64,000 nucleotides of DNA from contig NC_135240.1 in the NCBI RefSeq assembly GCF_947623445.1, positions 8,184,001 to 8,248,000 of the forward strand, written 5' to 3'. The position numbers were made by a program, and so were the translations under genes. The stretch comes from Clavelina lepadiformis (lineage: Eukaryota > Chordata > Ascidiacea > Aplousobranchia > Clavelinidae). This document shows, piece after piece, positions 1 through 64,000 of this stretch; position 1 is the first letter of the stretch; each line of letters begins with the position of its first letter. Under the pieces are notes generated by a model that saw nothing but the letters and a program-made list of their open reading frames with translations, made no database searches and was not told the DNA's origin.

Positions 1-283
1 ATTTAGAATTATTCTTTTTTAACCTTTATAGCACGTGTGCTTTATAACGTATGTTTACGCATTCTCAGCTATTTTGTACATAAATTACGGTAATTTAGCA
101 AATCGAAGAACTGTAAGACACTATAGTTGTACGTTTCACTGTGCGCAATTTCGGGTGAACAAGTGTCATTTATTGTTTGGTTGAAAGTTTAAAAAACACA
201 TCATCATGACTGCATGGAAGTAGTGAAATAAATATGTCAGTGCTATTGACCCTTCGTAAACGCTCACCTGTCTGGGTTATAGG

Positions 284-629
284 CAGGGTTGCCATACCGT
301 CCTTATTTTTAAGATTTGTCCTTATTTTAAAGGTCCGTGTCTTAGAAAATATGTTTGTACTTTTTTTTCTAAAAAATGTCCTTATTTTCACTTGCGTCCT
401 TAGGCACAGGTTCGTATTTTGGGCATTTTGACACCTATAGTATACCATTTTGTACCAATGAGATACCAAAATTAAGAACATGCAGATACCGGGAGTGTCT
501 TGTTTTTTTTTTTTTTTTTTTTTTTTAGGAACATTGATTGCTTTCTTCTGTTGTGCCCTGTTTAAGGTGGTATTCGTCTTTCGTTTCCTAGTCGTCCTTA
601 TTTTTGAGTTGAGACCGATGGCAACCCTG
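284..629. mobile_element. Non-autonomous hAT-like MITE, 346 bp
   Basis: The ends are inverted repeats, CAGGGTTGCCA on the left and TGGCAACCCTG on the right, followed inside by matching GTCCTTATTTTT-type blocks on opposite strands. Flanking 8-mers are similar but not identical (gttatagg, gttaggat), so the target duplication has decayed. The inside holds a run of about 25 T near 501-525 and no coding capacity. The hAT assignment rests on the CAGGG terminus and the 8-bp flank. Confidence 0.7.
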
Positions 630-1335
630 GTTAGGATATGCCGCGTGTTTCTTGCTTGGTATACTTTTTGATAAAAAGTACAGCAAAAGCAACCTGCGCC
701 TTTAAAGTTGTTTAAAGGGTCAAACACTTTTATGACTACACGTGATATTGATAACCATTACCCTTATGTGAGATGATATGTCACTCATTGCTTCGCCTGA
801 ATTTGCATCACATATTCAGAATTCTATTTTGCACAAAACAGCATGATATTGTGTCCACTTTACACAAACATTTGTCTTGCGTAACAGAGTAAACTGTCAA
901 AAACGCATATAACGAAACCAATAACACTCGCACTTGCCTCAATTTGGAGCTGTGAAACATCTTTCGACATTTTCTGTTAATGTTGGCACATAAAGTATAT
1001 CTAAAAAAAGATTTCTCCGTATAAAGTTAGTTAAAAACACAAAGCAATTTTTTGGCAAGCAAGTGCAATTCTGTAAACGTGCCTCATTTTACGCAAACAG
1101 AAGTTTAACGTATTTAGATAAAGCCTATTTTCAACGGTACCTCTCCGTTTTTCTTTAGAACAATCCCGTTAAAAAACATGAAGGTTATGAAGAGATAGTA
1201 CTTCCCGTCACACCACTTCATACCGAATCAAAAAGGTTGGCAGCGTCTTTGTTCTTATTAATAATTTTGTTTGATCTAAGTCATTCCTCTTGCTATGACA
1301 TAAAAAAATCATGTATTATTATTTGTTGGAAGCAG
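630..1335. other. Spacer or 5' intron of the first gene
   Basis: No convincing coding exon is seen. The gene that follows starts, as visible, with an internal-type exon, so this stretch is probably its upstream intron or 5' region. An ATG at 731 opens a 12-codon frame ending at a GTGAGA donor, but its phase does not fit the next exon. Confidence 0.4.
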
Positions 1336-3619
1336 AGACACCGTGGTTAATATAACTTTTCCACCTCCACCAAACTATGATCCTCCCCCAATTCGTGATA
1401 AAACAAACAACAGCAGCGGTGCTTCTTTGGATGAAGAAGATTATGACCCACCTTCTGGGAAGGAAGACAGTCCAGACCAGGTGAGCGAGTTTAGTTGTTG
1501 TTGGGTAATCATTTGCTATATTACAATTTTTCGCACTTTGAACTGTTAGTGTATAATATTCTTTTATTGTGACCATGAAGTTTGTAAAGTATTTGAACTG
1601 GACAACAGACCGTAATTTAGGGGTTCCATATACCGGTACCTACATACATATATGAATAACAAAATGTGACATGGCAAAATCAATTTTAAGGCTTTGTTAA
1701 TATACGGGAAGCTGTTTATTAGCTCAGTGTGTTCAAGCTTATCACTCGTTTTCTTTATATTTTCTGATAACACGTAACGTAGCAAAACTCTTTTTTGCGT
1801 TCACACAGGTATATGACAATGTAGCTGTAGAGAACAATGACGACATACCTGATTATGACGACATCCCGGAAGAGCTTGAAGAAGTTGTTGTTGCCCCTGG
1901 TTACACTGACGAAGCGACATTGCAGTATCCCACAGCCGTAGTGTTGCGACACCAGACGACACCATTGTACAGCCAAGTGGATAGAAAATCAAAAGCAAAA
2001 TCATCTGGGAGAGGTCAGTAGCCCGGAACTTTGAATTATTTGTCTTCATTAAAGATCTCCTTTTTCTGTTTTGTGGTAGACATTGGCCTGATATTATTCG
2101 CATTTCGGTATCTACTGTGATGTATAGATTGCCGTTTCATATAGCTTACGTGGTCCATGGTTACGCTGTTGTAGCTGCTTATGGTGTAACTGTGGTCATC
2201 TTTTTGTCGGGTTAGACATTGTCCTTCAGATGAACCACTTTAGTTCGAACAACGCAAAGGACATCGAAAATGACGAAAACGTTACCGAGGAAACAGCAGT
2301 GTTGGGTACGCGGGTAGTTGTTATAATTACTGATGTACTGTAATAAGCACACGACTCACTAAATAGTTAAGGTGTTAAAAGCTAGCAATTTAAAAAAGTT
2401 TGAGAAAAGATAGGCGTAGCATACTAGTACAGTGATCGCAGCTTTCAAGAATAATATTTTGAAATGATTTTGATCTATATCAGATACAGAAGATGCTCGG
2501 TACACAAATGAAAATCCTCCAATACCCGCACCTCGCCGCATCGAATCATTATCATCGGACGCAGAATGGAGTGACGACACAACTGATAACAAGTTTGTTA
2601 TGTAACGCTTACAGTAACGTCTTGGTATATAGTTTGTAGTCATTGTTTGAACATTCGAGGACTTCCTGAAGATGAAATTAAGATGGTTAGTCACACTTCT
2701 GACGTGCATTTAAATAATTGCATCATTGTAGGTCTTTAGCTGGTGAAAAGGCCAAAGGAGTCACCTTTTCTTCCGAGCCTACGTCAGGATCAACACAATC
2801 GATCATAGACGCAACACAAAGCGAGTACATGCGAAATAAAACGGGTACGATTTGGAGAGATACATAAAAAGTTTGATTAAACCCAGGACTTTTCAACTCA
2901 CAGACGTTGGTTGAATCGTCCTTGCTTGAAACGTTCTTGGATTGGATCGACCTGAAACCATATAGTCTAAATCGATGTTTTCTAATGCAAAAACTATGTT
3001 AAGTAAATTTTTTGTTTACATTTTAGCGAAAGGCCGAGACAGGGAGTGGTATTGCTATTTGGCCATGCTTATCGCCATTGTTTTCCTCATCGGTCTTTTT
3101 ATTTTCATGTTTATCTCTTACATCTATGTTGGTAAGCAAATCGTGTTGGCAAGCCCTGATATATATTTACTGTTTGCAATACTGAACACTCAACCAGTAT
3201 AGAATGCAGTTGCTGTTTCCCATCCAGTATAGTTTCGCTGATATCTTTTATAATTTGTGTTTTAAACGGTTTTTATTCAGCTAAATGTGCTTAAAAGTTA
3301 ACTGTATTTGTACTTTGTAATGAAGGCTATAGCAAACAGTTACGTAATGTATAAGCATTGCCGATGATACGTTTCACCTTATACGGGAAATCATCTTTAT
3401 ATAAAAGCAACGGAAATAGGATACACATAGTGACATATATTGTTTTAACTAAACACTTTATTCTAGGAACTGTCAGCCAAAATGCGCTTAATGAAGCTTT
3501 GAACCGTGGTTCTGGTAAGTACATTATATAGATATTGTGACAATGTAGGCTATACTGTTGTACAATGTATTTGAACTTTTTAGAAACTAAACAGTAATTT
3601 CTTTTCTTTAGGGAGATGA
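1336..3619 (+). CDS. Single-pass membrane protein, acidic tyrosine-rich tail (5' partial)
   Basis: I do not recognise this gene. Eight exons join in frame: about 1336-1480, 1809-2013, 2216-2305, 2484-2592, 2732-2844, 3027-3131, 3467-3514 and 3612-3619 (stop TGA), all with GT-AG borders and compatible phases. The first visible exon has an acceptor and no ATG, so the start lies upstream. The long N-terminal part is acidic and proline-rich (FPPPPNYDPPP) and carries tyrosine motifs of SH2-ligand type (VYDNV, DYDDI, LYSQV) and a proline motif IPAPRR. Exon 6 encodes a basic stretch (KGRDRE) and then about 27 hydrophobic residues, a transmembrane helix; only about 20 residues follow. The positive charges before the helix suggest the acidic part is cytosolic, making it a type II or tail-anchored-like protein. 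A signalling adaptor role is an inference. Reading through the exon-4 donor at 2592 would end the protein within four codons, before the membrane helix. Confidence 0.75.
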
Positions 3620-3859
3620 TTTCAATTTGTTATACGTAGAAACTCACAGACGTACAGCGACTAAGGTTTACCCTAAGCAATATCTCCCGTTTGGCCTCAC
3701 CCCTGTGGCAGCTTCTGTTATAGGCGATTCAAGTATTTTTCTTTATGCAAGATGTATATATGGTCAGAACTGTGCCTATGTGTTATACCAATATCTTTGA
3801 CAGACCATACTTCAAAGTGCGTTTTGCTCTAAGTTTGTCTTGAATCAAAGTGTGTTTAA

Positions 3860-3865
3860 AATAAA
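3860..3865 (+). promoter_or_regulatory. Poly(A) signal AATAAA
   Basis: AATAAA lies about 240 bases after the TGA at 3619 and before the convergent gene whose stop is at 4043. It gives the plus-strand membrane-protein gene a short 3' UTR. Confidence 0.6.
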
Positions 3866-4042
3866 TGTATAAAATGGCTTTATAAAGACAAATGCTTTGC
3901 AATATCGGGCGCGTTTTTCGACAGACCAACTGCGAGAATGAAAGCAATGGTTTATATATTTATAAGCGTAAGAAAATGCATTGACAAGTGGACAGTCTCA
4001 AGGAACGAGGTAGTTGCAGAAAGGTTTGCCGAAATCTCGCGG

Positions 4043-7000
4043 TTAAAAGATTCGATGCATTTTTCGTAACAAACAAATAGCGATGATTATAAGAAGAGCA
4101 AGAAAAGAAAGAAAAATCATGCCAATTACGGCAAGCCAGCTAATTTCCAGGTAACGATGCTTTTTATTCACTTCTGTATCCCCATCCTCCAGGGAGCGAT
4201 CTCCAGACTCCTCATCCGTTATTCCGTCAATGATGGAAGCATCATCGTCTAAGTAAATGGGTCCGACTGTCAAAGTTGCGTTATTTTTTGATGAATTCTT
4301 CTGAGCGTCAAGGGAACGTCTTCGTCGAGACCGGCTTGGACATTTCGTCTGGAAATTTTGACTTAGGCTAATAATATCTTTCGCCATAGCTGGCAATTTG
4401 AATAAAATTAATACAAAGACGTACATAACAGAATAAAGGTATCGAACAAGGCTGTGATAATGATTTATTGCTGCCTAAATCACAACGATTCTTGTAACTG
4501 TCTTACTATGCATGATTGATGATCAGTAAAGCAAACAGTGACATCACAGTGCAGATAGACGGCTGAGCTGTTTGAGAATCGAAAAACTCTAGAACTCCAA
4601 TAGAAGTGAGACAAGTTTTTGGGATTTTCGATTTGAACAAAGTCAGTCACAGGACAGCTAGAAAATAGACGAAGTTTTCTCATAGAGCAAACGATCAATT
4701 TAGTGCAAAATCTTTATTTTTTTGATAATCAAGATTCAAGACGATTGAACTATAACAGTAACACTTACTAGTATTTCAGAAAGAAAAACTGATGATGTTT
4801 TGCATCTTCTACGGGAGTCGCCCAACATTTTTCTACTTCAATTACAGCAGTCGGTGGACCTTCTAACAAACGCACGCCTACGTACAGCCTAAAAGCATAA
4901 ATGCCCGTGACTAAAATATTACACAACTAGAGAATTTTCGAAATGGGTGTTAAGCAAATACGTAAAGAACAGAATATAAGCTTCGTCATGTACAGAAATG
5001 GTATATATAGGACATATTGTAACTTACGTTTCATGCATCTTCAGTCGCGGTGGTCTAGTACGCAATTCACTGAATGAAGGTCCTTTGAACAAAAACATTC
5101 CGACAGAAAATTCTCCGAAACCAGTAGCGGAGACATCAGTGTCAATTACTATTCGACGAACTTGACTACAAAACGTGAACTTTTAAGACTAAGTTAGTAA
5201 GATTCGTCCACTTTCGTTGGCATGGTATGGAATCACAATGTATACCCCTTGGACTGAGAAAAAGTCTTTGCACGACTTAAACTCGGCGATAATTCCTCAT
5301 CTCTCGAGCACCGGTTACCAAGCTTGACTTTGCGCAATTTCCGATTGATACACACATTTTTATTTGGTTTATCGATTTTTTGATGCTATGTTGCCCAAAC
5401 TTGAAACTGTTCGTCATACCACGGAACAGAAGCAAGCGACCTCATAACACCCAAGTTTATTACAAGGGTGGCGGCACTGTTAGGTATCGAACATAGACGA
5501 CATTATAGCATGCCAAGCGCTCTAACCACTCGGCTACCGAGCCGGAAAATATGTTAAAATAATGTAACATGATTAACACATTAGAACATAAAATGCACTT
5601 AACTTTGGTTCTATAGGAGCACCGTGCTGTAGCATTATACACTGTGCGTTCAAGTTACTAATTAAGTTATCCCGATTGTTTAATATCCAGCCTTTCCTTT
5701 TTACCTTATGGTTGGTAAATAGTGAAACTCTTTATCAATGCTTTCCTTCGTAAGTGAAACTAAGTAGGCTAAAGGGTACGCGCAATCAAATGGCAGGACG
5801 TAGTTATAGTACTGGCCAACTCTCACGTTAGGGAAGGCGGGATCAGCCAGATCTGACGTCACAAGGCTATTTCCATAAATCACGTCGGTAGCAGTCTGCA
5901 AAGCATATTACGAACTGAACAAATTTTCTTTTCAGTGACAAAAGTTATGCATAAAATTAGTTTGAACTAAAATTGCTGTACGATGGCACATGGCAAGACT
6001 ACTAATATTACTGCAGCCTTCACAAACATATAGATTTGCTACGTAACGCCTGTATAGGCTAATAAAGTGAGTTTACTGTCCACCGACAAATATCAATATA
6101 TCATACATATTTTCATTGGCCATAAACCTACTAAATTCATGGTGCTGCCGCAGGTCATGAAACCCTTGGTCGTGCAAAGAATTTTGTGGTCATCTGCGGC
6201 TGTCGGATCTGATACAAGGTCATCATCACAGCTTTCGCTGAAGCTCAAAGAAGTAAAATTGGCATAATGTATTCCCCTGTCTTGATAAAACGTTCGGGAT
6301 ATAGCGACGCACATGTACTCAGGTAGGCACATGACCTTAACTAAAAAAGAGTTAAGTAGTAAATGACAGGCTTTTATTGTGGTAAAAACCCTCTTTTCAA
6401 TACGTTCAACAGCAGGGATGGGCCAAATCGAAAAAGATTTTGATTGGTAAGAATACGAATACTATATAACATAAATTCTAATATTCGTGCAATTTTCCAT
6501 CCAGTCTGTGAGTTTTTTGCTCAATCAAAATAGCAGAAGAGCAAGGAAATCGTGGTTCAACTTTTCAACTTGCTGGCGACTGAAAGAAATCAACCTGCTT
6601 TTCGCTTTACGAGATTATTAGAAATAGATCCACTCTTAACCATTCCAATATTTTCAAGATCGATCATACAACTGAAAACGTGTTAGTGCTGTTTTCAGAC
6701 TTCAAGCAAAATAAAAGGTTAGGCCAAAATGTGAACACAAGATTCGGAATTCTGAGAATAACAAAAAGAGAGTGACTACTTCATCCTAAGTACTGTAAGC
6801 TATTAGGTTACGCAGCCCATCAGGTGACTATTTCTCCGAAAGTAGGTCATCCAGCCGATAGTTAAAGATACGGCGGTTAGATTAGAAGAATGGATATGCA
6901 AAAGTCGATTTAAGCTAACGATTTAAGGCTTAGGTTAGGTTTAAATTACTCTGTTATAACATTTAAGTAAAGTTAACTAGAAACCATGAAAAATAGCTTC

Positions 7001-8114
7001 AAATCTACGATTGTTTCCAATCAAATAGTGACAGCCTTTCGTATTTCGCTAAATCAAAATAGCAGACGAGCAAAGAAATCATGCTTGAAATTATCAGCTT
7101 GTTTAAGCTGAAATAAATCGAGCTGCTTTTCGCTTGTACGAAATTATTGATTAAAAATTGGTATAGAGTAGACCAGGGCTTCCCAAACTTTTTTGCTCGC
7201 GACCCCTTTCAAACTTCTGAAGTTTTCCGCGACCCTTCACGTTTAAATTGATAAGCAGTGCGAAATATACATTAGTCATTAGTGACATTTATTGAGATGC
7301 AAAGACTGAATTCAAGCCACCAGTACTCAAAGCCTACTTACTACTTTACACATATGTAGGCTACTGCAAACAAAAAAGCACACACATTTATTCAGTGTGA
7401 TTGGTCCGACTGCTTTCTGCTACAAAGCAAGTCCAGCCGTGGCTCAATATCTGTTAATGCTGGTCTCAAGGCGGTTTCTATGTTTATTAGGCTCGAAGTA
7501 TATTTTGTTTTGATTGTATTTTGTACTTCGTGTAAAATTGGTATACGCTCTGCGACCCCTGAAGTTCGTTACGCGACCCCTTGCGGGGTCGCGACCCCCA
7601 GTTTGGGAAGCCCTGGAGTAGACCAATTCCTAACCAGTCCAATATGTTCCAGATCGACCATACAACTGCAAACTTGTAACTACTGAAAACGTTTTGTTGC
7701 TTATTTTTTGACTTTATGCAAACCAAAAGTTTAGGCCAGAATGTGTTCGCAAGATTCAGGATTCATTGGAATAACAAAAATGGTTGACATTTGTATTCCT
7801 GTTCGATTCGGCACATCCCTATGTTCAACAAAGTTAGCATGTAAAGTATTCAACATTTTTTTTACAAAATTAACTGTTGAGTGCAAGCAAGCGGTAAAAA
7901 GTTCCCACGACAACTACACTATATGGTTGCACTTTACATGATAAACGTTTCCAACAATCTCACCCCCTTCGGTAAGCAACTCATACTCCGTAGAATTATC
8001 TTCAGCCAAAAACGAGCCAATCTGAAGCTGAATTTCTTCTTTAGACGTTGCTACAACTTCTTCAACGGCCAAACGTAAAAGTACAAACACAGCTAAGCTC
8101 TTTCCCGTCAACAT
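4043..8114 (-). CDS. Zona pellucida (ZP) domain membrane protein, 421 aa
   Basis: Seven exons on the minus strand: 8114-7964, 6340-6132, 5895-5705, 5165-5028, 4888-4769, 4657-4507 and 4348-4043; phases agree throughout. Residues 1-20 form a signal peptide. The ZP module follows: ZP-N begins near residue 51 (VMCLPEYMCVAI), the FDC-Y motif is in exon 3, and ZP-C carries the diagnostic CWATP (about 251-255), YCPV and VYLHCDVTVC. A dibasic processing site SRSRRRR lies at about 325-331, then an acidic propeptide with NSS and NAT glycosylation sites, one membrane helix near 389-414 and a short basic tail. In this family, cleavage at the dibasic site releases the ectodomain to polymerise into filaments of egg coats or epithelial matrices. 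There is no EGF or other extra domain. Introns 1 and 3 hold nested hAT elements and a SINE. Egg-coat or epithelial use cannot be decided from sequence. Confidence 0.93.
5262..5545 (-). repeat. tRNA-derived SINE, minus orientation
   Basis: Read on the minus strand, the head at 5545 has a pol III A box (GGTAGCCGAGTGGTTAGAGC) and a B box (ATGTTCGATACC), a tRNA Ser/Leu-like head. The body and tail, with TCTCGAG and GCACGACTTAAAC blocks, recur at 19729-20015 and in part at 28548-28590. It sits in intron 3 of the ZP gene. Confidence 0.65.
6412..7822. mobile_element. hAT-like non-autonomous element with internal duplication
   Basis: The ends are inverted repeats: CAGGGATGGGCCAAATCGAA on the left and TTCGATTCGGCACATCCCT on the right. 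Perfect 8-bp target duplications, gttcaaca, lie at 6404-6411 and 7823-7830. Inside, a segment of roughly 300 bases is present twice in direct orientation (about 6500-6745, and about 7020-7173 continued at 7616-7757). The second copy is split by another hAT element. No open reading frame of note. It lies in intron 1 of the ZP gene. Confidence 0.8.
7174..7615. mobile_element. hAT MITE nested in another hAT element
   Basis: Inverted repeats CAGGGCTTCCCAAACT and AGTTTGGGAAGCCCTG bound 442 bp, with perfect 8-bp target duplications gagtagac at 7166-7173 and 7616-7623. The ends are rich in CGCGACCCC blocks. It inserted into the second internal copy of the surrounding 6412-7822 element and is therefore younger than it. 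Confidence 0.9.
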
Positions 8115-8171
8115 TCTGATGTAGCTGACAGGTTATCAGCTATAAAATGTTAAGCTTTTCACAAGACAGCC

Positions 8172-8180
8172 TTATATAAA
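8172..8180 (-). promoter_or_regulatory. TATA box of the ZP gene
   Basis: TATATAAG on the minus strand lies about 60 bases before the ATG at 8114, with no other gene between. The spacing suits a short 5' UTR of about 30 bases. Confidence 0.5.
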
Positions 8181-10627
8181 AAAATTGCCTGGGAGGCGTT
8201 TAAAACGACTGGCCGCTGCCCTGGTTTTCTGCAGTCTACATGGCGCTATAATTACCGTTTTTTAAATAGTGTATTTACACATATACAGCGTTGTGTTTAT
8301 AGAGTGATTTACAGCGTGGTCTGCCAATGGCCGGTGATACACACTGACAATAACACTCGAGCGACCGCGTTAAGCGGGTTTAAAGCTCGTCACAAAAAGA
8401 CCTTTCATATCATTGACAAATGCTACTCCTTTGTTACTGGTCATGCGTTAAATAGGCGTTCTATGTTCCTGTTCGAAGCAAAAATCTATTATGTCATTAA
8501 CATTACAATCTTTATAGGTCGAATTTAATTTGCTGGCATAAAATGTTTAGAAATTGGAAGGACGGTTGGAAAAATCACATGTCTAAAAGCGAAATGAGTA
8601 AAACAAATCCTCTTAAATACACATGACGTCAAAAACCAATAAAAAAGACGACCATGAAATAGAGCTTCATTGAAGAGGAGCACGTCAAGCTGATGTACAT
8701 TGTCAAACAATCACACGAAACAAGCATTGTGACATGCCATGAAAAAGTAAAACCTCAAATAACGACGTCATGCCTGACGTAATAATTACAGTTGTTGCGT
8801 TGACGATCGTTGCACAAAGAAGCTTACGTAACGTGAGAAAATATTTTATTCTCTCTTTCAGAGTTTACTTAACTTGTCTGTTGAAACCTTTGATCAGTTT
8901 GCCTTAAAACAGTGAAACTTTGGTGTAACCACCGAGTACAACTGACATACAAGCACATGTACTAATTTATAATGGAATGGCTGGAGGTAATGCGAAGACT
9001 GACGTAAAGGCGCATTTGCAAGCGCAAATTTTCCGTGTATAAACGGTACAAAATGATATTCCACAATCGTAACTTAAATACATGATGATTTCAAAGAAAG
9101 CTCATGACATGCTGATATAATATTTTTGCGATTTAATATCGGTGACAAAAATAAACCCTTGAGTATTCGAAGGTGTTAAAATAAGAAATTGACAAAGTCA
9201 AAAACATTCCTTCCAAGACAGACGGGTACCAAGTTCGAGCCGCAAAGTTTGTAAGACAGTTGGAGGGTCAATAAATAATACGAATGACACGCGCCAAATA
9301 TTACAGACAACTTGAGAGATATACGTAAACATGATGGGGAAATTATGCAACGTCGTATCGAGGCGCACGTAATTTTTACTGTCACACGGCAATTAAGGAA
9401 CGTCATAATCATCGTAGAAAATCAATATAATTGCAGGTCGAAATTATTCGTTAACCGTGACTGCTTTCAGAAATAGAAAATGTACCAGCAATATCATTTC
9501 AACACATGGCTGGATTTCACAACAATTAATAAATTATTATGTTCAAACTCACAATTCGATCGGAAACTCTGCAGAAAAATTCGATTAAATAGCAATGGAG
9601 TGTGCGAGTGCATGAAGACATTAGAAGGGTTTGGTGGATAAATGAAGTTATATTTAGTCGTTACTTAAAACTACATATGACAAAAAGTGGAAAAAATAAT
9701 GCAAAACCACAACAGTACTACAGAAATATTCTGGAGGGGCTTTAATTTCAATCGGTATAGCATGCATACGAAATTGTTTTTTATGCAAAACACACTTTAA
9801 ATTATTCATTGACTTTTCAGAAGCAATTCTAACAGTGACAGCTAAAACTTCATGGACGGCAAAGTGAACAAAACCTATTTAAAAGCAGCCTGCAACGTTT
9901 TTGTCTGACACGTTTTACACCATAGCCTATTGCTTGGGAATGAGGTGGACATACGGTTTTCTAATCAAGTCAACAACTCGACTAATTAATCCATTGGATT
10001 AAAATTCAATCGATCAGCTGATCGATCCACCGACTCAATGATTCAATAATTGTTACAGGTACAGTACAGTAAGTACAGTACAACTACAGGCCTACCCGGA
10101 TATATTAGTTGATACCCAAGCGGATTAAGCGATACACTAAAACAACTCATTTCGGTAACGTCTACAACCCCCTCAACCCTCCGCAAGCCCTCCTGGTTGC
10201 GGGTCTTCTAAAATCTTCCATATCAGTTTCCAAATGCCCATACTTTACCCCAGGAAATCTCCAGTGAAAACACTATTACCCTCACGGTCTCACCTCAAAG
10301 CAACGCTGGGAGTTTAAAAAACGTAAAGGAAGAAAGAGCCAAAAAATATAACCGGAAATCATTCCAGTGAAAAAGTACGACACAAGAGCGTTGCTTATAT
10401 TGCGCAGTAAGCCGTTGATTATTCTAGTATTCGAAAACATTCCATTTAACATTCCGTTCTTTATGTATTGCCTTCAATCTGATTAAATAGCGCATGCTAG
10501 CGAGAAAATAAGTTGGTCCAACATGGCAAAGGGAATTAATTAGTTGATCAAACGTGGAAGTTACTTCACAATTTAACAAGAATGCTTGAACGATGGAAGC
10601 CAATAAAAAAGAAAAGAGGAAAGACGA
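8181..10627. other. Intergenic spacer between NAPRT 3' end and ZP gene
   Basis: No gene recognised. It holds short chance frames only. Near 9983-10026 are two adjacent near-perfect palindromes, one of them ATCGATCAGCTGATCGAT at 10009-10026. The NAPRT 3' UTR must occupy the right end, but no canonical AATAAA is obvious on the minus strand close to the stop. Confidence 0.5.
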
Positions 10628-13600
10628 TTACGTTAACTCTCCTATGGGCACATGGTCGAGCCAAAGCTCATGTAAGAAATGATACATGGTGTCGGTCACT
10701 GATACCTAGAAAGTAAAATAAAATGTCAAATCTTGAAACAAGCGCAAACAAATCAACGACTTGAGCTAATAACAAAAGTTAGGAATCGATTCCTTTACAT
10801 TGAAATAAACCACAATACTGACAATATACAAGTAAGTTTAATGCCTTGACTGGGTTACGTTACATGCCATTCATAAAGTATACATGTCCAAAAAGGCACA
10901 AAAATACACCGTGTCTTATCCTACCTTGTACGGGGTGGGATTCAGTTCCCTTTTTATATCAGGACGCAGAGTTTTCAACGACCAGGCTGTCCTCTCTCTG
11001 TTGAAAAATATGATAAGAATTCGTTTACAACCGTAACCTGGGTCATTACTTTTCTTCGCAATTAAACCGTTTGTGTGCTTTTGGTTATATGCTTCCAGTT
11101 TTGCGCTTTATCACACACATAGTGTAGCGTCATATAATAAAACGGCGAAGTAAAACATATGATGGAAACGTACTTTAGCTCTTCAAGGGTGGGAAAATTT
11201 TGCATGACCCCATCTGGTCCCCAATATTGTTTGTGTAAAAGCTCCGTTTTATGAGGACAGACGTAAGCGCGTTTAGATTCCACCAGCGGGTGGCGCACCA
11301 TCATCTTCACGCCGACCTGACGACACATACAACAGAATAAAGAACATAAAACAATACAGTTTATAATAACCAAGTAACGAAGAAATTTTTATATTAAAAC
11401 CTGCGGCGGTTCTTCGTTAGTCAGCTGCACCAAGTCCAACACGGCAAGACCTTCAGCGGAGTAGAGTCGGTAGACATCCTTGCGGCCTGGTAAGTTAATT
11501 TTTTGTACTTCTTCGCTCAACTTCATACGCGGCTCGTCGTTCACTGCGACAAGCTAAACAGCAAAGAATGCGTTCGAAACTACAACGCTTTTGCATGGAA
11601 ACGTAGCACAAGCATTTGCCTTGCTCGATTAAAACTAAGAAAATAAATGCAAGTGTATGCCCATTTGCTAAACACTGTGTTTAGAAAATGTGTGCGAAAT
11701 GTTACGAGATAAAAACGCATTTTTATAGTACTGTACTAAGCAGAATGATTAAGGAAGGGTTCGGCGGGAAGTCTTAATCTTCGCCATGTTTTGCCTCTGA
11801 GGCAAATTTATTTTAATCACTTCCTGAAGTAATACCGTCGCATCTGTGCGTTACAACAAAACGATCTGAGGCACAAGCAACATATTGGTGATACTCTCCA
11901 AGCAAGCAATATATAAATCGCTACAGTAGTACGCTACACTTATTGTTACCTTGAACACACAGCCAAGTGCTGGTTGCTTCTGACAAGTTACCAGGTGGGT
12001 GCCAATGCCAAAACTGTCAATCTCATGGCCCTGTGTGAAACCACGAAAATCATCATGTCACTCAATTGGTATCAAAATTCATTTTTTAACAGTGCACACA
12101 GATGAACTCATCACACACGATAATTAAATTGTATGCAACAATACCTATGCTAATTTCATATTATACAACAGTAAGACTTTTAGTTTGTATAAAAAATTCC
12201 ACTACGACCATAAGATAATATGGTTTCCCCTTGCAGGCATTTAGGCAGCATAATTGCATTAAACGCTTCAGTACTATTAATTACCATTATTTTTCAAAGC
12301 CTAACGACTGTATGTCAATCAGTATATTTACTTACAACTAAAGGTAGAATTGTCAAAATAGTTTTGTTTGGAAGTTTTAAAACAGCCACAAAGCAATACG
12401 ATTGATCTAACATGCAAAAAAGTAAATTTAATGAAATCAATATTAAATGACTTGTAGATATTCACACCAGAGTGTACAATAGGGTTATGACTTAAAAAAA
12501 ATTTTTTTAATTTTGTGTGTCCTGTAGTTACAAATGATGAACTTTTATGTCCTGATTTGAAAACTCACAAAAGTTAAGACTGTTTAAACAAAAATCTCCC
12601 GCACCAAATTTTTCCAGTTTTCAATGCAATGTATATGTATATATATCGACTAATTTGAATTTGCCTGACATAATTTTAATTGTGAAGATTTGAAATTTTT
12701 TTTTTGGTAAATTGTGTGAGCAGTTATAAGAGATGACAACAATGCAAAGCTAAAATTAAAATCAATTATGAAAGAGGAGAATAATTTCTGTTTACACTTT
12801 TATGGAAAAAAGATTGGCAAACATGAATATCAGGTAGTATGCTAGAAAAGTCCATCAAGATAAATCAAACTGGGTGTTCTAAAATTCGAAAGTGGAACAG
12901 CTCAAGATATTTTCAGCAGCCTAGAAAACCTACTAGATGAATATGATGCATGGAAAAATTTGAAAATGATCATATGTGACACAACATCTGTTAATACTCG
13001 ACGGCTGAATGGCGTTGTTGTGAAACTGCAAAATGCAAGGATCAGCAAGGGTTTTGATAAACCACAGTATATTGGTTGCCAACATCATATTCTTGATAGA
13101 GTCTTAAAGCATGTATTATAGTTCTTCAATCCAACGTCTTCAACAAAACCAACTCTCAACTACAAATTTGTAGATGATGTGGTGAAACACTACGAAAACT
13201 TGCAGCAATCCTACAAGCCAGAAATTGAGATGGAAATGGTTGAAAACCCAGGATGGAGGGATGATTTTAAGTTTCTCTTTGAGTTGTGCAGAGCATTCCG
13301 CTTCTTCAAAGAAAATGGTAGATTTCCACTAACCAAATGGCATAAATTTCCATCTCTACACAATGCTAGATGGAATTCAAGAGCCATTTATGCTATGATT
13401 GCCCACTTCCTCATCCCTAGATGGAGATTAACTCTGGAGATATCATGCTCAGTCATTGCAAATGTGTGGCAGGAAGCCTCGTTTTCTAACAAAAGGTTTA
13501 AAGATGGAATATACCAAAGATTATTTGATGCTATCTTTGAGCTCGAATATCCTGGAGCCTTAAAGTGCCTTAAAACCCATTGGAATTTGGATAAGTCCGT

Positions 13601-16600
13601 TGTAGATGACCCACGGCCACGCACTAACATAATTGCAGAAAGGGGAGTCAAATTGATGGAAGAACTTTACCAGAAGTGCAAAAAGGATAAATATTTGAAC
13701 ATTAAATTTGTATCAAAAATGAAGTTTTGAATTGTAAATTTTTTTTTACATTTGGACCAATGTCAAAAATTAAAGTCAGTTTGTGCGGGATATTTTTTAC
13801 GATTTGAACGAAATAATTATAATTTTCTAAATTTATACCAAAATGTTCATTGATTCCTGCTACAGGCAAAAAAAAATTTTCTAGTCATAACCCTAGTGTA
13901 CAACTGTACATAGTGATCATGTCAGGCTACTTATTTAAAAACCAACGTAAAAAATGATGTTTCTAAGAACACCATGCATCTATTTCATGTCATATAATCA
14001 TAGTGGAACTGGGTTGGATTAATACCAGTTATTACTGCTTTTCAGCCTGCTGCCAAAATGTCGCAAGAGTTTATGCTGTAAGCCTAGTGTAGACCGGGTT
14101 ACAGTGTAAGGTAATGGTAAGAATGCGAATTGTAGAATAACTAATCCTTAACAACCGAATCTCAAAACATTCACATCCAATTTACATATTTTTCACAAGT
14201 CTTAGGAAATGGTATGTCACATTGCAAAGCTATATGTGATGGATGTGTACGTTTCATGCCAATTTGACAATATTGTCATCTTATTGAACCATAATAACTT
14301 TGTGAACCTACTGCAAAGGCGAAAAAAAGCACTGCTGGGGTTGATTCGGAAAAATTATTCCAGAATAGTCAAGTGTTTTGTAGAATGTATTATTGTACTG
14401 TATTGCACATGCGCAGATAAGAGGCAGCAGAAGTGGCTTTAAGTTAACACCCAACTTCAATTGCTGATGATTGTGAATTGTGCGGATTTTAATGAATTGT
14501 CATCAAGCGAATTCCAAAACGCCAAAGAATTTTCAGTTACAAAAATGTTATACCTTGCATGTAGAATATGATACGTTTGATTACATACTGCAGCGTTTTT
14601 TACATTTCAAAAGATTACAGGGTCCCATTTCAATTATATTCTTGCACATGCCAAGTGCTGAACATTTCAGATTTAGAAAAACTGAGAAGTTCAATAGATT
14701 TGATTACAAAAATTCATTATGCATGCATTTCAGTGAGGATCACCTTATGCAAACCTGAATTGTTCTGTAAGAAAAACAAGAACAACAACATTAGGACAAG
14801 TGTTAAATGACACTTTTCAGCAAAGCCCAAATTAACAGACATTGGACACAATGCATGAGCAGTTCGCAGTATTGCTTATCCATATGCAATTATCATGACA
14901 AACTTAATGCAAAGCATTAAATTCCAAGCATCTTATATCAACACAATCTAAATGTATTTTATACCTGTTCCTTCAGAGAACGCAAAGTATCTTCATTGAT
15001 ATCATTGCTTGCTACTATCACAAAGCTTTCCATCCATGACTTAGAAAATCTAAGAAAAGTTTGGTTGCAGTAACTTGTACACTTTCAATAATAATTGTAA
15101 CATTTAACTTCTCAAAAATTGAAAACAACTTACTCTTTTGCAATGGTTTTAAACGCTGCCCTGCACTTTTTCGACAAATATGCCAAATCTCCACTGTCCA
15201 GCCTGACACCTACGGCTTTGTAACCGAGGTCATCGAGGGCCAGTGCAACGGCCAGAAAGTTTGGGAGCCCACTCCTGTGGAAAGATGAAACCAAATTTAT
15301 TAGAAAACCTTAGAAAACCTTATCATTCTTGTCACCCACTGTTGATAAATAATGTATTTTCATTACAGTGATATTCAAGGTAGTAAGGCAGACTATTTGC
15401 ATACCTTATAACAGAGTAAGTGTCTAGCAGACATAGACAAGTGGTAGGAAAAGCAACGGCATATGCAATAAAAGCAGCCAGTTCTCCTTTATTTGTTTCA
15501 TTTTCAATAACGTTAAGAATTGAACACACTTGCGGCAACCAATGTAAGACCAATGCTTTGAACTGATCTACCTTGATGCAAGAACCTCCATTGGAATTCT
15601 ATGCAAATTAGAATTCAACTTATAACAGACTAAAATAATAACCAGGCAACAACATTTCAACAATGACACTGAATAACTCAGCCAATTTACAAGTGCTTTA
15701 GCATGATGAGCTGAACATATCACAATTTTACAGAATAATTTCTGCACATTTTCAATTAAAAAACATTAAGTACTCTCTGTATACACAAACAATACCTCCT
15801 TCACATCTTCCACTGATTTAAAACTGCTGACAAAAGCATGTGCATGTGTTCCATAAACTGGAATGCCGAACTGCTTGCCAGCCAATACGTTGCTTGTCCC
15901 ATCAAAACCTGAGGTACAACGATGTGAAGCTAGAAACTATTTGAGTTTATGTTTAAAAAGGACAGCTTGGTGTTAATCAAAATCATTATTCCTACATAAA
16001 TACGATCTAATTAAGGAATATCATCAATCTGATAACTTGTGAGATTGACATGAACAAAATTACCCCCAATGTAGCAGTATTTTGAAGCAGAAAGTGCACC
16101 ATCTGGACCCTGTGCTCTTCTCAGGCCAAACTCCAACAACTTGATCTTGTTGCCGACAGCGATTCGAAATCGTGCAGCATTTGTTGCAACTAAACTATAG
16201 TAAAGAGATATCAGTTTTTAATGTGATCAAAGTTAGATACTTGATAAACTCAGGAGTATTTATCCATGGATAATGGATGGCTTATAATATCATTATACAC
16301 ATTGAAATAACGTATTTTTATATGCAATGTATATGTAAAATAGGTATGTATATATGCAATCAGTATTATGAATGACAAGTGACAACATATTGAAAAAGTA
16401 AATAAACAAAAATATTCATACTGTAAATGTCAACAAAAATTTTTGAAACACAGCAATACATTACAATAAATATACAAAATTCAGGACAAAAACGTACTGT
16501 TCTTCTACTGCATTTGTACTACCTTGCATAGTTAATAAGATTAAGCAGAGTTGTTTCGAGTAGTTGTACCACTGGCAAAGGACCTTCAACACGGAGAAGT

Positions 16601-19078
16601 GGGGTTTTAGGAAAAACTATGTAACCTTCAGGCATTGAATGCAAAGAGACCTATAGGTAAAGTGTTTAATTATAAATAAATACAATACTGTATACACACT
16701 TTACAGTAATTTGTTTAATGCCAATATCATCACCAAGAAAATACAACGACAAAATAAGATTACTGCGTAGTTAACACTTATTTGAAACTATGCACCACAA
16801 TACGAAAAGGTGCAGAGTAAGTCTCTAAACATGTGATATCATTCACCTGGGATGCATCGATGTTAGAGAGGTAAGTCCAAAACCCCTCGTCTATTGAAGG
16901 AAATGTTCCACGAAGATATGCGATGTCTGGATGAAAATTTGCAGGTTACAAACAAGTTTCCAAAGGGAGAGTGGAAAGAATGAACTTTACAATAACCGCA
17001 GTAAAAACTCTTAATGCTTGAATTAAAAGCACTTTTTTAACAAAAATAAAAGCCCAAGTGTTTTTCAAATTGGTCAACTACCATATTCCTTGGTTAAAAG
17101 GTGAAAAAAATGATATTAAAATGGGATATGTAGGTATAAAATTTAATAGGTACTCTTAAGTAGAAGCTTGAAATGTTGCTTAAAAGTACCACACTAAAAT
17201 ACCTGCGACATACGATTTAGAAGAGTGAAAACTGAAAACGTTGTCTTATTAATCAAGAAAACTTTAAAAAGTCGGTGTAACTGCCATATGTGTGCAACTA
17301 CTGATTAGCACGATAAGCAGCGAGATAGACTTAATGCATACAGTGCTGGGCAAAAAAATCATTAGGGCAAAAAACAAAGAAGGCAAATTTACTTTATCAT
17401 TTACTGATCCAGCTACTCTTTGATTCAAGGACAACTTGGCTTTAGACTTGCCCCTTACTTTAATGAAACTTTCAACTTTTTAACGTTATAAATTAAACTT
17501 GAAAATAAATTCTATATTAATGCGCAGCTACTTAAGTTGGTGTTAGTTAACTAGTTAAATGAGTTAGTTAATTAATTAGTTGCTTACTTACTTACTTAAT
17601 TACCTAACGCAATATCTTTTTTATTTCAGGTCTTGAAGAAGTTTATATTTTCTAATTAGTTTTCTTGACCAGCACAAAACTTTAAAACAGTTGTGTTCGA
17701 ACATTATATTGTAATTTACAACATTTCAATCATGTTGTTCTCAGTGGGGTGAAAGTGAGCATAAATATTTTATGCATCGGGGAAATTAAACCAGGGTTGA
17801 TGATTAAGAAAAGTAAAATATTGAAACAGAAATATACCATACAGTGGAAAAATCTGCCATTTAAAAGGATTTCATTGTGACCGACTAGACTAGAGACTAG
17901 AGTATTGACTAGAGTGGAGTTGCTTTCTATAACTCAAATTTTCCAGTATCATGCTTAATCATAAGAGCTTGTAGTATTGTTCTCAGATGGCGTTATCAGC
18001 ACTTTTTTGTTGTGTACAAAATGTAAAGATGCCAGGTCATTAATAAACATGCGTTTCAGACGCACATGTTTAAGTGTTCTTTCCTTATGATCAAGTGTTT
18101 ATTAAACTGCAAGTAGCTAGTACAATGCGAAGACATGTACCACAGCTAAAAACCCGATCAAACATAAGTGGGTTGCAAACACGGTTTAATGGGTGGTATT
18201 GGAGCTTCTGACGTCTTAATTCCAAAAGAGTGTTTTTGGCAAAGTCGCATAACAACAAATTGAAATGCTGATTACCACATACGGTAATAACAAAGTTTAA
18301 AATAGAGGTTTTACTAATTAGTTATTTGATAAAAATCACGATTTATAACAATATTAGCTGTATTAGATTTATCACATAGTATTAGTAACACAGAATAGTA
18401 AATGTACCTGATGAAGAGTAGTGAAAGTTTTGCAAAAATTTGACACACTCTTCTAGACCAGCATACACAGTGAATTCACCTCGAAAAGGATTTTTTCGAA
18501 AAAATAGGTCAAATACAGCTTGGTCTTCCATTTTACCACTTTTCCAATATGCATAAGCCATTGTAATCTGGTAGAGATCTATAAAAACAGTTTTTGCATT
18601 TCAAGGTTTTAACTTTTTGCCAGCAGAGATACTTCTCTTGGGCAAGTTGTTAAACTTCACAGAGCAAACAAATGAGCTGGCAAAGTCAATAAGAATATGA
18701 TATGATCGAAATATATCTCTGGTTGGAACTAGCTTTTAAAACAGATCAAATAAAAAAAAAAAACATAGTAAACCGAGTGGCCACTTGCAGGTAAAGAGTG
18801 TTGTTTATTTGAAAATAACAGGATTTTGTCTTTAAAAAATGCTAAAACAGGTTTTAGAATTTTTTGAAATTCTAAACATGTCACAGTTTTAGTTCTTCAA
18901 AATATTTAAATACAATGCATAAATTCATTACGAAGAGAAAACATGATTATCAAAATCTACTTTAACTGTACTGCTGCAACATCAGTCATACAAAAGAACA
19001 CAAAATCATACCAGTTAGAAGTGGCTGCACAACATTGTTAATTGGCATATGAACTCCATTTTCTTTTCTCGCTTCCAT
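10628..19078 (-). CDS. NAPRT: Nicotinate phosphoribosyltransferase
   Basis: NAPRT makes nicotinate mononucleotide from nicotinic acid and PRPP with ATP, the first step of the cytosolic Preiss-Handler route to NAD. Fourteen exons join in phase: 19078-19012, 18578-18408, 16926-16847, 16650-16523, 16194-16064, 15908-15796, 15598-15405, 15274-15134, 15049-14965, 12030-11950, 11553-11401, 11316-11174, 10997-10925 and 10705-10628, giving 545 aa (vertebrate enzyme about 538). Family motifs in order: DLYQITM (23-29), [10 protein letters not shown] (45-54), [18 protein letters not shown] (from 171), GTHAHAF (212-218, containing the His at the catalytic position) and [17 protein letters not shown] (from 317). 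The C terminus [18 protein letters not shown] is typical. The start is the ATG at 19078; an ATG at 19103 is in another frame and closes quickly. Intron 9 (12031-14964) is expanded by a hAT-like transposon. All motifs are intact, so the enzyme looks functional. Confidence 0.97.
12480..13895 (+). mobile_element. Compact hAT-like DNA transposon, 1.4 kb, in NAPRT intron 9
   Basis: Inverted repeats TAGGGTTATGACT and AGTCATAACCCTA are followed by A/T runs, and perfect 8-bp duplications gtgtacaa flank it (12472-12479, 13896-13903). TAGGG ends plus an 8-bp duplication are hAT-like. A frame of about 285 codons from roughly 12870 to 13730, on the strand opposite NAPRT, encodes an RNase-H-like transposase with [10 protein letters not shown] (putative first catalytic Asp) and GCQHHILD, resembling the CxxH motif of hAT enzymes. 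One in-frame stop near 13119 interrupts it. Related unannotated proteins occur, from memory, in cnidarian and arthropod genomes. No BED finger or clear C-terminal dimerisation block is seen. Confidence 0.8.
13179..13730 (+). pseudogene. Transposase C-terminal open frame of the hAT-like element
   Basis: This is the longest open part, 183 codons, of the transposase. It contains [29 protein letters not shown] and ECxE-like ends ([17 protein letters not shown]). The upstream half is open in the same frame apart from one stop codon near 13119. Codon use and length agree with a recently active element. It has no role in the NAPRT gene that hosts it. Confidence 0.7.
16927..18407. other. NAPRT intron 2, 1.5 kb
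   Basis: No element with clear ends and no coding region is seen. The stretch 17530-17610 is a degenerate TTAGTTAACTAG / TTACTTACTTAA simple repeat. Confidence 0.5.
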
Positions 19079-19728
19079 GAAAGTTGATAACTCTTCTGCC
19101 ATTTAAACGCAGAAGCAATTTTGAAAGATATAAAACGTTAACCCAATCTGACACAGAAAAAACAATGCATACCTATTAAATACTTGATTACTATAAAAAA
19201 TTCGTTACTGCAAACAACATCCCAGGTTAAACACGCTTAAGTTAAAAATTGAAATTGAAACTAAATTAAATTATTAAATTAAAACTTAAATTAAAGAGAA
19301 GCCTTACGCAAGCATAATGTTTCTACAGGTTGTTTGACAATTTAAACGCAGCAATACTAACCCTCTCCCTTTTAACAATTCAAATCCTAACCCTAGAATC
19401 GTCAAGCAGTTGGGTTCGAATTGTAGCGATACTGTTTCACTTGGCTTGACTATAGGCTAGCATTGTATAATCCATTGACTCTTTTTTCTTTGTTATGCAA
19501 GGTAGATATATTACTGTAGGCCCAGAATACAATAAGACAGCACTAGAAAAGAGCAATACTAACTTAACTACACTGCTAGTACAATGGTTTTATAATCAGT
19601 TCGTTTATGCCAGATTGTTTCAACAACTTCCGCAGCTGTTTCCAGTAGTTAATCACTTACACAACTTCTACAGCTGTAGCTGTCTAAGCAATAGCAATAT
19701 AGTTATGGTAAATTATCTTCAGATTGAG

Positions 19729-20015
19729 TAAAGTTTTTGCACCACGTAAACCTCACCATGATTCCTCATCTCTCGAGCCCCGTTTACTAAGCTAGCCTTT
19801 GTGCAAGTTCCGATTTTCACATTTTGTATTTTTTTTTATGTTTTGTATAGTAGCATATTTCCTGAATTTAGGACTGTCCACCTGGTTCACTTAACAGGAG
19901 CAAGTTTCGTTAATGTCTTGCCCAAGAGCATTACTGTACAGCACCGCTGAGTATCGAACACGGAACACAAGCCACTTGCATTGCGATGAACGCTAAGTTA
20001 CTACCGAGCTAAGTT
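19729..20015 (-). repeat. Second, decayed copy of the tRNA-derived SINE
   Basis: The block with ATTCCTCATCTCTCGAG matches 5262-5545 in the same orientation. The head end keeps a B-box-like GTGTTCGATACTC and a degenerate A box (CTCGGTAGTAACTTAGCG). It is more diverged than the ZP-intron copy. Confidence 0.55.
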
Positions 20016-23000
20016 CTATATTCTATGGACCATTTAGACCCAAATCGGAATCTGCAGATTTTCAATAACTCTATTTTTACTGTAATGATCTGAAGATAGT
20101 TTTAGGTTCAGGTAGTTTTTGCCATTATATATTGTAATGCACTTCCAGTCTGTGGACAGACCTAATGCGCGCAACCAAAAGGGAACTGAAGAGTCAGTGA
20201 AGACCGAAGTTTCGCTGAAGGGAGAAAATACTTTTTATAACGGGTAATCCCCAGTCCAAAAAAAATCGTTAGGAAAAGGTTTTCAGTTTTTGCAAAATAA
20301 TAATTCAAGCTGACTAGGCAAATTTCTTCAACAGATCAAGGCAATTAGGCAAGCAATGCATCTGTTTTAATCAAAACTCACAAACTGGATCATAAATGCT
20401 GCATCATCGTTATGAATTGAATATACATGATATAAATTAATTATATGATATTAGTTAAATCACAATCGACTTTTCTTGAGAACATCGAGTGTTCTTATTT
20501 CTGGGATTTGCTCATGAAAAGTCCAAAGGAAGGGCTTCGTGTCATATCGTATCTTTTAGTTTTCACCATTGACTGTGGGAAGCGAATTGATTGTGACTTT
20601 TTGTTTTAACCTGCCTTTAGTTAACAATTTTTTAACTGATATCACATCAATAAATTTTGGAAAAGTTCCAATTGTAAACAAGAAAAAATTACTGATTATC
20701 TTCGAATAAATTCTGCTCGACCCAAACTCGAATCCGTATGAATCAAATCTCTGATCAAATGAAGGTTCGCTGTTAATTACGTCATCACAACAAACTCACT
20801 GAAGGTGACGGCTAGACGGCCAGAGATGATCGCCGAGTTGAAATGATTTCCCAGAAAGGAAAAATAGTAGTTTTTACTGAGCGCATACTAAAATTTTCTC
20901 TTGACGTCACCAGCCTGCTGCTTTTAGTAGCACCCTGCAGTTGGTGACGTCACATGGTTGCAGTTCGATATAGCACCCTGCTATTGGTGATGGAATAGTG
21001 CCAGTGGTGAGATTCAAATATTTTAACATCCGGTTCTCCCACTAGCAGCATGCCATATTGACCCGGGGCCGATATACTCATTGGCCTGTACATACGCTTG
21101 TTAACAACCGGTTCGCGGAGGTCATTAAAATTCCAAGAACCGTTTCGCACGAACCAAGTGATACCTTTTGAACCAAGTGGTACCATTCGAACTACTAGAA
21201 ACTAGATGGTACCACTTGAACGTGTATATTTTAATAGTACAGTATCCATCTGGGGTGACCGGAAGCATTGGGGTGGATCAGCCGAACGTTTCGGTTGTTG
21301 GGTCTAGTACTCTAGTATAGAAGTGCAAAACCACAGAATGCAATTGTATACTGGATCCCAGCTGCTCAAATTGTGACGTCATTTGGTTGATCATTTGTAT
21401 GCTAGACGGTCTAGCATAGACCCCGGTTGTTATCATACGGTCGAGTCATATACCAGATATATGACCTGGCAATAGATATATCACAGTAGCAAGATATATG
21501 TTTTTGTTCACAACAAGCGGGTGGTTTAAGAAAACCGTACCAAAAGAAACTCAATCCCAGTCATCTCGTTACTGCGGTTGAAGAAGGGCCCGGAATGCGA
21601 AATTTGTATGATACTATGACATTTTAATAATTCGCTTGTGCACTACTCGTGTGAGGTATTACACAAGGAACATATCTGTCATAAAGACCGCATATGCTGG
21701 CGGTAATTGTTTGAATATGAGCGAGGACGATTGATGGTTGGTGACTTGTTTTGCTTCTGCTTCGATTGATGAGTTCTCATTTCTCAAATTTGCGTGACTA
21801 TGCTGTTAGTTGCTTGATTCTGTCTAACTTATACAAATTACTAACTTATAAAGTTCCCATTTTATTTATTATAACACAAAGGTTTTTGCCTTCGGGCAAA
21901 TCTTGCTGAATGTTACATAGCGCTCAGTAACCAATGAGACAGTAAAAGGGAAAAGGGAAGATCGTAAACATTACAACAGTATATATATGTGGCAAACTAG
22001 TTCAAGCGAGGAAATTATCTGACGTCATTAAGGAAAACTCAAGTCTGATAAACACTGAATTACAGGATTCCAAATTAGATTCCAAACATCTCAAAACAAC
22101 TCGTGACTCGTGACGTAATCGTCACAATACACCGGAGATATCCGTTGTGACGAAGGGTCAAATATTGATATGAAATTGGCGTAAATATCAGCTTCAGCCT
22201 ATATCTGGCTAAGTGTCACTAGAAACAAGCATACAAAAATTGCAAGTGCACGTCAAAGCTTTCCCATCGTGACAATTGGCTCCATTCGTTAAACTAAGAA
22301 TTAGGCTAGGCTTAGCTGAGGCTAGAAAATAATAATAGAGTTTTAATATTGGCATAGCGTAAAACATAGACCCAAATTTTTTGTGCGTAAATATCTCTAT
22401 GCTAAAATGCAAGTCTTCTATGCAGGAGAAGGGCACAGTAGTAATGCTCTTGAAGATTGTATTTAAAGATGAGGTGTAGCAAATAAGAATTAAGTACAGC
22501 ATTGACTTTAGGTGATTATGTCTCTACATTTCTATAAACATAGTTATTAATTAAAGATAATAATGCACCGACTGTGGCATTTACACACTAGCGATAAAGA
22601 ATTGTTAAACTATATCAGAAGGTTACGGCAGTGATTCTCAACGTGGGAACCATGAATTTTACGAAATAAATTAAAAATCTGATTTATTTCATTTGTACTT
22701 TTAGATGGTGGATCACAATTTCCTATTGTGTTTCATGTTATTGTGCTTTTCATTTATGTCTTCCTTTGAAATCTATCGTTCTACTGATAGCAAGCTGCAG
22801 TATCGTGCTGCGCTCAGTCGGTAATTCGGTTTGAGCAATGAACAATCATCACCAAGTTTAAGTCGTGCAAAGTCCTTCCATAGTCCGAGAATAAAGATTA
22901 TGATACCATGTAATTCTAATTTTCATTTGATTTGACCTACACTCTGAAGAGGAATGGTTTGATTAATTATTATCCGAAACAGTTAACATATGTAAAGGAA

Positions 23001-23790
23001 ATATGTTTTTTCACTACAATTCTTATAGCCGTCGCTACCTTGTGGCAGGACATGCTATTTAATGGAATATAAATTTTCCTTTCCGCATACTTTGTATCAT
23101 ACCATAGAATACTAAAGCCCTGGAATGGAGACGCAAATTTAACATTATTTTCGTCATGCGTAAATGTTACTTCAGTTAGCGGGTTCTTCGGACAGCAGAA
23201 AGTACCCTCTAAGGCCCTGCTACTTTGTTCATCCTTACAATAGAAAAAGTAAATGTAGCAGTACTTAATGAGTAAGGATTGAAAATGTGCAAAAGGTTCT
23301 CAGCATAGTAGGATAGGGTTCAATAAAAACGTGCTATAGATAAGGTATACCTAAGATGAAATTAATTTTTAAATATACACGTATGGAACATGCCCTGCTT
23401 AATACTAGAATAAATTTTGTCGTGTGTAACATTCAGATTAGTATTCAATTTGCCACATTCCTAATGACAACCCATTAACGAGTTTAATCACCATGATGTT
23501 TATGTTACAATTAATGTTTTTTGACTAATCTTTGATGGATGTTTGCACTCTTATGCTCAGGGTGAAAAATGTTTGTTAATAGCCTAATTTTTAAGTTAGT
23601 TGTTTACATGCATTATAATATGTATAAAATTTCTAAATGGTAAAGTTAAATTAATGAGTTTCCACTGTACTTGGCCATTTTTAGACAGGCTGCAGGTTGT
23701 CAGATTACTTTGAGTATTATTTTGATTTTATAATACATCACACCGTACTGATTTTTTTTCAGATTTTAGGTAATTTAACGACTTTTTGCG
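20016..23790. other. Intergenic spacer upstream of STRAP
   Basis: No gene recognised. It contains repeat fragments: GTGACGTCA-containing blocks near 20900-21000 with a related block near 49650-49770, one end of a MITE at 21001-21120, and a single hAT-like end CAGTGATTCTCAACGTGGG near 22630 without a partner. Confidence 0.45.
21001..21120. mobile_element. Truncated MITE related to the one at 31939-32121
   Basis: It begins GTGGTGAGATTCAAATATTT and matches the reverse complement of 31939-32121 through TGCCATATTGACCC and TTGTTAACAACCGGTTCGCGGA, then similarity stops. The other terminus is missing or rearranged. Confidence 0.6.
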
Positions 23791-26294
23791 ATGGCAAAAC
23801 AAGTACCATTAACGTGCAGTGGTCACACAAGGCCTGTTGTTGACTTGGCATTCAGTCAAAAAGCCACTGATGGCTATTTTATGATAAGCGCTTGTAAAGG
23901 TTCGTTTTGCTTTTTAACATGCACATTTTGGCTGATTAAATTTTTAACACATGGCTTTACTTGCCTCTTCATGTGTAGCGGAAGTAGGCTACTTAAGATC
24001 ATACATATTTTTAGATGGCAAACCAATGCTCAGACAAGGTGACACAGGAGACTGGGTAGGGACTTTTCTTGGACATAAAGGTGCTGTTTGGGCTGCAACC
24101 CTAAACACCGATGCCACAAAAGCAGCCACTGGTGCAGCAGACTTTTCTGCGTATGTATTTTGCATTCATTAGTGCAGTGGGTATCCAGAATATATAAGAA
24201 CTTACTAAATTATGCCTGCTTCCTATGACCAATTTTTCTGTGTTTTCGTGGAATACTTGTAGAAATTTTGGTGTATGTAGTAGTGAGTAACAACAGGTTT
24301 TAGTTTATTTTATTGACATGTAGAAACCTGTGGGATGCAGTTAATGGAGAGGTGAAGGCTTCCTTTCAGCATAAACACATCGTTAAAGCTGTTTCATTTT
24401 CTCCTGACTGTACAAGATTGCTAACTGGTGGACAAGAAAAACTGGTCCGATCATTTCTTATTGAGAAGCCTAATGCCGGTTAGTTTTATTGCAGTTGTTG
24501 TATTTTTCTCTCCATTTGATCTGTTGTAGCCTTTTTCGGCGTTACTTTTTAAAGAAATTTATTGCAAATCTTGGTTTTTATTTTTGCATTTAGATCCAGA
24601 CATACTTGGAAACCATGATAGTGCAATTAAAAAAGCGATTTGGTCAAATGATGGCAAAGTTGCACTCACAGCATCAGAAGACAAAACAATAAGGTTAAAA
24701 TAAGGAAAAGTTTTCATTTACTGTTAGGTGAAGTTACATTCTTTAAACCAGTGGTTCTCAACCTTTCTACACCGGGGGACCGGTAAAGATTAAAAAATGT
24801 TCACGGACCGGCAGCAAAAGATCGTAATGAATAGAACAGATATTTCTAATCTTTTTGTTAACCGCAGTTGTCGTTGCGTAACATGATGCAAGATTTTGAC
24901 ATAAGTTAAAAGACGAAAAATTAGAGCAAAATGGCAATCAAATCAACTCAAACAACAAAATATCAGTCCATTTACATACAAAATCAATGTTAGTGGGAAA
25001 TTTGTATTACAAAACTTTTTGAAAGCTAGACGCAGATTGTGACGAAACAGTCATAAACCGCACAAAATCTAAGACTTTCTAGGTCATCGTAAGGTTAGCC
25101 TTTATTATGAAACGATTTCGCTCTTTCAACGAAAGCGAGATACGTCAATTTTACAGCTGTTAATCGGCCAAACGTAAAATGAGTTTGACGGGGAGTAACA
25201 ACTTTGCAGTGCTTATGATTCCATATTAAAACTAGCTTTGCAGAAAGTAAGATACTTTGCAGACCAGTAAAGAAATTACGCGGACCAGCGGTTGGGAACC
25301 ACTGCTTTAAACCTTATCTTTAAACTGTAGAAAATGGGACTGTGGATCAAAACAAGAAGTTCAGAGAATAACATTAGATTCAGCAGTTTGTGACGTTGAA
25401 CTTTCTTTGGATGGAAAGATTCTTCTGGTCACACACAACAAAGATATATCTATTTACGATGCTTCAACGTAAGTGCAAATACTCTCGTAATGTTTTAGAA
25501 TAGCCTGTATGCTGGAGAAAGCATGGTTAGTTAGTTTTAGTCAACTTACAATATGTCAATGACTAACAATTCTACAAAAATCGCTAATTAAATTTACGAA
25601 AGAGTTAGATGTTGTTGAAAGTTTTTTTTTCATCAATAAGATTTGAGAAGATGCGTGAATTTAGTATTCCAACCCAAGTTTACTCTGCAAGTTTACATCC
25701 AGAGAAAAAATTTATTGTAGCCGGTGGGGAAGATTTCAAACTTTATAAATTCGACTTTGAAACGCTTGAAGAGCTAGGTACAACATAATAATATATTTTT
25801 GCATGATTAGGTCTTTCTTATAATCTTCTTTTATTCTAATTATTAAGTTGAAGTAAATATTAAATCGGTTCAATGTGATCTAAGTGTGTTTCAAGCCTTT
25901 AAAATGATAAATTATCCAGATTCTTGTAAGGGTCATTTTGGTCCTGTCCATATTGTACGATTTTCACCTGATGGCGAGTTATATGCAAGTGGCAGCGAAG
26001 ATGGCACTGTTAGACTTTGGCAAACAAACCTGGGAACAAATTACGGTTTATGGAAATGTATTAATCCAGGTGGTGTGCATTGACGAGCATGCAAGTACTG
26101 CATGTGCTGAAATTATTTTAAGATTTATAATTCAATCAAAAAGTTTTAAATTCAATCGATTAAAAAATCTTTTCTTTTAAACAGCACGATTTTTAAAGTT
26201 GATTATTGTGTGATGTTAGCGGGAATGTGACAAACTATATATATATATATATATTTCGCTATCAGGTGATGATGATTCAAACTCAACGACTTGA
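23791..26294 (+). CDS. STRAP: STRAP, WD40 scaffold protein
   Basis: STRAP (unrip) is a seven-blade WD40 scaffold that joins the SMN complex in snRNP assembly and binds TGF-beta receptor/SMAD components in the cytoplasm. Eight exons in phase: 23791-23899, 24015-24150, 24324-24478, 24594-24693, 25331-25468, 25641-25777, 25920-26069 and 26266-26294, giving 317 aa. Near-invariant family stretches are present: [17 protein letters not shown] at the start, [54 protein letters not shown] and GHFGP...[24 protein letters not shown]. The last exon adds only DDDSNSTT, so the C-terminal tail is about 30 residues shorter than in vertebrates. A strong pyrimidine tract ending TTTTCAG lies about 30 bases before the ATG. 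Intron 4 carries a hAT MITE. Confidence 0.97.
24749..25305. mobile_element. hAT MITE in STRAP intron 4, 557 bp
   Basis: Inverted ends CAGTGGTTCTCAACC and GGTTGGGAACCACTG are flanked by perfect 8-bp duplications ctttaaac (24741-24748, 25306-25313). This terminus is shared by many animal hAT MITE families. No coding capacity. Confidence 0.92.
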
Positions 26295-26492
26295 AGTTGC
26301 TCTGAAAAATGAAGCTACCACGTGTGAAGAACTTCTCTCACAGGCGCTTTCAAGGATAACTCTTGCTTATAATGAATTTTATTTTATGGCAAAAAAGCAA
26401 AAATTGGCAGCATACTCAAATACTGCTTTGGTTTCAACGGCGTTTTCTATGCAAACAGCTTAATATAAACATACTCTCCATGCTCCTATTCT

Positions 26493-26498
26493 AAATAA
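26493..26498 (+). promoter_or_regulatory. Poly(A) signal AATAAA of STRAP
   Basis: AATAAA lies 200 bases after the STRAP stop at 26294. The 3' UTR before it contains an open 64-codon frame with no recognised similarity. Confidence 0.6.
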
Positions 26499-27413
26499 AC
26501 TAATATACTGCCAGCACTATCGCTAACACTGGTTGTTGCTATTCACAAACAAATTGATAAACAAACGTTATAGCAACTGGCATTAGATTAAACTATTTTT
26601 AGTTGCTAATGTCTTATCCATGTGCAAATTACGTATGTGTTTACGTTCCGCGGAAATTTCTTTTCTTTGTTCTTGGTTTGAGATTTTTATTTAAGTTGGA
26701 ACCAGAAATACACAATATTAAAAAATATCGGTCAGTCAATGGATGAAATGCTATTAGCCTGACAAGTATTTGAGAAGTTTTGAACTTTCATCACCTTATC
26801 AGTGTTGGCACTTGCAACTTCATATTTTACCAATTCACAGTTAAGCAAGCATCGGCACGGTTTCTATGAATTGCGCGGTATCATGTTAGATTTATTTTTT
26901 CTGTTACTGCAACTTTGTGACTTTATATACATCAATAAACTACATTCACTGCTTCAAATTCCGCGATTTTTTGATAAACATGATCCGTGCATAAGTGTGA
27001 TGATATTCAGGATATACAAGCATGTTGATTGTATGATTATGGTTTGCTTTATTTTAGACACGGTATGCTCCTACCGTGTCCGGCTTTGTGCCCTGCTGCT
27101 ACCTAGCGGCCAGGATGTCAAAGGCATCTAAAACTCCCAAATTGAAATTAGCCGTCCGTACGTCAAAGAGTTTATTTCGCTTGTAAAATAAGTGCCCTGT
27201 ATGCAAAAAATGATATGAATAGACAGCATAACCCTAAGTTTTTTTGAAATGAAATTTTGATGGCTGCTTCTTTCCTTTAGGTTAGGATAAAGCTTAATGC
27301 TGGCTTACTTGCTTTTGCCATGATTGTGTTTTAACAAAAAGCGTGCGAAGCTTTAAATGTTGTGGCGTTAACAGTAAAGTTCTCAGACTGTGAAATATGC
27401 GGACTTTCTTGTA
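26499..27413. other. Intergenic spacer after STRAP
   Basis: Nothing recognised; only short chance frames are present on either strand. Confidence 0.4.
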
Positions 27414-27494
27414 GCCGCTATAGCTCAGTGGTAGAGCACTGGTGTCGTAAACCAGCCTAACCAGGGGACGTAAGTTCAAACCTCACTGGTGGCA
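27414..27494 (+). pseudogene. tRNA-Thr pseudogene
   Basis: It matches the Thr genes of the right-hand array (GCCGCTATAGCTCAGTGGTA... CCTCACTGGTGGCA) but the anticodon arm is disrupted: TGTCGTAA replaces TCTCGTAA and an extra CCTAACCAG follows the AACCAG, a short tandem duplication. The flanks do not match the array spacers, so this is a dispersed copy. Confidence 0.8.
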
Positions 27495-27625
27495 ACTTTA
27501 GTGCGTTTTATTTGCTGTTAATTTAGCTTCGCTTAGAAAAAAATATTTCTTTTGCTGGCAGTTCAGTACTTTTACTGGCAATTCCTGGTTCTAGGTCAGG
27601 AATTTACACGCCATTGACCGGGAAC

Positions 27626-27862
27626 CAATGTTCCCTCTAAGCTGCGCGCGTGCGCAAATGCGCACTGCTGATACGATCTCCGCGCACAGAAAATCTGTGT
27701 TGCGCACAAGAAAAAATCCAACCTGAATTAAAAATAAAATAAACGCATAATAATGCCCACAGTGCGCACGTGGCACGCCTGATGTTGTTCACAGTGGTCC
27801 AAGGGACCACTCAAGGAGTTAGTGTGTTTGCTCAGACGCGTGAAAAATTGGAGGGAACGTTG
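27626..27862. mobile_element. hAT MITE, 237 bp
   Basis: Ends CAATGTTCCCTCTAA and TTGGAGGGAACGTTG are inverted repeats, with perfect 8-bp duplications ccgggaac at 27618-27625 and 27863-27870. The inside is rich in GCGC. Confidence 0.9.
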
Positions 27863-29327
27863 CCGGGAACGTAATTAAACTTCAGTGGATTGCGTATAAA
27901 AGCTAGCAGGGTTGGTTACAGAGGTAAAAATCTTTATGTAAAGATATTGTTAAATGTTACAATTAACAGCTGCATTTTTCAGGGATTGGTGAAATGTGTG
28001 TGGAATTCGGCAGAAAACAATTTAGGCTTCTTTAGTTTTGTCAAGATTTTAATGCATAGAAATACTTGTGAAGTCCGTTATACAATTATAGCCTATATCT
28101 ATCTGAGCTTCTGGCATGGGTTTTAGATGTAGTTCTGTTTGCGTAGTTATTAGTATTACTGCATGGCTTAATATTTTAGTTGGAAATGTGAAGTTTTAGG
28201 AGGGCATTCAGGAAATACAGTATGACGCATGCAGTATAGCCGACGAAAACGTTTGTCCTAGACCTAGGACCTACAGTGTTTACTGTTTATGAAAGAGGCC
28301 GTAGTTTTCATGGAAACTTTTAACAAAGCGGTTGGCCAGAATTTACAGATTTATACCTGCAATTAATAAACCTAGGCCTACATCGATATATTGGGCTATA
28401 AGAAAGCATTGTTCAGAGTTGCAAACTGGTTGACGTTTTACAACCTAAATTAAGCTAAATTGGATATAAATTTAGAAAATAAAATAAATGGCCTCTGATA
28501 CACTATACATTGCATTTGCTATCACAGTTTTTACTCTAGAATAGAAGAAAGTTTTTGCACGACCTAACACTTGGCGATGACTTCTCGTTGCTTAAGGTTG
28601 CCAAGTTTTTCCTCATGCAACTCACAATGGACTTTTCATTTAGTGATTTGTATGTGGATGTTTGCATGTTTTTATGTATGACGTTTGCATGTAAAATGCA
28701 TCTTGAGCCTAACGCAACAAGCGCGATCAAAAGCTTTACTCAAATTGCCATCGCGTTCACACGACGACCAAATATTTTTTCATAAATTAATGAAAATTAA
28801 CTTATAACACGAGTTTTCAAAATAAGAAAAGACAAGATATAAATTTTTATGATGGATTTAAAAATCGATGTTTGAACAAAACCATCGACTTTAATGAACA
28901 CTCTCTTAAACGCATTAGGCGAACCTAATTTAAATGATGTTTAAAGAAAAATGGTAAAACCACGATTTTCAAAGACCTTGCCACAGAGCGTGGCAGTTTT
29001 ATTAACCTTTGACTCAAAGCGCTAGGTAGCAAACCTAAACGACAAATCAGAAGCGATGATTCAATTAATGCTGTTTCAGATATGCGTGGAAATGGTTTTG
29101 AAAATCAAAATCTTTTGCAAAGGAAACTTATAAAAAGTTAAATAACTATTATGAATAGCGTTAAACCTTATCAGGATCATGCACAATTTATATGGCGTTC
29201 GTGATTATCATCGCCGCAATTTATTTGATAGAGGAAGTCGATCAGACTTTGGTAGAAGTTATAGCAAATCAGGAAATCCAAAAGGTAATTCAAAGTTTTG
29301 CTAACAAAATAAAAATTCAGCTAATAA
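27863..29327. other. Intergenic spacer
   Basis: No gene recognised. A short stretch at 28548-28590 (GTTTTTGCACGACCTAAC, GGCGATGACTTCTCG) matches the tail of the SINE at 5262-5545. Confidence 0.4.
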
Positions 29328-31335
29328 CACTGGCCTGCATTTTTCAACTTTAAAATTTTTTCTTCACTAAAAACATGCAAATATAGCTAATTTTGGGGCG
29401 CTGATTCCAAATCTGTGGTCCGTTTTATTGTAGCACATCAGGTTTTTGAGATAACTGTTACACGTCATATAGCGTTTTTGGTGAATAATCGCAAATAATG
29501 TACAAGCTTGACTCGAAAAAATTCACAGTTTGCACAGAATTTTTACACATCTTTGTCTTCTTATGATAATTAACAATAAAGAGTTTTGAAATATGACAGC
29601 AATAACGATATAATCCGGTAAAATGATTATTATTGAAAACACAGCGGTTCACTACCTCGGTATCTATTTTATTGAAAATGCGCGTCTACCTGATTTTCTC
29701 ACATATTTAGTAGAGTCTTCACTTTTAAGACACCAGCAGTAGTCAGCAATCATGATGACATTCCACTTACCCTGATAGCGTTCCTCCATCACCATTATCT
29801 CCCGGTGAAAACGTTCACCTTGTTCCTCACTAAACGTCCCACAGTTATCTGGATAGTAGTCTAGGTGGGAGGGTAAAAAGTGCATTTTGACGCTCATCCT
29901 ACCCCAAGTTTTTGTAAGGCATCGAGCATATCTGTAATAAGCTGTTTGTAATTGGAGGCTCCGTTATTTCCATGGAACTGCTGGATAACAGCTTTTAACC
30001 CCTTCCAGGCTTGCAATTCCGTTATAGACTTTTTTTTCGAAATCTTCATCCTTCAACAGTTCTCTGATTTGAGGTCCAGTGAAAATACCTGCTTGCAGCT
30101 TAGCTTCGGATAAAGACGAAAACTTTTCTTGCAAGTACCTAAATCCTTCTCCGTATTTGTCCATACCTTTCACAAAGTTTTTCATGCACTCAAACTTGAT
30201 GTGCAAGGGCGGTAAAAAAAACTTTTGCTGGAGCAACAAGAGGATGTGCCTTCACATTCTTAGATCCAGGCAGAAACTCATCTCTTGCTGGCCACAATTT
30301 CCGAGTAAACTGTCCGAGAGATAAAGAAAACAGGGAAATTTAGTGTAGTATAGTATGAGAGCTACAACTTTTAAATCAGCACATATCAACCAGTTATGCT
30401 CTTGGTACTTTATCATTTGCAACAGGATTTCTATGTCTTCATACGTTTCTGACATCACAGTAAAACGTGCAACAGGTACTGATGGCACAGTTTGCCCATT
30501 GTACCACAACACAGCTTTCATGCTCGTCTTCCAAGAATCTATGAACAATCTCCAATGTTCTGCTGAATATGATATCCTAAATGTTTCATTAACTAAACCC
30601 TGAACATTCTTCAAAAAACCAGAATATTTTCTTTACTAAAAAATTCTGTAAATTTTTTCTTTCTGTGGCGGAACCACGCAAAACTTGTTCCCTTTTCTAG
30701 AAGATTCTTTTCCTTTAATCTTCATGCTAGAAGTTGTGCATATTCTTTTGAAAGATATAACTCTCTTGTGAGATCATTCAGCTGAGTTTGTGAAAACATC
30801 TTTGGAGAGTCATCGTTTATTCCTTCCTGATAGTGCTCTCCATCACCTGCACTTCTTTCAGATTCTGAGGAGCTTTGCATCTCTGTTAGAGGATTCGGCA
30901 CAGGAATTTCATCACAATGTGGTACAGGCCTCAATGCTGACTTTAAATTAGGGTACTTGATATTGGATTTGTTTCTTCTGTTAAACCCCTTAATACACCA
31001 TACAAAAATAACAGTCATTGCGATGTTTTTTTTGCTCCCTACATACCGTAGGAACGCCAAAGGGAAGGCTCTTGAGTTTTTTATGGTACCACATACGTAG
31101 CTTTGATGCACATACGTAGCTCGTTGTGATAACAAAATTTATCTTGATAAATTATATCCTTTTGACAAAAAAGTGGGTAGTTAAACGTAAAAGCGAAAAA
31201 TTATGCGGTTTTTTGACCGTAACTTTAAAACCTGATGTGACAGCCAAAAAAGGATGGCATTTTTGAAATCAGCGCACCAAAATTAGCTAGAAAACGTTGG
31301 CATCATACAAAATAAAATTTTCATGCAGACCAGTG
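29328..31335 (-). mobile_element. Decayed DNA transposon with long terminal inverted repeats, 2.0 kb
   Basis: The left end CACTGGCCTGCAT and the right end ATGCAGACCAGTG are inverted, and the similarity continues about 120 bases inward with gaps (AGCTAATTTTGG, GCGCTGATT, CACATCAGG shared). Between them, minus-strand pieces at 31135-30722, 30614-30252, 30239-29964 and 29897-29664 read in order as one protein. They contain FSQTQLNDLTRELYLSKE, WRLFIDSWKTSMKAVLWYNG, NWLICADLKVVAL, LLPPLHIKFECMKNFVKG, HFLPSHLDYYPDNCG and ERFHREI..MEERYQGKW. I know this protein type as a dispersed, usually unnamed family in cnidarians and arthropods; its superfamily is uncertain. Several frameshifts or stops separate the pieces, so it is dead. 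The target duplication is unclear (taataa against taatga). Confidence 0.75.
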
Positions 31336-31514
31336 TAATGATAGAGTTTGTTGCTTTCATGCAAATGTTAGAGATCAATCAAGAAAGTGTACCAAACTGT
31401 GTATATTATAACAAAAATCAAGTAGTAGTAGGCTACTAGTGTCAACTGCGCAGGTGCTTTCTAAACTGACAAAATACAAAAGTTAATTTTATTTAAATAC
31501 TGTGATAAAAAAAA

Positions 31515-31760
31515 AACTTTTTTCTTGATTGATACAGGAGCAGATCTATCGATCTTTACTGCTGATCCTAACGAAAAACTGAGTCAGTTTTATTTTTGCA
31601 AGTGGATTGCAGCATGTGGTAATATGGTAAAAATGTATGGAATAAAGTGCATGTAATTGGTGAGGTACTTCGAGGTAGAAAACCCTTCTTTTTATTGGTT
31701 GCTGACGTTAAAGCAAAGCATCAATTCTCAGGTTAGATCTTTTATTGAACCTTGACCTTA
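31515..31760 (+). mobile_element. LTR-retrotransposon-like protease fossil
   Basis: A short stretch resembles the aspartic protease of Ty3/Gypsy- or BEL-type pol, centred on a DTGA active-site motif. It is a broken, isolated fragment with no LTRs or further pol domains found nearby. Family and age are uncertain; it looks old. Confidence 0.5.
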
Positions 31761-31938
31761 CCATATATGCGAGAAAGAGGGGCTATCTAATAGACACAAA
31801 AACAAATCAGATTTCTTGAGCCGCGGGCAGCACAAATGAAAAAATCCAAACTTTGACTGTAATTTAAAAGGATGCTAACAAAAAATGATGTAGACATTTT
31901 TATGGGTAATCCGCTCGTTTTGTTAAGTACGATGTAAG

Positions 31939-32121
31939 CAGTGGTGGGATTCAGCCCGTTCGTACCGGTTCTAGCAGTTTTAATAAACTCCGCGAACCGG
32001 TTGTTAACAAGCGTATGTATATAGCCTAGGCCTAATGGCCTATGTGCATATCGGCTTCGGGTCAATATGGCATGCTGCTAGTGAGAGAAACGGATGTTAA
32101 AATATTTGAATCTCACCACTG
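31939..32121. mobile_element. Small hAT-like MITE, 183 bp
   Basis: Ends CAGTGGTGGGATTCA and TGAATCTCACCACTG are inverted repeats flanked by 8-mers gatgtaag (31931-31938) and gatgttag (32122-32129), one mismatch apart. A truncated relative lies at 21001-21120. Confidence 0.8.
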
Positions 32122-32308
32122 GATGTTAGCCCATCTCCTGCATGCTCCCATTCTTTTGGCCCCATTTTGCTAGATAATGTAGGGCCGTTACTGATTTACT
32201 GGTATCATATTTCCTTGTTTGTTATAAATTATGCTGTGTATATTGACAGTTGATAAAGTTTGCAACTAAAAAGTTAAATAGGTTTACCTGCATAAGTAAA
32301 AAGGCGAA

Positions 32309-34955
32309 ATGTTTCTGGTGATGCTAGCACCAGTTGTGATAATTGTTGTTTTTGCCATTGTTGCATCACGTCCAGCACGACTTCGATTAAGAGGTGCCCA
32401 TGTCCTCATCACTGGCGGTTCCTCGGGAATCGGTTTGGAAATCGCAAAGGAATGCGCTCGGCAAGGTGGATTTATAACATTAGCTGCAAGAAGCAAAAGT
32501 AAACTGGAAGAAGCCAAGTTAGAAGTAGAACCTCATTTGCAGGGGGGCGGTGAAAGGCAGTGTGTAATGATTCTTCCATTAGATGTATCTGCTCCGTATG
32601 ATGAGGTAATGAGTGTAAACTTATTTTAATTGATTAGCTTATTATTGATACGTCTGTTTGAAAAATTGTATGTGTCTATGCTAAATATGTATAATAAATT
32701 AAATGGCAATTCATCTCGAAAAGATAACATCTTTGCAAACTGCCAGATGCACTATTGTTGCTATTGTTACAGATTGAGATATGATTTTACAGATTGAGGC
32801 TGGAATTCGAGGCATCGAAGAAAAGTTAGGCCCAGTTGATGTTCTTATAAACTCTGCTGGTATATCTTATGCAAAAGCCTTTGAGGTGAGTATGTTACAT
32901 TGTCAGTATAATGGGATGACAAGATGCAAGATTTTTTTAACACAATTTTTTATTTTCTTGCTGCACAGGATACACCAGTGGAAAAATTTGAAGAGTTAAT
33001 GAAAGTAAACTACTTGGGCTCAGTCAACTGCACACAAGTGGTCCTGCCCGGAATGAAGCAACGCAAGAAAGGTAGCTTAAAACAATCTGTTGTTGAAATG
33101 TTAATAAATGAATTTTTAACACAATAACGCTTTTTGCTTGTGTTGTTTGTGCTACAAAGCTTATTATCTTTGCTTGTTTGATGAAAAAAGTTATTGTATT
33201 TCCGAAACTTTTTGTAGGACGAATTGTTTTCATTAGCTCTCAAGCTGGACAGACGTCTGTCTTTGGTTATTCTGCTTACTCTGCAACAAAATTTGCCCTT
33301 CGAGGGCTTGCTGAAACTCTTCAAATGGAAGTGAGTTGCTTTTTTCTATGGTATTATTCTGTTAGCTGTGACACCTTTCTTGTGCGTTTCAAATTCATTT
33401 ATGAACAAATGATGTAAAAGTGACTGTCGCCATCCTTACATTCTGTTGTTCAATATCTCTTTAAAATGTTCATTTTAAACTCTTCGAACACTTGATCTAC
33501 ACCTGTGTGGGACCCATAGTTGATGCTCTACTTATTTGTGAGCAAAGAGCAGGTTACTCTTATTACGCAAGACATCGAGGGTAGTTTTAAAGCTTAAGGA
33601 AAAGGCTTGATCCTGAATATTTAGACCTTACAGCTACCTAGAACACAGTATGGCACTGTGGTCCTAACTGCAAGCTGATTCAGACCCTCTTCAACGGTCA
33701 CAGCCAGTGAAGTAAGCTACGACAACTTAAAAACGATGTCCCTCAAGGATTGGCTTTCATACCCTCCTCTAACATCTGCTACCCATGACCAACCAAACAG
33801 TATTGTCGAAGTATGTCTTTGCTGACAAACTGGCCATTAGGAAATAAGAACAGTGGAAGATATTTATTGCCAGAACATGACTAACTTTATCAGCTTACTT
33901 CCAGAAAGGGAGATCTAAGCTGAGTAAGCTCAACAAAACTAAACTGGTATCGGTAACTTTCCATCTGAACAGCAAGAAAGCAAATCGTTGACGTAAAAGT
34001 TCCCATAAAGGGAGCTCGTCTACACCTCGCATCCTTGTGGGCATCTCACATGCTGGGCTTCGCCACATAGGAGCTACATTTCTCTCGCTTGTATCGTGAT
34101 AAAGACATCCCACCTGCTCCATTTCAAGCTTTTTGCCTCAGTAAATAGCCATGTGGCAGCCCGAAAGCTAAAATCAAGACATTTTTGGTCTAATCGCACC
34201 CCCATTGTCAAACATGCCAAGATTGTACGGTTATTAATATCATAAGTAGCGGGAAAATCTGACTGCCTCGTTTGCCATGCTTCCTGCAAAGCAGTCTGTG
34301 TATTTTGAGCATTTGGCTGTACAACCTTTGCCTCCACATCTAGTCCAGGTGGCCGAGAAACGTAGGCTCACACAACAGCGACTATCCTTTTTTGATTCTA
34401 ATGACTAGCGATGTTTTTTCCAGGTGAAACCTCATAATATTGCAGTTACAATTTCGTTTCCACCAGACACAGACACGCCTGGCTTCCGAGCGGAAGGTAA
34501 AAGTCTTGTACATTGCATCAATGATTTGTTTGTGTATTGTTACATAATATTGTTCAATAAAATTTAAGACAAACCCGAAGAAACCAATTTAATTGCTGAG
34601 ACATCTGGCTTGTTTGCTGCTGATGTAGTAGCAAAAGGTGTTGTTCGAGATATGGTGAAAGGAGAATATATGAGCATCTATGGACTTGATGGATTTATGT
34701 TGGGTGAGTGTGAAGTTAAAGTTGTGAAATGAGTGATTTTTATAACAGAATTATTACATTTAAACTATTTCAGGTCACATGACTGCAGGTATGGCCCCCT
34801 GTAACTCAACTCTTTCTGCCCTGTTCCAAGTTTTACTAATGAGCCCGTTGCGAATTGTTGGTCTGGCTTACCTGAAAAGTTTTGATGGAATTGTTTTGAA
34901 ATGCATGCAGAAGAGAGAAAAAGCGAAGGCAGCGACCTCAGCAAAGAATGATTAA
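32309..34955 (+). CDS. KDSR: 3-ketodihydrosphingosine reductase
   Basis: KDSR reduces 3-ketodihydrosphingosine to dihydrosphingosine with NADPH, the second step of sphingolipid synthesis, on the cytosolic face of the ER. Seven exons in phase: 32309-32605, 32793-32885, 32969-33071, 33218-33330, 34424-34496, 34569-34703 and 34774-34955, giving 331 aa (human 332). Residues 1-20 are a hydrophobic ER anchor. The cofactor motif TGGSSGIG is at 35-42, NSAG follows in exon 2, and catalytic Ser and YSATK (Tyr185, Lys189) are in exon 4 ([24 protein letters not shown]). PPDTDTPGF and the C-terminal hydrophobic part ([14 protein letters not shown]), ending in a lysine-rich tail, are family-typical. Intron 4 is stretched to 1.1 kb by a LINE fragment. 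All catalytic residues are present. Confidence 0.97.
33475..34330 (+). mobile_element. Jockey-type LINE reverse transcriptase fragment in KDSR intron 4
   Basis: Plus-strand pieces in mixed frames resemble the reverse transcriptase of Jockey/CR1-like LINEs in the expected order: a VGPIVD block near 33505, LDLTA...TVWHCG near 33620-33665, VPQG near 33738, a decayed Y-A-D-D region near 33810-33835, and [17 protein letters not shown] near 33910-33975. Many frame breaks and stops show it is old and inactive. No 3' tail or target duplication was identified. Confidence 0.65.
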
Positions 34956-35582
34956 GTTCACTAAATCGTTGTAAGCCAGTAACTTCAAAGATCGTTAATT
35001 GATGTGCTGCATTTGTCGCGATATTGTTACTATGAATGCAGACAGAAAAAGATTTCCGTGACTACGAGTGCTACTTGTTTTGTAATGCATGTTTTGCTGC
35101 ACGTACCATTTAATCGGGATCTAAAGCTGTGATTTCTGCTGTCTTCGCCTCAAAAACTTTCTACCTATTTTGTTGCTAAATGATGATCTTAATATAGAGT
35201 GCTGGGAGATTTTATTTTGCTGTTATAGTGTTACGTAGAGGAAAAGAATCATGTCAAGGTGTCGAATTTATGGATTTAACTAATTATAGGTTTAGTGGCC
35301 GTGCTAGTTGTTACCAGCAAATATCAACGTTATTTCTCTTGAACACGTTTTAAGCCTTTTCTGCTTTTTCCTGTAACAACTGGCTTGATTTTTCGTCCCC
35401 ACCACGCTTTTGACAAAAAACAAAATGATTGATTGATTGTCTGCTGAAACGAAATATTTTATTGCATGATTGTATTTGACGTGTTTTATGTATTCAACCT
35501 AAAATTGCAAGCAATCATTAAAGATTAAGCAAATGTAAAATGAGGCCATTTTTGCATAGTCTGGTTGGCAAACACGACAGGT
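34956..35582. other. 3' ends of the convergent KDSR and ASTE1 genes
   Basis: This stretch must hold the KDSR 3' UTR on the plus strand and the ASTE1 3' UTR on the minus strand. ATTAAA near 35517 is a possible KDSR poly(A) signal. No other gene is seen. Confidence 0.45.
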
Positions 35583-38500
35583 TCATCGCTGGGGACTTTC
35601 CATACACCGGTAGACGGCAGAAAAGATATATAGAACTTCTTCATGCACCGATGGACGTTTCAACACCTCAGCAACTAAACAAAACCAGCATTAAAAAGAT
35701 TTCGATGTAAAGAATCAATTGAAGGTTGTGTTTGTTATCTTCAGCACAAATACTGGAATAAAAGCAAAATCCCTTCGTGAGAATCGAGTTCGAAGATATT
35801 CACACAACCTTTCACTGAAGGTTAATATTGACAGAAGGACGGGTTAATAAGGAGGGTAAACATACCAATCACCCTTCACAATTGCCCTCTTTGACAGCGT
35901 TATTATTTAACGTTAACCAGCCGGCATTTTGTTGGTCTCCCGGAAACAAAACATATTACATTTAGTCAATGAATAACCAGCACGACCTTTTGGCCTACTT
36001 TAGTGGGCAGATGTTAGACACAGCCTGGTATGTAGTAGAACAGGCATGCACAACATACGGCCCGCGGGCCGCATGCGGCCCGCGAAACCTTTTCATGCGG
36101 CCCGCGAGATATTCCGTGATTTCGCTCATTCAGGCATTTTCTCCACGGTTACAGTTACATAATCAATGAATCCGATGCTTTACCGCCGCTAAGCGTTAAA
36201 AACAACTAGATACTGTAGTGCGAGAGGCAACCGTCTCTTGACAGTAACCATCTTCTCAACGATATCTCTTATTCAACGGTTAATCGGTCACATTATATAA
36301 AGTAGGCTACACGTTAGTTACAGCAAAGTTAGCACGCGGCCCGCGAAAAGTATTTTTTCGCTAAAACGGCCCGTGTGCTGTTTTGAGTTGTGCATGCCTG
36401 TAGTAGAAGATGCACAGTCGTTAGGTGAAAATCTAGCTCGCAAAATAGTAAATGTAAATGTTTTTGCGCATTGTGAGCTGAAGTATCGTGTACAAAATAT
36501 TTAATCACGCAGTCAGTGCGTTCATTTACGGACGCTTACGTGTTGCTTGCTATTGGATCACAACAACCATACGTCCACAACGGGTACGGAGAACAATAGC
36601 CGTAATAACAACACTGGTATTAGTAACCAAACGTCCTGCAATGACTTACCTGCCTTCACAGTAACAGCATGACAGATACGACCATAGTAGGCGGCCACAA
36701 GAGAAGAATCAAAACAAAGGCTCATCTCACGCAGTGGTTTTCCGAGCACCTTGTTCAACATAAGGCAATACTTTAAACAACTTTGAAACTCACTCATCCG
36801 GTGAATTAATCGATCATCTAATTCTAATTGATCATCATACACGGGAAATTCCCCAAACACGTCATCGGATTTGGCTTGCTTTGCAACGAATGCAAGCAGT
36901 AAGGAAGACACCAGGCTAGGCGGTGGCTGTGTTTTCAGAACCCAGTATAATGTTACGGCTGCAAGGAGTTCGTTTTGAGGAAAGCGTTTGGAACAATCGG
37001 CAAATTCGTTGTGACGATCTTCGGTGTCCTTGACACAACCGACAAGACATTCCAGCAAATACTGACGCCTTTTGGGCGAGCTTTTCGCTCTTAAAGCTCC
37101 TGGCTTTTTCCATTCCAGCAAATCGTCGGTAGATTGACAGGAACAAGTCGTATGATTTGAACGGCATTTTCCAACTTTACAATACTTTCCCCCCGTTCTG
37201 TCGTATTCTGTTATAGCCCCTTTTCTGACTAGTGTGAATGTGGCCGTTCTGACGTCACTGCTGCATTGGTGTGGCGATTCCTGGAAAAAATCCCCCACTA
37301 CGACGGGAAGGAGTACATCGATGTTGCCATTAGCAATGCTTCGAACAAGAGAAGGAAATTTTCCTAACCTGTGAATACACGAATAAGCAAGGAAGTCAAT
37401 TAATAGCGCACCGTTTTCACCACGATTAAAATCGTAAGGTTGCGAGTGTACGCGTTATAAATAAGATAAAAGTATGTCGGGATTTTCACTGGATGAGCTC
37501 AGACATCATGCTCTGCGTTATTTCGACTTGTCGTTATTTCTCCCGAAACTTTCCCAACTTTCAATACAGCTAAAAAAAGCGGAATTATCCCGAACGCAAT
37601 TCGCAGTACAGTACCTTCATTTTTTATAAGAAATTTTGGATTGATGCTTCTAGGATGGATTGACTTGGTCTGTAGTTTCTTAGGTTTGGGCGGCAAATTT
37701 TACAGTAGAACTTACATTTATCAAGACATAAACTTATTTTAAACCAAAGGTCACTGAGTATAGGCCCGTTTTGAATACTGTCATATAATTTTATACAAAT
37801 TTTTTGCAAAATCTGCACAAGAAACAACCTCTTCCGCAGGTAACAAACAAGAAAGTTTCCAAACATTGAGTTGCCCAATACAAAAAATTCTCAGGTTTTC
37901 GAAAGAAGGCCTCAACAGTTTCTTATCAAAGGGTTTGTAGTAAAAAATGAATGTATATTATTAACGCAAGTGGTTAATTCACAGTAATCTCACTGCTGGA
38001 AGCGAGGCATTTTGCAAAAGATAAAAGCCTTGTGGGTTAGGTTTCAAGGCAACTCACGCATAAGCACATCACCATAAAAACAACAAATCGTGCAGAAGAT
38101 AATTCCAATTACTTCCCGGCGCGGTTATGACTTCGATGTAAAGCTACTACCCGCCCGGCTGCACCAAAACGGCCCACAGAACAGCGCTACGTTCTGCTTC
38201 AGAAGCGTCTCAGTGAAATACTGGCATGACAAAGCATTGCGAAAAATCACGTGACTTCGTTCCTTGCCTGTACCAAAATGTAGATCAAAGAACTTTGATC
38301 AAGCACACCCTATATTGGGAAACTTAGACACGAGTTTTGCTATTTTTAACTAAAGCGTGGGTGTTTTCATTACCTTTTAGTCAGGATATTAATGTCACTT
38401 TCGCCGTATAACAATATAACAATCCGAAATCCGATACGGATTTTGCGATTTGACAAAAGAGAAAATCTTAAGTTTAATATTTTGCGGTGTCGGAAAATCC

Positions 38501-41500
38501 CTGAATATCAATACGTAACGCAGGTCATGTGGCTCGTATAAGCTGGAACGACGTATATAACACGTTGAACAGAGTTAAAACTTGTTCTAAATATAAATCT
38601 AAGCTCACTGGGTGAATTCCTCACATACTAATATTATGCAGACAACATTCCACGAACAGAAAATCAAGACAGTTTGACAAATTTCATGTTGCCTTCGTAT
38701 CTAACGCGCTCTGTACACGACTATGCGCAAATGGGACACGTTTTTGTTGTCATTGGAAAACTGATTGTGGCTCACACAATGTTGTGTAACATAGCAAGAA
38801 AGTTTCCAAAAATTCATAGGAATTTTTTGCTTTGGCAACGAAACCGTTCTCATGACTAAAAAATTCTAGGGATATTTAAATATACAAATTTACTTTTTGC
38901 AGCCCGGCCAAAAAATGTTGAGCTGCGGCATTTAAACGACAAATGACGCACAAAATAACCACTGAAAAATACCAGAAATACACGGCATTCTGTGGCGTGA
39001 TCATGGCGTCCAACGAGGCTTCCTATACATATCATGAACAGGAAATTGTATTTCACAGTGACAGCTAACTTGTGATGCGGATAACCACCCCCAAACAAAG
39101 CGGATAAAGATGCCAAATTATACGGCGAAGCATCGTTTCTTTCCGCTCTACCTTGACAGATATGCTTGCTGTTTTCTAGTATTATGTTAGTCACGCAAAA
39201 TGACGAACACGATTACGTATACTGCAATTTTACACTAGCATGTGACCACGTCATTAAATGTTAAAGTGACGGATTTTTTCTACGTTAGCAATGATCAGCT
39301 ATTTTCGGTTTGTTGCTTAAGTTGGGTGGAATTCCCGACAATGGTTTCAAAAAATGGCAGTTTCTTGGCTTTATTTCACCTAACTGTTTGTTGCAAAGTT
39401 ACTTTGCAAAGCACTTCTGTTACCAAAACTGGTCTTACTTCGCGCCAGTCACGCGTTACGCGGACTACGCGTTTCGTTTGTGTACAACTCGTGGAATAAT
39501 CGACAAACCTTCACAATGAACATACAGAGCTACATTATGCAAAGCACTAACGGTCATCCGTCTAGTGATAAGCAAGATGCTGTTGGTCTTGATCAACAGC
39601 TTGTATGTCAAAATATACCTCTTTTGTTAAACGTGGTGAATAAACATACTCCAAACAAATTAATCTCTTAATCTAAACCTAAATTTTTTAATTTTTATTC
39701 AATAGTATTGACCAAAGTAACCCAAAACTATAGAATTATCGACAAGCTTCTAATCTACTGTCTGCCGTGTGTTGGAATTATTTCGGTGTAAATATATCGA
39801 TGTTCGCCCTTTTAAGCGGCTGCAGATTTTCTTAGGTATACGCTTATACGCTGAAATATGCGCGATAACACGAAAGGCATTTTCGGCGTACAGCCAATAA
39901 CAGCCACAACGTCGTGCGATTTATGAAACATTGAGCTCAATGATATTAGCAAAAGAACTAGTACCGGTGAGTTGCAAGTACATTCTTACAATAATACAGT
40001 TTCACGCCAGGACACAACAGTTTGGTAAAAGGAAAAATAGCAAACTTGTTATCATAACTCCATTTAATCGCGTATACATTGTCCTTTTACATATTACGTC
40101 AAAGCAATCGATATTAATACGTCAAAACATGTTGATTTAAGTGAACCTGTCAACTCGAATTCAAGTGTTTATGGCGCAGTGCACACTTACAGTCTGCCTT
40201 CTCTAACCGGTACCACGCGGTGATAACAGTAAAACCATTTGAAAGCTTGTAAATTGTTCAGTGTCATTATATAAATGACAAATCGAAAATGCGAGGGCAA
40301 TTTTCAAGGTCATGTATGCGCGACGAATAAGTCTTAATCGCATACCAATGTTTACAAAACGCAGTGCGCCATCTCCGCGCGCCCAGTCTATTAATTTACC
40401 CAGGACGGCGCAAACATTCGCTACATATATCATACCGCCCATAAAGAGTACTTTCACACTGATGTATGATCTTCAAATGACAAGAGTTAAGCGCAAAGTA
40501 TTAAAGTTGGCGCGTGAGCGATTGATCAAATATTGGTCTTTGAAGTTTCATCGTTAGGCTATCTCATTTGACGGGTGCATCCTACGACCATAACGTATAC
40601 CAACAGCAATCTCATTTCGCTGAAGACACAGAAAAACTTAAATTAAGTCTCTCTTTGCCCACCTTCTCTAAACAAACGATTAAGTGGTACCTTCACCCGC
40701 TATAATATACAGTTATGTATACGGCGACGCTGTTGTTTTGAAAGCCATATGCACCTTCCAAGACTATTCAGGCGGCACAAACAAAAGAAATTTATGCCAC
40801 AGGTTAAACAAAACAAGAATACCATGTTTCAAACCAAAGACGTTGGAAAGACGGCGAGTATTAGCCAAGAAATGCCTTGTCATCGACATTGAACAAATTT
40901 CAAGAATCATGTGAACCGTAATAAAAAAAAAATTCCACTCGTACTTTTTAGGCACGTGACCGCCGTGGTAGAAAATAAAATTTCACAGCAGTTGTCTAAA
41001 AGCCTCCGGTGTCAACGGCACAGTGGACGTGCACTTTAGTTCAGGTGAAATTCGCCAGGGGGGGCAACGCTTGAAGGCGGAATTATTTGTATGTCGGTTA
41101 TTGGGCAATAATTAGCCAGCAGAAAAACATGTTTCAAATCAACTCGGCGTATTTATCAGTGGGAGAATGGGCCCAGTCCTTATCAAAGCAACATAACAAC
41201 ACCAACATACAGCGGCCACCTATCTAATCGCCGAGAACTACACGGTTAGGCATAAGTGACTACATTCCAACTCCCCAGTGTGCACCAATATCTACATCCG
41301 GAATCTACTACCTCGTTAGCTTCGATACGTGCAATTCCTCTGACGTGGATTGGACGTCAGCAGTTCGTCCCTCAGACGGCATCTGCAGCGTAGTAAAAAA
41401 AACAGTTAAATAGAGAATTAGGGCAAGGGTTTAGTTTCCTGTTATTTTAAAGGGTAGCTTTAAATGACCAACTCAACAATACACGACTACGCGCGATAAC

Positions 41501-44500
41501 TGACCGTGTTTGAAACGTGATCATCTCGCGCTTTGTCCAATATTTGGAAAACCTTTCCGATGCCGGTACGTACCGCACGCAAACCTTTGTTACAATAACA
41601 AGACCCACCTCTGTATCTATGGTGACCTCGGCCAATCCTTCGGCGCCCCCCAAGCACTTCAATTGTTCTGAAAGGCAAAATAAGATTTAATGAATAAAAT
41701 GGGTAGATCTGTGACGAAAAACACCCGGCTTGGAGGTGAATAGGTCATTTGAGCGGTTTCGAAACGCCACAGCAAACATTAAGAGACGTTGGATGAGTGA
41801 TAACAAAATATTACACGTATTAGAACAACTAGCCAATCACAATAACCAATGGCCGCGAGCAAACAAATGGATATTTTGATAATAGTCATAAATGTTAAAT
41901 TTTATTTGCACCCCGCCTTTCCTTTTGTTAAGATTCGATAGTCGATTAAAGGTCTGAAAATATTTGCTGAAGATTTAAGCTTTTGTGGTCTACAATAAAT
42001 AGGGCAGTACTTCACTTACCCGTATGAAACGACTGCACGTGTCACACAGCAGAAGCGAAATGGATTTACGTGAGATAGTACTTAGCAGTGTTAAATATTG
42101 GCTCCGTGAAACCGATGCGCTAAGTATTACAATATACACTGAATACATTTTATTCAAGTGCTGATGCGTGCTATCGTTAAGACCAAGACTAAGTGGAACC
42201 GGTATTGAAAAGTCTGTGTGGACAGGTTTCAACTGGCCGTGAAAATCCAATAAAGTTTTAATAATGCATTTTGAATAAGGTAAATGACATTATAAACGGC
42301 TTTTGGTGCTTGGGTGCTAGCATAATAAAATGCGTTTATCGCATTTTCGAAAAAAGTTTCACGTTTTCACAAAAGGCAACAGCAGGTTCTTCAAACTGAC
42401 GATGACAAAGGAACAAAGAGCATGGCGACAAATTTGATGGCGCGAACCAGATGTATATAACTCACTGTTATAACACAACATCAAACATTCCCACCACTAT
42501 GTCTTTGTTTGGTTACAAAGGTTAGCTTAAGTACAAAGGTCCAAACGCTTTCGACAACGCTAAGGGAAATGAATGAACACATTCCGAAAATATTATCGCG
42601 ATTTAAAAGCCTTTGTATCTCAGTTTTGGTTTCGGTAATTATTCGAAACAATTTCTGCATGAGTCGTCAGGGCGAAGTTTCTACTTTACACGCAAAGTTT
42701 CACTCGTTACAGAAAATGCCTTAAAAGTATTCTGCGTGTACTCTGTACTCAATTTATCACAAAGATTTGACATGACGCAGACAAAGCCGCCAGTTTAAAG
42801 TGACCCAATAACAACGCGCAAAAACCTAGTGAAACGTGCCTAGTATTTCCCGTACAAAAACTGGCAAGGGTTCAGCGTGGTGCGAGCGCCTGGGGAAAAA
42901 TATGTCTAGGGCCTCGGGGAATTGTTGTTAACGACCAATTACGCTCAATCTGTAATTACACGTCGTTTGAAATCGTGTTGATATTTAATTAAAAACAATT
43001 AAAGCACTTTTCACTTAAATATTAGGGTCCAGAGAGAAAGGCGAGAAACAATGCGCATTAATGACGCTTGGTTTGCAAGACGTGTTGTTGTTCTTGCAAA
43101 GAGACCAGGCACTGAAGAACAGGCCAATTCTTGAAATAGTTACTCATCACATTATACCGAAACTAACCTTCTAACGTGTTTAATACCGCGGTGGTTTCCG
43201 GTATGTTTCGGTAGAGTTCCAAACACCATTCTATTGTGTCGTTCAATTTGCTTGCCTTGGCCGATGTGAGGATTTCATTCGCTATGCAGTCGGCTTCATT
43301 CTTAGCCAACCATTTCAGCGTGCAATCGACTTTATTCTGTTGGATTTTCTTTGCCCGCCTGCGGCCACTTTTCTTTTTTTCTTTCTTTTTCTGAAACGAA
43401 GGGATAACGTTGTGAGTTGTGGCAATGGCGCGGTTTTACTCGGTTAGAAACCTATGTCCTACTAAGTTATTATAGTGCCCCCGCTCTCAAGGGCACAAGA
43501 ACATGCAAACAGCCTATACGTAACAATCGCACTTGAAACGTGGTGTTTTTGCAAAGCTGTAATTATCAAGTCATAAAAACACGGCGGGTAAGTGCATTCA
43601 CTTGGAGACAAATCTTTTTCGATAACAATTCTCTACAACAATAAAATCGTTTGTCTGCAACCACACTGTCGTTAAAGCTTCGGCAGAACGAAGTCAAAGC
43701 AAAAATTCATCTTGCCTAACCGTTAAGCATGTAATACTGGAAAAGGCATTATACCATTCATTATTAATGATGTCAAAAGAAGGCCTTCTTATTTGGCCGA
43801 TACGTTTGTTTCGCTCACCTGTGTTATTCGGTTCACAAGTCCACTGCACACATCTATATCTATCCAATCACAACCAAGCAAAATCGGCATAAATGCTAGA
43901 TTGGGAAGTTTAAGCTTGTATTGCGAGGTTAAACTTTTCACATTGTACAGATGACCGTACATATGGGTGCCATTTTCGTCAGTGAACACCTAAAATAATC
44001 ACTCTTTCGTGTCTTTATTCTAACCGTTTAAAACCAACCCAAAACAGTTAAAACTAAACTTATCAAAACTTACAGAGCACAGAAATTAATTTTAGATTGC
44101 TATGTGACAAGTGCCCGAAGACGTTGCTTCGTTTAGAAACAGTAGAATCGGGTTAAAGTTTTGCAATTGCCACTAGCGGTAAACTTGACCTACAAGGCCA
44201 CAAGTACTAAATATTACAGGAATCTTATATTACATATATGAAACGATGGTGCATTAACTCTGAAGAAAACGTTGTCATTAATAATCTCTCATGCGTTACA
44301 ATTCCAAATACCTGTTCCCACGAAAGGGTTTTAAGAGGAATGTAACCGCGGTGTAAAGGAAAAATGTAATAGTCGCTGTCGTTGGAAACCACAAAAGCGT
44401 TAAATTTGTTGGCGGCCGCTGCTATTTCTTGATCGGCATCGTGCAAGGAATAGCAGAATGGTACCTTCAGTTCTTCCAACGTTTGTTGAAACATCTCTCC

Positions 44501-45875
44501 TAGAAGAAAACTTTAGGAACTAAAACTTACAATACACACAACAAGAAATTGTATGAGTATAGCGTGCAACAGCCTTGTTATTTTTTTCTAGGAACGTGAT
44601 ACGTGATACAGACTGAAAGGCTTTCATTAAAGCCCGGTGACACTTTTAGACCTAACCGGTATTATGTCATAATCTTCAAATATTTACATTTAATGCTTTG
44701 TCATCAATTTCAAATTTGAATTCAGTTTATTTAAGAGTAAAAACTTAGCGATGGGTGGTGTGATAATGCTAAATTCTACATTAATCAACAAATATCCTTC
44801 ACATGAATGTCAGCTTTATGACAAAGAATTATGCATTCTGACTAAGCGAAACAGATTCATTAATATCGAATACTGAACCGAACATGTAGGATACAAACAT
44901 GTTGTACACAATAAAAACACTTTTCAATTTCCCAGTAACTGATAGATAAGCTATCTTTAGCAATATTTGAGCACTAAACCTGTAAAATGCACATACAGGA
45001 TAATACCTACTTAACAACAACACAAAATAACGGGCAAGGGTCGTTATTAACAAGACAACCACTTACTTGCCAGTATAGGCAAAAGAAGTTTTCTCTTATG
45101 CTCCACCATAATTGCATGCAAATATTCAATGTTGTTTTGCATTCTGTTTATATGAGTCAAGCGCTTTCTTTCATCAGACGCTCTTTGGAAAATTGAACAT
45201 ACATCTTAACTAATTACTGTATTTCATTTTAACATACACTTTAGTCGTATATGAAATCAGACAGAAATTCAATTTTCATACCTTGACAGTTAATTGTTTA
45301 AGGAAATAGTTTTACCGTTTTTAAGCAAAGTTTTACAGTCAAACTAACTTGAAATGTATAACAATATGTATTCTAGAACATATCAAATATAAACATATTT
45401 TTACCCATCTAAAATTACAATGGACCTGGTCTCACAACGTTTAAGTTGAGCAAAGAAATGCTTGACAGTCTTCTGAAATTGTGCATAATCCCCACCATGC
45501 CTAAGGAAATAAACAGCATGAATCATACAAGAGTTTTACCACATATCATTAAGACCACAGCAGTACTAATATTATGATGAAGTCATACAGGACGTATGTA
45601 AGTATCTATTTCAGACACGAATATACATTACCTTATAACTTCCTCTAGTAGCACTTACAGCACAACTTACCACAATTAAGTTGTTTGAAATACCATAGGC
45701 TGTAACAATAGCCAACAAACCAATTCTCTAACCTCGTGTCAAGCTGGGCCTCATCGTAAATGTGGTAAATTAAACTGCTACCATCAATAACAAAGCATTG
45801 CTCGGAAAATTTAGTTCGTAGCAGATGTATACGCTGCCGTTCATCAATGAAAGTTGTCAATCCCCTCACACCCAT
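35583..45875 (-). CDS. ASTE1: Asteroid homologue 1, XPG-like PIN-fold protein
   Basis: ASTE1 is a structure-specific nuclease-like protein reported to act with shieldin/53BP1 in DNA end protection. Nine exons in phase: 45875-45733, 45500-45405, 45182-45067, 44499-44312, 43989-43819, 43390-43168, 41667-41574, 37368-36650 and 35674-35583, giving 613 aa (human 679). The start MGVRGLTTFIDE is the family's hallmark. FEN/XPG-like acidic positions are kept: FVIDGSSL, IVILDG, HDADQEIAAAAN and VVSNDSDYYIF. Exon 6 begins with a basic run KKKEKKKSGRRRAKK, a likely nuclear signal. The C-terminal helical part (AVTLYWVLKT, MSEFQSCLKYCLMLNKVL, VLYIFSAVYRC) aligns with vertebrate ASTE1. The exon at 41667-41574 is supported only by its splice phases and by its neighbours, and is the least certain. 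Intron 7 is 4.2 kb; intron 8 holds a hAT MITE. Confidence 0.92.
36041..36400. mobile_element. GC-rich hAT MITE in the last ASTE1 intron, 360 bp
   Basis: Ends CAGGCATGCACAAC and GTTGTGCATGCCTG are inverted repeats, with perfect 8-bp duplications tagtagaa at 36033-36040 and 36401-36408. Subterminal CGGCCCGCG blocks make it the most GC-rich spot of the region. Confidence 0.93.
37369..41573. other. ASTE1 intron 7, 4.2 kb
   Basis: No element with defined ends, nested gene or RNA gene was recognised. It is much longer than the other introns of this gene and locally richer in CpG (for example 38110-38180 and 40340-40400). Confidence 0.45.
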
Positions 45876-46931
45876 TGTCAAGCTTTAAGCTGCCAGTCAA
45901 CAAGGTAACATAATCACAAAGGCCTATCGTATTAGTTTCATGTTGACTTCATGTCTAACACTACTTCACGCCTTGAATTATCATTTTTTGTGGAATTCAG
46001 CTTATTTTTTATTCAAAGTAAACGAAAGCTGCTTCAAAACAATACAGTTGAAAGAAGAGGTTATACAAATGTCACAATCAAATGAAAAATGTTGGCTTCT
46101 TAAATGTACAATATTGTAAACAACAAGGAGATCAGTAACATCTCGGAAATTTGCTTCTTTCAAAAATAATCAAGGCCATTAAGTCAGACAAAGACCATCA
46201 TAGGGTTATATGCACAAAAAAACATTTAACAAACATATGCATGAAGTATCAAATTTATGGTAAGATTTGAAAGTGTTTCTACCAGTATCAGTATTGGTTA
46301 TTGGTTTCTATTCTGGTTATAAATTTTACCAATTTAACCAATTAGGTTTTTACCACTGTATGTGCTAACCTATGCCATCCATAAACAGAATAACACATTT
46401 TCTGTATATATAATATATATATGAAGTTGAGGTTAACATTCTTTATCCAAGAGAAAAAATTAACTTGATGATGTTGCAGAAACACTGTTAAAGGTTTTTT
46501 AACCGTATAACGTATTAAGATGAACACATAGGAACAGAAAAATCACAACAGGAGCACCGTTTTGTTAAGTCTAACATACAGTAACATTAAATATACTGCA
46601 AGTTGTGATGGCAATACAAAAATATTTTGTTTAAAATCTTCAAACAAAAAAGAATTTTAGGTTCAACCATGCAAGATGAACTACACCAGGCGACATAAAT
46701 ATCAGAAGTGGGGAACAAGAAACCATACAAATGTGACATTCACAGGTTTAGAAAAAGAGAGACAGAATCTGTATCAAATGAAAACATCTGCATGTAGAAA
46801 AAAATACAACCGTGTCGAAAACTTTGAAGTGGGAAAATAACACCAATAAAACTTGAAAGGGAAGGGAGAGCAAACAAAGTGAAAGTAATTACTGGTAAAA
46901 ATGAAATACTGGCTATTGTTGGTAAACCCTA
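45876..46931. other. EEIG 3' UTR and ASTE1 promoter region
   Basis: Two minus-strand genes lie head to tail here. AATAAA on the minus strand at 46012-46007 would give the upstream gene a 3' UTR of about 920 bases and leave about 130 bases before the ASTE1 ATG. No separate gene is seen. Confidence 0.5.
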
Positions 46932-48014
46932 CTAGGAAGTACTAGATCCAAACACAACAGGATGATAAACACCGGAACCAACTCGATTATGAAATGTTTG
47001 GCCTCCAAGGGCAGTAGAACCATCACTAGATACATACAAGCGAAGGTTATCACCATCATTGCCATTGGTATTAGGTGTAAAGTCTTGACTTTCCATTAAT
47101 TTATTAACAACAGCGTCTGCGCTAACCCTAGTTTCTCCCATTCGATTTTGGGAGATATTTACAGTCGATGCATGAGGTGGTGGCGGTCGTGGAGGAGGAG
47201 GCATTCTTCCTGGAGTCAATGGAAGTTTTTGTGGCGATTTTAAAATGTTCATGCTTCCTATTGCAGAGTCTTGTTCCGTGATTGAATCCATTGAAGTGCT
47301 CATTTGACTGATATTGCTCGGAGTTCTTGAGTGTTGTGAACCATAATCAGATCGTTTTGATTGTTGACTAACAGAACTGGGATTTCGTACATGACTTGGC
47401 TCAAATGAGTCTGTTACAGTCCTGTTTTTCTTGTGCGCTGTTGCTCTTGGTAAACTTCCGAATCCACTACTATCGCTGTCAAGTCCTGGTTGTATGTCCC
47501 CTCTGCCATCGGGAAGCTGCAAAGCTGATTCATACACTGTAGGAACTTTAAAAAGTGGATCGCCAGATAACAACTGCATGCCTATAACAATTTTTAAAAT
47601 GGAATTGTCTAATCTGATTTTGTCATCATAACCTTCAAGAAGACAATGTCTTGATGTCTGTCCGCCGCCGGCAAACTCAGCCAAATTTAAATCCACAAAA
47701 CCAATCTTTGTTGCACTGCGGCCACCTTTTACTTCTTTACGAACTGAAATCCGAGCGATGCAAGGATCTAAAATGCCAGTGAGGGGATCAGCTGACATCT
47801 TGCAGGTGTACTCGAATCTTTGTCTCCAACAGACACAGTTATCTTTGACGTTTTCTCTTGCAGTGCTTTCAACGTATGCCCCACCATTACGGAGTCTTAT
47901 TTTACTGTACAGCACTCCAGTTACGAATGGAACAGCATTCAATTCATCAATGAATAAACTTATTTGAAATTTAAACTTCTTTTTTGTCATTACCAGCGGT
48001 TTAAAAAAGCTCAT
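46932..48014 (-). CDS. EEIG1: EEIG/FAM102 family protein with NT-type C2 domain, single exon
   Basis: The family (EEIG1/FAM102A, FAM102B) binds membranes or partners through an N-terminal NT-C2 domain; EEIG1 is oestrogen-induced and acts in RANK signalling in osteoclasts. One uninterrupted exon gives 360 aa. The NT-C2 domain spans about residues 9-155: KKKFKFQ, FVTGVLYSKIRL, NCVCWRQRFEYTCKMSADP, LDPCIARISVRKEVKGG, GFVDLNLAEFAG and LLSGDPLFK. A Ser-rich linker (SQQSKRSDYGSQHSR) and a proline run (PPPPRPPPP) follow, then the conserved end with ADAVVNKLMESQDFT, NLRLYVSSDGS and VGSGVYHPVV. The ATG at 48014 starts MSFFKP, matching MAFL of relatives. Vertebrate genes have many introns; this one has none in the coding part. 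An acceptor CTTTTTTTTACAG lies about 60 bases before the ATG. Confidence 0.93.
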   Translation of the reverse strand: MSFFKPLVMTKKKFKFQISLFIDELNAVPFVTGVLYSKIRLRNGGAYVESTARENVKDNCVCWRQRFEYTCKMSADPLTGILDPCIARISVRKEVKGGRSATKIGFVDLNLAEFAGGGQTSRHCLLEGYDDKIRLDNSILKIVIGMQLLSGDPLFKVPTVYESALQLPDGRGDIQPGLDSDSSGFGSLPRATAHKKNRTVTDSFEPSHVRNPSSVSQQSKRSDYGSQHSRTPSNISQMSTSMDSITEQDSAIGSMNILKSPQKLPLTPGRMPPPPRPPPPHASTVNISQNRMGETRVSADAVVNKLMESQDFTPNTNGNDGDNLRLYVSSDGSTALGGQTFHNRVGSGVYHPVVFGSSTS

Positions 48015-50682
48015 GACAGTTATGAGCAATATCACCAAGTATTATATACATAAGAGATCTCTTGAGCAAGATTCTGTAAAAAAAAGATATTGTTTATTAT
48101 TTAGTTAATGCCTATTTCAAGCTTGTAGACTAGCTTAACTTTCATCAACCTATTTCTCTTTTCTTACTTCGGTAAACAGCAGAGCAATGGTTGGTAAAAT
48201 AGACACTTAATCTACCGCGTTATCCTATACAGCCGTTTAAGCCAGTTCATTTTCCGATTCTGATGAAGGCAGACATCAAGATGAAACAGACGCTGTCTTG
48301 AATAAACTTTGTGTACCTGATTGCATCTGTACCTACAGGATCAAGTAGCTAGTGTACCAAAGTAATCATGTACAAATTTTGTCAAAAAATCCCTAGCTTA
48401 TTTAAATATTATGCATAAGTTTTGTTTTTAAAGGTTGTATGTTAAACCCAAATTTTCTTATCAATTTATACCAAACTTCGACCCTCTACATAAAGAATTG
48501 TTTAGTTCTGATCCATTAAACTCACCAACCGCATCGAAAGCTAAATTTCAAGCCCCAGAAAATTTCAATGCCTAGGCCTACATGCTGCAATATCTCAGGA
48601 AAGAAATGTCCCCTCTGCCATCGGGAAGTTGCAAAGCTGATTCATACACTGTAGGAACTTAGAGGGCCATTTTCCACATACTTGCGCATTAATTCCTCCT
48701 CTAAGCCTATGTTTCTTTCTTTAAGAAACAACTTTTTGTAAATTTAGTTTTAACAACTTTTTACTGGTTGCATGCACTACTGGAAAGTCTGAAAGTACAA
48801 CAGCCTTTGACAAGATATCGTGTGTGCAATGACGCAAATTTTGGCGTGATGGCATTCATTGAAGTCTCAATTCTTTGTTTATTTTGTAAAAAATCGGTGT
48901 AAAAACAAAAATCCTTAGAGTACACATTGAGGAATATCGTGCGTTCGGGTGCCACACTTTTCCGCCATGGAAAGTCAGGTGATGCAACTGTAAAATGGAC
49001 CCCTGCTAGCCTATACTGCTATACCTGCCCAAATTGCAATTAATATTTCATTATAACCTTGGGTCCTTGGTATGATCATAATAGGCCTACTACAAGATAT
49101 GTCATGATTTTGTTGCACTGGCCTTTGCCCTTGACCGGATAAACTTAACGACAGAAATCTTACGTCGGTCTAATAGCCTATAGCCTACGTTACTTGTAAA
49201 GGAATAACAGAAGCCTGTTATGCCAAGCTGCTGACAAATGCGACTGGGTACCATTTACCATCCTTAGCCGAAGTCCAAAAACTGAGAAAATTAAGAACCC
49301 AAAACATGCTCTTTGTCGCTCGCATACCATCGACTGGCTGACTGACTAACCACTAACGTATGCCTAGATTGCCTAGAAGCAATTTAGCTTCAAAGCCGCA
49401 GCTTTTTTCTCTTTGCTTTGTGGTTGGTGCTGACATTTTACCAGGTTTGGCGGAAAAAAATGTGTGCTGCCTCATAGCGGATTAAAATTCATGAAACCAA
49501 AACTGAAACTGTATTAAGTGGAAAGGTGTGGTATAATTTTGTAATTTAATTTTTTTTCAAGTAAATTAAGAACAAAAGAGAATTTAATGCTAACTGATTA
49601 CTAACAGTTACGTTTTATCACGTTTTTTTTTTCTTTTATCAGTCGCACCTGTGAAGGCGGAGTCTGATTTAAAAGAGCGGGTGCTGCAACCTGCCATTTT
49701 TCTGATATTGCGCCCTGCTATTGTTTGCTGCTGAGTGACTGACAGGTGCTGCTGTTGGTGACGTGAGCTATAACAGCTTAGTTTTCAAGTAGAGTGAATA
49801 ATTGATGTGGATGTTTTTCAAAGAAAATGTAGGCCTACATTGTTTTTTTTAACATGATAGATTTAAAGATTAGTTGTATGGTCGAGGAAAGCGAAGTTAT
49901 ATTAATATAACTTAAACTAAATAGCTCACCTTTCAATTTTTTTGAGAAAGTGGCAGTTATAGTTATAAATTATATATACGGACATGAAAGACACTAAAAT
50001 GCGCTGAACAATGAAAAACATAGACCTACTTTTAACAAAAATGTGTAAAAAAATTTAAATTTGCTAAAGTTGAGCTGCATTTTAGATACAAAGTTCCCGG
50101 AATTTAATGGCCTTATCTCATTTCGTTTTTGTACAATTGATTTTTTTTCCAAGGTACCTGGGTCTGTTTCTGCTTGGCCTGGCACCTTGCATTAAGATAG
50201 GGGAACCATTGTGAAGTTTTGCACGACGTAGGCCTATACTGCATTGCGCTTAGTTAGGACAATATAACTATGTGATTTATTGTATTATTGCTGTTATTCT
50301 TATGTTAAGTATGGTTTTATTTTGATTTATTGTTACATTTTACAGTACACTTGATGAAGCGAAAAATATAAAGTTAACCTTAAGAGTGCCAAACTATATC
50401 CTGTTTCCTACTTTACTTTGTGACTTATGACTGCGTTCATTTGATTTCAATGAAAACATAATTACGTCAATTTTCAACCTATAAACAAATGGTTCTGTCT
50501 ATTCGCTTCTTCAGGGATTTTATCAAGCACTTTACAAGAACCCGGCGAAGGTAGGCTGCTTATTACGGTATTTTGCATCAGGCTAGTAATTTGCAGTAAG
50601 CAAGCTTACGAGGCGCAGTGAAAAAGACAACAAAAGCATTCCGGGGAATTACATTACTATATCGCTTTTCCAATACCATATT
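48015..50682. other. Intergenic region between EEIG and MRGBP
   Basis: Divergent promoters of the EEIG gene (-) and MRGBP (+) are expected here. It holds a 56-bp second copy of EEIG coding sequence at 48605-48660 and a block near 49650-49770 (CCTGCTATTGTT, GTTGGTGACGT) that recalls 20900-21000. No gene recognised. Confidence 0.5.
48605..48660 (-). repeat. Short duplicate of EEIG coding sequence
   Basis: About 56 bases starting ATGTCCCCTCTGCCATCGGG on the plus strand repeat 47496-47551 inside the EEIG exon with one mismatch (AAGTTGC for AAGCTGC), in the same orientation. The surrounding sequence is unrelated to the gene. Confidence 0.85.
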
Positions 50683-51550
50683 ATGACTACTGCGTTAACC
50701 CCAATCAATTGGACTTCAGAAACAGAAGTTTGCCTTTTTTATGCCATGAGAGGGCAAAAACCTGTTGGTAAGTTTGCGAGAAAAATAAGCTGTTGCAGTT
50801 GGAATGGTTATATCTTGCTGTTATTTTTGTCTGTAGGCGCGCAATTTGTTTGTTAATGAGCTGATAATGTGTTACCACTTTGAAAGTTTAGCAGACTCGG
50901 GTATAATATTGCCGATTCCAAGTGCTTTTTCTTACAGGTGTTAATAAACATTTTCGCATGATGTGCATTCACAAGAAATTTTGTCAGTCTTTAGGCCAAT
51001 CAGTTTCCAGCAAACAGCTTTGGGATCATTTGGCTACTATGTATAATCTTAAGGCTTTGGTGAGCTATGATGCAATTGTTTTTGGTACCGGTAGTCAATC
51101 ATCTACACATGTCGAAACAAATTAGGTTTCTAACGTTCTCTTCTATTTTTACATGCATTGTTTGCAGGATGAATCTGAAATTGTTCCATTCCAGAATTCT
51201 GCACAAGATTTTAAGCTTCCTGCCGACATTTTTAGTTTTAGGAAGGATGCAAAAGAACAAATTAAAATGCTGTCAGATGAATCAGTAATTGATGAAGAAC
51301 GTAAGGCACATATTATATTTGCAACAGATAAATATTGTTTTATTTTTTGATGATATGGCTAATGGTCATGGATTTTAAGTAAAGTTTTCTGCAAGGGTTG
51401 AAACTCATGTTATGGTTCAAATATTGAGTTTGAAACATTTCAGCGTCCCAAAAATCAAAAACCAACAGGAAAAGAACACGAAATACTTTAACACCTGCAT
51501 CATCGAATCCTTCCAGTCCAGCTCCGCCAGCAATAAAGCGACGAAGGTAG
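50683..51550 (+). CDS. MRGBP: MRG/MORF4L-binding protein (EAF7 family)
   Basis: MRGBP is the Eaf7 subunit of the NuA4/TIP60 histone acetyltransferase complex and tethers MRG15 or MRGX. Four exons in phase: 50683-50767, 50938-51059, 51168-51300 and 51444-51550, giving 148 aa (human 204). The EAF7 domain covers about residues 10-90: WTSETEVCLFYAMRGQKPVG, VNKHFRMMCIHKKF, SSKQLWDHLATMYNL and ESEIVPF. The last exon supplies a basic Ser/Pro tail with KSKTNRKRTRNTLT and a final IKRRR, comparable to the KRKRSR and KRRR ends of the human protein. Between domain and tail it lacks the acidic linker of vertebrates. Retention of intron 3 would give a truncated end. Confidence 0.95.
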
Positions 51551-51605
51551 CCAATATGTACTTCTTGCATAATTGACTACAAAAAGAACTTTTACAAATT
51601 GAAGC

Positions 51606-51611
51606 AATAAA
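51606..51611 (+). promoter_or_regulatory. Poly(A) signal AATAAA of MRGBP
   Basis: AATAAA follows the MRGBP stop by 56 bases. It lies just before the convergent MRPL44 3' end, so both UTRs are very short. Confidence 0.7.
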
Positions 51612-51819
51612 TCAGCCTACAGTGGTACTGTCAAAGAATAGAAGCGGGAGCTTGTGCTGGCCCTAAAACAGCATTGGAGCGTAGAGGGCCTACCTAAACT
51701 TTGTGTTTGTATTGCTTTTGTTATACGCCTTTACAAATGGCTCTGACTGTAAACCCTATTTTTGAGGCAAGATTATATGCATCATTACGCAACATATGGT
51801 TGTCAATCCCATTTATATT

Positions 51820-53725
51820 TCATGGCTGCACAGAAATATTTTTGTTTTGTTTAACATTAACATTTTCTGTATACAACCCTAGCAAAGGTTCAAATAATTT
51901 TGCTAAAAATTCATCATCAACAGAATGTCCCATAGGTGCAACTTTAGAATTAATAGATATTTGGTACTTTTTCTTCAAAGCCTGCTTTGCAGCGTCTGTT
52001 TCAGCTAGTGGGATAGATTCACCACCTGATTCTGAAAGAAACCTCTTTCCCGAGAAAAGTGCAACAAAAAACACTGGAGTGACAGTATTTATGCCAGATT
52101 GACGAACAAGCCGTGCTTCAGGAAGGGGCTGTGATTGCTTCTTTAACTCTTCAACGAGCAGAGACATTGGGTCATTAGGTTTCCATATGTCATGCAAAAT
52201 GTCTTTTCCCACTAGTTGTGGAATAACAAAATCCAGTAAAAATCTTCCTGCAGCAACTGGTCCTCCTGACCTATTAATCGCTTCCACACTTGCCAGAAAT
52301 GAACAGCACAAAACTTCATCACTTGGTGGAAAGTTTACACATTGCAGCAAATCCTACATGTGTAGAAGATCAACAGATTATGAAGTACTTCTCCTAAAGC
52401 TTATTACGGTTCTTCTTCAATTATCCGGTCTATTTGGGACAATGTTTTTTGATATTTGAGCTGATAAGCAAATAAACCAAGATAATTGAGTTCTTAAAAC
52501 AACACTTTTACGTTTCACATAGGTTTAAGATACGGTTATAGGATTTAGTTTTGAACAATGAACTGGAAGTACAGTGACATTACTGTGAACAGTCTATATC
52601 AGACAAACTGTATAGCTATAACGGCTGGATGCTTCCCAGTTTGTTTTACTGTTATTGTTATTTCAAGCGTTTATCAAGCGACCGGATAATCGAAGAAGCA
52701 CCTACTATTTACCTCATAACCAAGGTTTCGTGCCAAATACGCAATGTGGGATTCATCTAAAAGAAAGCTTTTCACTGCTTGCTTCCCTGCAGACGGCAGT
52801 TTCGGAAATGCGGTGCTGATATAATGAGACACAAATTCATCTGCAAATTTCCTGCCACAATCTTGCAAGTCAGAGTAATCAGAGAGACTCTCTGCATTGT
52901 CATCTTGGTCTGGCAAAGGTTCAGTGAATGCATCTTTCAATAATTGCTCTGAGCAATTTAAATGAAGGCGACATCTTAAAAAATATTTCAGCATATCAAG
53001 GAACAGTATTCAGTTTTGACAGATTTTTAACAAATGCTGTCTTACAAGAAGCTAATAAGTTATATGTACTGAGATGCTATTACAGGGGCGGGCAACTTTT
53101 TTGGTCGGCGGGCCTGATATGAGAAAATAAACTACTTGGCGGGCCGGATTCCTGAATCGATACATTAATCGTGTATTTATCCACCTATGCAAGGAATAAA
53201 TTGTATTTAATGTAAACTTTAAGTTTTAAGCATAGAGACCAAAAACAGTATTTAATGAATTTATTAACAAATAATGTACTTCAATAGCTGCTGAAGTCCA
53301 AACTGAACTGCTAAACTGACTGCGGGCCGCTCAAAATCCCGTCGCGGGCTGGACCCGGCCCGCGGGCCGTATGTTGCCCACCCCTGTGCTATTAAATCAT
53401 ATGCTATCAAATCACAACTGTTGTACAGTTACGATTGATACATCACTCACTGAAAGGCTGACAACTCAGCTTTATAATTCCAACACCGTAAGGTAGATCT
53501 TGGTTTTGGAGGATCAGGACCTTCAATTTCCTTTTTCCTTTTCATACTTAATGCCCAAACTCTTTTCCAACGTAAAGGTCTACCTTCATTTTCATCTGCA
53601 GTCCGAATTGCAGAGTTACCCACATTTGTTGAATAGCTCAAAGCAGGTGATTTCTTGTTTAGCCAATAGATAGCAGATGCAACCCTTTTAGGACAATCCC
53701 TCACGATCCTTGTTGTCAGAAGCAT
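51820..53725 (-). CDS. MRPL44: Mitochondrial large ribosomal subunit protein mL44
   Basis: mL44 is an RNase III-like, catalytically inert subunit of the mitochondrial 39S ribosome near the exit tunnel. Three exons in phase: 53725-53451, 52974-52713 and 52353-51820, giving 356 aa (human 332). The N terminus MLLTTRIVRDCPKRVASAIYW is a plausible mitochondrial presequence. RPLRWKRVW and PPKPRSTLRCWNYKAELSAF precede the RNase III-like fold (HIAYLARNLGYE, VEAINRSGGP). The C-terminal double-stranded-RNA-binding-like part has DPMSLLVEELKKQSQ, EARLVRQSGINTVTPVFFV and AETDAAKQALKKKY. The gene is convergent with MRGBP; about 270 bases separate their stops. A hAT MITE occupies intron 1. Confidence 0.93.
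53083..53386. mobile_element. hAT MITE in MRPL44 intron 1, 304 bp
   Basis: Ends CAGGGGCGGGCAAC and GTTGCCCACCCCTG are inverted repeats, with perfect 8-bp duplications tgctatta at 53075-53082 and 53387-53394. Subterminal GGCGGGCC and GGCCCGCGGGCC blocks are shared in style with the element at 36041. Confidence 0.93.
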
Positions 53726-56700
53726 TTTGAAATTTTGGCGTTTTAAAACCAGAGCAGCAAACTTGATTCAAGTGTTCGTATTTCTTACAGCAATTTTTTA
53801 GTTCATCAAGGACAAAGACACACTTCTGTTCTTGATAATTGTTTCCTATAAAAACATCTGATGATTACTGACTATTGAGTAAACAACCTCAAACTGTTTC
53901 ACAGATATAAAAAAGTTTAAGCTGAAAATAAAATAGCGTGACTGCATCTGGTGCAATCAAATATTTGGTACCAAAAATAGCTCCACAATGCTTTTGACAT
54001 TTTGGGTTTAACGAATATGAAGAGAGTAGATTTACATACACCAACATCATTTTGATAATTTTAACTTAAATTCAGCTTTGTGTGTTCAGGTTAATTAGTT
54101 AAAAGAAATATGCTTTAATATGATAACAGCAGTGGTATCGGGCCAGTGTTGTTCATATGTAATAGTAGCTGATATGAAAATGATCAATGGTACCTAACTA
54201 GTGGTTCAGATCACTCTGATGGCTGGAATTAGGTACCTTTTCTATAAGATAACAATAGGACAACTAACATGTATTAAAACGAAAACAATAAAAAACGACT
54301 GCCGAACAGAATCAAAAATTCTGACATTTTGCAATAACTAGCAATGAATTTGATGCAGATAAGGTTATTTTTACGTCATCATCATAGCTGCTTGAATATT
54401 AATACTTGCTAAATTTAAAGCAAAATGGATGAAAATTTGGTGCTGGAATTTCATTGCTTGCTTTAAATATATCATTAATTTTTCACGATTAACTGTGTGA
54501 AGTGAAAAATACAATGCTACCTGCTACAGCAGACTCTGATTACAAAATTAACCCATGCACACAAACAATTAGTGAATGACAAAAGGTGGCAAAACCCAAA
54601 AGGGTAGAGTGTTCTAGCAACAAAAGCTAATGTGTTTGTGTAGCTATAAATCGGTGTGAGAATTTGATGCGTGTGAAGCCACCGATGTATCTTTAGTAAA
54701 AATATGACTCTTAAAGGGGCGTGCTCATCCCAGCTTCACAGGCGGCTACAATACTAAACTGGTGCGATACAGAAATGTTTATCAAATCAAACTGTTGTTT
54801 ATTCGGCAATGCAAGAGTGTCTAGAAACTCGTTTTTTTAATAGAATCCCCTGAGTACAAAAAACGGGCATACCGCACACACGACACTGGTTGCAATAAAC
54901 AGAAGTGGCACTGCATGGTACACATATATCAACTGGTTTGGTGCACACCGGAGATCTGGGCAATAACTGCGATGTGGTATGGTGTTTTTGTTAAATTTGT
55001 TCCGGGCATTGTGATGTCAAAATGTTGCATGACTAGTTGCAAGTTTTTCGATCAAAAACCTAGTATTCCCAGTAAGTTTGCACATTTTGATTTCTTTTTT
55101 TTAAGTTAAGTTTGTAACTTCTAAGTTTATCCTGAATCCGAGGGCAATATCCAAGGTTTTCAAACGGAAAAATTATGCTGAATCATGTCAAACCTCACAA
55201 TGCCCGTAACAAATTTGGCATGACAACAACACCTGTAAAATAGACCCAATCTATGGAACTTGACCAAAAAATATAGGCTACAACAATATGTCTAACTATC
55301 ATGCAATACACAGAATGTGCAGATAATTAGGCCTAATAACAAGACATCAAATTGAGAAAAACTTACTTTGCAAACAATCTTGAAGTTTACAAGCATATGG
55401 CAAACACACTTCGCCTTTAGGCATTGATTCGCATTATATAGGCAAAGCGAGGCAAGTAAAACTAGGAATATTAAAGCTCAAAATATTTTAACAAACCAAA
55501 TAACCTAAACAGCAGAGTGGGCTTAAAAACACTCGTCTTGACAACTCACTGTAGTCCGTCCTTCCTGGTTGAATAAGCTACGGTGCTGACTGACTACTGA
55601 GAAAGCTAAATAGCTAATATCGACCCCGTATCAAGCTTAAAGTGAACATTGGGATTGGGTTGGGGAACGTGTTGCGACTATACATTGTACTATGGCGGCG
55701 CCATCAAAAAAAGAAAGGATGCGTGTGTCATTGTTAACAAAAACTGATTGACTGTAATGAAAAAGTTACACTTCATTCCTTAAACAACGACCACGTTTTA
55801 AACTTTACGTGTGCCGGATCGTGGCTAGAAGCATTGTTTGTTCAGATAGTGGCTTGCTGAACCGATTGTTTTCATGCAACTTATAATCGATAAAATACGA
55901 AAAGCACTATAAAGCTTGTCGTAAATCAAAGAACAGTTGTCAGTAAACATACTGGTTAAAGGATTTTAATAATACGTAGTGGGTAAGCACTTATTGCCAA
56001 AATTTTATGGCAAATTTAGCTTCCTATTATGGTGAACACGGCGTTTATGATGACGTCACGTTGTGAAAACAAAATGCCTGATAACTTGAGTTTGTATTAG
56101 GTAGGATAGGCTAACTAACGCACTTTGGAAGGAATATGTCTCGATAATTAGGTGATTAGTAGCCGGTTGTTTGTTTTGAGAATAAGAATGTCACAGATAA
56201 CAATATGTAAATTAGTACAGCATTCTTGTTTTCACCGCAGTTATCGGTACCGGACTAGGCTAGAGTCGACAGCCAAGACTATGTAACAAGAGGGCAGGCA
56301 TATATAAATGATCTGTTGATGCTTATGTCACAAGCGTTGAAACGACGTAGCTTGGTGTTGTTCTGGCTAAACATAGGCTATCAGTCTCGATGCTCTGGTC
56401 GTGACGGTCTTTTTACAGCTAGAAACGTCAAATGTTAGACAAATTTAATCGAGACGATCGACTGAAGAGTCTTCGTTAATGATATAATCTGAACCTATGT
56501 AACATTCAGATCTGACAAGCGATGACGCGATCGATTGACGTTGACTACGTTGAGAATTGCAGCTTCTATTTTGGACCACCGATTGTCTTCAACAACCAAC
56601 AATTCGAGTCTGGTTCAGACTTTAGAGTTGATGTCTGTTATTGTGACGTAATAAGAATCGCCATTTTCGTCATAATTAAGCGCTGATTTGTGTTTTTGGC

Positions 56701-56733
56701 ACTTACAGTATTTGTGGCTATAAGTGTTTAACC
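53726..56733. other. Intergenic spacer, 3 kb
   Basis: No gene could be supported. Two short frames were noticed (54996-55073, Cys-rich; 55692-55750, starting MAAPSKKERMRV) but neither continues into recognisable exons. Confidence 0.45.
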
Positions 56734-57062
56734 CAGAGGTCGGGAACCTACGGCTCGCGTGCCAGATGTGGCTCATTTGATGACCGCATCTGGCTCGTAG
56801 ATAAATTTACGCTGGCATGTCTTAACACGATTGTTACAAATAAAATTTTTTCTTTAATTTTCCATAACGCAGTAACAGTAAGAAGCATGTTATTAAAGAG
56901 AAAATTCTGACATTTACCGTTTTCTAAAATTGTTGGTTTTGCTTAAAAATGAACACGTTGGTTGCATTAAGTGTTAAAAAATATTATATGGCTTTCACGG
57001 AAATACATTTAAAAATATGTAGCTTTCATGGCTTCCTAAGTCAAAAAGGTTTCCGACCCCTG
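56734..57062. mobile_element. hAT MITE, 329 bp
   Basis: Ends CAGAGGTCGGGAACCTACGG and GGTTTCCGACCCCTG are imperfect inverted repeats flanked by gtttaacc (56726-56733) and gcttaacc (57063-57070), one mismatch apart. Confidence 0.85.
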
Positions 57063-57996
57063 GCTTAACCAGTACATATTTGTACGAACCCTTTCACAAG
57101 TTTAATTACTGTTAACAGCTTTTTCATTTAAGCAGAGGTGGGCAATACCGCAGTACCTTTTCATTACCGATACCGTGGGTACTTTTTTGTAAAAGTACCG
57201 AATCCATTTAGAATTACCTAATTATTTTTTTGAAGAAACATGAGTCGGTCCCGGTACTTTGAAAATGATTACTTCAAAGTTTTGAGGAGTACGTTTTTTA
57301 AGTTTTAATTAACAATTCGTGCCAATTTTAGCGCTTTTTTGTTCTCTTTAAATCTAAAAATGTCCAATAAAATCACAAAGAGTTAGTTAACAAATTTTTT
57401 GACCTGAAGTAACCTTTACCAGGGTCAAAATATCGGTAAAAATTGCACTTGCAACAGGATTCGCTGTGCAAAAAGTACCGGGACCGAACTACTTTTTTTG
57501 AAATAGTACTGATTACCGGTACCGTCATACATTTTTTGTTAAGTACCGGTACTTCGATAGTACTTACAGGGTGTAGAACCGGTTATAGAAAACGTGTTTA
57601 CTTTGTCTAAGCTTATTTCATAACGTAGAAATCTAAATTAAAAATAAAATACCCACTCATAATGAAATTCTGTGAGCTAACGAATTGCAACTTGGGCAGT
57701 GTAGTTGAAGAAATAAAAAAATGATTAGCTATATAATGTCATTTGAACCCGAAGGAAACCGTATAAAATTATTAGCAAGCTTGCTAAACGTAAACCCGGA
57801 GCTGAATGAATGTGTGCACCCGATGCAAACTTGAACCAGAGTAGAACCGATAAAATAAAATTTTGTAAACCCCGAACCGGAGAAACCGTTTTCCACTGCG
57901 GTTCGGCTCTCTGATTTAAGTTAGATTTACCCAACAGGTTTATTTCACAGTGACTTAAAAAATCATTGCACCCACTCAAAATACGCAATATTTAGA
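57063..57996. other. Spacer with GTACC-rich repeat
   Basis: From 57136 a hAT-like left end CAGAGGTGGGCAATACC is followed by about 420 bases rich in GTACCG and CGGTAC words, but no matching right end was found. It may be a truncated element. The rest is the 3' flank of the next minus-strand gene. Confidence 0.4.
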
Positions 57997-60370
57997 TCAT
58001 GAGTACACATCAGAAGGTTGAATGTTGGCGGTCGGAGCCGGGGTGTGTGGGGTAACACGGGAACCGGCAGTTGTCGCTCGAGAGCCTCGCGAAGGTGCCG
58101 ATGCTATACGGTTCAGCCATTCTGATCCCACCGGCTGTTCAAAGTTCTTGCTTAGTTCAAATAAGTTAACCACCGATACCCTCTGCAAAAGAAGCTAAGG
58201 AAAACTGACCAAAAGTTATTGTAGCGTTTGCAGAGGGTTTGTTATTGTACGTTTACTTTTATAAGAAAATTAAAAAGCACCAAAGTTTTTCCTCAATTTC
58301 TTTGAAGGCTAAATTTGATCACATAGGCCCACAACAAAACGTTACAAGTAAAGCTAGTGTTTTCATAGCATAATTTGGCAAGGATACAGCTTTTTCTGGT
58401 AAGGGTGGGAGCTGGAAAATGGAAGGTGGTTGAGTTAGCCTCAAATCTCCAGCAGTTCCAGTTGGGTGAAAGTAAAGTTTCGCTCTAGGGTTATATACAT
58501 TTCCTGATCTGGAAGGCATAAAAAGAGCCGGAAGGCTGACGTCTTGCAATGGTCCTTGAATAGTACTTTCATTTCGTTGTAGCCTACAGATAAAGATGAA
58601 AACAAATACAGTCAGTTTTGAATATAAGATTGCTATAACGCCAGAATGCATTAACCTTTTTCCCTTATTCAGAGATTCTGGTAAACTTAGATAAATGGCC
58701 ACCTAAACCAGGGCCCGTCACCAAATTAGACATGGCAAATTCGGAAACTAAGGCTTGATTAGCATGATAAAATAATAAATTTATCTAATTCATGTATGTT
58801 TTTCTTTTGTCTTAGTATAATTATTCCAATACCATACCACTGTTGTGAAACTTTGCTTTGCCAGCAATCATAAACGACGACGAACCGCAGTGGAAACACT
58901 CAGGACACACTTTGGAGTATACTTACTTATATTGGGAAGCCAGTTTTTTCTCAATGTTTGCTGCGATCTGGTGCCGGATTCGCATGTCAAGTTGTTTTCT
59001 CTTTGCTATCATTTCTTCTGTCAACATTCGCATTCTCTCCCACACCTTATAACCAAAAAATTGATGTTTAGCAGAGAAAGAAAACTTCATTAAAGGACAA
59101 GTTAATTATTCCTGTACTAACAAAATCTGTGTTAATTACTCCAGATTAATTGAAATAAGAGGGCAAAAAAATTTCAAAATATTTACATTTTTCGGCAGAT
59201 GAGCGCCCCAGTCCGGAAGTTGGGGGATTTTTGGTGCTCTCCAGTGCCCAACTGAAGGAGGTCTACCCTCATCTGGTGGTCGCGGAATGTCTAAAAAACA
59301 ACTTGGCTTGTGTAGCAAAGAAGAAGTAATATTCAGATTTTCAAATGCAGTTTTTGTAACTTATACCTACCGGGTAATCTGGCGTGTTTAGGTAGTTGTT
59401 CTACATCTGCAAATCTAACGTCTCCAGCAGGGCCACGTGGAAGAAGTACCTTAGAACGAGATCAGTATAATTAGAAAGATGCAACAAACTTATGAAGTGT
59501 AATGTATGAACTAATTCTACCTACGTTAAATGGCCTAAGCTGGTATGGTAAGGTAATAGCAGAGATGGATGTAAAGATTTACTCACTTGTTGAGGTTGTA
59601 CACTTTGCAACTTTTCAATTTCAGCCAGTAGCTCTTGAACTTTGGCGTCATAGTCGTCTTGAATTCCTTTTAATTCCAGGTCGTGCTGTTCCCGTATAAC
59701 TTCTAATTCCTCCATAGGAATGAAACCCTGAAAACACTTTAAAAATAAATCACTGAAAAGAAGCCCCAAATGACGGAATAAAAGCTGAAAATAGTAATTG
59801 CTGCACGTCTTATACATAAGTTCGTTACTACAAGGTCATAAAACCTGATGTAATTCAGCTTACAGATTTATGGGATGATGATGAGGTAAATGACATAGCT
59901 GATGTGCTGACGTCATGAAATTCCCTACCCAAGATGTACATCAATTCATCTTTAGTTACCATGTTCATGTCGATACCTTCATGAAAAGCAAAATATACTT
60001 TAAAAGTCAGCAGAGCAAAAAGTAAAAACCACTCGGGCAGAGTTGAAATATTTGCAGATTTGCTGTAGCAAACTGCTGCAAATAAATTTTTTATGTCGTT
60101 TTTGCATATCTCAGTATATGTTTGAAATACTGTCTACACGACGAGTCTCTGGTTCACTGTCCTATTCAATCCTATGGCATAAATCTTATGGCTTTCCGGT
60201 TTCCATGGGCAAGCCTGCGTATCAGTCGCAAACACACACACCTGTTATCTCCTTGATGAGCTCTCGGACGCCATCGGTGTTGACTTCTACACTGACCTTC
60301 TTTGCTTTTTCCTTCTTCATCCAGTAACAAAGAAGGGGAAGTTGGCCTATGACCCCAGGGCTGTGACCAC
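57997..60370 (-). CDS. Unrecognised coiled-coil, proline-rich protein (3' part)
   Basis: I do not recognise this gene. Eight exons join in phase on the minus strand: 60370-60242, 59976-59864, 59727-59587, 59449-59371, 59290-59187, 59045-58927, 58583-58388 and 58182-57997 (stop), about 355 residues. The first has an acceptor, so the 5' part lies to the right, beyond or within the tRNA array. In order: GGHSPGVIGQLPLLCYW, then VSVEVNTDGVRELIKEITG; a Ser-rich linker; a coiled coil (MEELEVIREQHDLELKGIQ and on); two similar proline-rich turns (LLPRGPAGDVRF and YFHPTGTAGDLRL) separated by a charged helix (VWERMRMLTEEMIAKRKQLD); and a Ser/Thr/Pro tail. The repeated PxGxAGDxR motif may be a small tandem unit. 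A cytoskeletal or ciliary role is a guess from composition only. Confidence 0.75.
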
Positions 60371-60540
60371 CTGAAATTAAAGCCATGAGTTAGGCATGTG
60401 GAGTATGTTGGATTATGATATAATACATGGTTCTTCAGTTCAACGAGCTAATAATAATCAATACATAGCCACTCGAAAGAAAGTGGTAATGTATGGCTAT
60501 GATTGCAAACATGTAAAGCATGAAGTACCCCCAAATTCAA

Positions 60541-60612
60541 GCCGCTATAGCTCAGTGGTAGAGCACTGGTCTCGTAAACCAGGGGTCGTGAGTTCAAACC
60601 TCACTGGTGGCA
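60541..60612 (+). tRNA. tRNA-Thr (CGT)
   Basis: The 72-base cloverleaf is complete: acceptor GCCGCTA / TGGTGGC, D arm GCTC-GAGC, anticodon stem CTGGT / ACCAG with loop CTCGTAA (anticodon CGT at 60573-60575), T arm GTGAG / CTCAC, discriminator A. A TTTTT terminator follows. It is the leftmost copy; acceptor position 6 is T instead of C. Confidence 0.93.
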
Positions 60613-60849
60613 GCTTTTTAGGGCATTGGCGGTATTCTGGAGCAAGTATTCAAAAATTATGTGTTTTTTTGCAAACGTTCGTCACAGACTAACAAATTGT
60701 AAAATTATTTTTGAAATGGCATCTTCCTATAGCCTACTTTTTTGCTATAAATATGAACCTGATTTCGGACTAAGTTCACTCCAAACACCAGTACTGAAAC
60801 CGAAATTACAAACTAAAAATTTGTGTAGACATAAAAATTCAAAGAGCAA

Positions 60850-60914
60850 GCCTCTATAACTCAGTAGTAGAGCACTGGTCTCGTAAACCAGGGGTCGTGA
60901 GTTCACTGGTGGCA
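60850..60914 (+). pseudogene. tRNA-Thr pseudogene (T arm deleted)
   Basis: The anticodon arm TCTCGTAAACCA is intact but 7 bases of the T loop and stem are missing (GTGAGTTCACTGG) and the A box is altered (CTATAACTCAGTAG). Confidence 0.85.
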
Positions 60915-61143
60915 GCTTTTTAGGCTACTGGCGATTATCTTGAGCAAGTATTCAAAAGCTGTGTTTTTTTCGAAAACGTGCATTATAAGAACACAGAGTG
61001 CATTGACAAAACTTCTTTGACTTGCCGTACATTGTTGCTATAAATACGAACTTAGTATTAGACTGAGTCCATTTCGAAACACCAGCTTGATATTTGAATT
61101 AAAAGCAAAAAAATTGCACCGACATAAAAGCGTCCATTAACGA

Positions 61144-61217
61144 ACCGCCATAGCTCAGTAGCAGAGCACTGGTAAACCAGGGATCGTTAGTTAAAAGTTA
61201 AAACCCCACTAGTAAGC
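61144..61217 (+). pseudogene. tRNA-Thr pseudogene (anticodon lost)
   Basis: The acceptor and D arm survive, but the anticodon loop is deleted (GAGCACTGGTAAACCAG) and the T arm is scrambled. Confidence 0.8.
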
Positions 61218-61421
61218 ACATGGGCAATATTCTGGGTTTGGTATCCAAAAGATTTTTGAAAGCATTTGTTATAGAAACAGAGAGTGGACAAAGTAGCTTT
61301 GACATAAAATCTTGCTTTTAGTACGAACTTAGTATGGGATAAATTTCATTCCAAATCACCAGTTTTGATACCGCACTTGAAAGCAGACAATTTTCATAGA
61401 CATCAAAACAAACAAAAACAA

Positions 61422-61493
61422 GCCACTATAAGTCAGTGTTAGATCGCTGGTCTCGAAAGCTAGTGGTCGTGAATGTAAACCTCACTGGTGGCA
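61422..61493 (+). pseudogene. tRNA-Thr pseudogene (mutated arms)
   Basis: Length is kept at 72, but the D arm (AAGTCAGTGTTAGATC), anticodon stem (CTGGTCTCGAAAGCTAG) and T loop carry many changes. The apparent anticodon CGA follows from decay. Confidence 0.8.
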
Positions 61494-61641
61494 GCTTTTT
61501 AGAGTATTGGCGAATGGCGATATCCTGGATAAAAAATTCAAAATCAGTGTTTTTCTTTCTGGAACGGACGTTGCAGAAACACAAACAATAAAAGTTTCTT
61601 TGACATAAAATATTGCTATACAATGTTATTAGAAATACCAA

Positions 61642-61689
61642 TTGGTCTCGTAAACCAGGGGTCGTGAGTTCAAACCTCACTGGTGGCAG
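61642..61689 (+). pseudogene. 3' half of a tRNA-Thr gene
   Basis: The sequence from TTGGTCTCGTAAACCAG to the terminal TGGTGGCAG matches the array gene perfectly, but the acceptor 5' strand and D arm are missing. The spacer after it is normal. Confidence 0.85.
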
Positions 61690-61909
61690 CTTTTAAGCGC
61701 ATGGGCAACATTATGGGTTTGGTATGAAAAAGCTGTTGTTTTTAGGCAGAGGTTTCTTACAGAAACAAAGAGTGGACAAAGTTGCTTTGACAAAAAATAT
61801 TGCTATTAATACAAACTTAGTTTAGGACAAAGTTTATTCCAAAGCACCAACTTTGATACCGGACTTGAAAGCAGACAATTTTCATAGACATAAAAGCAAA
61901 CAAAACCAA

Positions 61910-61981
61910 GCCGCCATAGCTCAGTTGTAGAGCACTGGTCTCGTAAACCAGGGGTCGTGAGTTCAAATCTCACTGGTGGCA
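61910..61981 (+). tRNA. tRNA-Thr (CGT)
   Basis: Full cloverleaf with acceptor GCCGCCA / TGGTGGC and anticodon CGT at 61942-61944. The D loop reads AGTTGTA instead of AGTGGTA. It is the first copy of the regular 293-base array and is followed by a TTTT terminator. Confidence 0.93.
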
Positions 61982-62202
61982 GCTTTTAAGCGTATGGGCA
62001 ACATTATGGGTTCGGTTTCCAAAAGCTGTTGTTCTTAGGCAAGGGTTTCTTACAGAAACAGTAAGTGGACAAAGTTGCTTTGACAAAAAATATTGCTATT
62101 AATACGAACTTAGTTTAGGACAAAGTTCATTCCAAAGCACCAACTTTGATACCGGACTTGAAAGCAGACAATTTTCATAGACATAAAAGCAAAGAAAACC
62201 AA

Positions 62203-62274
62203 GCCGCCATAGCTCAGTGGTAGAGCACTGGTCTCGTAAACCAGGGGTCGTGAGTTCAAATCTCACTGGTGGCA
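62203..62274 (+). tRNA. tRNA-Thr (CGT)
   Basis: Consensus array copy; all stems pair. The T loop variant is TTCAAAT. Anticodon CGT at 62235-62237. TTTT terminator follows. Confidence 0.95.
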
Positions 62275-62494
62275 GCTTTTAAGCGCATGGGCAACATTAT
62301 GGTTTGGTTTCCAAAAGCTGTTGTTTTTAGGCAGATGTTTCTTACAGAAACAAAGACTGGACAAAGTTGCTTTGACATAAAATATTGCTATTAATACGAA
62401 CTTAGTTTAGGACAAAGTTTATTCCAAAGCACCAACTTTGATACCGGACTTGAAAGTAGACAATTTTCATAGACATAAAAGCAAACAAAATCAA

Positions 62495-62566
62495 GCCGCC
62501 ATAGCTCAGTGGTAGAGCACTGGTCTCGTAAACCAGGGGTCGTGAGTTCAAATCTCACTGGTGGCA
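62495..62566 (+). tRNA. tRNA-Thr (CGT)
   Basis: Identical by eye to the copy at 62203. Anticodon CGT at 62527-62529; TTTT terminator. Confidence 0.95.
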
Positions 62567-62787
62567 GCTTTTAAGCGTATGGGCAACATTATGGGTTTGG
62601 TTTCCAAAAGCTGTTGTTCTTAGGCAAGGGTTTCTTACAGAAACAGAGAGTGGACAAAGTTGCTTTGACAAAAAATATTGCTATTAATACGAACTTAGTT
62701 TAGGACAAAGTTCATTCCAAATCACCAACTTTGATACCGGACTTGAAAGCAGACAATTTTCATAGACATAAAAGCAAACAAAACCAA

Positions 62788-62859
62788 GCCGTCATAGCTC
62801 AGTGGTAGAGCACTGGTCTCGTAAACCAGGGGTCGTGAGTTCAAACCTCACTGGTGGCA
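62788..62859 (+). tRNA. tRNA-Thr (CGT)
   Basis: The acceptor reads GCCGTCA, giving a T-G wobble at position 5; the rest is consensus with T loop TTCAAAC. Anticodon CGT at 62820-62822. Confidence 0.93.
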
Positions 62860-63080
62860 GCTTTTAAGCGTACGGGCAACATTATGGGTTTGGTATGAAA
62901 AAGCTGTTGTTTTTAGGCAGAGGTTTCTTACAGAAACAAAGAGTGGACAAAGTTGCTTTGACATAAAATATTGCTATTAATACAAACTTAGTTTAGAACA
63001 AAGTTTATTGCAAAGCACCAATTTTGATACCGGACTTGAAAGCAGACAATTTTCATAGACATAAAAGCAAACAAAACCAA

Positions 63081-63152
63081 GCCGCCATAGCTCAGTGGTA
63101 GAGCACTGGTCTCTTAAACCAGGGGTCGTGAGTTCAAACCTCACTGGTGGCA
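63081..63152 (+). tRNA. tRNA with anticodon CTT on a Thr body
   Basis: The sequence equals the array tRNA-Thr except for one base in the anticodon: the loop CTCTTAA gives anticodon CTT (63113-63115), which reads Lys codon AAG. All stems, the discriminator A and the terminator are intact. Automated callers would label it Lys or Thr/Lys mismatch. The charged amino acid cannot be told from sequence. Confidence 0.9.
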
Positions 63153-63374
63153 GCTTTTAAGCGCATGGGCAACATTAAGGGTTCGGTATCCAAATACTGT
63201 TGCTTTTATGGCAAGGGTTTCTTACAGAAACAGAGAGTGGACAAAGTTGCTTTGACATAAAATATTGCTATTAATACGAACTTAGTTTAGGACAAAGTTC
63301 ATTCCAAAACACCAACTTTGATACCGGACTTGAAAGCAGACAATTTTCATAGACATAAAAGCAAACAAAACCAA

Positions 63375-63446
63375 GCCGCCATAGCTCAGTGGTAGAGCAC
63401 TGGTCTCTTAAACCAGGGGTCGTGAGTTCAAACCTCACTGGTGGCA
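63375..63446 (+). tRNA. tRNA with anticodon CTT on a Thr body (second copy)
   Basis: Identical to the copy at 63081, including the CTT anticodon (63407-63409). The 294-base unit that contains it, with its spacer, is also identical by eye to the preceding one, so the pair arose by a very recent tandem duplication, or is an assembly duplication. Confidence 0.9.
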
Positions 63447-63668
63447 GCTTTTAAGCGCATGGGCAACATTAAGGGTTCGGTATCCAAATACTGTTGCTTT
63501 TATGGCAAGGGTTTCTTACAGAAACAGAGAGTGGACAAAGTTGCTTTGACATAAAATATTGCTATTAATACGAACTTAGTTTAGGACAAAGTTCATTCCA
63601 AAACACCAACTTTGATACCGGACTTGAAAGCAGACAATTTTCATAGACATAAAAGCAAACAAAACCAA

Positions 63669-63740
63669 GCCGCCATAGCTCAGTGGTAGAGCACTGGTCT
63701 CGTAAACCAGGGGTCGTGAGTTCAAATCTCACTAATGGCA
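63669..63740 (+). tRNA. tRNA-Thr (CGT) with weakened acceptor stem
   Basis: Anticodon CGT at 63701-63703 is intact, but the 3' acceptor strand is TAATGGC instead of TGGTGGC, leaving two C-A mismatches in the acceptor stem. It is probably poorly functional or an early pseudogene. Confidence 0.75.
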
Positions 63741-63960
63741 GCTTTTAAGCGTATGGGCAACATTATGGTTTGGTATGAAAAAGCTGTTGTTTTTAGGCAG
63801 AGGTTTCTTACAGAAACAAAGAGTGGACAAAGTTGCTTTGACATAAAATATTGCTATTAATACAAACTTAGTTTAAGACAAAGTTTATTCCAAAGCACCA
63901 ACTTTGATACCGGACTTGAAAGCAGACAATTTTCGTAGACATAAAAGCAAACAAAACCAA

Positions 63961-64000
63961 GCCGCCATAGCTCAGTGGTAGAGCACTGGTCTCGTAAACC
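63961..64000 (+). tRNA. tRNA-Thr (CGT), cut by the window end
   Basis: The first 40 bases are consensus through the anticodon loop CTCGTAA. The T arm and 3' end lie outside the window. Confidence 0.85.

Follow-up and report, generated by a model that had tools for sequence, protein, structure and literature searches.

Five tRNA genes with a threonine body and a lysine anticodon in a tandem tRNA-Thr(CGT) array of Clavelina lepadiformis

In a tandem array of tRNA-Thr(CGT) genes in Clavelina lepadiformis, five of the 21 regular units carry the lysine anticodon CTT on a threonine body, with the middle anticodon base changed from G to T (G35T). We regard the following account as the best one, with a probability of about 0.6. 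The change G35T would have occurred once, in a unit of the C60 haplotype, and unequal exchange together with segment duplication would have taken it to 5 of the 21 units. The CTT type would then have persisted without evident selection either way. If transcribed, the tRNA would read AAG and, going by published identity rules, would carry mainly lysine; the product would add little, and redundantly, to the large set of ordinary tRNA-Lys(CTT). Overall, the finding is most likely a drift event, and a harmless one.

The window is the whole stretch of 64,000 nucleotides that was analysed (C1:8184001-8248000, in an assembly of 209 Mb and 95 contigs). The array outruns the window end and extends to about position 7842 (window coordinate 67842) of the overlapping interval L009 (C1:8244001-8253999), in which a coordinate equals the window coordinate minus 60000. 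ARAGORN found 25 tRNA genes in L009, five of them with CTT, at 3081, 3375, 4839, 5718 and 7184. The first two lie in the window (Table 1), where the sequence-only reading had already placed them. Both were confirmed by ARAGORN and by the Rfam tRNA model (73.6 bits each). Its count of two was correct as far as it went, but the array as a whole, including its part beyond the window end, contains five, as found by ARAGORN and unit comparison. Throughout, the regular array refers to the 21 units at L009 1910-7771. Copies at L009 541, about 850, 1422, 8390 and 9820, which are outside the regular array or incomplete, are not part of the 21-unit counts, nor are a partial copy near 1650 and a minus-strand Met-type copy at 8182-8253. 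When the 209-Mb assembly was searched with an exact 33-base pattern spanning the CTT anticodon, the five CTT genes were the only matches in the sequence searched.

Table 1. Features of the tRNA-Thr(CGT) array in the window (window coordinates).
Feature	Position	Strand	Details and basis
CGT gene just ahead of the regular array, outside the 21 units	60541..60612	+	sequence
tRNA-Thr(CGT) tandem array, part in the window	61643..64000	+	unit about 293 bases: gene 72, spacer about 221
CGT copy, G18T in D loop	61910..61981	+	sequence
Intact CGT copy, T60 haplotype	62203..62274	+	sequence
Intact CGT copy, T60 haplotype	62495..62566	+	sequence
CGT copy, C5T (wobble pair kept) and C60	62788..62859	+	sequence
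tRNA, Thr body with CTT anticodon, copy 1	63081..63152	+	anticodon 63113-63115; ARAGORN, Rfam
G-to-T change at base 35 (middle of the anticodon), copy 1	63114..63114	+	sequence
TTTT, probable Pol III terminator, copy 1	63155..63158	+	sequence
tRNA, Thr body with CTT anticodon, copy 2	63375..63446	+	anticodon 63407-63409; ARAGORN, Rfam
G-to-T change at base 35 (middle of the anticodon), copy 2	63408..63408	+	sequence
TTTT, probable Pol III terminator, copy 2	63449-63452	+	sequence
CGT neighbour, broken acceptor pairs C5-A68 and C6-A67	63669..63740	+	66.4 bits (Rfam)

Both CTT genes in the window were labelled tRNA-Lys(CTT) by ARAGORN, from the anticodon, and the other three are identical to them in sequence. 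Every stem is paired with no broken pair, G18 and G19 are retained, and a TTTT run, which we take to serve as the Pol III terminator, starts two bases past each gene. The body is identical to one Thr-TGT gene of the genome at 65 of 72 positions and to one of its Lys-CTT genes at 53 of 73. Five CGT units of the array differ from the CTT gene by base 35 alone; they stand at L009 3961, 4546, 5425, 6305 and 6891, all past the window end, and no complete CGT copy within the window is separated from CTT by that base alone. The pair G4-U69 is present in 20 of the 21 units, including all five CTT units, and is replaced by G4-C69 in unit 7771. Outside the array, a Thr-AGT gene (L039) likewise has G4-U69, as read from its sequence.

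The CTT gene equals the CGT haplotype with C60 plus G35T, and we infer that CGT is ancestral to CTT. By gene haplotype, the 21 units comprise six CGT with T60, five CTT with C60, five CGT with C60, two with G67A and G68A, and the singletons G18T, C5T with C60, and T62G with T69C. Position 60 is T in 10 and C in 6 of the 16 CGT units, and is C in all CTT genes. The middle base had been described as the sole change from the array consensus; this is true against the C60 type of CGT unit, but not against the T60 type. Similarly, the statement that the genes show no decay applies to the stems, G18, G19 and TTTT of the CTT copies and does not extend to the array, where 4 of the 16 CGT units are damaged: L009 1910 (G18T, at a base normally invariant in tRNA), 3669 and 6012 (both with two acceptor pairs broken), and 7771 (with one T-stem pair broken). 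In the window, the Rfam score of the CTT genes is lower than that of two CGT copies (75.3 bits) and higher than those of the remaining CGT copies. As a separate observation, the gene that ARAGORN called tRNA-Met(CAT) at L009 8182-8253 (C1:8252182-8252253, minus strand) is a damaged copy of the array's Thr body, in which two pairs are broken and seven bases differ from the T60 CGT gene.

The spacers around the CTT genes were compared across the array. Several haplotypes were seen among the upstream spacers, and the CTT genes follow three kinds: one is common to 4839, 5718 and 7184, another precedes 3081 and differs at two positions from those of 5132 and 6598, and the third, at 3375, is identical to the upstream spacer of the CGT unit 3669 (window 63669). 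Downstream, the spacers of four of the five CTT genes are of the 3375 kind (0, 0, 1 and 5 differences), and that of 4839 is of the 5132 kind. Since differing spacers stand upstream of identical CTT genes, the gene itself would have been moved by exchange. Larger blocks recur as well. The segment L009 3375-4910, with two CTT genes inside, has a second copy at 5718-7255 (99.5% identity, 1538 bp aligned); the stretches 4546-4910, 5425-5789 and 6891-7255 show no difference along 365 bp, each with a CTT gene at its end; and 1643-5496 matches 3987-7842 at an offset of eight units (97.4% over 3858 aligned bases). A single mutation that unequal exchange and segment duplication then spread would account for these spacer kinds and recurring blocks, which a lone base error would not. 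That the five copies arose independently was ruled out on parsimony, given the identical genes and the duplicated blocks. The sequences, flanks and blocks were observed directly; the single origin, the order of events proposed above and neutrality are inferences.

Is the array, and the CTT type in it, under selection? Variable sites make up 8 of 72 gene positions and 37 of 222 spacer positions in the 21 units (Fisher p = 0.35), which suggests that the array is under little or weak constraint. Damaged units number 0 of 5 for CTT versus 4 of 16 for CGT (p = 0.53), and the CTT haplotype count of five is similar to the counts of 6 and 5 for the two main CGT haplotypes; the five CTT copies are not independent, so both comparisons have low power. 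Selection for the CTT type is thus unsupported by either copy number or damage. Selection may still have kept the CTT genes, which these data neither demonstrate nor exclude. When the eight variable gene sites were placed at random, the probability of hitting at least one of the three anticodon bases was 0.30, and therefore the anticodon position of the change is in itself unsurprising.

The weak constraint across the array and the damaged neighbours bear on an alternative that we consider unlikely, in which the CTT units are silent or their product unstable, and the units are passengers in a satellite-like array. Inactivity of many arrayed copies has been proposed for the tRNA arrays of Entamoeba (PMC2652664). 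On the other hand, the stems of the CTT genes are intact and each gene is followed by TTTT, and the window pair scores above all but two of the CGT copies there. Our preferred account, in which the genes spread without evident selection and any transcript is charged mainly with lysine, shares with this alternative the weak constraint.

We then considered the supply of ordinary tRNA-Lys(CTT). A 33-base Lys pattern matched 173 places, and among the 100 matches listed there were 78 with CTT (70 with at most one mismatch, 8 with two), 21 with TTT and one with ATT. Ordinary Lys(CTT) genes therefore number at least 78 as counted by pattern, four of which were read as whole genes, and 69 of the 78 lie in an array on C4 (counted by hand). 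The five CTT genes on a Thr body are at most about 6% of the genes with a CTT anticodon (5 of 83). With at least 78 ordinary genes by pattern, there is no evident need for a new Lys(CTT) gene, and compensation for a missing tRNA-Lys(CTT) was rejected. A separate, guessed Lys-loop pattern matched 69 places, and ARAGORN found no tRNA at its eight loci. Redundancy probably hides the change and allows CTT to persist.

As for the amino acid, three synthetases (LysRS, ThrRS and AlaRS) could in principle each have a claim on the product, judging from its gene. The seven-base anticodon loop CTCTTAA is the loop of the genome's tRNA-Lys(CTT) genes that were read. The discriminator is not of the Lys type: it is A73 in the CTT genes and G73 in all four ordinary Lys-CTT genes read (L077-L080). 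Human LysRS tolerates changes at position 73. The E. coli enzyme uses A73 (PMC9976931). In human tRNA-Asp and initiator tRNA-Met, transplanting the UUU anticodon suffices for Lys identity, these cited transplants being UUU and not CUU (PMC9976931). A shift from Asn to Lys by anticodon change alone has been described, and mammalian Lys identity is cited as anticodon-dependent (PMC3923123). Overall, published identity rules favour Lys charging of a CTT tRNA, which would be mainly with lysine because animal LysRS depends chiefly on the anticodon. Against a simple switch to Lys stand A73, G4-U69 and the finding that U35 did not prevent Thr charging of a tRNA-Thr in cells (PMC7337962). The sequence-only reading had listed a Lys tRNA, an uncharged tRNA and Thr at AAG codons; these are the right kind of alternatives, but Ala charging through G4-U69 was overlooked.

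It is improbable, in our assessment, that the CTT tRNA is transcribed and keeps substantial Thr charging, putting some Thr at AAG that is tolerated through dilution by Lys tRNA. Base 35 aside, the tRNA has the Thr body of this organism throughout, including at A73 and in the acceptor stem. Furthermore, a human tRNA-Thr(G4:U69) given the amber anticodon CUA, and hence U35, inserted Thr in 14 of 14 peptides and no Ala (PMC7337962). Taken strictly, the earlier claim that eukaryotic ThrRS relies on base 35 was thus too strong. Nevertheless, LysRS should compete strongly for U35 and U36, judging from PMC9976931, and the amber case is no direct parallel, as base 36 was changed too and the anticodon was not that of Lys (PMC7337962).

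Eukaryotic AlaRS, blind to the anticodon, can put Ala on tRNA-Thr with G4-U69 (PMC9976931, PMC7302879, PMC7337962, PMC5802732), and this Ala is cleared by ThrRS and ATD (PMC7302879, PMC5802732, PMC7337962). ATD is also present in choanoflagellates and a few other protists (PMC7302879). In the present genome, four stretches match the family PF02580 and were read as two genes. On C7, the frame has 169 residues, and among solved structures it matches 5xaq best (E 8.7e-46), an entry entitled 'Probable D-tyrosyl-tRNA(Tyr) deacylase 2', which we take to be mouse ATD. The 5xaq chain has the published ATD motifs PQATL and TNGPYTH, versus PQGCL and TDGPYMH in the C7 protein. This predicted ATD-like protein shares the published ATD signatures (PMC7302879) only in part. 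The gene on C6 has several exons and the DTD motif NDGPVT (by eye). The CTT genes thus have what marks a mischargeable tRNA-Thr, with G4-U69 in a Thr body and an ATD-like gene in the genome. On these grounds, AlaRS might charge part of the CTT tRNA through G4-U69 and bring Ala to AAG unless ATD or ThrRS clears it, and we rate this as very doubtful. The ATD-like gene itself should act irrespective of the anticodon. Human Thr-CGU(G4:U69) is mischarged less than Thr-AGU(G4:U69) (PMC7337962), and the amber G4:U69 tRNA gave Thr only, which therefore disfavours a large Ala share. A further scenario, which also strikes us as improbable, has the three enzymes share the tRNA, LysRS by CUU, AlaRS by G4-U69 and ThrRS by the body. 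The editing by which ThrRS normally removes Ala from this body might be weakened by the new anticodon, and Ala or Thr would then reach AAG codons of an animal at a low level that is inherited. If it were true, Ala and Thr at AAG would be restrained only by ATD and dilution.

Finally, an assembly or consensus error has hardly any probability: tandem arrays are hard to assemble, and three copies end identical 365-bp stretches, which makes the copy number uncertain, but the same T stands in five copies that follow at least three different upstream spacers and all belong to the C60 haplotype, so that an error at base 35 is unlikely and the worry voiced earlier about the consensus is largely answered.

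Seen by their sequence, the CTT genes are an alloacceptor anticodon shift, a known kind of change: they join a Thr body to a Lys anticodon, their ancestor gene is identifiable, and their structure is stable and not that of a pseudogene. Position 35 is the commonest site of such shifts (PMC3923123). As in the eukaryotic nuclear shifts of Rogers and Griffiths-Jones (2014, PMC3923123), one anticodon base and the codon read have changed and the body is intact; in their Drosophila Asn-to-Lys case, too, the anticodon alone was altered. Those shifts were found between orthologues by synteny, whereas ours is between units of one array, in five copies. A Thr-to-Lys pair is not mentioned in section 7 and the passages of PMC3923123, tables aside. 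One anticodon change also shifted function in the E. coli tRNA-Arg that replaced tRNA-Thr (Saks et al. 1998, cited in PMC3923123) and in yeast anticodon switching (Yona et al. 2013, PMC3868979). By contrast, these switches met a need, a deleted tRNA (PMC3923123, PMC3868979), and here ordinary Lys(CTT) is abundant. With the tRNA-Thr(G4-U69) system and its editors ThrRS and ATD (PMC7302879, PMC5802732, PMC7337962), the genome has in common the G4-U69 body and genes of the ATD-like and DTD types. The passages of these three papers describe no natural Thr body that combines G4-U69 with a Lys anticodon, and the G4-U69 study of PMC7337962 used an engineered amber anticodon in place of a natural Lys one. 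Tandem tRNA genes are also known from Entamoeba, for which homogenisation by concerted evolution has been proposed (PMC2652664), and from the human repeat at 1q23.3 (PMC4041453). The Entamoeba survey reported no clear pseudogene copies (PMC2652664), unlike the damaged and anticodon-changed copies here. Our literature search on natural variants of the Thr-to-Lys type and mistranslation returned no matching paper, and we make no wider claim of absence.

The array suggests that tandem tRNA genes can let an identity-changing mutation persist and multiply without evident need, and such mutations would be raw material of tRNA identity change. The five CTT genes, one base from five sister units, also offer a natural experiment on anticodon versus acceptor stem (G4-U69) versus editing by ThrRS and ATD.

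The same kind of change occurs elsewhere in the genome, in line with the preferred account: two Thr(TGT) copies and two Lys(TTT) copies have become TAT. Thr bodies of the array type occur at 193 places with at most two mismatches. Exact-context searches found base 35 other than G in seven Thr bodies, namely the five CTT genes and two TAT genes at C3:4.88 Mb, and found no change of base 36 in Thr bodies; such patterns miss copies with further nearby changes, so the counts of anticodon changes are lower bounds. The two TAT genes on C3 (L081, C3:4882100-4882400; L082, C3:4884650-4884950) belong to a Thr(TGT) array and carry an Ile anticodon; those on C9 (L087, C9:5068800-5069100; L088, C9:5072350-5072650) belong to a Lys(TTT) array. 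In all four, as read from sequence, an altered base 71 breaks the second acceptor pair. A TTT neighbour on C9 (L089) has the same acceptor change as L087 and L088, and therefore the anticodon change there probably came on an already altered body. Of the three position-35 sets found by these searches, CTT alone is intact, and this difference from the damaged TAT copies of two other arrays weakly hints at function. One further Lys body (L091, C2:3882650-3882950) has the Asn anticodon ATT, with base 34 changed.

Large tandem tRNA arrays were seen at C4:20674865-20791185, C9:4936555-5170352, C6:6292764-6383949 and C1:17709226-17891243. As judged from the units read, they contain Val and Thr genes on C6, Thr-TGT on C1 and Lys-TTT on C9. 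The C4 array (20.67-20.79 Mb) is a multi-tRNA array with a unit of about 1.71 kb, and in its unit L077 the Lys-CTT gene is accompanied by Asn, Cys and two Leu genes. Of 18458 candidates in the whole-genome Rfam tRNA search, only 63 were scored, and almost all of these came from a single array; the search is not a full tRNA census.

Three further Thr(CGT) genes lie about 320 kb upstream of the array (C1:7925244-7926227; L022, L033), in both orientations; judged by eye, their flanks partly resemble the array spacer. In the window, a lone Thr(CGT)-like copy of 81 bases at 27414-27494 has extra bases around the anticodon arm, scores 53.3 bits and is probably a pseudogene. Two open frames were also noted on the minus strand of the window: one at 46932-48041 with an NT-C2 domain of the EEIG1/EHBP1 type (E 4.4e-26), and one at 51820-52353 with an MRPL44-type dsRNA-binding domain (E 1.2e-5, slightly under the curated cut-off).
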